The notes under the pieces are model-generated. The model was not told the DNA's origin and did not search any database. It saw only the letters and a list, made by a program, of their open reading frames with translations. From Oxalobacteraceae bacterium CAVE-383 (GTDB lineage Bacteria; Pseudomonadota; Gammaproteobacteria; Burkholderiales; Burkholderiaceae_D), in the NCBI GenBank assembly GCA_004134995.1, contig REGP01000002.1, forward strand, positions 186,001 through 250,000: a DNA stretch of 64,000 nucleotides, given 5' to 3'. A program made the translations under genes and the position numbers. This document shows positions 1 through 64,000 of the stretch, piece by piece. Numbering within the stretch: the stretch's first letter is position 1; every line of letters begins with the position of its first letter.

Positions 1-384
1 AACGGCGTGACACTACGCGCCATCGTCACCGGGCCGACCGGCTTTAACGTGGCGGCGCACACCTTTATCTCTACGGTTCAGCAGCCGGTTGCTCCGGATG
101 TGACGGTAACCGCGGGTCCGCAGGTCGTTATTACGCCGCCAAGCACGCCGGTCGTAGTCAACACCACCACCATCGACCAGAACGTCGCCTCCACAACGAA
201 AACCGTCAACAACGTCACGGATACCACGACAACGCCGGTCACTACCACCACCCAGTCGAATACGCTCAACAGCGCATCGAGCCAGACCGCCGGCGGCGGC
301 GACGGCGAATTCGGCGGAACCAAAGACGACGGCAAGGGCGGCAAGGGCGAGAAATCCAACAAGCCGTTGCCGATCTGTTCCTAA
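1..384 (+). CDS. C-terminal end of a filamentous-haemagglutinin-like exoprotein (5' truncated by window)
   Basis: The reading frame is open from base 1 and stops at 382-384, so only the last 127 residues are visible. The segment is Thr/Val/Asn-rich (TTTTPVTTTT, NTVNNV-like runs) and ends in a Gly/Lys/Asp-rich tail closing with PLPICS. The last ~90 residues are nearly identical to the end of the 1889-residue protein at 1222-6891, so this is the tail of a paralogous surface exoprotein. The true start lies upstream of the window. The ATG at 7 is internal and has no ribosome site. A secreted two-partner-type adhesin is inferred from the paralogue. Nothing here shows whether the upstream part is intact. 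Confidence 0.75.
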   Translation, partial: NGVTLRAIVTGPTGFNVAAHTFISTVQQPVAPDVTVTAGPQVVITPPSTPVVVNTTTIDQNVASTTKTVNNVTDTTTTPVTTTTQSNTLNSASSQTAGGGDGEFGGTKDDGKGGKGEKSNKPLPICS

Positions 385-403
385 CCTGGACTGTAATCAA
401 TCA

Positions 404-1171
404 ATGAAAATATTGTCTCTGCGCGCATCCAACCTGGCAGCCGGCCTGGCCTTTGCCATGCTGTTCATCGGCGGCAATGCGGCCGCGCAAACCAACGGCA
501 ACGTGCCGGCGCCGTCTTCGGTGGCCGGCACGGTGACGCATTTGTCCGGGCTGCTGCGGGTCAAGAGCGCCGCCGGCGTGAATCGCGTACTGGCGGTCAA
601 ATCGGAAGTGATGCAGGGCGACACGCTCATCACCGAGCGCGACACTTACGCCCGCATCAAATTCACGGATGACGGCGAAGCGGTATTGCGGCCCGGCACC
701 CAACTGGCGGTGGAAGCCTATTCCTACGATGCCGTGGCGCCGGCCAAGGACAACATTGTATTGAGCCTGCTCAAAGGCGGCCTGCGCGCGGTGACCGGCC
801 TGGCCGGGCAGCGCAATCACGACGTGGTCAAGATCAATACGCCGACGGCGACCATCGGTATTCGCGGCACGCATTTCGGCGCGCTGTTCTGCCAGAACGA
901 TTGCGGCGGCGTACCGACGCCGAATGGCGGCACGCCGTCGAACGGCTTGCACGTGGACGTGGCGCAGGGCGCGATCGTCGTGACCAATCCGGGCGGCGCA
1001 ACCGTATTCCAGGCCGGCCAGTTCGGCTATGTGGCGAACATCAATACGCCGCCGGCGATTGTGCCGCCGGCGCAAGGCATTCAAGTGACGATGCCGCTGT
1101 CGATCAGCACCAACAGCAGTAGCACCACCACGATTGGTTCAAGCAAGGTTAACGCCTGCATGGCCCAATAA
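404..1171 (+). CDS. FecR-domain periplasmic protein
   Basis: 255 residues. Residues 1-28 form a signal peptide ending in NAAA before QT. A FecR-type beta domain follows: GTVTHLSGLLRV near residue 41, a middle block like those in LysM/FecR proteins, and TPTATIGIRGTHFG near 145-158, the usual end motif of this domain. There is no cytoplasmic anti-sigma segment, transmembrane helix or neighbouring ECF sigma gene, so it is not a classical iron-signalling FecR. The C-terminus is Ser/Thr-rich. It sits 20 bp after one haemagglutinin-like gene and 51 bp before the next, so a periplasmic or outer-membrane accessory role for these exoproteins is likely but inferred. The ATG at 404 begins the signal peptide directly. 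Confidence 0.75.
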   Translation: MKILSLRASNLAAGLAFAMLFIGGNAAAQTNGNVPAPSSVAGTVTHLSGLLRVKSAAGVNRVLAVKSEVMQGDTLITERDTYARIKFTDDGEAVLRPGTQLAVEAYSYDAVAPAKDNIVLSLLKGGLRAVTGLAGQRNHDVVKINTPTATIGIRGTHFGALFCQNDCGGVPTPNGGTPSNGLHVDVAQGAIVVTNPGGATVFQAGQFGYVANINTPPAIVPPAQGIQVTMPLSISTNSSSTTTIGSSKVNACMAQ

Positions 1172-1221
1172 CGCAGTCAGCAGGGAAGTTTAATGGCGCT
1201 TCGGCGCCTGGGAATTCGGCA

Positions 1222-4200
1222 ATGAAAACATCTTCGATCTCTTCAGCGGCGCGTGCGGCGTCCGCCATATCGCTTTCTCCGGCGAAGTCGGGAGTCAAGG
1301 CCGATCCTGCGCCGCAACTGAAATCGGTCACGGTGTATTTCCGCGGACGCAAGATGGTGCTGATGCAGCGCCCGCAACGGCGCCTGTCGCTGCTGCTGTG
1401 CCGGATGCTGCGGCGCTCGATGCTGAATCTTCTGGGCAGATTGCCGGCCAAGCTGGCCGCGCCACTGGTTGTGCCGATGAAGCGCGTCCTGAGCGCCGGC
1501 GCGCTGTGCGCGATGGCCTTGGCGTCGGCGACGACCGCCCATGCAACCGCCGTTACCGATACCACATTGCCGACCGATTACTCGGTCAAATACGGCCAGG
1601 TCGGCGTGAGCACTACCGGCAACCAGATGAACGTGAACATCGGCACCGACAAGGCGATCATCAACTGGAACAGCTTTTCGATCGGCTCCCAGGCCGGCGT
1701 CGATTTCCATTTCAACAGCGCCACGGCCAGCTCGAGCGTATTGAACCGCGTGACCGGCAACGATCCGTCCCAGATCATGGGCAGCCTGACCTCGAACGGC
1801 AAAGTCTTCCTGATCAACGCGGCCGGCATCCTGGTCGGCAAGACCGCCAAGATCGACGTGGCCGGCTTTACGGCCAGCACGCTGAATCTGCACAACACCG
1901 ACTTCCTGAACGACAAGCTGAGCTTCAACGGCAATCCGGCTTCGACGGCCGGCGTGGTCATTGAGCAGGACGGTTCGATCAAGACCAGGGATGGCGGCAG
2001 CGTGTATCTGATCGGCGCCAATGTGGAGAACAACGGCGTGATCATGTCGCCGGGCGGCGAGGTGCTGCTGGCGGCGGGCAGCTCGGTGGATCTGGTCGAT
2101 ACCGGCACGCCGGGGGTGAAGATCAATGTGAAGGCGGGCCAGGGCAAGGTCACGAACCTGGGCAAGATCATCGCGGAAACCGGGACGATCGGGTTTGGCG
2201 CGGCGTTGATCAATAACGGCGGCGTGGTCAGTGCGAGCAGCGTGACGAAAGAAGGCGGACGGATTTTCCTGCGGGCCTCGCAGGATCTGACGACGACGGA
2301 GACGTCGAGCATCAATGCCGACGGTACGGTGGGCGGTAATGTGGTGTTGTATGCGGATGGTGCGGCCGATATCGGCGGTGATGTTTCCGCGATGGGCAAT
2401 GTGGATGGCAAGGGCGGCGCGGGCGGGTATGTCGATACCTCGGGCAAGCAGCAGTTGGCCGTAAGGTATGCGCCGCGCATCAGCGCCGGTGGCGAATGGC
2501 ATATCGATCCGAACGACGTGGATATCGTTACCGACTATACCGGTGGTCCGCTTGGCAAGATTGAAGATTTGGTCGATGGCATTTTCAGCTGGGGATCGCA
2601 TTCGGAAATCAAATCGTCCACGATTACCGACAAGCTTAACAGTGGCGTCAGCGTGAGTATCGTCACCGGCGCGATCGGCAGCGCCGGCAACGATAATGGC
2701 GATATCACGGTCCATAGCAACATCGTCACGTCAAGCCCGACCGGACCGGCGACACTCAGTCTGAACGCCGCCAGAAACATCAATATCCTGGATAACGTCA
2801 CCATCAGCGACGGCGGCCAGGCCAATGGCCTGCGCCTGGAAATGGTGGCCGGCTATACTCAGCCCGGCGGCGTGATCACGCCGGACCATAGCGGTGCGAT
2901 CCAGGCTTCCAACGCTACGATCAATGTCGGCGGCGGTTTCGCGGCGCATGCCGCCACTTATGGCATGAGCGGCGGCTCCCTGACTTCGTCGGGTCCTTTC
3001 ACAATGGATGCTGCGTTGAGTACCAGTGGCGGCGCCGATATCATCGCCAATAACACCGTCGGTGCAACGACCTTTGGCGCCGTGGCGCTGAATGACGGCA
3101 GCACGATTACACTCAATGGCGGGACGGTCGCACTTGGCGCAACCGCGCTCGACAGCACCAGCACGCTGACTGTGCAGGGCGCGGCCCAGGCCACCCTGAA
3201 CGGTGCCATTAGCGGCACCGGAATATTGAATCTGGGGGCCAATGGCGCGGATACGGCAACCTTGAACGCCGGTTCTAACGCGATTGCGGTCAATGCCTTG
3301 CATCAAAAGGCCGGCACGCTGTCCGGCACCAATGCATTGACTGTTAACGGCACAGTCGATCAGACCGGCGGTTCGATCAGTTTCCATGATGTGAGCCTGA
3401 CCCAGAACAGCGGCACGCTGACGATCGGCAATGTCACCGCTACCGATGTCCTTAACCTGACGGCGGCCAACGGCCCCGTTAAACAAAAGGCGAACACACA
3501 CTTGGCGGCGGCCGTTCTTAACGCATCAGCGACTTCCGGGATTATCCTGGCGAACGCTACAAATACCGCCGCTACGTTCACCGCCAGCAATAGCGCCAGC
3601 GGCAATATCACTTATGCCGGTACGGGCAACCTGGCGCTCGGCCAAATTGACAATGCAGGCCGCGACGTCACCATCAGCACTGCCAGCGGATCCATTTCGC
3701 AAACCGACACGATGGCGGGCGGGAATGTATCGGTATCCGCAACCACAGGCATCACGCTGGACAATACGTCCAATGGAATCGCCGCGTTGACGGCGTCCAA
3801 TACCGGCACGGGCGCTATTACGGTAACGAGCAGCCAGGCGTTGACGCTCAATGATGTCTCCACCCATGATGGCAACATCGCCATTACCAGTACCACCAAC
3901 GATATCCAACTCAGCGGCAATCTGAGCACCGGCGCGACGGCAAATTCCATTACCCTGAACGCCGGCGCGGGGATCGTGCAAAACAACGGCACCATTGCCA
4001 CGAACAAGCTTACAGCGAGTGCCCACCTCGATAACAATCTCGATTCCGTCGGCAATAACATTCGCAGTTACAGCGGGACGAGCGATACCGGCAATATCAG
4101 CTTGAGCAATACCGGCACCCTTGCGACGTTCGGCAACACTACGGTCAGTTCCACCCCGACCAATGACATCAAGTTCAACTACATCGATTTGACAACGACG

Positions 4201-6891
4201 GGCAATCTGACCGTGGGCGGCCGAATCGACGGCGGCACGATCAACCTTACATCGGGCGGGGATATCGCCGTCAACGGCACGGTTAACGCGGCCGGTACGG
4301 CGAGCCTGAATGCAAACGGCGCGATCACGCAAACGGCCGGCATTACCGCGGCTGCGCTGAATGCGATGGCCGGGACCGGCATTACGCTCAACAATTCCGG
4401 CAATTCCGTTGGCAGCCTTACAGCCAGCAACAACACCAGCGGCAACATTGCGTTCACCAACGGCAGTTCGCAGTCGTTGACGCTGGGCCACATCAATAAC
4501 GATCATGGCGACGTTACCGTCGTTGCGAGCGGCGACGTTACAGCGAGCGATACGATTTTCGCCGGTGGCAAGGTTGATCTCACGTCGACCGGCGCGTTGA
4601 ATGTCGGTAGCGAAAGCACCATCACCGCCGGCACCATCAATCTGACGTCGCAGGCAGCTGGCGGTAACGAAAACATCAATATCGGCGGGCAACTGACGGC
4701 AACCGATCATGGTGCGGTCACGCTCAACAGCGCCCATGGGATTACCGAGAAGGCGAACAACAACAGTGAAGGTAATGCCATTGGCAACATTACCGCCGAT
4801 TCGCTGGATGCGACCGCGGTCAACGACATCGGGTTGAATGGCAAGGGCGTCAATAACATCGGCACTTTCACCGCGCACAGTGATGCCGGCAGCGTCGCAC
4901 TGGGCAATAAGGGCGATCTGACCGTAAAAAATGTCTCCGCAGCTCAGGGCGTCAATATTTCCACGACGGGCAAACTGACGGTCGATAGCGACGCGGCGGT
5001 ATCGGGTACATCGATAGTGCTGGCATCTTCCGCAGGCTTTCATACATTGGCTGAAACGGAGGGTGGAGAAGGCGGTGAAGGCGGCAACAACAACCAGCCG
5101 GTCAATGCCGATATGGCGATTAACGGGCAATTGACGGCGACCGGCGACATTTCGCTGACTAGCGATGGCGCCATCACGCAGGATGCGGTCACCGGCAGTA
5201 TCGGCGGCCACACGCTGACGGCAAGCGCCGGCAATGATATTACGTTGTCTGCCGCCGCCAATCATATTACCGGGCTGGATGTTACCGCCTATAACGGCAA
5301 CGTGACTGTGAGCAGCAGCGGCAGCTTCTTTGTCGCTCTGACGAATTACGGCGGCAGCGCCAACATCACCAGTTCTGATGGCAGCATCACGCTGAACGAT
5401 ATCAGCGCTTCCGATCTGACACTGAACGCGAAGAGCGGATCCGTAGCGCAATCCATGTTCCATGAGTTGAATGCCGATACGCTGGCGGTCAACGCCAGGG
5501 ACGGCATTAACCTGAATGTTACTTGCAGCACGGTCAGTGTCGGCAATTTCAGCGCGGCCAATACGGGCAACGGCAATGTCGATCTTCTGAATCATAGCAG
5601 TGATGATAATGTTCTTACGCTGAGCAAGATATCCAACGTTAACGGCAATGTAACGATCCAAAACAATCAGGCAATTGAACAGGCCCGGGGCAGCAATACC
5701 GGCATCAGCGCGTTGGTTCTGGATGTTACAACGACCGGCACCACCGGTGGGATCACGCTGGATGCCGCCAGCAATAGCGTTGGCGCATTCAAGGCGCAAA
5801 ATGCCGGAAGCGGCGATATTGTATTGAACAATGCGTCGACCAACTTGCTCCTGAACGGCACCATCTATAATCATGTGGCCGGCGGTAATGTATCGATTAC
5901 CAATACCGGCAATATCACGGGCACTTCGAATGTGGTGCAAGAGGGTCAAAGTCCTCCGGTCATCACGAACGAAACCTTCGCAGACAACAACGTGACGCTG
6001 ACCAGCACCACCGGCAACGTGACGCTGGCCAAGATCATCGCGCAAAATCTGGCGGTCAACGCCACGCAGGGCAAGATCGATAGCGTTACCGGCCAGGTTT
6101 CGCTCCAGATCTCCGACACCATGACCGCCGCCGCGAAATCGGGCATCACGTTGAACGGCAATACCAATGCCACCGTGATCAATCACATCGCCAATTTCGA
6201 CGGCACCAACTCAGGCGCCGGCGCCAGCGGCGACATCACGCTCTTCAACCAAAGCACCGGCGACGGCGTCAATAACCTGGTGCAGATTACCAACAGTGGC
6301 GGCAACATCTTTGTCGACAACACCGGCGCGATGAAAACGACCGGGCAGATCAATGCGTCCCATGGATCGGTGGCCCTGGCGACGCATAGCCCGCTGACCA
6401 TCGGCGCCGGCGGGATCAATGCCGTCACGGGCGTAACCTTGACGGCGGGCAATGGATTGGGCGCCTCTGACACCGTCGTCGTCAATGGGGTTATCGCCAA
6501 CGTTATCGGCGCTCCGGCGATTACCGGCGCACACGTGACCATGAACGCGGTGGTTGTTGGACCGGCTCCTGTCTTTGCAGGACTGAACCCGCCTGATTTC
6601 GGCCCAGGCTATGTGGTGCAACCTATTAATGTCGCTCCGGCCACGGTCACCCTGCCGCCCGTCGTCACCACCACCACCGTCGACCAGAACGTCGCCTCCA
6701 CCTCCAACACCGTCAACAACGTCTCGGATACGACGACAACGCCGGTCACCACCACGACCCAACCGAACACGCTCAACAGCGCATCGAACCAGACCGCCGG
6801 CGGCGGCGACGGTGAATTCGGCGGAAGCAAAGACGACGGCAAGGGCGGCAAGGGCGAGAAATCCAGCAAGCCGTTGCCGATCTGCAGCTGA
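1222..6891 (+). CDS. filamentous-haemagglutinin-like two-partner secretion exoprotein (TpsA type)
   Basis: 1889 residues, predicted to be exported and presented at the cell surface as a beta-helical adhesin. An unusually long basic leader (about residues 1-85, many Arg) precedes a hydrophobic core (VLSAGALCAMALAS) with likely cleavage after AHA108. The TPS secretion domain follows: NWNSFSIGSQAGVDF near 149, then SSVLNRVTGNDPSQIMGSL and FLINAAGILVG near 175-207. Most of the rest is repetitive beta-helix sequence rich in GN, LT and TAS, with one Cys near residue 1435. The tail is Thr-rich, then GGxGDGEFGG and Lys/Gly/Asp-rich, ending PLPICS. No TpsB transporter gene is in the window. The start is uncertain: ATG 1222 gives the long leader, and in-frame ATG 1477 (Met86) would give a normal signal peptide but lacks a clear ribosome site. 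Confidence 0.8.
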   Translation: MKTSSISSAARAASAISLSPAKSGVKADPAPQLKSVTVYFRGRKMVLMQRPQRRLSLLLCRMLRRSMLNLLGRLPAKLAAPLVVPMKRVLSAGALCAMALASATTAHATAVTDTTLPTDYSVKYGQVGVSTTGNQMNVNIGTDKAIINWNSFSIGSQAGVDFHFNSATASSSVLNRVTGNDPSQIMGSLTSNGKVFLINAAGILVGKTAKIDVAGFTASTLNLHNTDFLNDKLSFNGNPASTAGVVIEQDGSIKTRDGGSVYLIGANVENNGVIMSPGGEVLLAAGSSVDLVDTGTPGVKINVKAGQGKVTNLGKIIAETGTIGFGAALINNGGVVSASSVTKEGGRIFLRASQDLTTTETSSINADGTVGGNVVLYADGAADIGGDVSAMGNVDGKGGAGGYVDTSGKQQLAVRYAPRISAGGEWHIDPNDVDIVTDYTGGPLGKIEDLVDGIFSWGSHSEIKSSTITDKLNSGVSVSIVTGAIGSAGNDNGDITVHSNIVTSSPTGPATLSLNAARNINILDNVTISDGGQANGLRLEMVAGYTQPGGVITPDHSGAIQASNATINVGGGFAAHAATYGMSGGSLTSSGPFTMDAALSTSGGADIIANNTVGATTFGAVALNDGSTITLNGGTVALGATALDSTSTLTVQGAAQATLNGAISGTGILNLGANGADTATLNAGSNAIAVNALHQKAGTLSGTNALTVNGTVDQTGGSISFHDVSLTQNSGTLTIGNVTATDVLNLTAANGPVKQKANTHLAAAVLNASATSGIILANATNTAATFTASNSASGNITYAGTGNLALGQIDNAGRDVTISTASGSISQTDTMAGGNVSVSATTGITLDNTSNGIAALTASNTGTGAITVTSSQALTLNDVSTHDGNIAITSTTNDIQLSGNLSTGATANSITLNAGAGIVQNNGTIATNKLTASAHLDNNLDSVGNNIRSYSGTSDTGNISLSNTGTLATFGNTTVSSTPTNDIKFNYIDLTTTGNLTVGGRIDGGTINLTSGGDIAVNGTVNAAGTASLNANGAITQTAGITAAALNAMAGTGITLNNSGNSVGSLTASNNTSGNIAFTNGSSQSLTLGHINNDHGDVTVVASGDVTASDTIFAGGKVDLTSTGALNVGSESTITAGTINLTSQAAGGNENINIGGQLTATDHGAVTLNSAHGITEKANNNSEGNAIGNITADSLDATAVNDIGLNGKGVNNIGTFTAHSDAGSVALGNKGDLTVKNVSAAQGVNISTTGKLTVDSDAAVSGTSIVLASSAGFHTLAETEGGEGGEGGNNNQPVNADMAINGQLTATGDISLTSDGAITQDAVTGSIGGHTLTASAGNDITLSAAANHITGLDVTAYNGNVTVSSSGSFFVALTNYGGSANITSSDGSITLNDISASDLTLNAKSGSVAQSMFHELNADTLAVNARDGINLNVTCSTVSVGNFSAANTGNGNVDLLNHSSDDNVLTLSKISNVNGNVTIQNNQAIEQARGSNTGISALVLDVTTTGTTGGITLDAASNSVGAFKAQNAGSGDIVLNNASTNLLLNGTIYNHVAGGNVSITNTGNITGTSNVVQEGQSPPVITNETFADNNVTLTSTTGNVTLAKIIAQNLAVNATQGKIDSVTGQVSLQISDTMTAAAKSGITLNGNTNATVINHIANFDGTNSGAGASGDITLFNQSTGDGVNNLVQITNSGGNIFVDNTGAMKTTGQINASHGSVALATHSPLTIGAGGINAVTGVTLTAGNGLGASDTVVVNGVIANVIGAPAITGAHVTMNAVVVGPAPVFAGLNPPDFGPGYVVQPINVAPATVTLPPVVTTTTVDQNVASTSNTVNNVSDTTTTPVTTTTQPNTLNSASNQTAGGGDGEFGGSKDDGKGGKGEKSSKPLPICS

Positions 6892-6912
6892 TCGATTGAA
6901 ATTGAAGGCAAT

Positions 6913-6952
6913 AAAAAATCGGCCTGCAGTGCAAACTGCAGGCCGATTTTTT
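6913..6952 (+). terminator. intrinsic terminator after the adhesin gene
   Basis: A perfect inverted repeat (AAAAAATCGGCCTGCAG, loop of 6, and its complement ending in six T) lies 22 bp after the adhesin stop codon. The A-rich left arm means it may also work for the opposing gene that ends at 6992. Confidence 0.9.
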
Positions 6953-6991
6953 ATGCGGAAGAAAAAGGAAAGCGCCGGATAAAACCCAGCC

Positions 6992-7768
6992 CTAAAACTC
7001 AAACACCTGATCCTGCCCCAGCATCGTCACCCTATGGCGCGAGGCGCTGTGCGTGGCTTCCGTGATCTCCTGCTTGATGCGCTCGAACATGCCCGGTTTG
7101 GCATGCGTGACCGACACCTCGGTGCGCCGCCGCAATTTATTCAATTCTTCCAGCAGCAGGCTCGGGCATAAATGCTTGGACAGCAGCGCCAGCGCGCGCT
7201 CGTCGTTCGGGAATGCGGCTTCGATGATCAGGTAGCGCAGATTGTTGACGACGTTGAGCACCTGCCACAAATCGTCGCAAATCGACGTATCGCCGCTGAA
7301 CGCCAGGCTGCCGCTGCCGCTGTCGAGCAGGTAGCCCACCGCCGGCACGGTGTGATTGGCCGGCAGCGCGGTAATGCTGCGCCCGCCGATGACGGTGGGC
7401 ATGCCGGTGGAAATGGTCTTGAAGCGCAGGAAAGCCCGCTCGGGCGTCGGGATCATGCTGAAGTCGGGCCAGATTTTCCAGTTGAAAATATGCGCGCGGA
7501 TGATGTCCTGGGTTTCCTGCGTGGCGTACATGGTCAGCGGCTTGTCGCGCATGTCGCCGACGCTGTCCAGGATGAACGGCAGGCAGGCGACGTGATCCAG
7601 ATGCGAATGAGTAATGAAGACGTGGTCGATGCGCGTCAACGCCTCCAGCGACAGATCGGCGGCGCCGGTCCCGGCGTCGATCAGGATGTCGTCGTCGACC
7701 GCCAGGCAGGTAGTGCGCAGCCCATTGCCCCCAATGCCGCCGCTGCATCCGAGAATTCTGACCTTCAT
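6992..7768 (-). CDS. metallo-beta-lactamase-fold hydrolase, putative 3',5'-cyclic-nucleotide phosphodiesterase
   Basis: 258 residues from the ATG at 7768, where the protein begins MKVRILGCSGG as family members do. An upstream in-frame extension to 7852 looks non-coding. The zinc motif HSHLDH is at residues 54-59, preceded by ILIDAGTG. NHTVPAVGYLL and LAFSGDTS follow, then EAAFPNDE and a late conserved His (VTHAKPG). This arrangement resembles the class II cAMP phosphodiesterase/RNase Z-like branch of the fold; the exact substrate is not provable from sequence. It is cytoplasmic, with no signal peptide. It is divergent from a GAF/HD-GYP gene, a second predicted cyclic-nucleotide hydrolase, which supports a signalling role by inference. 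Confidence 0.75.
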   Translation of the reverse strand: MKVRILGCSGGIGGNGLRTTCLAVDDDILIDAGTGAADLSLEALTRIDHVFITHSHLDHVACLPFILDSVGDMRDKPLTMYATQETQDIIRAHIFNWKIWPDFSMIPTPERAFLRFKTISTGMPTVIGGRSITALPANHTVPAVGYLLDSGSGSLAFSGDTSICDDLWQVLNVVNNLRYLIIEAAFPNDERALALLSKHLCPSLLLEELNKLRRRTEVSVTHAKPGMFERIKQEITEATHSASRHRVTMLGQDQVFEF

Positions 7769-8179
7769 CGGATGCCTGCTGTGTTGTGGTGATTCGTTTT
7801 CAAATGCGCTTTCTTCCGGCTTTACAAAAACGCTCGCATTGCCTGCGGGCAAATTGCGTTGCCGATGACGTCATGCTTTTTCATCGATCCGCATTTGCGG
7901 CAGCTCCCCTGCGGCGTATTTATTTGTCATTGTTCAGTCATAAATCTGGTGCCGAAAACGCGCTGTCCGTGATGTCCGGCGACAGCATCCGATGTTAAGA
8001 TAGTCTTGTATTTAAATCAATGAATCTTCCGCTCTTACCCCGCTTCAGTGCGCGAAAGCAATACAATTGCCCAGCGATACATGTATATTTAAGGAATTGC
8101 CGGATTTACCCAAAATGGATGTCCGGCTTTCCATGGAAATGAGAAAAAAACACGGGGGACGCCCCGGGGGAAAGCAACG
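7769..8179. other. divergent intergenic region between the phosphodiesterase-like and HD-GYP genes
   Basis: About 410 bp with no convincing reading frame. It is AT-rich around 7985-8100 and must hold both divergent promoters, but no consensus pair stands out. A short dyad (GCCGGA at 8099-8104 with TCCGGC at 8122-8127) would form a hairpin in the HD-GYP leader. The C/G-rich stretch CCCCGGGGG precedes the HD-GYP start. Confidence 0.5.
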
Positions 8180-9847
8180 ATGACAAGCACGCTAGCAGAA
8201 CTCGCGCAAGATCAGCCGCAGTCGGTTGCCGACGATATCGCGCTGCGCCTGGAAAAATTGACGGAACTCAGCGTCGCGTTGAGCGCCAACCGCGACATTC
8301 CGCATCTGCTCGAAAGCATCCTGCGCACGGCGAAAAGCATTACGCGCGCCGACGGCGGCACGCTGTACGGCGTCACACCCGACGGCAAGCATCTTTCCTT
8401 CGATATCTCGATCAACGATACCCTGAATATGTACCAGGGCGGCAAAAGCGGGCGCAAGATCGAAATCGCGCCGCTGTCGCTGTACCGCGAAGACGGCGAA
8501 CCCAATCTGGACGCCGTCGCCGCCTACGCCGCCAATACCCGCAAGTCGGTCAACATCGCCGATGTCTATAAAGCCGACAGCTTCAATTTCTCCGGCATGC
8601 GGCGTTTCGACGACCAGTTCAAATACCATTCGCAATCATTCCTGACGGTGCCGATGCAGGACCATGAAGGCGAACTGGTCGGCGTGCTGCAACTGATCAA
8701 CGCGCGCAATGCCGCCAGCGGCGCGCTGCAGCCGTTTTCGCAAACCGACCAGCGCTTTATCGAAGCGCTGGCGTCGCAGGCCGCCATCGCCATTACCAAT
8801 CAGTTGCTGATCGTACGGCTGGAAACCCTGTTCGAATCGTTCATCAAACTGATCAATATGGGGATCGATGAAAAGTCGGCCCATACCGGCCGGCACTGCG
8901 AACACGTGCCGGAATTGGCGATGCTGCTGGCCGAGGCCACGCACAACACCACCGAAGGCCCGCTGGCTTCTTTCACCATGACCGAGAAGGACCGGCGCGA
9001 ACTCTGGACCGCCGGCCTGCTGCACGATTGCGGCAAGATCGCCACGCCGGTGCATATCGTCGAGAAATCGACCAAGCTGGAAACGATTTACGATCGCATC
9101 CATACGATCGACCTGCGTTTCGACATCATGAAGCGGGACGCCGAAATCGAGATGCTGCGCGCGCAGATGGCGTTGGGCCCGAACGCCGATCCGGCGCAGC
9201 TCGCCGCGCTGGAACAGCAATACCAGGACAAGGTGCAGGCGCTGGAAGACGACCGCGACGCGGTGCGGCTGGCCAATGTCGGCAGCGAACGCATGGCGCC
9301 GGAGCTGCAAGCCTATATTCCGGAGATCGCGCAGCAGCAATGGCGCGGGACCGACGGCACGATGCAGCCCCTGCTGACGCCGGATGAAGTCACCAACCTG
9401 ACCATCCGCGCCGGCACGCTCAACGACAAGGACCGCGAAATCATCAACAACCATATCGTCGTCACCATCAAGATGCTGGAAGCGCTGCCGTGGCCGAAGC
9501 ATCTGGCGCGCGTGCCGGAATACGCCGGCGGCCATCACGAAAAGATGGACGGCAAGGGGTATCCGAAGGGCTTGCGCGGCGACCAGATGTCGGTCCAGGC
9601 ACGCATGATGGCGATCGCCGACATCTTCGAGGCGCTGACCGCCAACGACCGGCCTTACAAGCGCGGCAACACGCTCAGCGAAGCGCTGCAGATCCTGGGC
9701 GGCTTCAAGGAACGCAATCATATCGATCCGGATCTGTTCGACGTTTTCGTGCGCTCGAAAGCCTATCTGCCGTATGCGCAGCAGTTCATGAATCCGTCGC
9801 AGCTCGACGAAGTCGACGAAAGCAAGATCCCGGGCTACGTGCCTTGA
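8180..9847 (+). CDS. GAF-domain HD-GYP protein, putative cyclic-di-GMP phosphodiesterase
   Basis: 555 residues, no signal peptide or membrane segment. An N-terminal GAF sensor domain spans about 35-205 (LLESILRTAKSITRADGGTLY; FLTVPMQDHEGELVGVLQL). An HD-GYP domain follows: HTGRHCEHVPELAMLLA near 237, the metal-binding HD pair at 282-283 in LLHDCGKIATP, and HHEKMDGKGYPKGLRGDQ near 452-470 carrying the GYP motif. HD-GYP domains with these residues hydrolyse c-di-GMP. About 110 extra residues, partly Glu/Gln/Leu-rich and probably coiled coil (about 300-400), separate the HD pair from the GYP motif, more than in compact members. The ligand of the GAF domain is unknown. A purine-rich GGGGGAAAGCAACG precedes the ATG. 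Confidence 0.85.
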   Translation: MTSTLAELAQDQPQSVADDIALRLEKLTELSVALSANRDIPHLLESILRTAKSITRADGGTLYGVTPDGKHLSFDISINDTLNMYQGGKSGRKIEIAPLSLYREDGEPNLDAVAAYAANTRKSVNIADVYKADSFNFSGMRRFDDQFKYHSQSFLTVPMQDHEGELVGVLQLINARNAASGALQPFSQTDQRFIEALASQAAIAITNQLLIVRLETLFESFIKLINMGIDEKSAHTGRHCEHVPELAMLLAEATHNTTEGPLASFTMTEKDRRELWTAGLLHDCGKIATPVHIVEKSTKLETIYDRIHTIDLRFDIMKRDAEIEMLRAQMALGPNADPAQLAALEQQYQDKVQALEDDRDAVRLANVGSERMAPELQAYIPEIAQQQWRGTDGTMQPLLTPDEVTNLTIRAGTLNDKDREIINNHIVVTIKMLEALPWPKHLARVPEYAGGHHEKMDGKGYPKGLRGDQMSVQARMMAIADIFEALTANDRPYKRGNTLSEALQILGGFKERNHIDPDLFDVFVRSKAYLPYAQQFMNPSQLDEVDESKIPGYVP

Positions 9848-10035
9848 TGATGGCTGTCGGACACCTTGTCGGACAAGGCATGCAAGGCTGACAGCGCAGC
9901 GCTCTGAACGCGCCTTCGCGCGGAAAATCCACTCAAAAGGGTAAAAATAGCGCGGTTCGGCAGAACTTCGCCCGGAGCCGCGGCTCCATCGGAAATAGCG
10001 CATCAGCCACCGCCATTTCCGAAAAGGTGCCCCTC

Positions 10036-10692
10036 GTGAACGATCAAATCAATCCGGCCATCCTGGCCGAATCCGATAATCCCGCTACCCCTGCCGTGCC
10101 GACGCTGACGGTCACCCTCCAGTTGAACGGCGTGCCGCGCACCTTGCAGATCGATCCCCGTACGACCCTGCTGGACGCCCTGCGCGATCACCTGCATGCG
10201 ACCGGCGCCAAGAAGGGCTGCGATCACGGCCAGTGCGGCTCCTGCACGGTGCTGCTCGAAGGCCGCCGCATCAACAGTTGCCTGGCGCTGGCGGTCATGC
10301 ACGACGGCGAACGGATCGTGACCATTGAAGGCCTGGCGCGGGCATCAGCACAGGAAGGGCAGGCGCCGCAATTGCATCCGATGCAGGCGGCATTTTTACA
10401 GCACGATGGTTTTCAATGCGGCTATTGCACGCCGGGCCAGATCTGTTCCGCCATCGGCATGCTGGAAGAAGCCCGGCACGGCGCGCCCAGCCATGTCAGC
10501 GAAGACTTGACGGCCTGGCCGGAGGCGCCCGGCGCGCCGTTGAGCGACGCCGAAATCCGCGAACGCATGAGCGGCAATATCTGCCGTTGCGCCGCGTATC
10601 CGAATATCGTCGAGGCCATTAAGCAGGCCGCCATGATCGATTCCGGCAAGACCGATGCGGATGCCGATACGCTCATCGGAGACGCGCCATGA
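10036..10692 (+). CDS. molybdenum hydroxylase, [2Fe-2S] subunit (PaoA/XdhC-type small subunit)
   Basis: 218 residues from the GTG at 10036, which has AAGG eight bases upstream; an earlier GTG at 10027 is in frame. The plant-ferredoxin-type cluster [16 protein letters not shown] lies near 65-80 with a further Cys in RINSC. The helical second-cluster domain has [14 protein letters not shown] and [18 protein letters not shown]. This is the electron-transfer subunit of xanthine dehydrogenase/aldehyde oxidoreductase enzymes. It lacks the twin-arginine leader seen in E. coli PaoA, suggesting a cytoplasmic enzyme. Its stop overlaps the next ATG (ATGA at 10689), so the subunits are translationally coupled. 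Confidence 0.88.
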
Positions 10693-11690
10693 AAATATTC
10701 GATTACCAGCGCGCCGACACGCTGGAGCAGGCCGTGGCCGCGGCGCGGCAGCCCGATGCGCGCTTTATCGCCGGCGGCACCAATCTGGTCGACTTGATGA
10801 AGCTGCAGATCGAAACGCCGGCGCGGCTGGTGGATATCAGCCGGCTGCCGCTGGCGTCGATCGATGCCACCCCCGAAGGCGGCCTGCGCATCGGCGCCAT
10901 GGTGCGCAACAGCGATCTGGCCGCCAATACCCGGGTGCGCGCCGACTATCCGCTGTTGAGCCGCGCGCTGCTGGCCGGCGCGTCGGGCCAATTGCGCAAC
11001 AAGGCCAGCACCGGCGGCAATCTTTTGCAGCGAACCCGCTGCTATTACTTCTACGACCTCAGCCGGCCTTGCAACAAACGCCTGCCCGGCAGCGGCTGCG
11101 CGGCACTGCGCGGCTTCAACCGGATTCACGCGGTGCTCGGCGCCAGCGAGCAATGCATCGCGGTGCAGCCGTCCGATATGGCGGTGGCGCTGCGGGCGCT
11201 GGACGCCAATGTCGAAACCATGGCCGCCGACGGCCGGCGGCGCGTGATTCCAATCGCCGATTTCCACAAGCTGCCCGGCGCCACGCCGCAGCGCGAGACC
11301 GAACTGGAGCAGGGCGAACTGATCACCGCCGTGACGCTGCCGGCGCCGCTTGGCGGCCGCCAGATCTACCGCAAGGTGCGCGACCGCGCCTCTTTTGCTT
11401 TTGCGCTGGTGTCGGTGGCGGCGGTGCTGGAAGTTGACGGCAAGAACGGCGCGGCGGGCGAAATCCGGCAGGCGCGGATCGCTTTCGGCGGCCTGGCGCA
11501 CAAACCCTGGCGCATGGCGCAAGCCGAGAGCGCGCTGGCCGGCCGCCGCGCCGATGCCGCCGCATTCGACGACGCCGCCGACATATTGCTGGAAGGCGCG
11601 CAGGGCCATGGGCACAACGATTTCAAGATCGGCCTGGCGCGGCGGGCGTTGCATGCGGTGCTCGGCGGCGCGGCCGCAACTCAATCCTGA
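10689..11690 (+). CDS. molybdenum hydroxylase, FAD-binding subunit with [4Fe-4S] insertion (PaoB type)
   Basis: 333 residues. The FAD-binding PCMH-type fold is shown by [14 protein letters not shown] near 36-49 and [18 protein letters not shown] near 97-114. Directly after it comes a Cys-rich insertion, [15 protein letters not shown] then GSGCAAL. Such an insertion is known in PaoB and 4-hydroxybenzoyl-CoA reductase beta subunits, where it carries an additional [4Fe-4S] cluster. A C-terminal CO-dehydrogenase-flavoprotein-like domain follows. It passes electrons between the molybdenum subunit and the acceptor. It overlaps the upstream small subunit by four bases and lies 12 bp before the large subunit. 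Confidence 0.87.
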
Positions 11691-11702
11691 AAGAGGCTGG
11701 CC

Positions 11703-13919
11703 ATGAAGATGAATGCTCCGTCGGAATTGAACCCTATCGACGCCAACCTGCATGGCTGGATCGGCAAGCCGGTCGACCGCGTCGACGGCCTGTTGAAAGT
11801 GACCGGCGCGGCGACCTATGCCTATGAATACGAGGAAGGCGGACCGCCGCTGTTCGGATTCGTCGTGCAGGCCGGCATCGGCAAGGGGCGCATACGCGCC
11901 ATCGATACCGCCGCCGCCGAATGCGCGCCTGGCGTGATGCTGGTCATGACGCATTTGAACGCGCCGCCGCAGGCGCCGCTGAAAGTGGACGAAACGGTGC
12001 CGCAGCTGGACAGCGATGCAATCCGCCACTTCGGCCAGCCGGTAGCGCTGATCGTCGCGGTTTCGTACGAGGCCGCACGCGATGCGGCCACGCTGGTGCG
12101 CGTGGATTACGAAACGGCGGCCGGGCGCTACACACTGGCGGGTTCGCTCGAACGGGCCAAGGAGCCGCCGCCGCTGGTGAATCCGCCGGACAGCCGCGTC
12201 GGCGATTTCGAAGGCGGCTTTGCCGCATCGGCATGCACCGTCGACAGCCGCTACGTCACCCCGCACCACATCCACATGCAGATGGAGCCCCATACCACGC
12301 TGGCGATGTGGGAAGGCGAGACCCTGACGCTGTATACCTCGCATCAATGGCTGGAAAGCGCGCGCAAGCAGACCGCGGCGACGCTGCGGATGGCGCCGGA
12401 AAATATTCGCATCGTCAGCCGCTACATCGGCGGCGGCTTCGGTTCCAAACTGGACGCGGGCGTGGATCTGATCCTGGCGGCGCTGGCCGCCAGGCAACTG
12501 CGGCGGCCGGTCAAGATCGCGCTGACGCGCCAGCAGTTGTTCCATCTCTGCCCGCACCGTACCGAGACCATTCAACGCGTGCGGCTGGGCGCGGATCGGG
12601 ACGGCAGGCTGCAGGCGATCGCGCACGAAATCTGGTGCGAGAACCTGGAAGGACAGACTTTTTACGAGCCGGCCGCCGACCAGACCCGCAGCCTGTATGC
12701 GGCGCCGCACCGCATGACGTCGCACCGGCTGGCCGAACTCGATCTGCCGCCTTCGGCCTCGATGCGCGCGCCGGGCGAAGCGGTCGGGCTGCTGGCGCTG
12801 GAATGCGCGATGGATGAGCTGGCCGAAGCGCTGGGGATGGATCCGATCGAACTGCGCATGCGCAACGAGCCGGCGGCGGATCCGGAAAAACAGCGGCCGT
12901 TTTCCACGCGCAACCTGATCGGCTGCTTGCAGGAAGGCGCGCGCCGCTTCGGCTGGGAGCGGCGCAATCCGCTGCCGGCGCAGGTGCGCGAAGGCCGCTG
13001 GCTGATCGGGATCGGCATGGCGGCGGCGATCCGGAATAATCCGTTGATGGCATCCAAGGCCGACGCCACGCTGGCGCTGCGGGATGGCAAACCGGTGCTG
13101 ACCGTGCGCACCGCGATGACCGACATCGGCACCGGCAGCTACACCATCTTTACCCAGATCGCCGCCGAGGCGATGGGTTTGCCGCTCGACAGCGTGGTCG
13201 TCAGGCTCGGCGATACGGATTTTCCGGAGGGATCCGGATCGGGCGGTTCCTGGGGGGCCGGCAGCGCGGGTTCGGGCATATACGACGCCTGCATGAATCT
13301 GCGCGAGGCGCTCGGGCATTTCGCGGACCGGGCGGGCATCGCGGGAATGGACGCCGGCGAAGAGGGCCGGCGCATCGCGTTGCGCGCCGTGCTCGACGTC
13401 GCCGGTCCGGAGGGCATCTCGGCGCATGGCGAATTGAATCCGGGCGATATGCACAAGAAGTATTCGCAGTTTTCCTACGGCGCGCATTTTGCCGAGGTCG
13501 GGGTCGATATCGATACCGGCGAAATCCGCCTGCGCCGCATGCTTGGCGTTTTCACTGCCGGCCGCATCCTGAATCAAAAGACCGCCCGTTCGCAGGCCAT
13601 CGGCGGCATGGTGTTCGGCGTCGGCGCGGCGCTGACCGAAGAGGCCGTGATCGACCCGGCCTGCGGTTTTTTCGTCAATCACGACATGGCCGAATACCAT
13701 GTGCCGACCCACGCCGACATTCCGGCCATCGATGCAATCTATCTGGAAGAAGTCGACGACAAGGCCAACCCGCTCAAGAGCAAGGGCGTGGGCGAGCTGG
13801 GCATCTGCGGCGCCGGCGCGGCCGTGGCGAACGCCGTTTATAACGCCTGCGGCGTGCGCATCAGGGAATATCCGCTGACGCTGGACAAGGTATTGGCGGG
13901 ATGGAAAACAAACGATTAA
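11703..13919 (+). CDS. molybdenum hydroxylase, molybdopterin-binding large subunit (PaoC type)
   Basis: 738 residues, the catalytic subunit. The a/b hammerhead domain begins GKPVDRVDGLLKVTGAATY near 21. Molybdopterin-binding blocks include YIGGGFGSKLDAG near 241-253, SMRAPGEAVGLLALE near 352-366 and GSGSGGSWGAGSAGSG near 515-530. SKGVGELGICGAGAAVANA near the C-terminus holds the conserved GVGE glutamate, the catalytic base of the family. It would oxidise an aldehyde or N-heterocycle; the substrate cannot be told from sequence. No dedicated cofactor-insertion chaperone (PaoD/XdhC type) follows in the operon; the next gene is an unrelated MNT/HEPN pair. The ATG at 11703 has an AGAGG-type site just upstream (GAAAGAGGCTGGCC). 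Confidence 0.88.
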   Translation: MKMNAPSELNPIDANLHGWIGKPVDRVDGLLKVTGAATYAYEYEEGGPPLFGFVVQAGIGKGRIRAIDTAAAECAPGVMLVMTHLNAPPQAPLKVDETVPQLDSDAIRHFGQPVALIVAVSYEAARDAATLVRVDYETAAGRYTLAGSLERAKEPPPLVNPPDSRVGDFEGGFAASACTVDSRYVTPHHIHMQMEPHTTLAMWEGETLTLYTSHQWLESARKQTAATLRMAPENIRIVSRYIGGGFGSKLDAGVDLILAALAARQLRRPVKIALTRQQLFHLCPHRTETIQRVRLGADRDGRLQAIAHEIWCENLEGQTFYEPAADQTRSLYAAPHRMTSHRLAELDLPPSASMRAPGEAVGLLALECAMDELAEALGMDPIELRMRNEPAADPEKQRPFSTRNLIGCLQEGARRFGWERRNPLPAQVREGRWLIGIGMAAAIRNNPLMASKADATLALRDGKPVLTVRTAMTDIGTGSYTIFTQIAAEAMGLPLDSVVVRLGDTDFPEGSGSGGSWGAGSAGSGIYDACMNLREALGHFADRAGIAGMDAGEEGRRIALRAVLDVAGPEGISAHGELNPGDMHKKYSQFSYGAHFAEVGVDIDTGEIRLRRMLGVFTAGRILNQKTARSQAIGGMVFGVGAALTEEAVIDPACGFFVNHDMAEYHVPTHADIPAIDAIYLEEVDDKANPLKSKGVGELGICGAGAAVANAVYNACGVRIREYPLTLDKVLAGWKTND

Positions 13920-13923
13920 ATAA

Positions 13924-13954
13924 TTGATTTTGTTATGCCCATATTGGGTATAAT
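13924..13954 (+). promoter_or_regulatory. predicted sigma-70 promoter of the MNT-HEPN cassette
   Basis: A consensus -10 TATAAT (13949-13954) sits exactly in the spacer between the two operator arms, with TTGATT at 13924-13929 as a 19-bp-spaced -35. Transcription would start near 13961, only a few bases before the preferred ATG at 13965, implying a nearly leaderless message. Confidence 0.55.
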
Positions 13955-13974
13955 AATGCCCAATATGGGCATAA
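13933..13974. promoter_or_regulatory. double palindromic operator
   Basis: A perfect 16-bp inverted repeat (13933-13948 and 13959-13974) is separated by ten bases. Each arm is itself a palindrome of the form CCCA-N3-TGGG (11-bp cores 13938-13948 and 13959-13969). The core centres are 21 bp apart, two helical turns, so two dimers would bind the same face and bury the -10 box. The first downstream gene has an N-terminal winged helix, so autoregulation is likely. Confidence 0.7.
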
Positions 13975-14567
13975 AAACGATTGGATTGGCTGATGCACTT
14001 TTCGCTCGGGTACAACAACGTGTACTCGGGCTCTTGTTCGTTAACTCTGATCGAAGTTTTTATATCAATGAAATCATGCGATTTGCAGCTTCGGGGAGCG
14101 GCGCGATACAACGCGAACTTGAAAAGCTGGTTGCTTCCGAATTGGTTACTGTCCGGAAGATCGGTAATCAAAAACATTATCAAGCCAATCGCAGCGCGCC
14201 GATATTTGAGGAGTTGCGCGGCATTTTTCTTAAAACGGTCGGTATGGCCGATATATTACGCTTGGCCTTATTGCCATTGTCCGACCGGATCCAAACGGCC
14301 TTTATTTACGGCTCCGTCGCCAAGGGCAGAGATACCGCAAAAAGTGATATCGATCTACTTATTATCGGCGACGACATTTCCTACGCAGACGTCTATGATG
14401 TTCTGAACGTTGATCAATCTCTTCTCGGAAGGACAGTAAATCCTTCAATTTATTCGATGCCTGAATTGCGGCGCAAGCTTGCTGCCGATAATGCGTTTGT
14501 ATCGAGAGTGCTTGAACAGCCGAAGATTTACCTGATAGGCTCCGCGGATGATCTCCCCTCAACTTGA
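13965..14567 (+). CDS. winged-helix / minimal nucleotidyltransferase (MNT) fusion protein, antitoxin-like
   Basis: 200 residues from the ATG at 13965 (protein begins MGIKTIGLADALF); in-frame ATGs at 13935 and 13956 lie inside the operator and are less likely. The N-terminal ~70 residues form a winged helix (RSFYINEIMRFA, GSGAIQRELEKLVASELV, QKHYQAN). A polymerase-beta-like minimal nucleotidyltransferase follows, with the full G-S-X10-D-X-D signature in GSVAKGRDTAKSDIDLL. In HepT/MntA-type pairs the MNT partner neutralises a HEPN toxin by adding AMP to it. Here the DNA-binding domain fused to MNT could also repress the operon. The last 20 bases overlap the HEPN gene. The region is clearly AT-richer than its flanks, which suggests transfer. 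Confidence 0.8.
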   Translation: MGIKTIGLADALFARVQQRVLGLLFVNSDRSFYINEIMRFAASGSGAIQRELEKLVASELVTVRKIGNQKHYQANRSAPIFEELRGIFLKTVGMADILRLALLPLSDRIQTAFIYGSVAKGRDTAKSDIDLLIIGDDISYADVYDVLNVDQSLLGRTVNPSIYSMPELRRKLAADNAFVSRVLEQPKIYLIGSADDLPST

Positions 14568-14973
14568 AAATCTGGTCAAGACCGGCAACCTTAAAGCGGA
14601 ACCGGCGAGTCAGGGCGAATTTGACGGGCTGATGCGATCCGCGAAAGCGCGTCTGATTGATGCGTGCAATGCTTCCTTGGCGGTGGAAAGCCGTTTCGAT
14701 CTGGCATATAACGCTTCGCATGCTTTGGCTTTGTGTGCATTGCGCTGGCATGGATATCGATCGGACAACCGATATATTGTTTTTCAGTGCTTGCAGCATA
14801 CTCTCGGAATACCGCCGGCAATCTGGCGGTTGTTGGCGCAATGCCATCAGCTACGCAATGTTGCGGAATACGAAGGGCATCTTGAGATCAGTGATCAATT
14901 GCTTGTGGAATTGATCGGCGCGACGGAGAAGTTGCAAAAACAGGTTGAGATGCTGTCGTCGGTAAAGTCATGA
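14548..14973 (+). CDS. HEPN-domain protein, putative toxin partner of the MNT protein
   Basis: 141 residues, all-helical in appearance, with FDGLMRSAKARLIDACN, SRFDLAYNASHALALCALRWHGYR and a C-terminal CHQLRNVAEYEG. These blocks match small HEPN proteins paired with nucleotidyltransferases. The usual ribonuclease motif R-X4-6-H is replaced: the Arg-Asn is present but the next His is eight residues away and a Tyr holds the usual position (RNVAEY). It may therefore be a non-catalytic or variant HEPN, or the Tyr may be the modification site. The gene starts inside the MNT gene, and its stop overlaps the start of mnmC (ATGA), so all three would be co-translated. Confidence 0.7.
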   Translation: MISPQLENLVKTGNLKAEPASQGEFDGLMRSAKARLIDACNASLAVESRFDLAYNASHALALCALRWHGYRSDNRYIVFQCLQHTLGIPPAIWRLLAQCHQLRNVAEYEGHLEISDQLLVELIGATEKLQKQVEMLSSVKS

Positions 14974-16835
14974 AAATGGAATCGGGATTCCTGCCGGCGT
15001 TGCAAAGTCATTGGCGCGACCGCACCTCTTTCACCTTCCTGGATCTGAATTTCGATGACGGCAGCCGCTTTCTGGCGGTTGCCGCTGCATTGCTGGACGA
15101 TCCGCATGCGCCGGGCGGCCTGCATTATTTTGTGATGGCGCCGCACTGGAACATGGCCGCGGTGGCTGCACAAGCCGCGGCGATGCCGGCAGCAATTGCC
15201 GAGGCGCCGTTCGCACGTCTGGCCGAGCAGCTGGGGCGCGCATGGGCACCGATGGTGGCCGGTTTTCAGCGCCTGATATTGGCCGAGGGGCGGCTGGTGC
15301 TGACCCTGGCATCGGGAACGCCGGCGGCCGATCTGCCGCAGCTGGATCTGGCCTTCGATGCCGCTTGTTGCCGCTATGCCGATGCGGCGCCCAATGCGGT
15401 TCGCTGGCTGGGACGATTGGCGGCGGCGGACGCCTTGATGGTGCTCGGCGGGCCTCCCGGTTCGGTTGCCGAGGCTGAAACGCACGCGGATTTTCTGAGG
15501 GCCGGCTTTGCGGATGATGGAGCAGCGTCCGATATTGAATCCGCCGCCGGCATCCGGCTGCTGCGCTTTACGCGGCGGATCGCCTCCCGCTCCCTGCCGC
15601 CCCATCTCGCTTTCCGCCTGCCGGCGCATGCCGAAAAGCATGCAATCGTCATCGGCGCGGGCCTGGCGGGGGCGGCGGCCTGCCACCGGCTTGCGGCGCG
15701 CGGCTGGCGCTGCACGCTGATTGAACAACATGCCGCGCCGGCGCAGCAGGCCTCCGGGAACGCCGCGGGGATTTTCATGCCGGTGCTGTCGCAGGACGAT
15801 AATCCCCTGTCGCGCCTGAGCCGCGCGGCATTCCTGTTTGCATTGCATATCTGGGACGGCCTGGGCGGCGTCGGGGCCGGCCTGGAAGGTCAAGCCTGCG
15901 GCGTACTGCAACTGCCGCGCAGCGATGCGCGCGCGGATGCCGGCAAGGACGTGCCGCCCGCCTTGCCGCCGGATTTCGCGCGCGGTTTGAGCAGCATGGA
16001 AGCCACGGCGGCCTTGGGGCAGCGCGTCGGCGGCGGCTGGTGGTTCGGGAAGGCGGGATGGCTGCGGCCGGCTTCCGTATGCGAGGCGATGCTGCAGGCT
16101 TGCGGCGACCGCTTGTCGACCCTTTATGGGCGGCAGGCGGCGCGCTTGCGCGAGGCGGACGGCCTGTGGCAGGTGCTGGATAGCGCCGGAACGGCAATCG
16201 CGCAGGCGCCGGCCGTCATTCTGTCCAACGGCGTGCAGGCCGTGCAATTGGCGCAGGCCGCCGGCCTGCCGTTGAGCGCGATTCGCGGACAAGTCACCCA
16301 TCTGCCGGCATCGGCGGCGAATGTGCCGTTCGTGGTGTGCGGCGACGCCTATCTGACGCCGCCGTCGGCCGGCGTCGCCAGCCTGGGCGCGACCTACGAT
16401 AGCGATGCCGATCCGGCATTGCGCACAGCCGGTCATTTACAGAATATCGGGAATTTACAGCGGATGCTGCCCGACTGGGCGCCGCCCGCGGGTATGGATG
16501 CGGCTGCGCTCGGCGGGCGCGTCGGATTTCGCTGCGTGACGGCCGACCGGCTGCCGCTGGCGGGCGCGCTGCCCGATATTGCCGGGGATAGCGGCGCCGG
16601 CATGGGCGATAAGCGGCTGGAGCGGCCGGAGCGGCTGGAAGACATGCCGCGGCCGGCGGGCCTGTACGGCTTGCTCGGCTACGGATCGCGCGGATTGATC
16701 TGGGCCCCGCTGATGGCGGAACTGCTGGCGGCGCAGCTCAATGGCGAACCGTCGCCGCTGCCGCGCGGCCTGGCGGCACTGCTGGATCCGGCCCGCTTTG
16801 CCTTGAAGCAGCGCCGGCGCCATCCTCAGGAGTAG
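14970..16835 (+). CDS. mnmC: MnmC-type tRNA wobble-uridine modification protein with degenerate methyltransferase half
   Basis: 621 residues. The C-terminal half is an FAD-dependent DAO-type oxidoreductase: dinucleotide motif AIVIGAGLAGAAACHRLAARG near 226, then QQASGNAAGIFMPVLSQDDN typical of MnmC, GQVTHLP, and the closing YGLLGYGSRGLIWAP. This domain converts cmnm5U to nm5U at position 34 of certain tRNAs. The N-terminal ~220 residues align in outline with the MnmC methyltransferase (FTFLDLNFDDGSRFLAV, WAPMVAGFQRL). However, they lack the glycine-rich SAM loop and the DGFxPxKNP catalytic block; that position reads ADAAPNAVRWLGRL. Final methylation may thus be lost or done elsewhere. E. coli MnmC is slightly longer (668). 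It is translationally coupled to the HEPN gene. Confidence 0.75.
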   Translation: MKMESGFLPALQSHWRDRTSFTFLDLNFDDGSRFLAVAAALLDDPHAPGGLHYFVMAPHWNMAAVAAQAAAMPAAIAEAPFARLAEQLGRAWAPMVAGFQRLILAEGRLVLTLASGTPAADLPQLDLAFDAACCRYADAAPNAVRWLGRLAAADALMVLGGPPGSVAEAETHADFLRAGFADDGAASDIESAAGIRLLRFTRRIASRSLPPHLAFRLPAHAEKHAIVIGAGLAGAAACHRLAARGWRCTLIEQHAAPAQQASGNAAGIFMPVLSQDDNPLSRLSRAAFLFALHIWDGLGGVGAGLEGQACGVLQLPRSDARADAGKDVPPALPPDFARGLSSMEATAALGQRVGGGWWFGKAGWLRPASVCEAMLQACGDRLSTLYGRQAARLREADGLWQVLDSAGTAIAQAPAVILSNGVQAVQLAQAAGLPLSAIRGQVTHLPASAANVPFVVCGDAYLTPPSAGVASLGATYDSDADPALRTAGHLQNIGNLQRMLPDWAPPAGMDAAALGGRVGFRCVTADRLPLAGALPDIAGDSGAGMGDKRLERPERLEDMPRPAGLYGLLGYGSRGLIWAPLMAELLAAQLNGEPSPLPRGLAALLDPARFALKQRRRHPQE

Positions 16836-16892
16836 AATAGCGCGCGGATACCGCTACGTACGATACCTACGGATAGAAACGATTACTGCAAG

Positions 16893-18497
16893 ATGCTGCG
16901 ACTGACCGAAGTACAACTCCCGCTCGATCATCCCGAGACCGCGCTGCGCGCCGCCATCCTGGCGCGGCTGGCGATTCCGGCCGAGGACCTGCTGGGCTAT
17001 ACGATTTTCCGGCGCAGCTACGATGCGCGCAAAAAGTCGGCCATCGTGCTGACCTATTCCTTCGATGTCGAAGTGCGCGACGAAGCGGCGCTGCTGCGCC
17101 ACCTGCAAGGCGTGCGCTCGGTGGCGCCGACGCCGGACACCGACTATAAATTCGTGGCGCAGGCGCCGGCCGGACTGAAAAACCGCCCGGTCGTGATCGG
17201 CACCGGCCCCTGCGGCATCTTCGCCGGCCTGATCCTGGCGCAGATGGGATTCCGTCCGATCATTCTGGAGCGCGGCAAGGCCGTGCGCGAACGCACCAAG
17301 GATACCTGGGGGCTGTGGCGCAAGCGTGAACTGGAACCGGAATCGAACGTGCAGTTCGGCGAGGGCGGCGCGGGCACTTTTTCGGACGGCAAACTGTACA
17401 GCCAGATCAAGGACCCCAAGCATTACGGCCGCAAGGTGCTCAGCGAATTCGTCAAGGCCGATGCGCCGGAGGAAATCCTGTATGTCAGCAAGCCGCATAT
17501 CGGCACGTTCCGGCTGGTCAAGATGGTGGAGCTGATGCGCGCTTCGATCGAGGCGCTGGGCGGCGAATTCCGTTTCGGGCAGAAGGTCGACGATATCGAT
17601 ATCGCCGACGGCCAGGTGCGCGGCGTGATGCTGGCGGGCGGCGAATATATCGCCGCCGATCATGTGGTGCTGGCGATCGGCCACAGCGCGCGCGATACCT
17701 TCCGGATGCTGTACGAGCGCGGCGTGCATATCGAAGCCAAGCCGTTCTCGGTGGGTTTCCGGATCGAGCATCCGCAATCGCTGATCGACCGCTGCCGGTT
17801 CGGCCCGAGCGCCGGCCATCCGATCCTGGGCGCGGCCGATTACAAGCTGGTGCATCACTGCGAAAACGGCCGCGCGGTCTACAGTTTCTGCATGTGCCCC
17901 GGCGGCACGGTGGTGGCGGCGACGTCGGAACCGGGCCGCGTGGTGACCAACGGCATGAGCCAGTATTCGCGCAATGAGCGCAACGCCAACAGCGGCATCG
18001 TGGTCGGCATCACGCCGGCCGATTACCCCGGCCATCCGCTGGCGGGGATCGCCTTTCAAGAGCAGCTGGAATCGCATGCGTATACCTTGGGCGGCAGCAA
18101 TTACGACGCGCCGGCGCAGCTGGTCGGCGACTTCCTGGCCAGGCGTGCGTCCACGGCGCTGGGCGCGGTCGAGCCGTCGTACAAGCCCGGCGTGCGCCTC
18201 GGCAGCCTGGACAGCGCGCTGCCGGATTATGCGATCGACGCCATTCGCGAAGCCTTGCCGGTATTCGACAAGCAATTGCGCGGCTTCGCGATGCACGATG
18301 CGGTGCTGACCGGCGTGGAAACGCGGACCTCGTCGCCGATCCGGATTCGCCGCCACGACGAAAACTGCCAGAGCATCAATACCAAAGGGCTGTATCCGGC
18401 CGGCGAGGGCGCCGGTTATGCGGGGGGAATCATGTCGGCGTCGGTCGACGGCATCAAGGTGGCCGAAGCGGTGGCGCTGAGCATGCTGGGCGCGTGA
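16893..18497 (+). CDS. FAD-dependent oxidoreductase of the COG2509 type
   Basis: 534 residues. An N-terminal ~85-residue alpha/beta segment (RLTEVQLPLDHPE, YTIFRRSYDARKK) precedes the FAD domain, which starts RPVVIGTGPCGIFAGLILA near 97-115 with ILERGKAVRERTKDTW. Other family blocks are NVQFGEGGAGTFSDGKLY near 151, VLAIGHSARDTFRML and the closing LYPAGEGAGYAGGIMSA. These proteins are widespread and usually annotated only as FAD-dependent dehydrogenases; the substrate is unknown. The gene stands alone, 57 bp after mnmC, and ends before a two-way terminator. Confidence 0.8.
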   Translation: MLRLTEVQLPLDHPETALRAAILARLAIPAEDLLGYTIFRRSYDARKKSAIVLTYSFDVEVRDEAALLRHLQGVRSVAPTPDTDYKFVAQAPAGLKNRPVVIGTGPCGIFAGLILAQMGFRPIILERGKAVRERTKDTWGLWRKRELEPESNVQFGEGGAGTFSDGKLYSQIKDPKHYGRKVLSEFVKADAPEEILYVSKPHIGTFRLVKMVELMRASIEALGGEFRFGQKVDDIDIADGQVRGVMLAGGEYIAADHVVLAIGHSARDTFRMLYERGVHIEAKPFSVGFRIEHPQSLIDRCRFGPSAGHPILGAADYKLVHHCENGRAVYSFCMCPGGTVVAATSEPGRVVTNGMSQYSRNERNANSGIVVGITPADYPGHPLAGIAFQEQLESHAYTLGGSNYDAPAQLVGDFLARRASTALGAVEPSYKPGVRLGSLDSALPDYAIDAIREALPVFDKQLRGFAMHDAVLTGVETRTSSPIRIRRHDENCQSINTKGLYPAGEGAGYAGGIMSASVDGIKVAEAVALSMLGA

Positions 18498-18552
18498 CGC
18501 GGACGGTGGCATGGCCGGAATCGCCGGAATCACCCAAATCGCCGGGCATGAA

Positions 18553-18588
18553 AAAAGGGCTGCAATTCAAATGAATTGCAGCCCTTTT
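18553..18588. terminator. bidirectional terminator between converging genes
   Basis: A 17-bp perfect inverted repeat (18553-18569 and 18572-18588) with AAAA on one flank and TTTT on the other lies between the oxidoreductase and the opposing phasin gene. It should terminate transcripts from both sides. Confidence 0.85.
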
Positions 18589-18631
18589 GCATGACGGCGC
18601 CGATCTCGGAAGACCGGGCCGATCGCGCAAA

Positions 18632-19195
18632 TTATTTCTTGGCGGAGCGGGTGGTTTTTTCAGCGGCCTGGGTGAATTGCTTGGCTGCTGTGTTCAGGTT
18701 TGTTTCCAGCGTTTCGACGGCTTGCTTGGTCGACTTGGCCAGTTGTTCGTAACCGGCGTTGGCATTGCCGACAACCGACTTCAACATGGCGATGGCGTTT
18801 TCCGAACCTGGGGGCGCGTTCTTGCTGACTTCGTCGATCAGTGTCGAAACCTTGCGGCTGGTTTCGGCGATCTGGGCTTCGGCGGCCTTGGTGAATTCGG
18901 ATTGGGTCGACGACAGGATGCCGGCCAGATGGCGGCTGTAAGCGACTGCCTTGTCGGCATTCGGCTGGGCCTGCGAAGCGGCCAGCGTGGTGAATTCCTG
19001 GGCATCCTTGACGCCGGTGAATTGCTTGCTGGTTGCTGCATATTCTTCCAGCGAAGCCTTGGTCGCGCTGATGTTCAGATCGATGACTTTTTCCACGCCT
19101 TCAAAGGCCTTGGCGGTCAGTGTGTTGATCAGTTCGAGCTGAGCGTCGAAGTGGGCTTTGGTTGCGGCGGAAAATTGGTCTTGGTAAGAAAACAT
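18632..19195 (-). CDS. phaP: phasin family protein (polyhydroxyalkanoate granule surface protein)
   Basis: 187 residues, helical and amphipathic. It begins MFSYQDQFSAATKAHFDAQLELINTL in outline, with FEGVEKVIDLNISATKASLE in the middle and an Ala/Lys-rich C-terminus (AAEKTTRSAKK), as in PhaP of Burkholderiales. Phasins coat polyhydroxybutyrate granules and limit their size. A purine-rich AGGAGACTCG site precedes the ATG on the minus strand. The gene is monocistronic, with the two-way terminator downstream. A patatin-like lipase on the same strand is the next gene upstream, possibly also linked to polymer or lipid metabolism. No PHA synthase or depolymerase is in the window. Confidence 0.85.
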   Translation of the reverse strand: MFSYQDQFSAATKAHFDAQLELINTLTAKAFEGVEKVIDLNISATKASLEEYAATSKQFTGVKDAQEFTTLAASQAQPNADKAVAYSRHLAGILSSTQSEFTKAAEAQIAETSRKVSTLIDEVSKNAPPGSENAIAMLKSVVGNANAGYEQLAKSTKQAVETLETNLNTAAKQFTQAAEKTTRSAKK

Positions 19196-19420
19196 TTCGA
19201 GTCTCCTGAAAATGGTTAAGGACGTGAAAGCGTTAAGCGGTAGGAACCGGAAAAGCCGTCATGCACAAACTGGATGTAGCGGGGGATCGGTATATGGTGC
19301 GCCGCAACAATTATTATTTTACGCACTTGTTTGGTGAAGTCAACATAATTTTGTTGCGCTGCAAAATATAGCAGTTTCGTCGTGTTTTCGCGGGGGTGCG
19401 GGCCGTTTTGTAGGACTGTT

Positions 19421-20686
19421 CTAGGCGCAGGAGACAATATCCGCCGCGGGCCGGAAATCGTGGATCACGATGCCGGAATCGTCGGGTTCGAACAGGCTTT
19501 CCTTGCAGCCTTCCAGCGCGCGCAAGGCGTCGTTGTAGCCCTGCTCCCAGCGCCAGCCGATCGAACCGCGTGAAAAATTGATGTCCTTGGAAGCCATGTT
19601 CCAGTCGCGCCCGGTGTATTGCAGGCGCACCACATGGATGGTGGTGGCCTTGCCCAGCGCTTTCAGATCCTTGAGATCGTGCGAATCCTGCAATTCCGGC
19701 GGCAGCCTGGCGTACAGCGCGCGCGCCGCACTGCGCAGTTTGCTGGTGCGCAGATAGCTGTCGATGTGGGCTTGGGAGCGCGAGGCAAAGGTCACATCTT
19801 TCTGCCGCGTCTGCACTTCTTCCAGCGAGGTCGGCTCCGCGCCGTCGGCCAGCCACAGGTCGACCATGACGCAGATGGTGTCGCGACGCGGTTCGTCTTC
19901 CAGCACGGTTTCCAGCGGCGTATTCGAATACATGCCGCCGTCCCAGTACAGATCGCCGTCCACCCGCACCGCCGGAAAGCCGGGGGGCAGCGCGCCGCTG
20001 GCCATGATGTGTTCCACGCCGATGCGCCGCCGGCGGGAATCGAAATTGACCAGCGAACCGCAGATCACTTTCATGGCGCTGACTGTCAGGCGCATGCCGC
20101 CGGACGCATTCAGGTAATCGAAATCGATCAGCTCGTTGAGCGTGCCGGCCAATCCGGCGGTGTCGTAGAAGCTGGCGTCTTCGGGCGTTACGTGCATGCC
20201 GAGCGCGAATGGATTGGCTGCGCGCGGCGCGAAAAAGCCGGGCACGCCGCGCGTATAGGTTTCCATGGTCGCCAGCCAGATATTGAGCTGGCGGCTGATG
20301 TCCGGCACCTTGGACATATCGATGGCGTCCGCCTGGCCGACCCGGTCCCAGAATTCGCGCAGCCGGGCCAGCCGCGTTTCGCGCGGATTGCCGGCGATGA
20401 TGGCCGCATTGATGGCGCCGATCGATGTGCCGACGACCCAATCCGGGGTCAGGTTATGTTCGTGCAAGGCCTGGTAGACGCCGGCCTGGTATGCCCCCAG
20501 CGCGCCGCCGCCCTGTAGCACCAATGCAACATGGGGTTTGGCGATCGCGGCCTTGGCGACCAGGCTTTTCGCGGCCTGGGTTTCAGTGCGGATTCGGGCT
20601 TGTTTGTCTGTGACTGGCGGCGATTTTGCGGATGCCGTGGCCTTGGAAGATCTTGATGATGGATTGCGCTGCGGTTTGACTGCCAT
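19421..20686 (-). CDS. patatin-like phospholipase family protein
   Basis: 421 residues. The oxyanion-hole motif is in VALVLQGGGALGAYQAGVYQ (53-72), the nucleophile Ser88 in VVGTSIGAINAA, and the catalytic Asp in the DGG motif of DLYWDGGMYSNTP near 250. This Ser/Asp dyad defines patatin acylhydrolases. The first ~50 residues are basic and low complexity, with no signal peptide, so the protein is probably cytoplasmic. The C-terminal part (LPPELQDSHDLK, NFSRGSIGWRWEQGYND) matches the DUF3734 extension found in many proteobacterial members. Some relatives act on polyhydroxybutyrate granules; that link here is inferred only from the neighbouring phasin. Confidence 0.85.
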   Translation of the reverse strand: MAVKPQRNPSSRSSKATASAKSPPVTDKQARIRTETQAAKSLVAKAAIAKPHVALVLQGGGALGAYQAGVYQALHEHNLTPDWVVGTSIGAINAAIIAGNPRETRLARLREFWDRVGQADAIDMSKVPDISRQLNIWLATMETYTRGVPGFFAPRAANPFALGMHVTPEDASFYDTAGLAGTLNELIDFDYLNASGGMRLTVSAMKVICGSLVNFDSRRRRIGVEHIMASGALPPGFPAVRVDGDLYWDGGMYSNTPLETVLEDEPRRDTICVMVDLWLADGAEPTSLEEVQTRQKDVTFASRSQAHIDSYLRTSKLRSAARALYARLPPELQDSHDLKDLKALGKATTIHVVRLQYTGRDWNMASKDINFSRGSIGWRWEQGYNDALRALEGCKESLFEPDDSGIVIHDFRPAADIVSCA

Positions 20687-20713
20687 GCTGGGTATCCTTG
20701 GCCGATCCGGTTG

Positions 20714-20935
20714 TCAGGCTTGCTGGCGTTGAAGTTGCCAGGAAGTAATCAATTGGCGCTGACCGGCTTCCAGGGCGTCCAGCGGCACCGCGCCGATCCC
20801 GCCGAAGATCATCCTGGCGTAGATGTCGGCCAGGGCGTTGACTTCGGGCGACAACGCGCATTCCTCGCCGGTGGCGGGACGCTGGCGGCGCCAGTAGTTG
20901 ATCGCTTCTTCCAGATCGGTCAGTGAAATGTCCAT
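20714..20935 (-). CDS. small DUF3717-type protein
   Basis: 73 residues: DISLTDLEEAINYWRRQRP, then ECALSPEVNALADIYARMI and QRQLITSW. I recognise this as the DUF3717 family common in Burkholderiales. The function is unknown and there is no membrane segment or signal peptide. It lies 27 bp upstream of the patatin-like gene on the same strand, so the two probably share a transcript. The opposite side carries the divergent kup gene. Confidence 0.65.
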   Translation of the reverse strand: MDISLTDLEEAINYWRRQRPATGEECALSPEVNALADIYARMIFGGIGAVPLDALEAGQRQLITSWQLQRQQA

Positions 20936-21110
20936 TGCGGTATTGTACGGCTAATCACGGCTGGTCTCACGGTGCCGGAGCCGGCCGGCATTACGCAAAG
21001 GGGCCATGTTGTCCAATTGTAAATATTTGTGGTTGAAGCGTTTCGATTTTTCCAGCGCACGCTGATAGTGCGATAAAGTACGGCCTTGGTCGAAAGTAAA
21101 TGGAATATAA

Positions 21111-23012
21111 ATGAGTAGTTCATCGGCAGCGAAAGACGGCGTTTTTACTTCAGCCCGTCTGCATATCGTGACCTTGGCCGCATTGGGGGTGGTCTTCGGC
21201 GATATCGGCACCAGTCCGCTATACGCCTTGAAAGAATGCTTCAGCCCGGAACACGGCATTCCTTTTACGCCGAACGCCGTGTTCGGCATCATTTCCATGC
21301 TGTTCTGGGCGATCACTATCGTGGTATCGCTGAAATATGTTCTGTTCGTGATGCGCGCCGACAACAACGGCGAAGGCGGCGTGCTGGCGCTGATGGCCTT
21401 GTCGTTGCGCACCGCGATAACCGGCTCGCGCCGCTCGCAGATATTGATGATGCTGGGCGTGTTCGGCGCCTGCATGTTTTATGGCGACGTCGTGATCACG
21501 CCGGCCATTTCGGTGCTGTCGGCGGTCGAAGGTCTGGAAATCGCCGTGCCGGGCATGTCCAGGTACGTGATCCCGCTGACGCTGATCATTTTGGTGATTC
21601 TGTTCGTGATCCAGCGCCATGGCACCTCGGTGGTCGGCAGGCTGTTCGGGCCGGTCATGATGCTGTGGTTCGCCTCGCTGGGTTTGCTGGGCATCTATAA
21701 CATCATCCAGGCGCCGGCCATTCTGGCAGCGATCAATCCCGTGTACGCCGTCAGTTTCATGATGACCCATTCGCTGCAGGCCTTCGTGGTGCTGGGTTCG
21801 GTCGTGCTGGTGCTGACCGGGGCCGAAGCGCTGTATGCGGACATGGGCCATTTCGGCATTCGTCCGATCCGCTTCGCCTGGCTGTTTACCGTGATGCCTT
21901 GCCTGATGCTGAATTACTTCGGACAAGGCGCCAATCTGCTGACCCATCCGGCGGCGATCGGCAATCCGTTTTATCTGATGGTGCCGGAATGGATGCTGAT
22001 TCCGATGGTGGTATTGGCAACCTGCGCCACGGTGATCGCATCGCAGGCCGTGATTTCAGGCGCGTTTTCGCTGACCAGCCAGGCCATTCTGCTGGGTTTC
22101 GTGCCGCGCATGCGGGTGCTGCATACGTCGATCGACGAGCGCGGCCAGATCTATGTTCCCTTCATCAACTGGATGCTGATGGTGCTGGTGGTGGCGGTGG
22201 TGCTGGCCTTCAAGCGTTCGGATAACCTGGCGGCCGCCTATGGCGTGGCGGTGACCACCACGATGGTGATTACCACAATCCTGGCCGCAGTCGTCATGCG
22301 CACCGTGTGGAGGTGGCACACCGGCCTGGTCACGCTGGTGGTGACGATTTTCTTCGCAGTCGACTTCAGTTTCTTCGCGGCGAATCTGATCAAGATCGCC
22401 GATGGCGGCTGGTTCCCGCTGCTGCTGGGCGGCTCGGCGTTCTTCCTGCTGATGACCTGGTTTTCCGGGCGCATGCTGCTGCGCGCGCGCACCAAGGACG
22501 ACGGCATCCCGCTGATTCCGTTCGTCGAAGGCCTGCTGGCGCATCCGCCGCACCGCGTCGGCGGCACGGCGGTATTCATGACCGGCAATGTGGAAACGGT
22601 GCCGGTGTCGCTGCTGCATAATCTCAAGCACAACCGCATCCTGCACGAGCGCGTGATCTTCCTGAAGATCAGTATCTGGGATGTGCCTTTCGTCGCCGAC
22701 GACAAGCGCCTGAAGCTTAAAGAGCTCGGCGGCAACCTGTATCTCTTGCGCGCGGCGTTCGGGTTCAAGGAAGCGCCGGACGTGAATTCGGTGCTGGCAT
22801 TGGCGACCCATCAATTCGACATGCAATTCGAATTGATGGAAACCTCGTTCTTCATTGCGCGCGATACGGTGGTGCCGAGCAAGCTGCCGGGCATGTCGAT
22901 GTGGCGCGAACGGATTTTTGCATGGATGCATCAGAACGCGGCCAAACCGTCCGATTTTTTCCACATTCCGGCCAACCGGGTTGTGGAGCTGGGCACCAAG
23001 ATTGAAATATAA
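21111..23012 (+). CDS. kup: Kup-type potassium uptake protein
   Basis: 633 residues. The N-terminus [20 protein letters not shown] near 22-41 is the KUP/HAK/KT signature. About twelve hydrophobic segments follow to residue ~450, including [32 protein letters not shown] and [11 protein letters not shown] cytoplasmic C-terminal domain of ~180 residues completes it. It imports K+ with protons across the inner membrane. It is a single gene, divergent from the DUF3717 gene, with ~175 bp of upstream DNA. No c-di-AMP riboswitch is evident. The stop codon at 23010-23012 lies inside a set of short tandem repeats. Confidence 0.93.
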
Positions 23013-23085
23013 GGTTGAGATATAAGCCGGATATAAAACCAGATATAAGCTGGATATAAGCTGGACATAAGCGGGCTATAGGGAT
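23004..23085. repeat. degenerate 11-bp tandem repeat downstream of kup
   Basis: Six to seven imperfect copies of GATATAAGCTG. The clearest are 23042-23052 and 23053-23063 (identical), 23064-23074 and 23019-23029 (variants), with a 12-bp variant at 23030-23041. The array begins in the last codons of kup and stops shortly before the terminator. Confidence 0.8.
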
Positions 23086-23102
23086 ATCAGGGAGTTGAAT
23101 GA

Positions 23103-23134
23103 AAAAAGGGGCGCTTGCAAAAGCGCCCCTTTTT
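23103..23134. terminator. bidirectional terminator between kup and the DUF3567 gene
   Basis: Perfect 14-bp arms (AAAAAGGGGCGCTT and complement) with a GCAA loop, ending in five T. It serves kup on the plus strand and the opposing gene that ends at 23156. Confidence 0.9.
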
Positions 23135-23155
23135 CATTTCTTGTGGCCGTTGATG

Positions 23156-23413
23156 TTAATGCACCACCATCGGCTGGCGCATGTAACTGTCGTATTGACC
23201 AAGGAAACTGTCGATATCCTCGATCGAGGGTTCGCTTGCAATCAGGTCCTCGACATCCTTGCGGAACACCTCCGCCATCGAGCCGGCCAGGAAAATTTCG
23301 CGATTGAAGGACTTGTCCATGATTTCATAACCGCCGCTATGCAACGTCTCAGTACTGTTGTCTGGCGTAAACTCGACAACGCTGTATTGGTCACTGTTAT
23401 AGATAAGGTTCAT
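23156..23413 (-). CDS. small DUF3567-type protein
   Basis: 85 residues, beginning MNLIYNSDQYSVVEF, with HSGGYEIMDKSFNREIFLAG and ending QPMVVH. This matches the DUF3567 family of Burkholderiales, of unknown function. The ATG at 23413 is chosen because GGAGAG lies seven bases upstream. The frame is open to 23485 with other ATGs, including 23419, which is too close to the same site. The protein is acidic and presumably cytoplasmic. It has its own transcription unit, with a terminator downstream and about 240 bp of non-coding DNA upstream. Confidence 0.75.
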   Translation of the reverse strand: MNLIYNSDQYSVVEFTPDNSTETLHSGGYEIMDKSFNREIFLAGSMAEVFRKDVEDLIASEPSIEDIDSFLGQYDSYMRQPMVVH

Positions 23414-23653
23414 GTGCATGCTCTCCATAGTAAAGTCCTGCTTCGAAACAGACATGGCGTTATTGCGATGAAATTTCAAGAGCAATTGCCTGAGGAGTTC
23501 TAATTATCCAACTTAGCGCTTCCCGACTTAATCAGAGATTTCCCTACATTACAGTGTTAGCGGCGCCTCTCATCCGGTTGTTACAGTTTGTTGGATTCGT
23601 TTCACAAAAAATGCCCTTATGAAATAAAAGGACTATTGGGAAACGAATGCGTT

Positions 23654-24379
23654 CTAATTCTTTCTTGCCAGCTTGCCGGGCTCGACGCCGAGCTGCTTGA
23701 GCTTGCGGTACAGATGGGTGCGTTCCAGGCCGGTGCGTTCCGCCACGCGCGTCATGCTGGCGTTCTCGCGGGCCAGATGGTATTCGAAATAAGCGCGTTC
23801 GAAGGCATCGCGCGCTTCGCGCAGCGGCAGATCGAATGAAATGCTGGCCGGATTTTCGGTTGGTGTGAAAAAAGCCGCATTGGAGCCAGGGTTATTCAAG
23901 GCTTCGGCTGCGCCCGGAATGCCGGGAATGGTATAGGACGCCGGCGGCGGCGCATCGCTTGCATCGCCGTTCGGCACTGGCGCGCGGGTATAGCCGGGCG
24001 CGCGCAATGCATCGCGATTGTGCGAAAGGCCGTGCTGCACGGCTTTCAGCAATTTCTGCAGGGCGATCGGTTTTTCAAGGAAGTTCAGGGCGCCGATACG
24101 GGTCGCTTCCACCGCCGTATCGATGGTGGCATGGCCGGACATCATGATGACCGGCATCGTCAATTGCCCGTCCCGCTGCCATTCCTTGAGCAGGGTGACG
24201 CCGTCGGTATCGGGCATCCAGATATCGAGCAATACCAGATCCGGCGCGGCGCTTAATCGCGACTCGCGCGCTTGTTGGGCATTTTCTGCCGTTACTACGA
24301 CATGTCCCTCATCACTCAGAATTTCGGAGAGTAATTCGCGGATACCCATTTCGTCATCGACGACCAGGATGTTAGCCAT
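23654..24379 (-). CDS. NtrX-like response regulator lacking the AAA+ domain
   Basis: 241 residues. The receiver domain spans 1-120 with acidic pocket DD8-9, phospho-acceptor Asp52 in LVLLDIWMPDTDG, the MMSGHA switch Ser and Lys in LEKPI. A variable Pro/Ala-rich linker (~125-185) follows, then a Fis-type helix-turn-helix at the end (MTRVAERTGLERTHLYRKL). NtrX proteins normally have a sigma-54-activating AAA+ domain between these parts; here it is absent. The protein therefore cannot activate sigma-54 by ATP hydrolysis and should act as an ordinary DNA-binding regulator. It pairs with the NtrY-like kinase gene 207 bp upstream. The spacer may contain its own promoter. Confidence 0.85.
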   Translation of the reverse strand: MANILVVDDEMGIRELLSEILSDEGHVVVTAENAQQARESRLSAAPDLVLLDIWMPDTDGVTLLKEWQRDGQLTMPVIMMSGHATIDTAVEATRIGALNFLEKPIALQKLLKAVQHGLSHNRDALRAPGYTRAPVPNGDASDAPPPASYTIPGIPGAAEALNNPGSNAAFFTPTENPASISFDLPLREARDAFERAYFEYHLARENASMTRVAERTGLERTHLYRKLKQLGVEPGKLARKN

Positions 24380-24586
24380 GTGCCTGCTTTCTCATGTAGT
24401 GCGTAATTCCATCCGACTATCGAAACCGCGGCGAGTTGCGGAAGCGACAGAATGCGATGTCGGTTTTTGACAATTATATGCGGTCAGCGCTCGCGGGTGC
24501 AGCTTTGTAAAGCATGCGTTTCAGCTATGGGCGCCTTCTTTGCATCGACTTCACGTTTTGAAAAAGACCCGAACTTACCGTACTCA

Positions 24587-26887
24587 TCAGCCTGCTAACT
24601 TTAACAGCAAAATTGAGATTTTGGCGCCGCTTTCTCCCGAACGATTCTGAAGATCGATTTTGCCCCCGTGTTCATCGATAATTTTCTTTACCATTGCCAA
24701 GCCGAGGCCGGTGCCGCGCGCTTTCGACGTCACATAAGGTTCGAATGCGCGCGCCAGGATTTTTTGCGAAAACCCGGGGCCGTTGTCGCGAATCGTCAGG
24801 CGCACGGCGGAGCAGGCCGCGCCGGCTGGAGTTTGATAGTTGACGACTTCGGTGACGATGTCGATGCGCGGCGCGCGCGGCCGCGCGGCCGGATCGGCCG
24901 GCGTGACCGCCTGATCGTTCACCGCATCCTGGGCATTCTGCAGCAGATTGTGGATGACCTGCCGCAACTGCGTGGCGTCGCCCATGACATGCGGCAACTG
25001 TGGCGCCAGGGTGGCATGAATGACGTCGCGGCCGTCGCCGGACAGATAAAGATTGAGGATTTCGGCGATCAGGTCGTTCAGATCCAGCTCCGCGGGCTGG
25101 GCCGGCGGCGTGCGTGCGTAATCGCGGAAATCGTCGACCATGCGTTTCATCGCGGTAACCTGGTTGACGATCGTCGACGTACTCTTGTTGAGGATGGTGG
25201 CGTCGGGCGGCTCGAGTTTATCGATCAGCCGCATTTGCAGGCGTTCCGCGGACAGCTGGATCGGCGTCAGCGGGTTCTTGATTTCATGCGCCAGACGCCG
25301 CGCGACTTCACCCCAGGCGATCGAGCGCTGGGCCGAGATGACGTCGGAAATATCGTCGAACACCACCACATAGCCGATGCCGTTTTCGACCGGCAGGCGC
25401 GAACCGCGGGCCAGCACGGTGATCTTTTCGTCGTCGGCGCCGTCCAGCAGCCGAGGCAGCTCGATCTGCTGCTGCCAATGCAGTTTTTCGAGGGGCGCCG
25501 CGTTGGCCGCAAGTTGCGCGCTCTGTTCCGAGAAGGCGTTGGTGATGGCCAGCGCAAAAGCCGCCAACCCGTCGACATTGACCAGCGGCTGGCCGATGTA
25601 GGGGGCGAAGTCCAGTTGCAGGATCCGTTTGACGGAGTCGTTGCTGGTGATCAGCCGGAAGCCGTCGTCCAGCACGACCACGCCGGCCGACATATTGGCG
25701 AGCACGGATTCGAGATAGGCTTTCGCTTCTTCCAGCTGGATGCGGTTGCGTTCGACGGTATCGCGCGCTTCCAGCAGCTGGCGCGTCATGGTGTTGAATG
25801 ATTTTGTCAGCGTGCCGAGTTCGTCGGAGGTGGCGACGATCGGCCGCGGCGACAAATTGCCTTCGGCCACCGCCTTGGTGCCTTCGGCCAGCAGCAGCAG
25901 CGGCTTGGCAAGATCGCTGGCGATCACGAACGCGCTGACGATGGCGCCGAAAATGGCCAGCAGCAGGGTCAGGGTCAGGGTCACCAGATAAATCTTGCGC
26001 AATCCGGAGCGCGATACCGAGCGCTGCTGGTATTCGGTATAGGCGATACGCAGCGTGTTGGCGTTGGTGGCCAGGTAGCTCGGCACGGCCTGGATGATTT
26101 GCAGATAATGGTGGTTCGAGCGCGGCATCAGTTCGCTCATCGACGCGGGGATTTCCAGCACCACGTGCAGCCGCAGATCGTTTTCACTGTCGTTGTCTTC
26201 GCTGTCGCCGCTGCCGACCTTGCGCCGGGGCGCGGCGCCGGATGCGACGTTTTCGATGACGGCAAAGCCGCGCGACGAGGCGGCTTGCCGCATCATCGCC
26301 GGCGTCGGCGCTTCCGGCGACAATGCGCCAAGCTGGCCGCCGACCGTCGCGATCACCTGGCCGTTGGCGTTGAAGATCGAGGTTTCCAGGCTTTGGTCGC
26401 GCAGGCGCGACAGATAGGTCAATTGCGCGCTGTCGCTCTTGTCGGCCAGTTCGAGCGCGATGTTGCGTCCTTTGTCGCTTAGCTCGGTCAGGGCGGAGTC
26501 GAGCGAATTGCGTCCCAGGTTAAGCCCGGCTTCCAGCGCGGATTCGATGCGGATGTCGAACCAGGATTCGATCGAGCGTGAAACAAACTGCACCGATACC
26601 AGATAGATCAGCAGGCCGGGCAGGATGCCGATCACCGCGAACAGCATGACCAGCCGGGCCATGAAGCGGGAGCCGAATTTCTTGCGGCGGTAGCGCTTGG
26701 CCAGCCGCGTCAGCAACAGGAAAACCACGCTCAGCAGCATCGCGGCGACCAGCGCGTTGAGTCCGAGCAGCCATGGATAATGCTGATCGAAGAAGGCGGT
26801 ATTTTCCGAAGCGGAGGCCAGCAGGAACAGCAGGATTGCGAATATGCCGAAACCGACTACCAGCATGTATTTGAATTTACGGCTCAT
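24587..26887 (-). CDS. NtrY-like membrane sensor histidine kinase
   Basis: 766 residues. N-terminal hydrophobic segments lie near 8-25, 40-62 and 82-102. An extracytoplasmic sensing region runs to ~300, then a further transmembrane helix near 305-328 (LTLTLLLAIFGAIVSAFVIA). Next come a HAMP segment (DLAKPLLLLAEGTKAVAEGN), a PAS-like domain (ANMSAGVVVLDDGFRLITSN) and the phospho-His in RLAHEIKNPLTPIQLSAERL near 534. The ATPase motifs are HNLLQNAQDAV, IRDNGPGFS and GTGLGLAMVKKI. This is the NtrY architecture; the signal is unknown. Its ATG overlaps the stop of the DUF4390 gene (26884-26887), so it is co-translated with the rsmB cluster. Confidence 0.9.
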   Translation of the reverse strand: MSRKFKYMLVVGFGIFAILLFLLASASENTAFFDQHYPWLLGLNALVAAMLLSVVFLLLTRLAKRYRRKKFGSRFMARLVMLFAVIGILPGLLIYLVSVQFVSRSIESWFDIRIESALEAGLNLGRNSLDSALTELSDKGRNIALELADKSDSAQLTYLSRLRDQSLETSIFNANGQVIATVGGQLGALSPEAPTPAMMRQAASSRGFAVIENVASGAAPRRKVGSGDSEDNDSENDLRLHVVLEIPASMSELMPRSNHHYLQIIQAVPSYLATNANTLRIAYTEYQQRSVSRSGLRKIYLVTLTLTLLLAIFGAIVSAFVIASDLAKPLLLLAEGTKAVAEGNLSPRPIVATSDELGTLTKSFNTMTRQLLEARDTVERNRIQLEEAKAYLESVLANMSAGVVVLDDGFRLITSNDSVKRILQLDFAPYIGQPLVNVDGLAAFALAITNAFSEQSAQLAANAAPLEKLHWQQQIELPRLLDGADDEKITVLARGSRLPVENGIGYVVVFDDISDVISAQRSIAWGEVARRLAHEIKNPLTPIQLSAERLQMRLIDKLEPPDATILNKSTSTIVNQVTAMKRMVDDFRDYARTPPAQPAELDLNDLIAEILNLYLSGDGRDVIHATLAPQLPHVMGDATQLRQVIHNLLQNAQDAVNDQAVTPADPAARPRAPRIDIVTEVVNYQTPAGAACSAVRLTIRDNGPGFSQKILARAFEPYVTSKARGTGLGLAMVKKIIDEHGGKIDLQNRSGESGAKISILLLKLAG

Positions 26888-27531
26888 TCGGGCTTGTAAC
26901 TGAAATTGATCCAGTCGGAGGAAAGGCGCCAGTCGCTGTTGTTCAGGGCATTGACCTGGAACGGCTTGGAAAGCTGTGCGATGTCGAGCTGCATGCGCAC
27001 GGCCACGTTATAGACTTCCCCGGGCTGCAGCGCCTTGAGGTCGGCGATGATCCAGCGCGGCGGCCGCCGCACCAGCGCCATGGCGTCTTCCAGCGTGTTG
27101 AAATTCTGCTGCAGGCTGTTGTTGATCGAGGCGTGATACTGGCGTGTCAGCACGTTATAGGAAACGCGCGTGGTCTGGGTCGCGCGCACCGCGGTTTCGT
27201 CCAGCCAGTACCAGCGGCGCCGGGTCAATTCGACTTCGGTGGTGAAATACAGCGGCACGCCGCGCATGATGGTCGACTCGAGGCCATGATTGAGTTCGAA
27301 TGCATAGGCGGTGGAGAGCCGGTAGCCTTCGTCGGTGCTGTCGATCGAGGCTCTGAGGATGTCGATATCGGCGGCCCGCGCGGAGACTGCGTGGAAGCCG
27401 GCAAATATCAGGCATAGCAGCAGCAACCCGGCATGCAATAGCCCGGGCAAACCGGCATATGGGCTTCGGCGTCGCGCGGCGGTGTCCGCCGCGGCCGGGC
27501 CATGCTGTCGATTGCGCCGAGTTGCTTGCAT
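26884..27531 (-). CDS. DUF4390 exported protein
   Basis: 215 residues from the ATG at 27531, which overlaps the rsmB stop (ATGA). An upstream in-frame extension to 27702 only reads through rsmB. A basic N-terminus and hydrophobic stretch (LLHAGLLLLCLIFAGFHAVSARA) form a signal peptide or anchor. The domain that follows has RLSTAYAFELNHGLES, YFTTEVELTRRRWYWLDE and a C-terminal DWINFSYKPE. The family is of unknown function and regularly lies between rsmB and an NtrY-type kinase in betaproteobacteria. A periplasmic role connected with sensing by that kinase is possible but inferred from gene order only. Confidence 0.75.
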   Translation of the reverse strand: MQATRRNRQHGPAAADTAARRRSPYAGLPGLLHAGLLLLCLIFAGFHAVSARAADIDILRASIDSTDEGYRLSTAYAFELNHGLESTIMRGVPLYFTTEVELTRRRWYWLDETAVRATQTTRVSYNVLTRQYHASINNSLQQNFNTLEDAMALVRRPPRWIIADLKALQPGEVYNVAVRMQLDIAQLSKPFQVNALNNSDWRLSSDWINFSYKPE

Positions 27532-28886
27532 CAAGTTCCTGTGCCGTTTTTCTGGAACAGAGCGTAAAACAGGCCATCGTGATCCTGTTGCGCATCTGCC
27601 GTCGGTAATAATTGGCCGGGCGCCGGTAATCGCACCGCATCTTTGTGGCGACCGTTGAAAGCGACAGCCTGCTGTTCCGATTCCTGTGGCCACAGCGAGC
27701 ATGTTACCAGCAATAATTTACCATCCGGCTCCAGCATCTGCCACAGGTTGTCCAGAATACCGGCCGAAAGTGTTGCAAGCTGCGCGGTATCGGTTTTGCG
27801 GCGCAGCCAGCGGATATCGGGATGGCGCCGGACGATGCCGGAGGCGGTGCAGGGCAGATCGGCCAGGATCCGGTCGTAACGCTGTCCGTCCCACCATTGG
27901 CGGCCGCCGGCGTCTCCGGCCAGCAGCGTGGCCTGCAATTGCAGCCGTTCCAGGTTTTCGGCGATGCGGCGCAGCCGTTTCGGATCGTGATCGAGCGCGG
28001 TCATGGCGATATCGGCGATCTCGAGCAAATGCCCGGTTTTGCCGCCGGGAGCGGCGCAGGCGTCCAGCACCCGCATGCCGGGCCGGACGTCCAGCAGCGG
28101 GGCCGCCAGTTGGGCCGCGGCGTCCTGTACCGAGCTCAGGCCGTCGCTGAAGCCGGGAATTTGCGCAACCGGCACGGCTTTGTGCAGTTTGATCGCCAGC
28201 GGTCCGATTGCGCTTGCTTCGAATCCCGCTTCCCGCAGCATGTGCAGATAAGCGGCAGCATCGGTCTTGCGCTGATTGACGCGCAGCGTCAGCGGCGGCT
28301 GCCGGTTGCCCGCTTGCAGGATGGCCTGCCATTGCGCCGGGTAGGCATCCCGCACCCGGTCCACCCACCAGACCGGATAATTCCAGCCGCCGGCCGGCGT
28401 TTTGCGCGCCTGCGGCAGCAATGCATCCCGTTCGCGCAGGAAACGCCGCAAAACCGCGTTGACCATGCCCTTGGCATGCGCCATGTCGGGATCGGACGCG
28501 GCCGCGTCGACGGCCTGGTCGACGATGGTGAATGCGTCGTAGCGGCCGGCCGGGCTGTCTTTATCCGCGTTGTCGCCGGCCAGCAATGCCAGCGCGCAGC
28601 TCAGCAAGCCGTGCAGCACCGGCGCCTGCACCGGCTTGGCGGTCAGCAGGGCGAGCAGCCCCTCGGCCAGCCCCAGATGGCGCATGGTGCGATAGGCGAT
28701 ATCCTGGATCGCGCCGCGCGCCTGCGGGGAAAGGCTGTCGTCAAGGAATATGCGGGCCAGCGCCTGGGGCAGGGCGGTGCCGGCTTTAACTTGCGCGACG
28801 GCTTGCGCCGCGCTGCGCAGGTGGAAGGCGAGAGGGTCGTTTTTTGGCGCGTTCGGCGTCACGGGGGCGATGGTCAAACGCCCCAA
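27531..28886 (-). CDS. rsmB: 16S rRNA (cytosine-967-C5)-methyltransferase
   Basis: 451 residues. The N-terminal NusB-like RNA-binding domain (about 20-160) is followed by the Rossmann methyltransferase. The SAM loop is DACAAPGGKTGHLLE near 273, the catalytic motif is DLPCTASGIVRRHPDIRW with Cys near 345, and the second Cys is in TCSLWPQESEQQ near 393. It methylates C967 of 16S rRNA. The start is uncertain: TTG at 28886 is the most distal, and TTG at 28877 overlaps the stop of the DUF1840 gene (TTGA), which would couple translation. The stop overlaps the next ATG, so DUF1840-rsmB-DUF4390-ntrY form one operon. Confidence 0.9.
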   Translation of the reverse strand: MGRLTIAPVTPNAPKNDPLAFHLRSAAQAVAQVKAGTALPQALARIFLDDSLSPQARGAIQDIAYRTMRHLGLAEGLLALLTAKPVQAPVLHGLLSCALALLAGDNADKDSPAGRYDAFTIVDQAVDAAASDPDMAHAKGMVNAVLRRFLRERDALLPQARKTPAGGWNYPVWWVDRVRDAYPAQWQAILQAGNRQPPLTLRVNQRKTDAAAYLHMLREAGFEASAIGPLAIKLHKAVPVAQIPGFSDGLSSVQDAAAQLAAPLLDVRPGMRVLDACAAPGGKTGHLLEIADIAMTALDHDPKRLRRIAENLERLQLQATLLAGDAGGRQWWDGQRYDRILADLPCTASGIVRRHPDIRWLRRKTDTAQLATLSAGILDNLWQMLEPDGKLLLVTCSLWPQESEQQAVAFNGRHKDAVRLPAPGQLLPTADAQQDHDGLFYALFQKNGTGT

Positions 28887-29218
28887 AGCACGTCGTAATT
28901 GCCCTTTTGCGCTTCGCGCAGCATGTCCAGCAGGGGATAGGCGCGGTTGGCGAAGGTCACATGATCGACATTTTCGTGATTATTGTCGTCGCCGTTCTCA
29001 TTGTGGTGCGCCTCGACATCGCGCTGGATGGCTTCGCTGGCTTCATGATGGCGGCTGGCGCCGATGACCTCTTCCAGCACGCTGACCGCGTTGGCCGTCT
29101 CGGCCGCGGTAATCACGCCGATTTTGACGTCCTTGTGCAGCAGATCGAGAATGCGCTTTGCATGCGCTTCATACATGGTGATGTCGGCTGCGCCTTTGGA
29201 TTTGAATGTCAGTAACAT
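28874..29218 (-). CDS. DUF1840 family protein
   Basis: 114 residues. It begins MLLTFKSKGAADITMYEAHA, has a hydrophilic His/Asn/Asp-rich middle (HHNENGDDNNHE) and ends FANRAYPLLDMLREAQKG then VLWGV. The conserved ends fit DUF1840, a small betaproteobacterial family without known function. The acidic/His-rich middle is variable in the family and could bind metal, though that is speculation. It is the first gene of the operon leading into rsmB and overlaps the rsmB reading frame. Confidence 0.72.
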   Translation of the reverse strand: MLLTFKSKGAADITMYEAHAKRILDLLHKDVKIGVITAAETANAVSVLEEVIGASRHHEASEAIQRDVEAHHNENGDDNNHENVDHVTFANRAYPLLDMLREAQKGNYDVLWGV

Positions 29219-29257
29219 AAATGTCTTTCTTTTAGTAAATAACGAATATTTCGTATG

Positions 29258-29791
29258 TTAATTAGGCTGGAACGAAGTAAAAAAAGTTTCGATTGCCTCA
29301 TCGGGCATTTTCTTCGGATTTCCCACCATGATGACCTGATAGGCGCGTTTATCCATATTGTATAGACGCCCGATCATTTTTAGCGGTTTTCCTCTGTCCA
29401 CGCCGCTTGCGGCGAACGTGATGGAATGAACACCAGCAATTTCCTTGCCCGGCGGCACAAGATCGAGCGGACTGCCGCCGATATTGTTGATCAGCGCCGT
29501 TTTCATCTGGACCAGCGCGTCCTGGGCGGCCGCGGCATCGGCGAAAGTGGCGGTGCCCACGGCAAAAGTCACGTCGGCGACATCGGCTGCGGTCATGGTC
29601 ATCGCCACTTGCGTGCCGTTCAGGTCGATCGTTTGGGTGAACGCATCGGCTTTCGCCGGCATCAGCACGGTAAACGGCACGCTGTTGCCGTGCGTCTCGC
29701 GCCAATTATATTGCGGGGAGCAGGCGCTCAGCGCAGTCAGCAGAAGAAGCAGCGACAGGTAGAGGCGAGAGCGGTAAAAGTGTTTCTGCAT
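29258..29791 (-). CDS. putative lipoprotein
   Basis: 177 residues from the ATG at 29791. The N-terminus has two basic residues, a Leu-rich core and a lipobox LSAC, so Cys24 would be lipidated. The mature part has QYNWRETHGNSVPFTVLMPA, then LNGTQVAMTMTAADVADVTF and GRLYNMDKRAYQVIMVGNP. I do not recognise a named family with certainty; similar short lipoproteins are annotated only as hypothetical. A longer open frame extends to 30298, but that part is antisense-like sequence of the comM frame with Arg/His-rich composition and is rejected. It lies 32 bp downstream of comM and may be co-transcribed. Confidence 0.75.
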   Translation of the reverse strand: MQKHFYRSRLYLSLLLLLTALSACSPQYNWRETHGNSVPFTVLMPAKADAFTQTIDLNGTQVAMTMTAADVADVTFAVGTATFADAAAAQDALVQMKTALINNIGGSPLDLVPPGKEIAGVHSITFAASGVDRGKPLKMIGRLYNMDKRAYQVIMVGNPKKMPDEAIETFFTSFQPN

Positions 29792-29823
29792 GAATAGAGG
29801 GGTTTGTTGGATTTGGGAATGGA

Positions 29824-31377
29824 TCAAGGCTCGCGCAGGGCGCGCCGCAGCTGGACCGCTTCGGCGATATGGCGCGCGGCAATGACTGCCGCCTGATCCA
29901 GATCGGCGATGGTGCGGGCCAGCTTGAGCACGCGATGATACGCGCGTGCCGACCAGTTGAGGCGTTTCATCGCATTGCCCAGCAATTGCGCGCCGGCCTG
30001 GTCCGGCGTGCAATGCGCCTCGATGCCGCGCGGCGTCAGCAGGTTGTTGGGATGATTCTGCCGCTGCAACTGACGTTCGAACGCCAGCGCCACGCGTGCG
30101 GCGATGGCGGCGGAAGCTTCGCCCGCGGGACTTTGCGTCAATTCGGCATGCTGCAGGGCGGTTACGGGGATTTGCATATCGATGCGGTCCAGCAGCGGAC
30201 CGGAAATCTTGCCCTGGTAGCGGCTTATTGCAGTGGGCGTGCAGCGGCAGGCATTGTCGACGCCGCCGGCGGCATGGCCGAAATAGCCGCATGGACATGG
30301 ATTCATTGCGGCGATCAATTGAAAACCGGCCGGAAATTCGGCTTGGGCGGCCGCGCGCGAAATGGTGATATGGCCGGATTCCAGCGGTTCGCGCAATACT
30401 TCCAGCACGTGGCGGTCGAATTCCGGCAGTTCATCCAGGAACAGCACCCCCTGGTGCGCCAGCGAAATTTCGCCGGGACGCGGCACGCCGCCGCCGCCGA
30501 CCAGCGCCGCCGCCGATGCGGTATGGTGCGGCGCCCGGTAAGGACGCCGCTTCCAGCGCGTGAGGGTGAATTTGCCGCTGATCGATTGCAGCGCGGCGCT
30601 TTCGAGCGCCTGTTGCTCGGTCATCGGCGGCAGGATGCCGGGCAAGCGTGCCGCCAGCATCGATTTGCCGGCGCCGGGCGGCCCCACCATCAATATGCTA
30701 TGGCGGCCGGCCGCAGCGATTTCCAGTGCGCGCTTGACCTGCAACTGGCCTTTGACGTCCGAGAAATCGGGATATTGGCCGTCGGCTGCTGTTTCTGCCG
30801 CGGCTATTGCGGCGATGGCCGGCGCGGCATGGCGCGCCAGCCGCGCATCCGCATCCTGCTCCGGGGCGGCGAAATGGGCGCAGACTTCCAGTAGCGAGCC
30901 GGCCGGATAAATGCCGGCGTCCCGCACCAGCGCGGCTTCGTCCGCGTTGTCCAGCGGCAGGATGAAGCCGCGCGGACCGGGCAGGCCCTGTATTGCGTAG
31001 GCCATCGCCAGCGCGCCGCGGATCGGGCGCAAGGCGCCGGACAGGGATAATTCGCCGGCATATTCATAGCGGTCCAGGTCTTCGTCCGGGATTTGCCCCG
31101 ATGCCGCCAGGATGCCCAGCGCGATCGGGAGATCGAAACGGCCGGATTCCTTGGGAAGGTCGGCCGGGGCCAGATTGACCACAATGCGGCGGTTGGGAAA
31201 TTCGAAGCAATTATTGAGCAGCGCGGCGCGGACGCGGTCCTTGGCTTCCTTGACCTCGGCCTCGGGCAAGCCGACGATCGTAAAGCCGGGCAGGCCGTTG
31301 GCCAGGTGCACTTCGACCGTTACCTGCGGGGCATCCATGCCCGACAGGGCACGGCTCCTGAGTACAGCCAGGCTCAT
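29824..31377 (-). CDS. comM: YifB/ComM-family Mg-chelatase-like AAA+ ATPase
   Basis: 517 residues. The N-terminal Lon-protease-like fold (MSLAVLRSRALSGMDAPQVTVEVHL in outline; GFTIVGLPEAEVKEAKDRVRAA) precedes a Mg-chelatase AAA+ core. Walker A is VGPPGAGKSMLAARLPGILP near 229 and Walker B is GVLFLDELPEF near 312. A Cys-containing NPCPCGYFGH block and a C-terminal helical domain (SARAYHRVLKLARTIADL) follow. ComM is a hexameric helicase that promotes branch migration during natural transformation in some proteobacteria; that role here is by homology. The upstream neighbour is ubiK. Confidence 0.9.
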   Translation of the reverse strand: MSLAVLRSRALSGMDAPQVTVEVHLANGLPGFTIVGLPEAEVKEAKDRVRAALLNNCFEFPNRRIVVNLAPADLPKESGRFDLPIALGILAASGQIPDEDLDRYEYAGELSLSGALRPIRGALAMAYAIQGLPGPRGFILPLDNADEAALVRDAGIYPAGSLLEVCAHFAAPEQDADARLARHAAPAIAAIAAAETAADGQYPDFSDVKGQLQVKRALEIAAAGRHSILMVGPPGAGKSMLAARLPGILPPMTEQQALESAALQSISGKFTLTRWKRRPYRAPHHTASAAALVGGGGVPRPGEISLAHQGVLFLDELPEFDRHVLEVLREPLESGHITISRAAAQAEFPAGFQLIAAMNPCPCGYFGHAAGGVDNACRCTPTAISRYQGKISGPLLDRIDMQIPVTALQHAELTQSPAGEASAAIAARVALAFERQLQRQNHPNNLLTPRGIEAHCTPDQAGAQLLGNAMKRLNWSARAYHRVLKLARTIADLDQAAVIAARHIAEAVQLRRALREP

Positions 31378-31413
31378 CCGGCGATCGCCCTATCGATCAG
31401 AGTCTGCGGCCGG

Positions 31414-31665
31414 TCAGGACTGCTCGCCCGATTGGCGCTGCGTTTCCAGGTGCGCCACCCGCAGTTCCAGTGCTTCAAGCTTGGCGCGGGTCTTGGCCAG
31501 AACCTGGGCCTGGATATCGAATTCCTCGCGGGTAACCAGATCCAGCTTGGCAAAGCCCTGCGTCATCATGGCCTTGACGTTCTTTTCGATGTCCTTTACC
31601 GGCGAATTTTCGATCGCCTGTTGCATTTTGGCCTGCATGTCTTCAAAAAAATTGGGCTTGTTCAT
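31414..31665 (-). CDS. ubiK: UbiK/BMFP-type ubiquinone biosynthesis accessory factor
   Basis: 83 residues, almost entirely helical: NFFEDMQAKMQQAIENSP, NVKAMMTQGFAKLDLVTREE, then a coiled coil DIQAQVLAKTRAKLEALELR. This is the membrane-fusogenic BMFP/UbiK family, which helps aerobic ubiquinone synthesis by binding UbiJ and lipids. It is 36 bp upstream of comM on the same strand. Its start faces the nitrogen-regulated region on the other strand. Confidence 0.85.
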   Translation of the reverse strand: MNKPNFFEDMQAKMQQAIENSPVKDIEKNVKAMMTQGFAKLDLVTREEFDIQAQVLAKTRAKLEALELRVAHLETQRQSGEQS

Positions 31666-31754
31666 GATCTATCCTCGTCCGTGAGTGCAATGGAGCCAGT
31701 GTAGCGCGGAACGTTCGGCAACGAAATGCGCAAATATTGCGGCGCTCCGATTCA

Positions 31755-31805
31755 TGCACCGAAATCGATCATTTTAATTTTTATTGCCTGCATTGATTTG
31801 GTGCA
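31755..31805 (+). promoter_or_regulatory. NtrC binding sites (enhancers) for the TorF-glnK-amtB operon
   Basis: The 17-bp site TGCATTGATTTGGTGCA (31789-31805) fits the NtrC dyad TGCACY-N5-RGTGCA closely. A second, half-matching site begins TGCACC at 31755, 34 bp upstream, about three helical turns. They lie ~135-185 bp upstream of the sigma-54 promoter, a normal enhancer distance. Confidence 0.75.
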
Positions 31806-31938
31806 TCATGAGAGCGGCCGGGGCTAAGCCCCGATCCGAAGCCTGAAACAGACTGTAATACCTGTTGATTCCACGTAGGAGCATGAACTTTAGGGTAATG
31901 ATAACAATCGGAAATGCCGCATGGAAATTTAAGCAAGC

Positions 31939-31954
31939 TGGCATGAGAACTGCT
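31939..31954 (+). promoter_or_regulatory. sigma-54 (RpoN) promoter
   Basis: TGGCATGAGAACTGCT has the invariant GG at -24 and GC at -12 separated by ten bases. Combined with the upstream NtrC sites and the downstream glnK-amtB genes, nitrogen-limitation control is well supported. The first start codon is 60 bp downstream at 32014. Confidence 0.8.
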
Positions 31955-32013
31955 TAAGCCAAACCTGAAGCAGACCGTCTTCGTTTATAAACATTATTTT
32001 CCAGAGGGACGCC

Positions 32014-32820
32014 ATGAAAAAACTAATCCTTGCCACCGCAGTAGCCGCAGCCTGTATTTCCAGTATCGCCCAAGCACAAGAAGCCGCAGCCCCAGTTCCT
32101 GATAACGCATTGAGCTTTAACATTGGCGTGGTCAACGATTACCGTTTCCGTGGCATCTCGCAAACCCGTTTCGACCCGGCGGTTCAGGGCGGCGCCGATT
32201 ATGTTTATAACCCGCTGGGCCTGTATGCAGGCACCTGGCTGTCGAACATCAAGTGGATCAAGGACGGCGTGAACGCGGTCAATCCGGGTACCGGCAAGGG
32301 CGGCGTCGAGATGGACATCTACGGCGGCAAGCGCGGCGACATCGGCGGCGGCTTCACTTATGACGTCGGCGGCCTGTATTACTACTACCCGAACAACAAC
32401 CTGTCGTCGACCGGCACGCTGAAGAACGCCAACACGTTCGAAATCTATGGCCAGATCGGCTACGACACTGCGTACTTCAAGGTTTCCAATTCGCTGACCA
32501 ATGCCTTCGGCAACTGGAACAGCAAGAACAGCCGCTACTACGACCTGAGCTGGAATCCGGCCCTGGCAGGCGGCGTGATCCTGGGTCTGCATGTCGGCCA
32601 TCAAACCATCAACGGCAACCAGTTCAGCGGCGCGTCGAACAGCTTGTATAGCTACAACGACTGGAAAGTCGGCGTCAGCAAGACATTTGACGACCTGGCC
32701 GGCATCACCGCAGGCATCGCTTATGTCGGCACCGACGCAACTGCCGGCGCCTACGTTACACCAGACGCAAAGAACACTGGCCGCGGCGGTGTCGTCGTTT
32801 CTATCGCAAAAACATTCTAA
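32014..32820 (+). CDS. TorF-family outer-membrane beta-barrel protein
   Basis: 268 residues. A signal peptide ends in IAQAQ (cleavage near residue 22). The mature part is rich in alternating Tyr/Gly segments, with the family block FNIGVVNDYRFRGISQTRFD near 38-57, and ends in Phe (SIAKTF), as outer-membrane barrels do. TorF proteins are putative porins of unclear substrate. It is the first gene of an operon with glnK (12 bp spacing) and amtB behind NtrC/sigma-54 sites, so it probably admits a nitrogen source during ammonium limitation; that is inferred. GAGGG lies just before the ATG. Confidence 0.82.
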   Translation: MKKLILATAVAAACISSIAQAQEAAAPVPDNALSFNIGVVNDYRFRGISQTRFDPAVQGGADYVYNPLGLYAGTWLSNIKWIKDGVNAVNPGTGKGGVEMDIYGGKRGDIGGGFTYDVGGLYYYYPNNNLSSTGTLKNANTFEIYGQIGYDTAYFKVSNSLTNAFGNWNSKNSRYYDLSWNPALAGGVILGLHVGHQTINGNQFSGASNSLYSYNDWKVGVSKTFDDLAGITAGIAYVGTDATAGAYVTPDAKNTGRGGVVVSIAKTF

Positions 32821-33171
<351 letters not shown>

Positions 33172-33182
33172 GGGGAAATTAC

Positions 33183-34724
33183 ATGAGTATGAAAAATATG
33201 CTGGCAAATGCCTTGGCAATCGGCACTTTGTTATTCGCAGTAGGATTTGCGGCCCCTGCGGGCGCGCAAGATGCAACACCCAAGGCCGATGCGCCAGCGG
33301 CGACAGCGCCTGCTGCCGCACCTGCCGCCGCGGCTCCGGCCCCGGCTGCTCCTGCAGCAGCTGCTGCAGCACCGGCAGCGGCCGCACCTGCCGCAGCAGC
33401 AGCACCTGCACCGACGCCTAACAAGGGCGATACAGCATGGATGCTGACCTGTACCGCACTGGTGATTCTGATGACACTGCCAGGCCTGGGTCTGTTCTAC
33501 GGCGGCCTGGTCCGCAGCAAGAACATGCTGTCGGTGCTGATGCAATGTTTCATGATCTTCTCGATCGTGTACATTCTGTGGTTCGTCTACGGCTACAGCA
33601 TTGCGTTCACGCAAGGCGGGTCGTTCTTCGGCGGCTTCGACCGGTTGTTCCTGCACGGCCTGACCGGCGACTCGAATACTGCGACCTTCAGCAAGGGCGT
33701 CGTGATTCCTGAGCTGTCGTTCGTTGCCTTCCAGGGCGCGTTCGCCGCCATCACATGCGCACTGATCATCGGTTCGTTCGCTGAGCGCGCCAAGTTCTCC
33801 GCAATCCTGGCGTTCATCGTGATCTGGTTCACATTCTCCTACCTGCCAATGGCGCACATGGTATGGTTCTGGGCCGGTCCTGATGCCTATACCGACGCTG
33901 CCGCAGGCGATGCTGCAACCGCTACAGCCGGCTGGTTGTTCGCAAAGGGCGCACTGGATTTCGCGGGCGGTACTGTTGTGCATATCAATGCCGCTATCGC
34001 CGGTCTGGTTGGCGCATACATGATCAAGCCACGCCTTGGCTACGGCAAGGAAGCAATGAAGCCGCATAGCCTGACAATGACAATGGTCGGCGCTTCCCTG
34101 CTGTGGTTCGGCTGGTTCGGTTTCAACGCCGGTTCGGCTCTGGAAGCAGGCGGTAGCGCTTCCCTGGCGTTCGTCAACACCATCCTGGCGACTGCTGCTG
34201 CTGTTCTGTCGTGGAGCTTCGCTGAATGGGTAGCCAAGGGCAAGCCTTCGATGCTGGGCGGCGCTTCCGGTGCGGTTGCAGGTCTGGTTGCGATTACACC
34301 TGCGGCAGGTTTCGTCGGTACGATCGGTGCGGTTGTATTGGGCCTGATCGCCGGCCTGCTGTGCCTGTGGGGTGTTACCGGCCTGAAGAAGCTGCTGGGT
34401 GCGGACGATGCGCTGGACGTCTTCGGCGTGCATGGCATCGGCGGTATCCTGGGTGCGTTGATGACTGGCGTGTTCGCTGCGCCTAGCCTCGGCGGCACAG
34501 GCATCTATGACTACGTTGCCAATGCTGTCGCTCCAGACTACTCGATCGGCAGCCAGGTCTGGATCCAGTTCCAGGGCGTGCTGACTACAGTTGTGGTGTC
34601 CGGCGTGGTTTCGCTGATCGCCTACAAGCTGGTCGATATCGTCATCGGTCTGCGCGTTACTGAAGAAGAAGAGCGCGAAGGCCTGGACATCTCCAGCCAC
34701 GGCGAATCTGCTTATCATCCTTAA
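33183..34724 (+). CDS. amtB: ammonium transporter
   Basis: 513 residues. A signal peptide (cleavage near AGAQ, residue ~28) is followed by ~50 residues made almost only of Ala and Pro. Eleven transmembrane segments start near residue 90 (WMLTCTALVILMTLPGLGLF). The family signature DFAGGTVVHINAAIAGLVGA contains the first conduction His (~274). FGVHGIGGILGALMTGVFAA holds the second. The C-terminal GlnK-interacting tail is EEEEREGLDISSHGESAYHP. It conducts ammonium into the cell under nitrogen limitation. The Ala/Pro linker is unusual in length. Confidence 0.95.
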   Translation: MSMKNMLANALAIGTLLFAVGFAAPAGAQDATPKADAPAATAPAAAPAAAAPAPAAPAAAAAAPAAAAPAAAAAPAPTPNKGDTAWMLTCTALVILMTLPGLGLFYGGLVRSKNMLSVLMQCFMIFSIVYILWFVYGYSIAFTQGGSFFGGFDRLFLHGLTGDSNTATFSKGVVIPELSFVAFQGAFAAITCALIIGSFAERAKFSAILAFIVIWFTFSYLPMAHMVWFWAGPDAYTDAAAGDAATATAGWLFAKGALDFAGGTVVHINAAIAGLVGAYMIKPRLGYGKEAMKPHSLTMTMVGASLLWFGWFGFNAGSALEAGGSASLAFVNTILATAAAVLSWSFAEWVAKGKPSMLGGASGAVAGLVAITPAAGFVGTIGAVVLGLIAGLLCLWGVTGLKKLLGADDALDVFGVHGIGGILGALMTGVFAAPSLGGTGIYDYVANAVAPDYSIGSQVWIQFQGVLTTVVVSGVVSLIAYKLVDIVIGLRVTEEEEREGLDISSHGESAYHP

Positions 34725-34780
34725 TATCCGGTAATACCCGCCCGCAAGGGCGGTTGCTGCACATTTGTTTCGACATCTTT

Positions 34781-34814
34781 ATGCCCCGCCTGGGTTCAGG
34801 CGGGGCATTTTTTT
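34781..34814 (+). terminator. intrinsic terminator after amtB
   Basis: A 12-bp perfect stem (ATGCCCCGCCTG and complement) with a GGTT loop and seven T. A weaker CCGCCC/GGGCGG hairpin lies upstream at about 34739-34754. Confidence 0.92.
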
Positions 34815-35015
34815 GTTTATATATGATGGGCAGCCTTTAAATCCGCGGCTTTGTCGCTATCTATCAATCCGGATACTGTCTTTCCGGATGGAATCCAAGG
34901 TGGCGTTTTTAATACGGCGCCCGACGCTGTCGGACGATAAACGCTAAAATTGGCGTCGGCCGCGTTTTGTGCAGTCTGCTGCTGCCCTCTTGCAAAGAAG
35001 AAAGTTGTCAATACC

Positions 35016-36314
35016 ATGGTGCCCCATCTCGTTACCGCCCTGAACGGTCCGTTGCTCGATCTCGAAAACAAGATCCTGGCGGCGACGCCTGCCATCGAAC
35101 GCTGGTTCCGGCTTGAGTGGCAAGAACACACCCCGCCTTTCTATTGCTCGGTCGACCTGCGCAATGCCGGTTTCAAGCTGGCGCCGGTCGACACCAATCT
35201 GTTCCCGGGCGGCTTCAACAATCTGTCGCCCGAAATGCTGCCGCTGGCCGTGCAGGCGGCCATGGCGGCCATCGACAAGTATTGTCCGGACGCCAAGAAC
35301 CTGCTGCTGATCCCCGAACAAAACACCGGTAACACCTTTTATCTCCAGAATCTGGCCAGGCTGATCCAGATATTCCGCCAGACCGGGCTTAACGTGCGCC
35401 TGGGCTCGCTGTCGCCGGACCTGAAAAAGCCGACGCCGCTGGAATTGCCCGACGGCAGCATGATCACGCTGGAGCCGCTGGAACGCTCCAAGAACGGCCG
35501 CCGCCTCGGCCTGAAGAATTTCGACCCCTGCACGGTGCTGTTGAATAACGATCTGTCGATCGGCATTCCGGACGTGCTGGAAAACCTGCACGAGCAGAAC
35601 GTGCTGCCGCCGCTGCATGCCGGCTGGGCCGTGCGGCGCAAGAGCAACCATTTCGCCGCCTACGACGAAGTGGTGAAAAAATTCTCCAAGCTGATCGACG
35701 TCGACCCCTGGATGCTCAATCCGCTCTTCAAGGTATGCGGCGAAGTCGACTTCCATGCAGCCGAGGATGAAGAGCGCCTGATCGCCAACGTCGACTCGCT
35801 GCTGGCGAAAATCCGCAAGAAATACAAGGAATACGGCATCAAGGAAACGCCGTTCGTGATCATCAAGGCCGATGCCGGCACCTATGGCATGGGCATCATG
35901 AGCGTGCGTCATTCGAGCGAAATCAAGGAATTGAGCCGCGTGCAGCGCAACAACATGGCGCTCGGCAAGGAAGGCCTGGAAACCAGCGAAATCATTATCC
36001 AGGAAGGCGTGCATTCGTTCGAGCGCATCAACGACGCCGTGGCCGAGCCGGTGGTCTACATGATCGACCGCTATGTGGTCGGCGGCTTCTACCGCGTGCA
36101 CGCGGATCGCGCGGCAAATGAAAACCTGAACGCGCCGGGCGCGCATTATGTGCCGTTGGCCTTTGCCCAGCAGCATGCCCTGCCCGATTTGCTGGCAAAG
36201 GCAGGCACCACAGCGCCCAATCGCTTTTACATGTATGGTGTGGTGGCGCGCCTTGCGGCCGTGGCGGCATCGCTGGAAATGGAACGTACGGACCCGAATC
36301 CCGAAATTTATTAA
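35016..36314 (+). CDS. gshA: glutamate-cysteine ligase, proteobacterial type
   Basis: 432 residues from the ATG at 35016 (MVPHLVTALNGPLLDLENKI); in-frame sequence up to 34950 is Cys-rich and unlike the family. Blocks include PPFYCSVDLRNAGFKLAPVD, LLLIPEQNTGNTFYLQNLA, FVIIKADAGTYGMGIMSV and VVGGFYRVHADRAANENLN. This is the non-classical GshA family of beta- and some other proteobacteria. It makes gamma-glutamylcysteine, the first step of glutathione synthesis. gshB follows after 45 bp, so both steps are co-expressed. It is unrelated in length and sequence to E. coli GshA. Confidence 0.92.
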   Translation: MVPHLVTALNGPLLDLENKILAATPAIERWFRLEWQEHTPPFYCSVDLRNAGFKLAPVDTNLFPGGFNNLSPEMLPLAVQAAMAAIDKYCPDAKNLLLIPEQNTGNTFYLQNLARLIQIFRQTGLNVRLGSLSPDLKKPTPLELPDGSMITLEPLERSKNGRRLGLKNFDPCTVLLNNDLSIGIPDVLENLHEQNVLPPLHAGWAVRRKSNHFAAYDEVVKKFSKLIDVDPWMLNPLFKVCGEVDFHAAEDEERLIANVDSLLAKIRKKYKEYGIKETPFVIIKADAGTYGMGIMSVRHSSEIKELSRVQRNNMALGKEGLETSEIIIQEGVHSFERINDAVAEPVVYMIDRYVVGGFYRVHADRAANENLNAPGAHYVPLAFAQQHALPDLLAKAGTTAPNRFYMYGVVARLAAVAASLEMERTDPNPEIY

Positions 36315-36359
36315 GCAGAACCTTTAGCAACAGCGTGCTGTAAGACTAGCGACAAAAAA

Positions 36360-37310
36360 ATGAAAATTGCATTCCTGGCGGACCCGCTTTCCCATTTCAA
36401 GATTTACAAGGATTCCACCTACGCCATGATGGTGGAGGCCGCGCGCCGTGGCCACCAGCTCTACGCTTTCGAACAGCAGGACATGGTTCTCCAGTCCGGT
36501 CTGGTGACGGCATTTGCGGCTCCGGTGACGCTGACCGGCGTTACGGACGGGTCCGCCGACTGGTACCGGCTGGGGCAGTACAGCGAGATGTATCTGTCCG
36601 AATTCGATGCGATCGTGGTCCGCAAGGATCCGCCGTTCGACATGGAATACATTTACACCACGTATCTGCTGGAAGTGGCCGAAAAGCAGGGCGCCCGGGT
36701 ATTCAACAAACCGGCGGCGATCCGCGATCACAACGAAAAGCTGGCGATCGCGCAATTTTCGCAATATACCGCGCCGACCCTGGTCACGCGCGACGCCAAG
36801 CGCCTGCGCGCATTCCATGCCGAACACAAGGACGTGATCCTGAAGCCGCTGGACGGCATGGGCGGCGCCGGCATTTTCCGGGTGCGCGAAGACGGGATGA
36901 ATCTGGGTGCGATCGTCGAGACCCTCACCGATAACGGCAATCGCACAATAATGGTGCAGAAATTCATTCCGCAGATTACCGAAGGCGACAAGCGCATCCT
37001 GCTGATCGGCGGCAAGGTGGTGCCTTTCGTATTGGCGCGCATCCCGCAAGGCAATGAGGTGCGCGGCAATCTGGCCGCGGGCGGCCTGGGCGTGGCGCAG
37101 CCTATCAGCGCGGCCAACCTTAAAATGGCCGAAGCGCTGGCGCCGGTGCTCGACGCGCGCGGCCTGCTGCTGGTCGGCCTGGACGCCATCGGCGACTACC
37201 TGACCGAAATCAATGTCACCAGCCCGACCTGTTTTCAGGAAATCAGGGAACAGGCGGGTTTTGACGTCGCTGAAATGTTTATTACCGCGGTGGAAGCTGC
37301 GGTAAAGTAG
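36360..37310 (+). CDS. gshB: glutathione synthetase
   Basis: 316 residues, the usual length. The ATP-grasp fold is shown by MKIAFLADPLSHFKIYKDST, then RKDPPFDMEYIYTTYLLE, VILKPLDGMGGAGIFRV near 159-175, RILLIGGKVVPFVLAR and the metal-site end TEINVTSPTCFQEI. It joins glycine to gamma-glutamylcysteine. It follows gshA by 45 bp. Downstream is an AT-rich gap of 83 bp, then the PTS genes. Confidence 0.95.
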   Translation: MKIAFLADPLSHFKIYKDSTYAMMVEAARRGHQLYAFEQQDMVLQSGLVTAFAAPVTLTGVTDGSADWYRLGQYSEMYLSEFDAIVVRKDPPFDMEYIYTTYLLEVAEKQGARVFNKPAAIRDHNEKLAIAQFSQYTAPTLVTRDAKRLRAFHAEHKDVILKPLDGMGGAGIFRVREDGMNLGAIVETLTDNGNRTIMVQKFIPQITEGDKRILLIGGKVVPFVLARIPQGNEVRGNLAAGGLGVAQPISAANLKMAEALAPVLDARGLLLVGLDAIGDYLTEINVTSPTCFQEIREQAGFDVAEMFITAVEAAVK

Positions 37311-37393
37311 TTGTTTTAACAATATTCATGCTTAAGTAGTGCTTGGTAGTATTTACGTAGTACTTAAATTTACGCATAAGCCTGTTCAAATAT

Positions 37394-37801
37394 ATGGTCG
37401 GTATACTTCTTCTCACCCATGCACCGCTGGGACAGGCTTTCGTGGCTGCCGCCACGCATGTGTTTCGCGCCAAGCCGGAACGGTTCGAGGCGATCGACAT
37501 GCAGGCGGATCAGAATCCGGCCGAAATCCAGAAACTGGCGGACCAGGCCATCCATCGCCTCAACGACGGCGGCGGCGTATTGGTGATCACCGACATCATG
37601 GGCGGCACGCCATCCAATTGCACCGGCCCCTTGTGCGCCATGCCCGATGTGGAAGTCATCGCCGGCATCAGCCTGCCGATGCTGCTGCGCGCCATCACCT
37701 ACCGCGAAGACACGCTCGACGTGGTGGTGGAAATGGCGCTGGCCGGGGGGCATAACGGCGCCGTGCGTGTGGATAATCGAATTCGTCTTTCTTCCGCTTA
37801 A
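37394..37801 (+). CDS. PTS EIIA component, mannose-family type
   Basis: 135 residues of the EIIA-Man fold with the phosphorylated His9 in GILLLTHAPLGQAF. GGVLVITDIMGGTPSN follows in the middle and a C-terminal ALAGGHNGAVRV. It receives phosphate from HPr. No EIIB or EIIC permease follows, so sugar transport through this set is unlikely and a regulatory phosphorelay is expected. It is the first gene of a EIIA-HPr-EI cluster, with 27 bp to HPr. Confidence 0.87.
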   Translation: MVGILLLTHAPLGQAFVAAATHVFRAKPERFEAIDMQADQNPAEIQKLADQAIHRLNDGGGVLVITDIMGGTPSNCTGPLCAMPDVEVIAGISLPMLLRAITYREDTLDVVVEMALAGGHNGAVRVDNRIRLSSA

Positions 37802-37828
37802 ATCTGCTTAATCTGCTTAAAAATAAAA

Positions 37829-38098
37829 ATGATCGAAAAAGAACTGGAAATTATCAATAAGCTCGGTCTGCATGCGCGCGCTTCGGCCAAATTGACACAG
37901 ACCGCCGGCAAATTTCAAAGCGAAGTCTGGCTGAGTTACAACAAGCGGCGGGTCAATGCCAAATCGATCATGGGCGTCATGATGCTGGCCGCCGGCAAGG
38001 GCAGCATGGTGATGCTGGAAACCAATGGCGCCGACGAGCAGGCCGCCATCGACGCGCTGACAGCGTTGATAGGCGACCGCTTCGGCGAAGGCGAATAA
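37829..38098 (+). CDS. ptsH: HPr phosphocarrier protein
   Basis: 89 residues. His15 lies in KLGLHARASAKL and Ser46 in NAKSIMGVMML, the site that an HPr kinase would phosphorylate. It carries phosphate from EI to the EIIA upstream. It lies between the EIIA and EI genes, 62 bp before EI. HPr kinase is not in the window. Confidence 0.93.
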   Translation: MIEKELEIINKLGLHARASAKLTQTAGKFQSEVWLSYNKRRVNAKSIMGVMMLAAGKGSMVMLETNGADEQAAIDALTALIGDRFGEGE

Positions 38099-38160
38099 CG
38101 CGGACAATGTTTGACACAATGGATCGGCGCGGATAAAAAGTAAAAACGGAGACTCACGCG

Positions 38161-39978
38161 ATGGCATCCTTCACACTACACGGCATTTCTGTTTCGCAAG
38201 GCATTGCGATCGGACGCGCGCACCTGCTGAAACCGGCGGCGCTGGATGTCGAGCATTATCTGATTGCGCAGGAACAGGTCGAGGCCGAAGTGCAGCGGCT
38301 CAAGGACGCAATCATCGCCGTGCATCAGGAACTGCACACCATCCGCCATGCCTTGCCGAAAGACGCGCCGACCGAGCTGGCCGCTTTCCTGGACGTGCAT
38401 GCGCTGATTTTGTCGGACACCATGCTGTCCGAAATGCCGCTCGAAATCATTCGCAACCGCTATTACAACGCCGAATGGGCGCTGGTTACGCAGATCGATG
38501 AATTGTCGGCCCAGTTCGATGAGATCGAAGACGCGTATCTGCGCGAACGCAAGGCCGATATCCAGCAGGTCGGCGAGCGCATCCTGAAAGTGCTGACCGG
38601 ATCGGCCACGGTGTTGCCGGGGGCCGACGGCGAATCGGCTTCCGCCAACATCATCGTGGTGGCGCACGATATCTCGCCGGCCGACATGCTGCAGTTCCGC
38701 GATCGCGCCTTTGCCGGCTTCGTGACCGATCTGGGCGGGCAGAATTCGCATACGGCGATTGTCGCGCGCAGCCTGGACATTCCGGCAGCGGTCGGCATGC
38801 ATAACGCATCCGGCCTGGTGAAACAGGATGACTTGCTGATCATCGACGGCGATGCCGGCGTGGTCATCGTCGATCCGGCGCCGCTGGTGCTGATGCAGTA
38901 TCGCGAAAGCCAGGCGCGCTTGCTGCGCGACCGCAAAAAATTGGGCCGCCTGAAGAAGACTCCGGCCGTCACGCAGGACGGCGTGCCGATCGATCTGCTG
39001 GCCAATATTGAATTGCCCGACGATTGCCGCGCGGCGATGGATGCCGGCGCCAACGGCGTGGGGCTGTTCCGTTCCGAGTTCCTGTTCATGGGGCGCGGCG
39101 GCTTTCTTGAAAAATTTCCGTCGGAAGATGAGCAGTTCGAAGCCTACCGCAGCACCGTGATGGCGATGAAGGGCCGGCCGGTCACCATCCGCACGCTCGA
39201 CGTCGGCGCCGACAAGCCGCTGGACGCGGACGAGCAGACGGCGTTGAATCCGGCGCTGGGTTTGCGCGCTATCCGTTATTGCCTGGCCGAACCGCAAATT
39301 TTCCTGACCCAGCTGCGCGCCATTCTGCGCGCCTCCGCTTACGGGCCGATCAATCTGCTGATCCCGATGATGGCGCATGCCTTCGAGATCGACCAGACGC
39401 TGGCGCTGGTGGCGCAGGCCAAATCGCAGTTGCAGATGCGCGGACACAAGTTCGATGCCGCCATCCAGATCGGCGCAATGATCGAAATCCCCGCCGCGGC
39501 GCTGGCGTTGCCGATGTTCATCAAACGCCTGGATTTCCTGTCGATCGGCACCAACGACCTGATCCAGTACACGCTGGCGATCGACCGCGTCGATCACGAA
39601 GTCGCGCATCTGTACAACCCGCTGCATCCGGCGATCCTGTATCTGCTCTCCAGCGTCATCGCCATGGGCAAGAAGGCCGATGTGCCGGTGGCCGTGTGCG
39701 GCGAAATGGCGGGCGACATCAAGCTCACGCGCCTGCTGCTGGGCATGGGTTTGTCTGAATTTTCGATGCACCCGGCGCAGTTGCTGTCGGTCAAGCAGGA
39801 AATCCTGAACAGCGACCTGAGCGTGCTGGTGCCGCAGGTCAAGAAAATCCTGCGCTGCACCGAGCCGATGGCGATCGCCGCCGCGGTTGCCGAGCTGCGC
39901 GACGGCAGCGGCGCCGGCGGACAGGCGCCGCAAGCGCCGGCCTCTCCGTCGTCGCGCCGCATCAAGATGGCGATCTGA
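38161..39978 (+). CDS. ptsI: phosphoenolpyruvate-protein phosphotransferase (enzyme I)
   Basis: 605 residues. The N-terminal HPr-binding/phospho-His domain has His197 in GGQNSHTAIVARSLDIPAA. The C-terminal PEP-binding barrel has GANGVGLFRSEFLFMGR, TIRTLDVGADKPL and DFLSIGTNDLIQYTLAIDR, with Cys in VAVCGEMAGD. It is slightly longer than E. coli EI because of a Ser/Gly/Ala tail (GAGGQAPQAPASPSS). EI starts the relay PEP-EI-HPr-EIIA. No separate terminator follows before the metX leader promoter. Confidence 0.95.
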   Translation: MASFTLHGISVSQGIAIGRAHLLKPAALDVEHYLIAQEQVEAEVQRLKDAIIAVHQELHTIRHALPKDAPTELAAFLDVHALILSDTMLSEMPLEIIRNRYYNAEWALVTQIDELSAQFDEIEDAYLRERKADIQQVGERILKVLTGSATVLPGADGESASANIIVVAHDISPADMLQFRDRAFAGFVTDLGGQNSHTAIVARSLDIPAAVGMHNASGLVKQDDLLIIDGDAGVVIVDPAPLVLMQYRESQARLLRDRKKLGRLKKTPAVTQDGVPIDLLANIELPDDCRAAMDAGANGVGLFRSEFLFMGRGGFLEKFPSEDEQFEAYRSTVMAMKGRPVTIRTLDVGADKPLDADEQTALNPALGLRAIRYCLAEPQIFLTQLRAILRASAYGPINLLIPMMAHAFEIDQTLALVAQAKSQLQMRGHKFDAAIQIGAMIEIPAAALALPMFIKRLDFLSIGTNDLIQYTLAIDRVDHEVAHLYNPLHPAILYLLSSVIAMGKKADVPVAVCGEMAGDIKLTRLLLGMGLSEFSMHPAQLLSVKQEILNSDLSVLVPQVKKILRCTEPMAIAAAVAELRDGSGAGGQAPQAPASPSSRRIKMAI

Positions 39979-39990
39979 CGGGGCACCGGT

Positions 39991-40019
39991 TTGACGCGGC
40001 AGGCCGACTTGGTTATTCT
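39991..40019 (+). promoter_or_regulatory. sigma-70 promoter of the metX leader
   Basis: TTGACG (39991-39996) and TATTCT (40014-40019) are separated by 17 bp. Transcription would start near 40026, immediately before the first stem of the leader RNA, about 180 bases upstream of metX. Confidence 0.65.
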
Positions 40020-40027
40020 TGCAGAAT

Positions 40028-40128
40028 TGCGCCGATTTGAGTGATTTGCATCAATCTCAGCTTGCGGGCGCAGGAAGACTCCATGGACGCTGCAACAGCT
40101 CCCGGGTTTCCAAATAAATACGGCTAAA
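40028..40128 (+). promoter_or_regulatory. SAM-II-like riboswitch aptamer candidate in the metX leader
   Basis: Stem P1 is TGCGCC (40028-40033) with GGCGCA (40067-40072). Its loop starts GATTTGA and ends CTTGC. A downstream strand AAATAAATACGGCTAAAG carries GCTAAA at 40123-40128. These elements and their order recall the SAM-II (metA/SAM-alpha) motif that controls metX/metA in alphaproteobacteria. Two extra hairpins would enlarge the loops: TGAGTGAT...ATCAATCTCA at about 40038-40059, and GGAA...TTCC. The expected pseudoknot P2 between the loop and the GCTAAA strand is weak by eye, so the aptamer identity is tentative. Its position directly before metX and an attenuator supports it. Confidence 0.5.
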
Positions 40129-40155
40129 GCGAGCTTGATCCATAAGCCCCGAATT

Positions 40156-40189
40156 AGCCCGCCGAATCTTCGCGGGCTTTTTTATTTTT
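40156..40189 (+). terminator. conditional terminator (attenuator) before metX
   Basis: AGCCCGC (40156-40162) pairs with GCGGGCT (40172-40178), followed by a T-rich run to 40189, only 10-20 bases before the metX start. The left arm GCCCGC is also complementary to GCGGGC at 40064-40069, which overlaps the 3' strand of P1. P1 and an antiterminator pairing therefore exclude each other. Confidence 0.75.
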
Positions 40190-40208
40190 GAACAGAGAAA
40201 TGTCGTCT

Positions 40209-41345
40209 ATGTCGCTTGGAATCGTTGCGCCGCAAACCATGCATTTTGACAAGCCCTTGCAATTGCAGAGCGGGGCGAGGCTGGCCAACTACGACCTGGT
40301 CTATGAAACCTACGGCACGCTGAATGCCGCGCGCTCGAATGCGGTGCTGGTCTGTCACGCGCTGAATGCTTCCCACCATGTGGCCGGCAGATACAGCGAC
40401 GATCCAGACAGCGTCGGCTGGTGGGACAATATGGTCGGCCCGGGCAAGCCGCTCGATACCGATCGTTTTTTTGTCATCGGCGTCAATAATCCAGGTTCCT
40501 GTTTCGGCTCGACCGGGCCAATGCATGTCAATGCGGCAACGGGCAAGCCATACGGCGCCGGTTTTCCGGTGGTCACGGTCGATGATTGGGTGCATGCGCA
40601 GGCCCTGCTGGCCGATGCGCTCGGCATCGAGCAATTCGCGGCCGTGATGGGCGGATCGCTCGGCGGCATGCAGGCGCTCGCATGGAGCATGCTGTTCCCG
40701 CAGCGTTTGCGGCATTGCATCGTGATTGCCTCCACGCCCAAGCTGTCGGCGCAGAACATCGCCTTCAACGACGTCGCGCGCCAGGCCATCCTGACCGACC
40801 CGGATTTCCACGGCGGCGACTATTACGCCTACGGCGTGGTGCCGAAAAACGGTCTGCGCGTGGCGCGCATGGTAGGACACATTACCTATCTGTCGGACGA
40901 CGACATGGCGGAGAAGTTCGGGCGCGAACTGCGCAACGGCGCTTATCAGTTCGGCTACGGCGTCGATTTCGAGATCGAGTCCTACCTGCGCTATCAGGGT
41001 GACAAGTTTTCCACCTATTTCGACGCCAATACCTACCTGCTGATTACCAAGGCGCTCGATTATTTCGACCCGGCGAAGGAATTCGGCGGCGATCTGAGCG
41101 CGGCGTTCCGCAATATCCAGGCCAAGTTCCTGGTGATTTCGTTCATGACCGACTGGCGTTTCGCGCCCGAGCGCAGCCGCGACATGGTGCAGGCGCTGGT
41201 CAAGAACAAGCGGCGCGTCAGCTATGCCGAAATCGATGCGCCGCACGGCCATGACGCTTTCCTGCTGGACGACCCGAGATACATGAAGCTGGTGCGCGAA
41301 TATTACGCGCGCATCTGGAACGAATTGAACGAGGCTGCGGCATGA
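40209..41345 (+). CDS. metX: homoserine O-acyltransferase
   Basis: 378 residues from the ATG at 40209 ([17 protein letters not shown]); in-frame ATG 40200 is an alternative, and the AGAGAA purine stretch fits 40209 better. Alpha/beta-hydrolase fold: [13 protein letters not shown] near 45, [12 protein letters not shown] near 95, nucleophile Ser in [13 protein letters not shown] near 146, and the late Asp and His in [13 protein letters not shown] near 350. It acylates homoserine at the start of methionine synthesis; betaproteobacterial members may use succinyl-CoA rather than acetyl-CoA, which sequence reading cannot settle. The stop overlaps metW (ATGA). Confidence 0.93.
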
Positions 41346-41944
41346 ATTTTTCTGAATTGCGTCTGTTGCGCCCGGATTTGGCCTTTATCGCACATTGGGT
41401 GCGCGTGCAGTCGCATGTGCTCGATCTCGGGTGCGGCGACGGCGTGATGCTGCATTATCTGCAAAGCGACAAGGGCTGCAGCGGCTATGGCATCGAAATC
41501 GACGACGGCCAGATCCCGCTGTGCGTGGCGCGCGAAGTATCGGTCATCCAGCAGGACATGGAGGCCGGCCTGGCGATGTTTGCCGATAACGCGTTCGACA
41601 CGGTGCTGTGCCTGTCCGCGCTGCAAATGATGAAGGACGTCGAGGGAACGCTGCGCGAAATCGCCCGCGTCGGCCGTGAAGCGATCGTCTCTTTCCCGAA
41701 TTTTGCCTATTGGCCGCATCGCCTGGCGCTGTTGCGCGGCCACACCCCGGTATCGAAGTCCCTGCCCTACGATTGGTACGACACGCCCAACCTGCGCTGC
41801 GCGACGATTACCGATTTCGAGGCGCTGGCCAATGAAGTCGGCCTGGAAGTGCTGGAACGGGTCGCGCTGCACGACGGCAGGCCGGTTTCGATGCTGCCGA
41901 ACTGGCGCGGCAGCCTGGCGGTATTCCGTTTGAAGAAAAAATAA
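41342..41944 (+). CDS. metW: MetW, methionine biosynthesis methyltransferase-like partner
   Basis: 200 residues with a class I SAM-binding fold: [17 protein letters not shown] near 23, GIEIDD, then [20 protein letters not shown] and [17 protein letters not shown]. MetW acts together with MetX in many proteobacteria, where MetX alone is poorly active. The four-base overlap with metX fits stoichiometric co-translation. The tail ends LAVFRLKKK. The promoter of the tRNA-tuf operon starts 30 bp after the stop. Confidence 0.93.
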
Positions 41945-41973
41945 GAAACTTGGCAAGATTCCTGAGCTTTCTG

Positions 41974-42002
41974 TTGACAAGGCAAAGGTGTTCCAATATA
42001 GT
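41974..42002 (+). promoter_or_regulatory. strong sigma-70 promoter of the tRNA-tuf operon
   Basis: Consensus TTGACA (41974-41979), a 17-bp spacer and TATAGT (41997-42002). Start of transcription would be near 42009, eight bases before the mature tRNA-Tyr. Confidence 0.8.
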
Positions 42003-42016
42003 TTTGGGTTCCCCGT

Positions 42017-42102
42017 GGAGAGGTGGCCGAGTGGTTAATGGCAGCAGACTGTAAATCTGCCCTCTTGCGAGTACGCTGGTTCGAATCCAGCCCTCTCCAC
42101 CA
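42017..42102 (+). tRNA. tRNA-Tyr (GTA)
   Basis: 86-nt class II tRNA with long variable arm. Acceptor GGAGAGG pairs with CCTCTCC, discriminator A and encoded CCA at 42100-42102. The anticodon loop CTGTAAA gives anticodon GTA. The T arm has GGTTCGAATCC. It is first in a Tyr-Gly-Thr-tuf unit like the E. coli tufB operon. Confidence 0.97.
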
Positions 42103-42301
42103 GAGAATTAAAAGTAATACCGATGCAAAAGCAGGAAGTTGGCCGGAATTGACGATCGAATGGCGGTTCCAGGCTTGCATTGCGTTGGATGGTTCTTGGC
42201 AGTTGGCAGCAAGTGTCACCGGTTTGGTAGCAAGTTGACTCGGATCTTGGGGTCAGGTTGTGGTAGCAGGTGTTGTGTGATTGTGGTTTTGAATCGGTCT
42301 C

Positions 42302-42375
42302 GCGGGTGTAGCTCAATGGTAGAGCTGAAGCCTTCCAAGCTTATGACGAGGGTTCGATTCCCTTCACCCGCTCCA
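42302..42375 (+). tRNA. tRNA-Gly (TCC)
   Basis: 74 nt. Acceptor GCGGGTG pairs with CACCCGC, then T and CCA at 42373-42375. Anticodon loop CTTCCAA gives TCC. T loop GTTCGATTC. It lies 199 bp after tRNA-Tyr; that spacer has no recognisable gene. Confidence 0.97.
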
Positions 42376-42420
42376 GTTTTCGGTTTGCATCGTTCGGCTG
42401 TTGGTGCAAATTAGTCAGTC

Positions 42421-42495
<75 letters not shown>

Positions 42496-42580
42496 AATGC
42501 AGTTGTGCGGTATTTGTCGCAATCAGGTTAGGTCGGGCGTTTTGCCTGAGCATTCTCATCAAAATCGTTAGGAGTCCAAA

Positions 42581-43771
42581 ATGGCAAAAGGCAAGTTTGA
42601 ACGGACCAAGCCCCACGTGAACGTGGGCACAATCGGTCACGTCGATCATGGTAAAACCACGCTGACAGCGGCGATTGCGACGGTATTGTCGAAGAAGTTT
42701 GGCGGAGAAGCCAAGGCCTACGATCAGATTGATGCGGCGCCGGAAGAAAAAGCGCGCGGCATTACGATCAACACAGCGCACGTTGAATATGAAACAGCAA
42801 ACCGCCACTATGCGCACGTTGACTGCCCAGGCCACGCCGACTATGTGAAGAACATGATTACAGGTGCAGCGCAGATGGACGGCGCGATCCTGGTGTGTTC
42901 GGCAGCCGACGGCCCGATGCCACAGACCCGCGAGCACATCCTGCTGTCGCGCCAGGTCGGCGTGCCGTACATCATCGTGTTCCTGAACAAGGCAGACATG
43001 GTCGATGACGAAGAGCTGCTGGAACTGGTTGAAATGGAAGTGCGCGAGCTGCTGTCGAAGTACGAATTCCCGGGCGACGACCTGCCGATCATCAAGGGTT
43101 CGGCGAAACTGGCGCTGGAAGGCGACACCGGTCCGTTGGGCGAGCAGGCGATCATGGCGCTGGCCGAAGCACTGGACACCTATATTCCGACACCGGAACG
43201 CGCAGTGGACGGTTCGTTCCTGCTGCCGGTGGAAGACGTGTTCTCGATCTCTGGCCGCGGTACGGTCGTGACCGGCCGTATCGAGCGCGGCATCGTGAAG
43301 GTTGGCGAAGAACTGGAAATCATCGGTATCCGCGACACAGCCAAGACCACCTGCACAGGCGTGGAAATGTTCCGCAAGCTGCTGGATCAAGGTCAAGCGG
43401 GCGACAACGTCGGCGTGCTGCTGCGCGGCACCAAGCGTGAAGACGTGGAGCGCGGCCAAGTGCTGGCCAAGCCGGGTTCGATCAAGCCGCACAAGCATTT
43501 CACAGGCGAGATCTATGTGTTGTCGAAAGACGAAGGCGGCCGTCATACGCCATTCTTCAACAACTATCGTCCGCAGTTCTACTTCCGTACAACGGACGTG
43601 ACCGGTTCGATCGAGTTGCCGAAGGACAAGGAAATGGTCATGCCGGGCGATAACGTGTCGATCACAGTGCAGTTGATCAACCCGATCGCGATGGAAGAAG
43701 GCCTGCGTTTCGCGATTCGCGAAGGCGGCCGTACCGTCGGCGCCGGTGTCGTTGCCAAGATCATGGATTAA
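42581..43771 (+). CDS. tuf: elongation factor Tu, first copy
   Basis: 396 residues. G1 loop [10 protein letters not shown] near 19-28, switch [14 protein letters not shown]3 DCPGHADY, G4 NKADMVD and G5 region GSAKLALEG; domains 2 and 3 are complete to VVAKIMD. It delivers aminoacyl-tRNA to the ribosome. The protein is identical to the second copy at 60158-61348. By eye the genes differ at only eight synonymous sites, all within codons ~36-237, and their similarity ends abruptly at the gene borders. A TAGGAG ribosome site precedes the ATG. This copy belongs to the tRNA-Tyr/Gly/Thr unit. Confidence 0.98.
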
Positions 43772-43786
43772 TATGCAGTCGTAGTT

Positions 43787-43831
43787 GCCGCGATACAGGG
43801 GGTTTTTCCTGTATCGCGGCGTTGTTGTTTT
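43787..43831 (+). terminator. terminator or attenuator between tuf and tRNA-Trp
   Basis: A 13-bp perfect stem, GCCGCGATACAGG (43787-43799) and its complement (43808-43820), followed by an interrupted T run (GTTGTTGTTTTG). No clear new promoter lies before tRNA-Trp, so read-through would feed secE-nusG. Confidence 0.65.
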
Positions 43832-43841
43832 GTGTTGCAGT

Positions 43842-43917
43842 AGGGGCGTAGCTCAATTGGCAGAGCGTTGGTCTCCAAAACCAAAGGTTGGCGGTTCGAT
43901 GCCGTCCGCCCCTGCCA
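43842..43917 (+). tRNA. tRNA-Trp (CCA)
   Basis: 76 nt. Acceptor AGGGGCG pairs with CGCCCCT, discriminator G and encoded CCA. Anticodon loop CTCCAAA gives CCA. T arm GCGGTTCGATGCCG. Located 33 bp before secE, the usual position in many beta- and gammaproteobacteria. Confidence 0.97.
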
Positions 43918-43950
43918 CCGTTTATAGGTGTAGGGCACCGAAAGAAAAGA

Positions 43951-44331
43951 ATGTCTAACCACCCTGTACAAACCGTTAATACTTCTGGCGACAAAATCAA
44001 GATTGCATTGGCAATTGTCGCGCTGGTAGCCGGTATCGCCGGTTTTTATGTATTGGCGGGCCAGTCGACCCCGGTGCGCGCTGCTGCGCTGGTCGTCGGT
44101 TTGCTGGCGGCGCTCTTGCTGGCGTGGACTTCGACGCAAGGACGCGGTTTTATCGGATTTGCAAAAGAATCCGTGCGTGAAACGAAAAAAGTTGTCTGGC
44201 CGACACGTAAAGAAGCGATGCAGATGACTGCAATCGTATTCGCCTTCGTTCTGGTGATGGCGATTTTCTTGTGGGGTGCCGACAAGTTGCTCGAATTTGT
44301 GTTGTACGACTTAATTTTGGGCTGGAAATAA
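43951..44331 (+). CDS. secE: preprotein translocase subunit SecE
   Basis: 126 residues from the ATG at 43951; the in-frame extension to 43888 runs through tRNA-Trp and is not coding. Two N-terminal hydrophobic segments ([20 protein letters not shown] and [16 protein letters not shown]) precede the conserved [20 protein letters not shown] hinge and a last transmembrane helix. This is the long, three-helix SecE. It clamps SecY in the inner-membrane translocon. nusG starts one base after the stop. Confidence 0.93.
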
Positions 44332-44332
44332 C

Positions 44333-44947
44333 ATGAGCGATGCGTCCCGAGACAGTGCGCAAGATGGCGCACCGAACGAAGCGCCAAGCGGCGCCGCGGC
44401 TTCTGCTGCGACGAGCAAAAAGCGCTGGTATGTCGTTCATGCCTATTCGGGCATGGAAAAGAGTGTTCAGCGTGCACTGATGGAGCGCGTCGAGCGCGCC
44501 GGCATGCAAGAACAATTCGGCCAGATCCTGGTGCCGACCGAAGAAGTGGTCGACGTCAAGAATGGCCAAAAATCGGTTACCGAGCGGCGTTTCTTTCCCG
44601 GCTATGTGCTGGTCGAAATGGAAATGACCGACGAAAGCTGGCATCTGGTCAAGAATACCAGCAAGGTCACCGGTTTCATCGGCGGTAAATCTAACCGTCC
44701 TACGCCGATTTCGCCGAAGGAAGTCGACGAAATCATGCGTCAGATGCAGGACGGCATCGAGAAGCCGCGTCCGAAGGTTCTGTACGAAGTGGGCGAATTG
44801 GTCCGCATCAAGGATGGTCCGTTCACCGATTTCAACGGCAACGTGGAAGAAGTCAACTACGAGAAATCCCGCGTGCGCGTCTCGGTCACGATTTTCGGCC
44901 GTGCTACACCGGTTGAACTTGAGTTCGGCCAGGTCGAGAAAGTATAG
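44333..44947 (+). CDS. nusG: transcription elongation/antitermination factor NusG
   Basis: 204 residues. A ~28-residue Ala/Ser-rich N-terminal extension precedes the NGN domain ([20 protein letters not shown]). [15 protein letters not shown] and a C-terminal KOW domain ([20 protein letters not shown]) follow. It binds RNA polymerase, couples transcription to ribosomes and assists Rho. It is co-transcribed with secE. The stop codon touches a long inverted repeat that fills much of the gap to rplK. Confidence 0.95.
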
Positions 44948-45047
44948 AAGTTGTTGCAAAATGAAGCTGGCTAGGCGCGCCGACGCAGACAGTACGGATG
45001 TACGGCAAGGAGAAGCAACAACGCCAGATTCGTTTTGCAACAGATTC
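44947..45047. repeat. long imperfect inverted repeat between nusG and rplK
   Basis: 25-bp arms at 44947-44971 and 45023-45047 match at 21 positions; the core TGTTGCAAAA / TTTTGCAACA is perfect. The 51-base loop contains a GTAC-GGAT-GTAC mini-hairpin. GCAACAAC at 45015-45022 can pair with GTTGTTGC of the left arm as an alternative. It could be a dispersed palindromic element or an rRNA-protein leader structure; I cannot tell which. Confidence 0.65.
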
Positions 45048-45192
45048 TAAAGCGCGAGGCTGGAGCGCGATCTGGAGAATTCTGGATCGAATACAGTGCA
45101 ATGGCAGTTGATCGCAAAGCAGCAAAGAGGAGCCCCAGTCGTTCGCCGCAATGCGGATAAAAAGGCGCTAACACTCAATCAAAGGAGCCATC

Positions 45193-45624
45193 ATGGCAAA
45201 AAAAATCATCGGTTTTATCAAGCTGCAAGTGCCGGCTGGTAAAGCAAATCCGTCCCCTCCGATTGGCCCGGCATTGGGTCAACGCGGTCTGAACATCATG
45301 GAATTCTGCAAAGCGTTCAACGCGCAGACCCAGGGTGTCGAGCCAGGCATGCCGATTCCGGTCGTCATCACAGCGTTCGCCGACAAGTCCTTCACTTTCG
45401 TGATGAAGACGCCGCCGGCAACCTACCTGATCAAGAAAGCCGCCGGCATTCAAAAGGGTTCGCCGAAGCCGCATACCGACAAGGTCGGCAAGCTGACGCG
45501 CGCTCAGGCTGAAGAAATCGCAACAACCAAGAAGGCCGATCTTACGGCCGCTGACATGGAAGCTGCCGTGCGTACCATCGCCGGTTCAGCCCGTTCCATG
45601 GGTATCACGGTGGAGGGTCTGTAA
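45193..45624 (+). CDS. rplK: 50S ribosomal protein L11
   Basis: 143 residues, the normal length. [20 protein letters not shown] opens the N-terminal domain and [19 protein letters not shown] is the conserved L11 block; the C-terminal rRNA-binding domain ends [11 protein letters not shown]. It forms the GTPase-associated centre with L10/L12. AAAGGAGCC precedes the ATG. The stop overlaps the rplA start (TAATG), so L11 and L1 are coupled, and L1 is the classic translational repressor of this pair. Confidence 0.98.
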
Positions 45625-46319
45625 TGGCTAAGTTATCCAAGCGCGTAAAAGCATTCAAGGCAAAAGTCGATCGCACCAAGGCTTATCCATTCGATAACGC
45701 CGTTTCGCTGATCAAGGAAGTGGCCACTGCAAAATTCAATGAGTCGATCGACGTGTCGGTTCAATTGGGCGTCGACGCGAAGAAGTCCGACCAGGTCGTG
45801 CGCGGTTCCGTCGTGCTGCCGGCAGGTACGGGCAAGGAAGTGCGCGTTGCCGTGTTTGCTTCGGGCGAAAAAGCCGAACAAGCCAAGGCAGCGGGCGCCG
45901 ACATCGTCGGCATGGAAGATCTGGCCGAGCGCATCAAGGCCGGCGACATGCCTTTCGACATCGTCATCGCTTCGCCTGACACCATGCGTATCGTCGGTAC
46001 CCTGGGCCAGATCCTTGGTCCACGCGGCCTGATGCCTAACCCGAAGGTCGGCACCGTGACACCTGACGTCGCCACCGCGGTCAAGAACGCCAAGGCCGGT
46101 CAAGTGCAATATCGTACCGACAAGGCAGGCATCATCCACGCCACGATCGGCCGCAAGTCGTTCAGCGACGCAGAACTGAAGTCGAATCTGCTTGCGTTGA
46201 TCGATGCGCTGAACAAGGCAAAGCCTGCGACCAGCAAGGGCGTGTATCTGCGCAAGGTTTCGCTGTCGTCCACAATGGGCGCCGGCGTACGCGTGGATCA
46301 GACCACTCTGAGCGCTTAA
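45624..46319 (+). CDS. rplA: 50S ribosomal protein L1
   Basis: 231 residues. [20 protein letters not shown] opens it, [20 protein letters not shown] follows, and the signature block is [19 protein letters not shown] near 129-147. It binds 23S rRNA at the L1 stalk and in many bacteria represses its own operon by binding the rplK leader. It overlaps rplK by one base. A 331-bp leader separates it from rplJ. Confidence 0.98.
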
Positions 46320-46650
46320 GAAATCGTATTCGTCCCCGCGCCGGCAATGCTGCACGCCGCGCGGGGCAAATCTTTGGGCCGGAGCGTTTGTCGCAAGACG
46401 GGCGTTTCGGACAATCAAAGACCGTTGGGCGGCGTGTACCGGTCGGTGCACAAAGGTAAATGTCGGAACAGCAATTTTCCGATGCCCAACGCAGATGGTG
46501 AACCCGAACAAGTTTTGTAGTCTCAAGCTGCGTCTTAATCATGCGTTGGCAAGGAACTCCTAAACTTCGGACGCCGTGTTCGAACCGATGCAAGGTAAGT
46601 AGCCCATTGAGGGTTATGTCGTCACCGCGCATCATTTTTGGAGGTTGATC
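46320..46650 (+). promoter_or_regulatory. rplJ leader region (probable L10-type autoregulatory RNA)
   Basis: 331 bp without a gene between rplA and rplJ. A strong hairpin CCCCGCG (46334-46340) with CGCGGGG (46360-46366) lies soon after rplA, though it lacks a T run. The rest has several short complementary blocks (TTGGGCGGCGT with GCCCAACGC; CGGAACAG with a TTTTCCG segment). Long rplJ leaders in E. coli and many bacteria bind the L10-L12 complex and repress translation; that role is assumed here from position. GGAGG at 46640-46644 is the rplJ ribosome site. Confidence 0.5.
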
Positions 46651-47193
46651 TTGAGTCTCAATCTGAATGACAAAAAGGCCGTAGTCGCCGAAGTCTCTGC
46701 AAAAGTAGCAAATGCGCAGACCATCGTCGTGGCCGAATATCGTGGCATCCAGGTTGGTCAATTGACACAACTGCGCGCAAAAGCGCGGGACCAAGGCGTC
46801 TATCTGCGCGTGTTGAAAAACACGCTGGCTCGTCGCGCTGTCGAAGGTACCGCGTTTGCCGACCTCTCTTCTGAAATGACCGGTCCGCTGATCTATTCGA
46901 TCTCGGACGATGCCGTTGCCGCTGCCAAAGTCATGAGCGACTTTGCCAAAACCAACGAAAAACTGGTCATCAAGGCAGGTAACTACGCAGGAAAGTCGCT
47001 CGATAAAGCGGCTGTTACTGCGTTGGCAAATATCCCGTCTCGCGAAGTCCTGCTGGCCCAAGTACTGGGCATGATGCTGGCTCCCGTTTCTGGCTTTACG
47101 CGTGGATTGGCTGCTCTTGCCGCTAAAAAAGCTGAAGGCGAAACGCCTGCAGCGGCGGCACCTGCCAGCGCCGAAGCACCGGCAGACGCTTAA
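46651..47193 (+). CDS. rplJ: 50S ribosomal protein L10 (TTG start)
   Basis: 180 residues from the TTG at 46651, giving [20 protein letters not shown] as in relatives, with GGAGG six bases upstream. The other in-frame TTG at 46645 touches the ribosome site and is unlikely. [20 protein letters not shown] is the conserved L10 block; the C-terminal helix that binds L12 dimers ends in an Ala/Pro/Glu-rich tail. L10 anchors the L12 stalk and probably represses its own mRNA through the long leader. The rare start codon may help keep L10 below L12 levels. Confidence 0.95.
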
Positions 47194-47292
47194 TGCGGCG
47201 CCGCACTCGTTGCGGCCTTCGTCAAGTTCTGCAGGGCGCTTCGCGTCATTCACCAATCAGATGCAATTTTGAAAAATATTTAGGAGTTTTAA

Positions 47293-47670
47293 ATGGCAAT
47301 TAGCAAAGACGACATCCTGGAAGCCGTAGGCAACCTGACTGTCCTGGAACTGAATGACCTGGTCAAGGCATTCGAAGAGAAATTCGGCGTTTCGGCTGCT
47401 GCAATGGCTGCACCTGCAGCCGGCGGCGGCGGCGCTGGCGCTGCTGCTGCTGAAGAGCAAACCGAATTCACAGTCACTCTGACTGACTTCGGCGCAAACA
47501 AGGTTGGCGTTATTAAGGCTGTCCGCGAAATCACTGGTCTGGGCTTGAAAGAAGCGAAAGACCTGGTTGACGGCGCACCGAAGCCGGTCAAGGAAGCAGT
47601 TCCTAAGGCTGATGCTGAAGCAGCCAAGAAGAAGTTGGAAGAAGCTGGCGCGAAAGCGGAAATCAAGTAA
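47293..47670 (+). CDS. rplL: 50S ribosomal protein L7/L12
   Basis: 125 residues. The N-terminal dimerisation helices ([20 protein letters not shown]) are followed by an Ala/Gly-rich hinge and the globular domain with [20 protein letters not shown]. It recruits translation factors to the ribosome in several copies. TAGGAG precedes the ATG. The 281-bp gap to rpoB holds a large hairpin. Confidence 0.97.
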
Positions 47671-47703
47671 TTTTTTTCCGTTGCCTGGGCGAGTCAAGCC
47701 GCC

Positions 47704-47770
47704 GGAGTCAAAGTGCAGAATCCTCGCAAGAGGATTCGGCTTTGGCTCCTTTGTCGTTTTATTTTTTTGA
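47704..47770 (+). terminator. attenuator-like hairpin between rplL and rpoB
   Basis: A long interrupted stem: GGAG, CAAAG and GAATCCTC on the left (47704-47725), a GCAA loop, and GAGGATTC, CTTTG and CTCC on the right (47730-47749). A T-rich stretch extends to about 47769. E. coli has a partial terminator and RNase III site in the same place, which lowers rpoBC output relative to ribosomal proteins. Confidence 0.7.
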
Positions 47771-47951
47771 TGCAGTTGTCGCGAAGAATAGTGTCATTAA
47801 TTTCATTCCTCGCTTCAATTCGACGAGATGTCATAGTCAAGTCTGAAGAAGGGCTGAGACTTGAGGGTGCGTAGCAGGAATTATTATGGAATCCAATAAT
47901 AATTCGCGCGTCCTGAATTCTCTATCCTTCCTGTCACTTCACGGAGTGTCC

Positions 47952-52058
<4,107 letters not shown>

Positions 52059-52167
52059 GTCATTCAAGTAGCAATATGAGGCCGGATGCGTCGCAAACAC
52101 TGCGGCGCATTCCTGCCTTGTGGCAAGAGTCATCAGAAAATTTTTTTCACGCCAACTGGAGTGATAC

Positions 52168-56418
<4,251 letters not shown>

Positions 56419-56438
56419 GCGGCTTGAAGTAAACCAGG

Positions 56439-56472
56439 CGGCGCCGGAGCGGATCCCGGCGCCGTTTTATTT
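56439..56472 (+). terminator. intrinsic terminator after rpoC
   Basis: A 9-bp GC-rich perfect stem (CGGCGCCGG and complement, loop AGCGGATC) followed by TTTTATTT, 20 bp downstream of the rpoC stop. Confidence 0.85.
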
Positions 56473-56521
56473 GCGAAATGCCCCCGGTTGTCTCATTTAG
56501 ACGGCGTCTCGAAATCATCCG

Positions 56522-56550
56522 TTGACTGTACTGGATTCGCCCTATATACT
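56522..56550 (+). promoter_or_regulatory. sigma-70 promoter of the str operon
   Basis: TTGACT (56522-56527), a 17-bp spacer and TATACT (56545-56550), followed by a ~225-base leader to rpsL. The 362-bp rpoC-rpsL gap holds only the terminator, this promoter and a pyrimidine-rich leader; I see no gene in it. Confidence 0.75.
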
Positions 56551-56780
56551 CGCGAGTTCTCGAATTTAAGCTATTCCCGGCTTAAAGCGTTCTTTGGTCT
56601 GCTGCTTTGTTGTCGCCCACCGGCAACACCCTTCCCAATAAATGCGTGTTCGAACTGTTTGAGTTGTTCTGTATTCGCGCCTGTTTCCAGGGCGCAAGTT
56701 TTCTGTTTTTCCGTGTTAGTCCCGGGCAACCGTTTCCGGGGTAATTATTATCAATGTTGTACTTTGTTGGATATAAAACG

Positions 56781-57164
56781 ATGCCAACCATCAATCAATT
56801 GATTCGTCAGCCGCGTGTTTCCGCACGCGTCAAGAGCAAATCGCCAGCGCTGGAAAACAGCCCGCAAAAACGCGGCGTCTGTACGCGCGTTTATACAACG
56901 ACCCCGAAAAAGCCGAACTCGGCGCTTCGCAAGGTCGCCAAAGTGCGCCTGACCAACGGTTTCGAAGTCATTTCGTACATCGGCGGTGAAGGCCATAACC
57001 TGCAAGAACATAGCGTCGTGCTGTTGCGCGGCGGCCGTGTGAAGGATTTGCCGGGTGTGCGTTACCACATGGTGCGCGGCGCATTGGATACCCAGGGCGT
57101 CAAGGATCGTAAGCAAGCGCGTTCGAAGTACGGCGCGAAGCGTGCGAAGGCCGCCAAGAAGTAA
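56781..57164 (+). CDS. rpsL: 30S ribosomal protein S12
   Basis: 127 residues from the ATG at 56781 ([12 protein letters not shown]); nine in-frame residues upstream do not belong to the family. The decoding-centre loops [18 protein letters not shown] and [16 protein letters not shown] are wild type at the usual streptomycin-resistance lysines. First gene of the str operon (rpsL-rpsG-fusA), preceded by a ~225-base leader. Confidence 0.98.
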
Positions 57165-57328
57165 TTTGTCGTATTGTTTTTATCTGCAGGGCGCCGGCAG
57201 CAATGGCGTTGTGGGATAAACAGGTGTCGGTCTCGACTAGACCGAGTAAGTGGATGGCTATGATGGCTCTCCGCGAGCGCAGCCCGAAATAACGGGGCGC
57301 TCAACTGAAGAAATGAAAAGGAATCGAA

Positions 57329-57799
57329 ATGCCACGTCGTCGCGAAGTTCCCAAACGGGATATTCTGCCGGATCCAAAATTCGGCAATGTGGATGTAGCC
57401 AAGTTTGTTAACGTGTTGATGCTGTCGGGCAAGAAATCTGTTGCCGAAAATATCATCTACGGTGCATTCGAGCACATTCAAAGCAAATCGGGCAAGGACC
57501 CGCTGGAAGTGTTTGCAGCCGCTATCGGCAATTGCAAGCCGCTGGTCGAAGTCAAGTCCCGCCGCGTTGGCGGCGCCAACTACCAGGTGCCTGTCGAAGT
57601 GCGTCCAGTACGCCGTATGGCGTTGTCGATGCGCTGGTTGCGTGAAGCAGCCAACAAGCGCAGCGAAAAATCGATGCCGCAGCGTCTGGGCGGTGAATTG
57701 ATGGAAGCAGCCGAAGGCCGTGGCGGCGCGATGAAGAAGCGCGATGAAGTTCACCGCATGGCTGAAGCGAACAAGGCGTTCTCGCACTTCCGCTTCTAA
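57329..57799 (+). CDS. rpsG: 30S ribosomal protein S7
   Basis: 156 residues. [20 protein letters not shown] opens it, [20 protein letters not shown] and [20 protein letters not shown] follow, and it ends [10 protein letters not shown]7 nucleates the 30S head and in E. coli represses this operon by binding the rpsL-rpsG gap. The 164-bp gap here is long enough for such a site, but no specific structure was recognised. AAAAGGAATCGAA precedes the ATG. Confidence 0.98.
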
Positions 57800-57875
57800 T
57801 ACCGTTTTGAATCAAGTATCCAGCACAATTTAAAGGCACCTTCAACCCGAAGGTTGTATCTGAAATTTGTTCGAG

Positions 57876-57908
57876 CCGAGCGTCTATCTTGATAAAAGAA
57901 GCGCTCGG
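57876..57908 (+). promoter_or_regulatory. hairpin in the rpsG-fusA gap
   Basis: CCGAGCG (57876-57882) and CGCTCGG (57902-57908) form a 7-bp stem with a 19-base A-rich loop, followed by TTTCG. It is 30 bp before fusA and could be a weak attenuator or a processing site; the function is unknown. Confidence 0.4.
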
Positions 57909-57937
57909 TTTCGTGCATTAAAGACTTAGGATTAATT

Positions 57938-60043
57938 ATGGCCCGCAAGACCCCCATTGAGCGCTACCGCAATATCGGTATCTCCGCCCATATCGATGCA
58001 GGTAAGACCACGACGACCGAGCGCGTCCTGTTCTACACCGGCGTGAACCACAAAATCGGCGAAGTGCATGACGGCGCGGCCACCATGGACTGGATGGAGC
58101 AAGAGCAAGAGCGCGGCATCACCATCACTTCCGCGGCGACAACCTGTTTCTGGAAGGGCATGGCGAACAATTTCCCGGCTCACCACATCAACATCATCGA
58201 CACCCCGGGCCACGTTGACTTCACGATTGAAGTCGAGCGTTCGATGCGCGTGCTGGACGGCGCGTGCATGGTTTACTGCGCAGTCGGCGGCGTGCAGCCG
58301 CAATCGGAAACCGTTTGGCGTCAAGCGAACAAGTACAAGGTTCCACGTCTGGCATTCGTCAACAAGATGGACCGTACCGGCGCGAACTTCTTCAAGGTCT
58401 ACGACCAGATGCGCGCGCGCCTGAAGGCCAACCCGATCCCGATGCAAGTGCCGATCGGCGCCGAAGACAACTTCGAAGGCGTGATCGATCTGGTCAAGAT
58501 GCAGGCTATCTACTGGGACGACGCCAGCCAGGGCATGAAGTTCGACTACCGCGACATTCCTGCGCATTTGGCGGAAGAATCGAAAAAGTGGCGTGAAAAC
58601 ATGATGGAAGCCGCTGCAGAAGCTTCCGAAGACCTGATGAACAAGTACCTGGAAGAAGGCGACCTGACCGAAGCCGAGATCAAGGCTGCGATTCGTCAAC
58701 GCACCATCGCCGGCGAAATCGTCCCGATGATGTGCGGCACCGCGTTCAAGAACAAGGGCGTGCAGGCAATGCTGGACGGCGTGATCGAATATCTGCCGTC
58801 GCCGATCGACATTCCGCCTGTTCCGGGCCTGAACGAAGACGACGAGCCGGTCGTGCGCAAAGCGGAAGACACCGAGAAGTTTTCGGCGCTGGCGTTCAAG
58901 ATCGCAACCGACCCGTTCGTCGGTCAGCTGTGCTTTATCCGTTGCTATTCGGGCACTCTGAATTCGGGCGACACCGTGTTCAACTCGGTGAAGTCGAAGA
59001 AAGAGCGTATCGGCCGTATCGTTCAGATGCACGCCAACCAGCGCGAAGAAATCAAGGAAATGCTGGCGGGCGATATCGCTGCCGTGGTCGGTCTGAAAGA
59101 CACCACGACCGGCGACACCCTGTGCGACGACAAGGCCGTGGTTGTGCTGGAACGCATGATCTTCCCTGAGCCGGTGATTTCGCAGGCTGTCGAGCCAAAG
59201 ACCAAGGTCGACCAGGAAAAGATGGGCCTGGCGTTGAACCGCCTGGCTGCGGAAGATCCTTCGTTCCGCGTGCGTACCGATGAAGAATCTGGTCAAACGA
59301 TTATCGCCGGCATGGGCGAGCTGCATCTGGACATTATCGTCGACCGCATGAAGCGCGAATTCGGCGTCGAAGCCACCGTCGGCAAGCCGCAGGTTGCCTA
59401 CCGCGAAACCATCCGCAAGACTTGCGAAGAAATCGAAGGCAAGTTCGTCAAGCAATCCGGTGGCCGCGGCCAGTACGGCCACGTGGTTCTGAAGATCGAG
59501 CCGCAAGAGCCGGGCAAGGGCTTTGAATTCGTCGACGCGATCAAGGGCGGCACCGTGCCTCGCGAATACATCCCTGCAGTTGAAAAGGGTGTGCGCGAAA
59601 CACTGACAACCGGCGTGTTGGCCGGCTATCCGGTGGTGGACGTCAAGGTCACGCTGTTCTTCGGTTCGTACCACGATGTCGATTCGAACGAAAACGCGTT
59701 CCGCATGGCCGCTTCGATGGCGTTCAAGGACGGCTGCCGCAAGGCCAGCCCGGTCATCCTCGAGCCGATGATGGCCGTGGAAGTCGAAACCCCTGAAGAC
59801 TACGCCGGTACCGTGATGGGCGATCTGTCCTCGCGTCGCGGCATGGTGCAGGGCATGGACGAAATCCAGGGCGGTGGCGGCAAGATCATCAAGGCCGAAG
59901 TGCCATTGTCGGAAATGTTCGGTTATTCCACATCGCTGCGTTCGGCAACCCAGGGCCGTGCGACTTACACGATGGAATTCAAGCACTACTCCGAAGCGCC
60001 GAAGAACGTCATCGACGCCATCGTCAGCACCAAGGCCAAGTAA
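57938..60043 (+). CDS. fusA: elongation factor G
   Basis: 701 residues. G1 loop [20 protein letters not shown] near 12-31, switch region [20 protein letters not shown]3 [12 protein letters not shown]4 [13 protein letters not shown]. Domain IV has [15 protein letters not shown] and the tail [16 protein letters not shown]. It drives ribosomal translocation and, with RRF, recycling. The length fits standard bacterial EF-G. TAGGATTAATT precedes the ATG. A terminator separates it from the second tuf gene, unlike the uninterrupted E. coli str operon. Confidence 0.98.
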
Positions 60044-60049
60044 TTGGCA

Positions 60050-60081
60050 AGCCTGCTCCTTTACGGGAGCGGGCTTTTTTT
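60050..60081 (+). terminator. intrinsic terminator between fusA and tuf
   Basis: AGCCTGCTCC (60050-60059) pairs with GGGAGCGGGCT (60065-60075) using a G-U pair, then seven T. It lies just after the fusA stop, so the second tuf gene must depend on read-through or its own promoter in the AT-rich 60080-60157 stretch. Confidence 0.85.
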
Positions 60082-60157
60082 GTTAATGAATTGCGCAGTA
60101 ATCGTATTTAAAACGAATTTTAAATAATCGCTCTTTTTGAATTGAAGGAAGAACAAA

Positions 60158-61348
60158 ATGGCAAAAGGCAAGTTTGAACGGACCAAGCCCCACGTGAACG
60201 TGGGCACAATCGGTCACGTCGATCATGGTAAAACCACGCTGACAGCGGCGATTGCGACGGTACTGTCGAAGAAGTTTGGCGGAGAAGCCAAGGCCTACGA
60301 TCAGATTGATGCGGCGCCGGAAGAAAAAGCGCGCGGCATTACGATCAACACAGCGCACGTTGAATATGAAACAGCGAACCGCCACTATGCGCACGTTGAC
60401 TGCCCAGGCCACGCCGACTATGTGAAGAACATGATTACAGGTGCAGCGCAGATGGACGGCGCGATCCTGGTGTGTTCGGCAGCCGACGGCCCAATGCCAC
60501 AGACCCGCGAGCACATCCTGCTGTCGCGCCAGGTCGGCGTGCCGTACATCATCGTGTTCCTGAACAAGGCAGACATGGTCGATGACGAAGAGCTGCTGGA
60601 ACTGGTTGAAATGGAAGTGCGCGAGCTGCTTTCGAAGTACGAATTCCCGGGCGACGACCTGCCGATCATCAAGGGTTCGGCGAAACTGGCGCTGGAAGGC
60701 GACACCGGTCCGTTGGGCGAGCAGGCGATCATGGCGCTGGCCGAAGCACTGGACACCTATATTCCGACACCGGAACGCGCAGTGGACGGTTCGTTCCTGC
60801 TGCCGGTGGAAGACGTGTTCTCGATCTCGGGCCGCGGTACTGTCGTGACCGGCCGTATCGAACGCGGTATCGTGAAGGTTGGCGAAGAACTGGAAATCAT
60901 CGGTATCCGCGACACAGCCAAGACCACCTGCACAGGCGTGGAAATGTTCCGCAAGCTGCTGGATCAAGGTCAAGCGGGCGACAACGTCGGCGTGCTGCTG
61001 CGCGGCACCAAGCGTGAAGACGTGGAGCGCGGCCAAGTGCTGGCCAAGCCGGGTTCGATCAAGCCGCACAAGCATTTCACAGGCGAGATCTATGTGTTGT
61101 CGAAAGACGAAGGCGGCCGTCATACGCCATTCTTCAACAACTATCGTCCGCAGTTCTACTTCCGTACAACGGACGTGACCGGTTCGATCGAGTTGCCGAA
61201 GGACAAGGAAATGGTCATGCCGGGCGATAACGTGTCGATCACAGTGCAGTTGATCAACCCGATCGCGATGGAAGAAGGCCTGCGTTTCGCGATTCGCGAA
61301 GGCGGCCGTACCGTCGGCGCCGGTGTCGTTGCCAAGATCATGGATTAA
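60158..61348 (+). CDS. tuf: elongation factor Tu, second copy
   Basis: 396 residues, identical in protein sequence to the copy at 42581-43771. The DNA identity begins at the CAAAATGG around the start and stops right after the stop codon, so only the coding region is kept alike, as expected from gene conversion. The upstream DNA (60082-60157) is AT-rich and unrelated to that of copy one; AAGGAAG is the ribosome site. Position after fusA and before rpsJ is the ancestral tufA place. Confidence 0.98.
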
Positions 61349-61395
61349 TAATCCATTGCAATAAAAGCAAGTATTACAGCAGTACTACCCTATCG

Positions 61396-61423
61396 CCGCG
61401 GATGGGAATCATCCGCGGTTCGT
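61396..61423 (+). terminator. hairpin between tuf and rpsJ, possible weak terminator
   Basis: A 9-bp perfect stem CCGCGGATG (61396-61404) and CATCCGCGG (61410-61418), loop GGAAT, followed by TTCGTTCTTTTA. The T run is interrupted and the structure ends ~20 bases before the rpsJ start, so it may instead be a leader element of the S10 operon. Confidence 0.5.
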
Positions 61424-61439
61424 TCTTTTAAGGAAAATC

Positions 61440-61757
61440 ATGTCCGTTCCAAGCCAAAAAATCCGTATCCGCCTGAAAGCGTTCGATTATCGCCTGATCG
61501 ATCAATCCGCTCTGGAGATCGTTGAAACAGCCAAGCGTACCGGCGCAGTCGTGCGCGGTCCGGTTCCGCTGCCGACACGCATCCAGCGTTTCGACGTTCT
61601 GCGTTCGCCGCACGTCAACAAGACATCGCGCGATCAATTCGAAATCCGTACTCACCAGCGCCTGATGGACATCGTCGATCCTACCGACAAGACCGTCGAC
61701 GCATTGATGAAGCTGGATCTGCCGGCTGGCGTCGACGTAGAAATCAAATTGCAATAA
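61440..61757 (+). CDS. rpsJ: 30S ribosomal protein S10 (NusE)
   Basis: 105 residues. [20 protein letters not shown] opens it, [20 protein letters not shown] is the conserved loop, and [12 protein letters not shown] closes it. A ribosomal head protein, also the NusE antitermination factor that contacts NusG. TAAGGA precedes the ATG. First gene of the S10 operon; a 162-bp gap follows before rplC. Confidence 0.98.
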
Positions 61758-61792
61758 TTGTTGTTTTGGGGTATGTGCTTCGCAATTAAAGG

Positions 61793-61821
61793 TTGCGGGG
61801 CACTCCATCCCAAGATACAAT
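61793..61821 (+). promoter_or_regulatory. putative promoter between rpsJ and rplC
   Basis: TTGCGG (61793-61798), 17 bp, TACAAT (61816-61821). It would give a ~95-base leader for rplC. Such an internal promoter would partly uncouple the rest of the S10 operon from rpsJ. Confidence 0.5.
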
Positions 61822-61919
61822 GCTCGGCTTCGGTTGGAATACGTAAATTCGCGTTCCGCCATTATTAAGTTGTACAAACATCAGCCCCGCCCAATCGCAG
61901 GCGGGAATGGAGAAAAAAT

Positions 61920-62576
61920 ATGAGCCAAGGCCTATTAGGTCGCAAGGTTGGTATGATGCGCATCTTTACGGAAGATGGGGATTCGATTCCTGTTACCGTA
62001 CTGGACGTGTCGAACAACCGTGTCACTCAAATCAAGACGCTTGAAACAGACGGTTATACCGCTGTTCAGGTCGCATACGGTCAGCGCCGCGCATCACGCG
62101 TGAGCAAAGCTGCAGCCGGCCACTACGCCAAAGCCGGCGTCGAGGCAGGCACCTTCCTCAAAGAATTCCTGATTGATGCAGACAAAGCCGCTGAAATGAA
62201 AGCCGGCGATGTGATTGCAGCAAGCTTGTTCGAAGCGGGCCAGAAAGTGGACGTGCAGGGTGTTTCGATCGGTAAGGGTTACGCCGGCGTCATCAAGCGT
62301 TACAACTTCGGTTCGGGCCGCGCAACGCACGGTAACTCGCGTTCGCATAACGTGCCGGGTTCGATCGGTATGGCGCAGGATCCGGGTCGCGTTTTCCCCG
62401 GCAAGCGCATGACCGGTCATCTGGGCGACGTTACCAAAACAGTTCAAAATCTTGAAATCGCACGGGTTGACGCAGAGCGTCAGCTGCTGCTGGTCAAGGG
62501 TGCCGTTCCTGGCGCCAAGAACGGCCAGGTCGTTGTATCCCCTGCGATCAAAACCAAAATCAAGAAGGGAGCCTAA
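61920..62576 (+). CDS. rplC: 50S ribosomal protein L3
   Basis: 218 residues. [20 protein letters not shown] opens it; the long loop contains [20 protein letters not shown] and [17 protein letters not shown], the region near the peptidyl-transferase centre. It contains the Gln in [11 protein letters not shown] that PrmB methylates in other bacteria. ATGGAGAA precedes the start. rplD follows after three bases. Confidence 0.98.
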
Positions 62577-62579
62577 GCG

Positions 62580-63200
62580 ATGGAACTCAAGCTCCTGAAC
62601 GCGCAAGGTCAAGCAGCATCGAACGTCGCCGCGCCGGATACCATTTTCGGCCGTGACTACAATGAAGCGCTGATCCACCAGGTCGTTATTGCTTATCAAG
62701 CCAACGCTCGCGGCGGCAATCGTAAGCAAAAAGATCGTGAAGAAGTGCACCACACGACCAAGAAGCCATGGCGTCAAAAAGGTACGGGCCGTGCTCGTGC
62801 CGGTATGTCGTCCTCGCCTCTGTGGCGCGGCGGTGGTCGCATTTTCCCGAACTCGCCTGACGAAAACTTCACGCACAAAGTCAACAAGAAGATGTATCGC
62901 GCAGGCGTCTGCTCGATTCTGTCCCAGTTGGCGCGCGAAGGCCGTCTGTCGATCGTCGAAGATTTCGCGGTCGATGCACCAAAGACCAAGCTGTTGTCGC
63001 AAAAACTGAAGGGTATGGGTCTGGATTCGGTCCTGATCATTACCGACAGCCTGGAAGAAAATCTGTTGCTCGCTTCGCGTAACCTGCCGAGCGTGTTGAT
63101 CGTTGAGCCGCGTCATGCTGATCCAGTATCGCTTGTTTTCTACAAGAAGATCCTGATCACCAAGGCAGCGCTGGCGAAGATTGAGGAGTTGCTGGCATGA
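62580..63200 (+). CDS. rplD: 50S ribosomal protein L4
   Basis: 206 residues. [20 protein letters not shown], the tunnel loop [20 protein letters not shown] and [13 protein letters not shown] are typical. In E. coli L4 represses the S10 operon at transcription and translation; the leader here was not recognised as that structure. It overlaps rplW by four bases (ATGA). Confidence 0.98.
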
Positions 63201-63514
63201 GCGCAATTATTAAACACAGTGAAGAGCGCTTGATGAAGGTGCTGCTGGCTCCGGTCATTTCGGAAAAAGCGACATTCGTGGCCGAGAAAAACGAGCAAGT
63301 CGTTTTCCGCGTCATGCAAGACGCCACCAAGCTGGAAATCAAGGCTGCCGTCGAATTGCTGTTCAAAGTCGAAGTCGAATCCGTCCAGGTGGCGAATCGT
63401 CAAGGCAAGCAGAAGCGTTCGGGCAAGACCATGGGCCGCCGCAATCATACGCGCCGTGCGTTCGTCAGCCTGAAACCAGGTCAAGAAATCAACTTCACCG
63501 AGGAGGCTAAATAA
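63197..63514 (+). CDS. rplW: 50S ribosomal protein L23
   Basis: 105 residues. [20 protein letters not shown] and [20 protein letters not shown] mark the family. L23 lies at the exit tunnel and docks trigger factor and SRP. It overlaps both rplD (four bases) and rplB (one base). Confidence 0.97.
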
Positions 63515-64000
63515 TGGCACTCGTTAAAGTCAAGCCAACCTCGCCTGGCCGTCGCGGCATGGTCAAGGTCGTTAATAGCGACCTGTACAAAGGCCGTCCG
63601 CTGCAGGCCCTGCTGGAAAAGAAGTCGAAGACCGCGGGCCGTAACAACAACGGCCATATCACCACCCGTCATATCGGTGGCGGTCACAAGCAACATTATC
63701 GCCTGATCGATTTCAAGCGCACCAAGGACGGCATTCCGGCCAAGGTTGAACGCATCGAATACGATCCGAACCGCACTGCGCACATCGCGCTGCTGTGCTA
63801 CGCCGACGGCGAGCGTCACTACATCATCGCCACCAAGGGCATGGCTGTAGGCGACCAGGTCATGAGCGGCGCCGAAGCGCCGATCAAGTCGGGCAACTGC
63901 CTGCCGATCCGCAATATTCCGGTCGGCACGATCATGCATTGCGTTGAAATGCTGCCGGGCAAGGGCGCGCAGATGGCGCGTACCGCAGGCGCCGGCGTGG
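63514..64000 (+). CDS. rplB: 50S ribosomal protein L2 (3' end outside the window)
   Basis: 162 codons are visible from the ATG at 63514, which overlaps the rplW stop (TAATG); AGGAGG lies just upstream. The protein begins [20 protein letters not shown], has [20 protein letters not shown] and runs to [13 protein letters not shown], where L2 binds 23S rRNA. L2 proteins have ~275 residues, so about 110 are missing beyond the window edge; there is no sign of truncation inside it. Confidence 0.97.

Follow-up and report, generated by a model that had tools for sequence, protein, structure and literature searches.

The metX and metW genes in the 64-kb stretch of DNA analysed here (the window) are preceded by a short leader, which raises the question of how their transcription is controlled. 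The first-pass annotation described a promoter, SAM-II landmarks in order and a terminator ending before metX, and all of these are in the sequence, with coordinates that are correct in the 64-kb window (Table 1). The leader is very likely a SAM-II-type SAM riboswitch that turns metX-metW transcription off, a reading drawn from sequence comparison and folding.

Table 1. Features of the metX-metW leader and flanking genes, in window positions.
Feature	Position	Strand	Details
PTS enzyme I-like gene	38161-39978		upstream of leader
Sigma-70-like promoter	39991..40019	+	TTGACG 39991-39996, 17 nt, TATTCT 40014-40019
P1 5' strand UGCGCC	40028..40033	+	pairs with 40067-40072
Third strand of P2 triplex, GAUUUGA	40034..40040	+	conserved in 109-hit alignment
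Inserted L1 hairpin, turn between third strand and P2	40041..40058	+	fold
P2 5' strand GCUUGC	40060..40065	+	invariant core pairs UUGC:GC(U)AA
P1 3' strand GGCGCA	40067..40072	+	covariation with 40028-40033
Inserted P3 hairpin, loop after P1	40073..40111	+	fold, insert z -2.4
Conserved A-rich strand AAAUAAAUAC preceding P2	40112..40121	+	109-hit alignment
P2 3' strand GGCUAAAGC	40122..40130	+	40122-40127 doubles as predicted antiterminator 5' strand
Inner stem of predicted antiterminator hairpin	40133..40147	+	GCUUG 40133-40137 / UAAGC 40143-40147; fold, compensatory changes in relatives
Predicted antiterminator 3' strand UUAGCC	40154..40159	+	overlaps terminator 5' arm
Intrinsic terminator	40157..40189	+	GCCCGC 40157-40162 / GCGGGC 40172-40177, T-rich tail 40178-40189
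metX	40200..41345	+	ATG 40200 or 40209; NF047916 MetX 681.9 bits, cut-off 560
metW	41342..41944	+	TIGR02081 metW 233.6 bits, cut-off 189.5

The three SAM-II landmarks GATTTGA (40034-40040), CTTGC (40061-40065) and GCTAAA (40123-40128) occur in this order once in the window, with 0.005 occurrences expected by chance per base-shuffled 64 kb. A promoter pattern scan gave one match (mean of 0.1 in shuffles), and the transcript is expected to start at about 40026, directly 5' of P1. The terminator was absent from the pattern-scan list, which gave another hairpin at 39987-40006; the folds do form it. A plain fold of 40025-40190 was not unusual (z -1.31), and the support for the element is therefore comparative.

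Relatives were identified using a covariance model (R1) built from 26 relatives with P1 only and with the window excluded from training. In the window's genome, R1 matched the leader at 40027-40132 with 56.4 bits and an E-value of 3.5e-12 in the whole genome. Matches were present in 34/34 genomes of the genus, 109 of the 145 sampled from the family, 291/399 from the order and 36/299 from a phylum sample, with up to five per genome; these samples overlap, and those of more than 40 genomes had stricter filters, which dropped weak matches. In addition, metX loci were collected by protein from named genomes as the best 80 of the list, and among the matches listed the closest were those of Herbaspirillum and Collimonas (MetX 85-92% identical). 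The best 80, together with the loci of the window's genus and family, form the set L001-L110, which by title is mostly Oxalobacteraceae and includes some MAGs titled only Burkholderiaceae, Burkholderiales, Betaproteobacteria, Proteobacteria or Polynucleobacter. By a strict pattern, the element was found in 53 of the best 80 metX loci, while the 27 element-free loci are mostly titled Massilia, Duganella, Pseudoduganella or Rugamonas (one, L065, has merely 30 nt of contig upstream).

A promoter of the same kind lies within 60 nt upstream of 63 of the 66 unique elements in L001-L110 and of 158/199 overall, compared with 0.6% in base-shuffled sequence, and a terminator-like hairpin follows 177 of the 199. 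Within 1.45 kb downstream, 171 of these 199 unique elements precede metX (94), metZ (64), metH (7), metK (5) or a metN-like gene (1), and 28 precede none of them; the counts lean toward metX, since MetX was the query that brought in many of the loci. The terminator-based control of metX(W) put forward in the first-pass annotation is supported. As a separate observation, the window's MetX scored best in NCBIfam against NF047916 (681.9 bits), the exception model for homoserine O-succinyltransferase, ahead of the acetyltransferase models, and the substrate of this MetX may be succinyl-CoA.

Several genomes carry more than one copy, and a second R1 match was found in 16 of the 34 genomes of the genus. 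Two second copies (L291, 1678-1731, and L292, 1636-1689, both on the minus strand) precede metK, have the third strand GAGUUAA in place of GAUUUGA and show no obvious terminator by eye; a changed ligand or mechanism is possible for them. In the window's family, seven second copies (L293, L294, L295, L296, L299, L300 and L301) precede metH, as judged from translation. By eye, six of the seven have a long L1, and the terminators of four contain CCGCTTT, the complement of AAAGCGG in the P2 3' strand. Tandem SAM-II-like elements, with two hits each, were seen at L153, L154, L155, L181, L184, L203, L204, L207 and L235, the second often near the start of a small ORF; the small ORFs from L154, L184 and the single-copy L221 were without an NCBIfam match. 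The SAM-II-less metX leaders of the Massilia/Duganella group (L093-L105, L107 and L109) carry another conserved block directly before metX, at about 1420-1480, composed of a covarying hairpin GCGGnnCC...GGnnCCGC followed by TGGCCCGTGGGGCC. The hairpin showed both-sided changes in 5/16 predicted pairs among 15 sequences, and these loci had no Rfam match at E up to 0.5.

The core of the aptamer was examined in a structure alignment of 109 hits from 100 sources, taken from the window and 290 loci, mostly loci fetched as hits. The P1 and P2 pairs were named beforehand by the analyst and then scored in this alignment. P1 had both-sided changes in four of its six pairs over 107 distinct rows, with pair 40029-40071 being GC, UA or CG across hits. 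The joint covariation score of P1 and P2 was 0.102, against 0.038 for shuffles and no more than 0.030 for slid pairs. P2, which had been called not obvious, is in fact CUUGC paired to GC(U)AA(A)G, the same pairing that SAM-II has. Its core pairs (C40065-G40123, G40064-C40124, U40063-A40126 and U40062-A40127) are invariant and present in every row with letters, and the core shows no covariation of its own because its pairs never vary. The outer P2 pairs (C40061-G40129 and G40060-C40130) are paired in 85.7% of cells.

U40125, A40126 and A40128 were conserved in 109/109 hits, and the third-strand uridines U40036, U40037 and U40038 in 106, 109 and 109 of the 109, respectively. In the SAM-V structure as described by Huang and Lilley, the corresponding nucleotides are U47, paired to the SAM adenine, A48, U20 with U9 next to the sulfonium, and A50, which anchors the amino-acid end (PMC6061858). 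The order UUG...UAAA and GAUUUG suggests a mapping of the window onto SAM-V numbering, and the mapped SAM contacts were 97-100% conserved in the 109 hits: 106/109, 109/109 and 107/107 (two gaps) for the positions of U8, U9 and U20, and 109/109 each for those of U47, A48 and A50. The 56.4-bit R1 match, the P1 covariation and these conserved contacts support the first-pass reading of a divergent, long-loop form of SAM-II-type aptamer, for which SAM is the predicted ligand.

The standard library gives a different impression. At gathering thresholds, Rfam returned tRNAs from the window and no SAM family, and for 39900-40300 at E up to 10 it again returned no SAM family; the SAM-II and long-loop SAM-II covariance models, named in the first-pass annotation as a means of checking, thus found nothing there. 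The SAM-II model RF00521 also gave no match in the window's own genome, where control searches were equally empty, and its gathering cut-off of 36 bits was not reached by the window. Among relatives with compact loops, RF00521 matched 9/9 at the same spot, all below gathering (22.6-33.5 bits, best E 8.5e-4), and among those with longer loops it matched 0/6 at E up to 1. Matches above gathering were obtained at more distant R1 loci (5/20 in one set and 4/14 in another). The two extra hairpins very probably conceal the window element from the library. For the long-loop model RF01726, 39900-40300 (E up to 10) and 15 relatives (E up to 1) were both without a match, and the SAM-V Rfam family had none in the window, in 39900-40300 or in the 15 relatives.

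Several known systems come close to the element. With SAM-II (RF00521; Corbino et al., 2005, PMC1273637) the element shares P1, GAUUUGA, CUUGC, the A-rich strand, GCUAAA, a promoter directly before P1, a terminator after P2 and methionine genes; it differs in the added L1 and P3 hairpins and in having only about two pairs beyond the P2 core. The first-pass annotation was right that SAM-II is best known from alphaproteobacteria, and a betaproteobacterial example, Bordetella bronchiseptica, has been in print since 2005, named in a figure legend (PMC1273637). Alpha-, Beta- and Gammaproteobacteria are reported to be where SAM-II occurs most often (PMC2704228), and tandem SAM-II is already known (PMC9481103); SAM-II in this group is therefore not new in principle. 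The name of the family SAM-II long loops (RF01726; Weinberg et al., 2010, PMC2864571) marks it as related to SAM-II but with larger loops; unlike the window element, it is listed for Bacteroidetes and marine DNA. SAM-V (PMC6061858) shares the pseudoknot core, the ligand site and the P3 stem-loop; however, it is described as translational, whereas the window element has a terminator, and it has a 3-nt turn where the window has the L1 hairpin.

The metXZ element (Leyn et al., 2014, PMC4239095) was described in 35 genomes as a betaproteobacterial metXW/metZ leader with conserved blocks, a pseudoknot and a terminator, and the window element almost certainly belongs to this set. As presented in that paper, metXZ is a new family given no ligand, with one copy per genome, regions 1-4 and 2-6 paired, region 3 unpaired, and regions 3 and 4 speculated to act as antiterminator. 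In contrast, the present analysis gives P2 as CUUGC:GCUAA, predicts a ligand, finds up to five model hits per genome and adds metH, metK and a metN-like gene to those preceded by a copy. Under the name metXZ, a known switch, SAM-II, thus appears to have been published in disguise, as a new element for which no ligand was given. Furthermore, the Burkholderia sRNA Bp2_287 (RF02424; Khoo et al., 2012, PMC3521395) is the same element, also in metX/metZ context, but its Rfam model is typed as an sRNA gene and lies on the strand opposite to the riboswitch. At L210 (1472-1674, minus strand) it scored 107.5 bits on the strand opposite to the element, with metZ downstream on the R1 strand; it covered 10/15 relatives on the opposite strand, below gathering, and on the window's opposite strand (40021-40182) reached 14.6 bits (E 0.45) against a gathering cut-off of 70 bits. 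The start of the RF02424 model is the riboswitch terminator read backwards, and the entry is probably a strand error in the library. In the literature searched, accessible in part, neither a published statement linking metXZ or RF02424 to SAM-II nor a published hairpin-capped SAM-II form was found.

The library typing nevertheless has to be weighed, since the leader could be no riboswitch but a conserved protein-binding leader or small RNA with its own promoter and terminator, which would likewise yield a short RNA. Khoo et al. count the element among RT-PCR verified sRNAs, yet they also noted metX/metZ and themselves proposed a cis element for methionine genes (PMC3521395). As the promoter, P1 and poly-U terminator are all oriented toward the methionine gene and the SAM-II ligand site is conserved nucleotide by nucleotide, this explanation is considered improbable. 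A SAM-II fold with a changed ligand (SAH, methionine or another adenosyl compound), or with tolerance of SAH, is rated as improbable to nearly the same degree, if a shade less so. The ligand triplex carries the extra L1 hairpin at its tip, and the GAGUUAA of the metK-leader copies in two genomes of the genus indicates that third-strand changes do happen; but the mapped contacts are intact in the window and in nearly all 109 hits, those made by the two uridines beside the sulfonium among them, and the downstream genes are mostly those of methionine and SAM synthesis. Finally, a terminator with an alternative hairpin would also suit another classical attenuator (T-box-like or a leader peptide) that resembles SAM-II by chance. 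Given that the landmarks recur in hundreds of genomes, are that rare in shuffled windows and are accompanied in the window by no Rfam match but tRNAs at gathering, this is the least credible explanation by some way.

With a SAM-II-type OFF switch as the preferred reading, the proposed mechanism is as follows. RNA polymerase would start just 5' of P1, which would be the first helix to fold. With SAM present, GGCUAA of the P2 3' strand would be locked in the pseudoknot, so that the GCCCGC/GCGGGC terminator would form and metX would be left untranscribed. With SAM absent, P2 would be open and GGCUAA (40122-40127) would pair with UUAGCC (40154-40159), the two being drawn together by the small stem at 40133-40147; this antiterminator would occlude the terminator arm and metX would be expressed. 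The L1 and P3 hairpins would enlarge the loops and leave the binding site untouched. This P2-strand pairing is probably the one used in the window.

The folding energies of the window, which omit pseudoknots and SAM, favour this arrangement. The transcript to 40168 had a minimum free energy of -43.2 kcal/mol, with P1, the L1 hairpin, P3 and the GGCUAA:UUAGCC antiterminator all formed. The first-pass annotation had proposed a different antiterminator, between GCGGGC at 40064-40069, which is present as claimed, and GCCCGC at 40157-40162; when forced, this gave -35.8 kcal/mol, or 7.4 kcal/mol worse. At full length, P1 plus terminator reached -50.6 kcal/mol, the P2-strand antiterminator -47.1 kcal/mol and the earlier proposal -41.3 kcal/mol. 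Among the relatives, the P2-strand antiterminator formed in 32/37 folded leaders (mean z -2.06), which were selected for a TAGCCCG- or CAGCCCG-like end from the 56 unique leader pieces of L001-L110 with an AGCCCG- or GGCCCG-like block; six further leaders lack the block. Compensatory changes were found in the inner stem (U-A to C-G in L067, L072, L081 and L091; G-C to A-U in L062, L081 and L091), and RNAalifold gave only four pairs in the antiterminator region, all invariant and without covariation. The outer clamp of the antiterminator was invariant in the tested leaders. TTAGCC occurred in 22/40 unique riboswitch terminators of L001-L110 and in 3/159 other terminators from the window and the L001-L110 loci, the 40 not being independent because they come from orthologous leaders.

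A rival for this step retains the same aptamer and OFF switch but pairs the P1 3'/P2 5' strand CUUGCGGGC with the terminator 5' arm GCCCG..., which would require P1 to open without SAM. In L001-L110, GCCCG is found in 38 of the same 40 terminators and 13/159 of the others. In arm shuffles of this set the P1-strand complement had a mean z of -1.91 (33/64 below -1.5) and the P2-strand complement remained at chance level (-0.14; 4/64); by pair probabilities (at least three expected pairs) the P1-strand partner was found in 31/64 and the P2 3' strand in 26/64, the 64 leaders including many similar Herbaspirillum ones. Several Herbaspirillum leaders (e.g., L007 and L019) are matched better by a lengthened pairing of at least 9 nt, GCUUGCGGGC:GCCCGCAAGC, complements of at least 8 nt occur in 20/177 terminators, and L007 folds so. 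However, in the window the pairing carries the energy penalty given above before the terminator is complete, and at the other loci the shuffles were reversed (P2 strand -1.34, 50/113; P1 strand -0.23, 9/113), with the P1-strand partner rare beyond L110 (7/113). Moreover, P1 in a studied metX SAM-II was reported to be protected with or without SAM (PMC10907184). The P1-strand antiterminator is accordingly regarded as unlikely for the window, although the shuffle tests favour it across the window's relatives. Both antiterminators would trap a P2 strand, and both are therefore predicted to give OFF switches with SAM.

A single antiterminator pairing for all lineages was considered and rejected: P2-strand complements of at least 6 nt were present in 61/177 terminators and P1-strand complements in 37/177, and the shuffle tests gave different partners in different groups. 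It is concluded that the partner varies by lineage overall. TTTAGC occurred in only 47/177 terminator regions, a point against the P2-strand pairing, the adjacent nucleotide matching by Watson-Crick in 37/47, of which 28 are one G-C type, mostly from L001-L110. CGCAAGC was found in 21/156 terminator regions against 3/296, and may represent either one strand of an antiterminator or a widespread loop of the GNRA type.

The inserted hairpins were counted among elements fitting the strict pattern. L3 inserts of at least 18 nt were found in 59/152 unique sequences, 55 of which fold with z below -1 (mean z -2.5), and the window's P3 insert agrees with this (z -2.4). L1 inserts of at least 13 nt were found in 22/99, 13 of them with z below -1 (mean -1.7); the window's L1 insert alone is not significant (z -0.1). 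The 53 element-bearing loci among the best 80 metX loci comprise 30 with long L1 and L3, 12 with long L3 only and 11 with neither, and the other 133 unique elements include none with a long L1 and 17 with a long L3. P3 is thus SAM-V-like, and the L1 hairpin was observed in the window's relatives only. Tentatively, and with rather less than even confidence, SAM-II, SAM-V, "SAM-II long loops", metXZ and RF02424 may be one superfamily, within which a hairpin-capped form with a SAM-V-like P3 evolved in the Oxalobacteraceae; this form would have a helix in place of the tight turn between third strand and P2. It suggests that the SAM-II triplex tolerates a helix at its turn. If true, the form would make up a structural class of its own within the SAM-II superfamily and not a long-loop oddity, and its capping helix could serve to adjust affinity, selectivity or the rate of folding.

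If the leader is indeed a SAM-II-type switch, SAM would be assigned as ligand to a widespread betaproteobacterial methionine regulator that was published without one, and part of the element would be filed in the standard library on the wrong strand as an sRNA. In the order, where model hits were found in 291/399 genomes, SAM-II would then have a major part in regulating metX, metZ, metH and metK.
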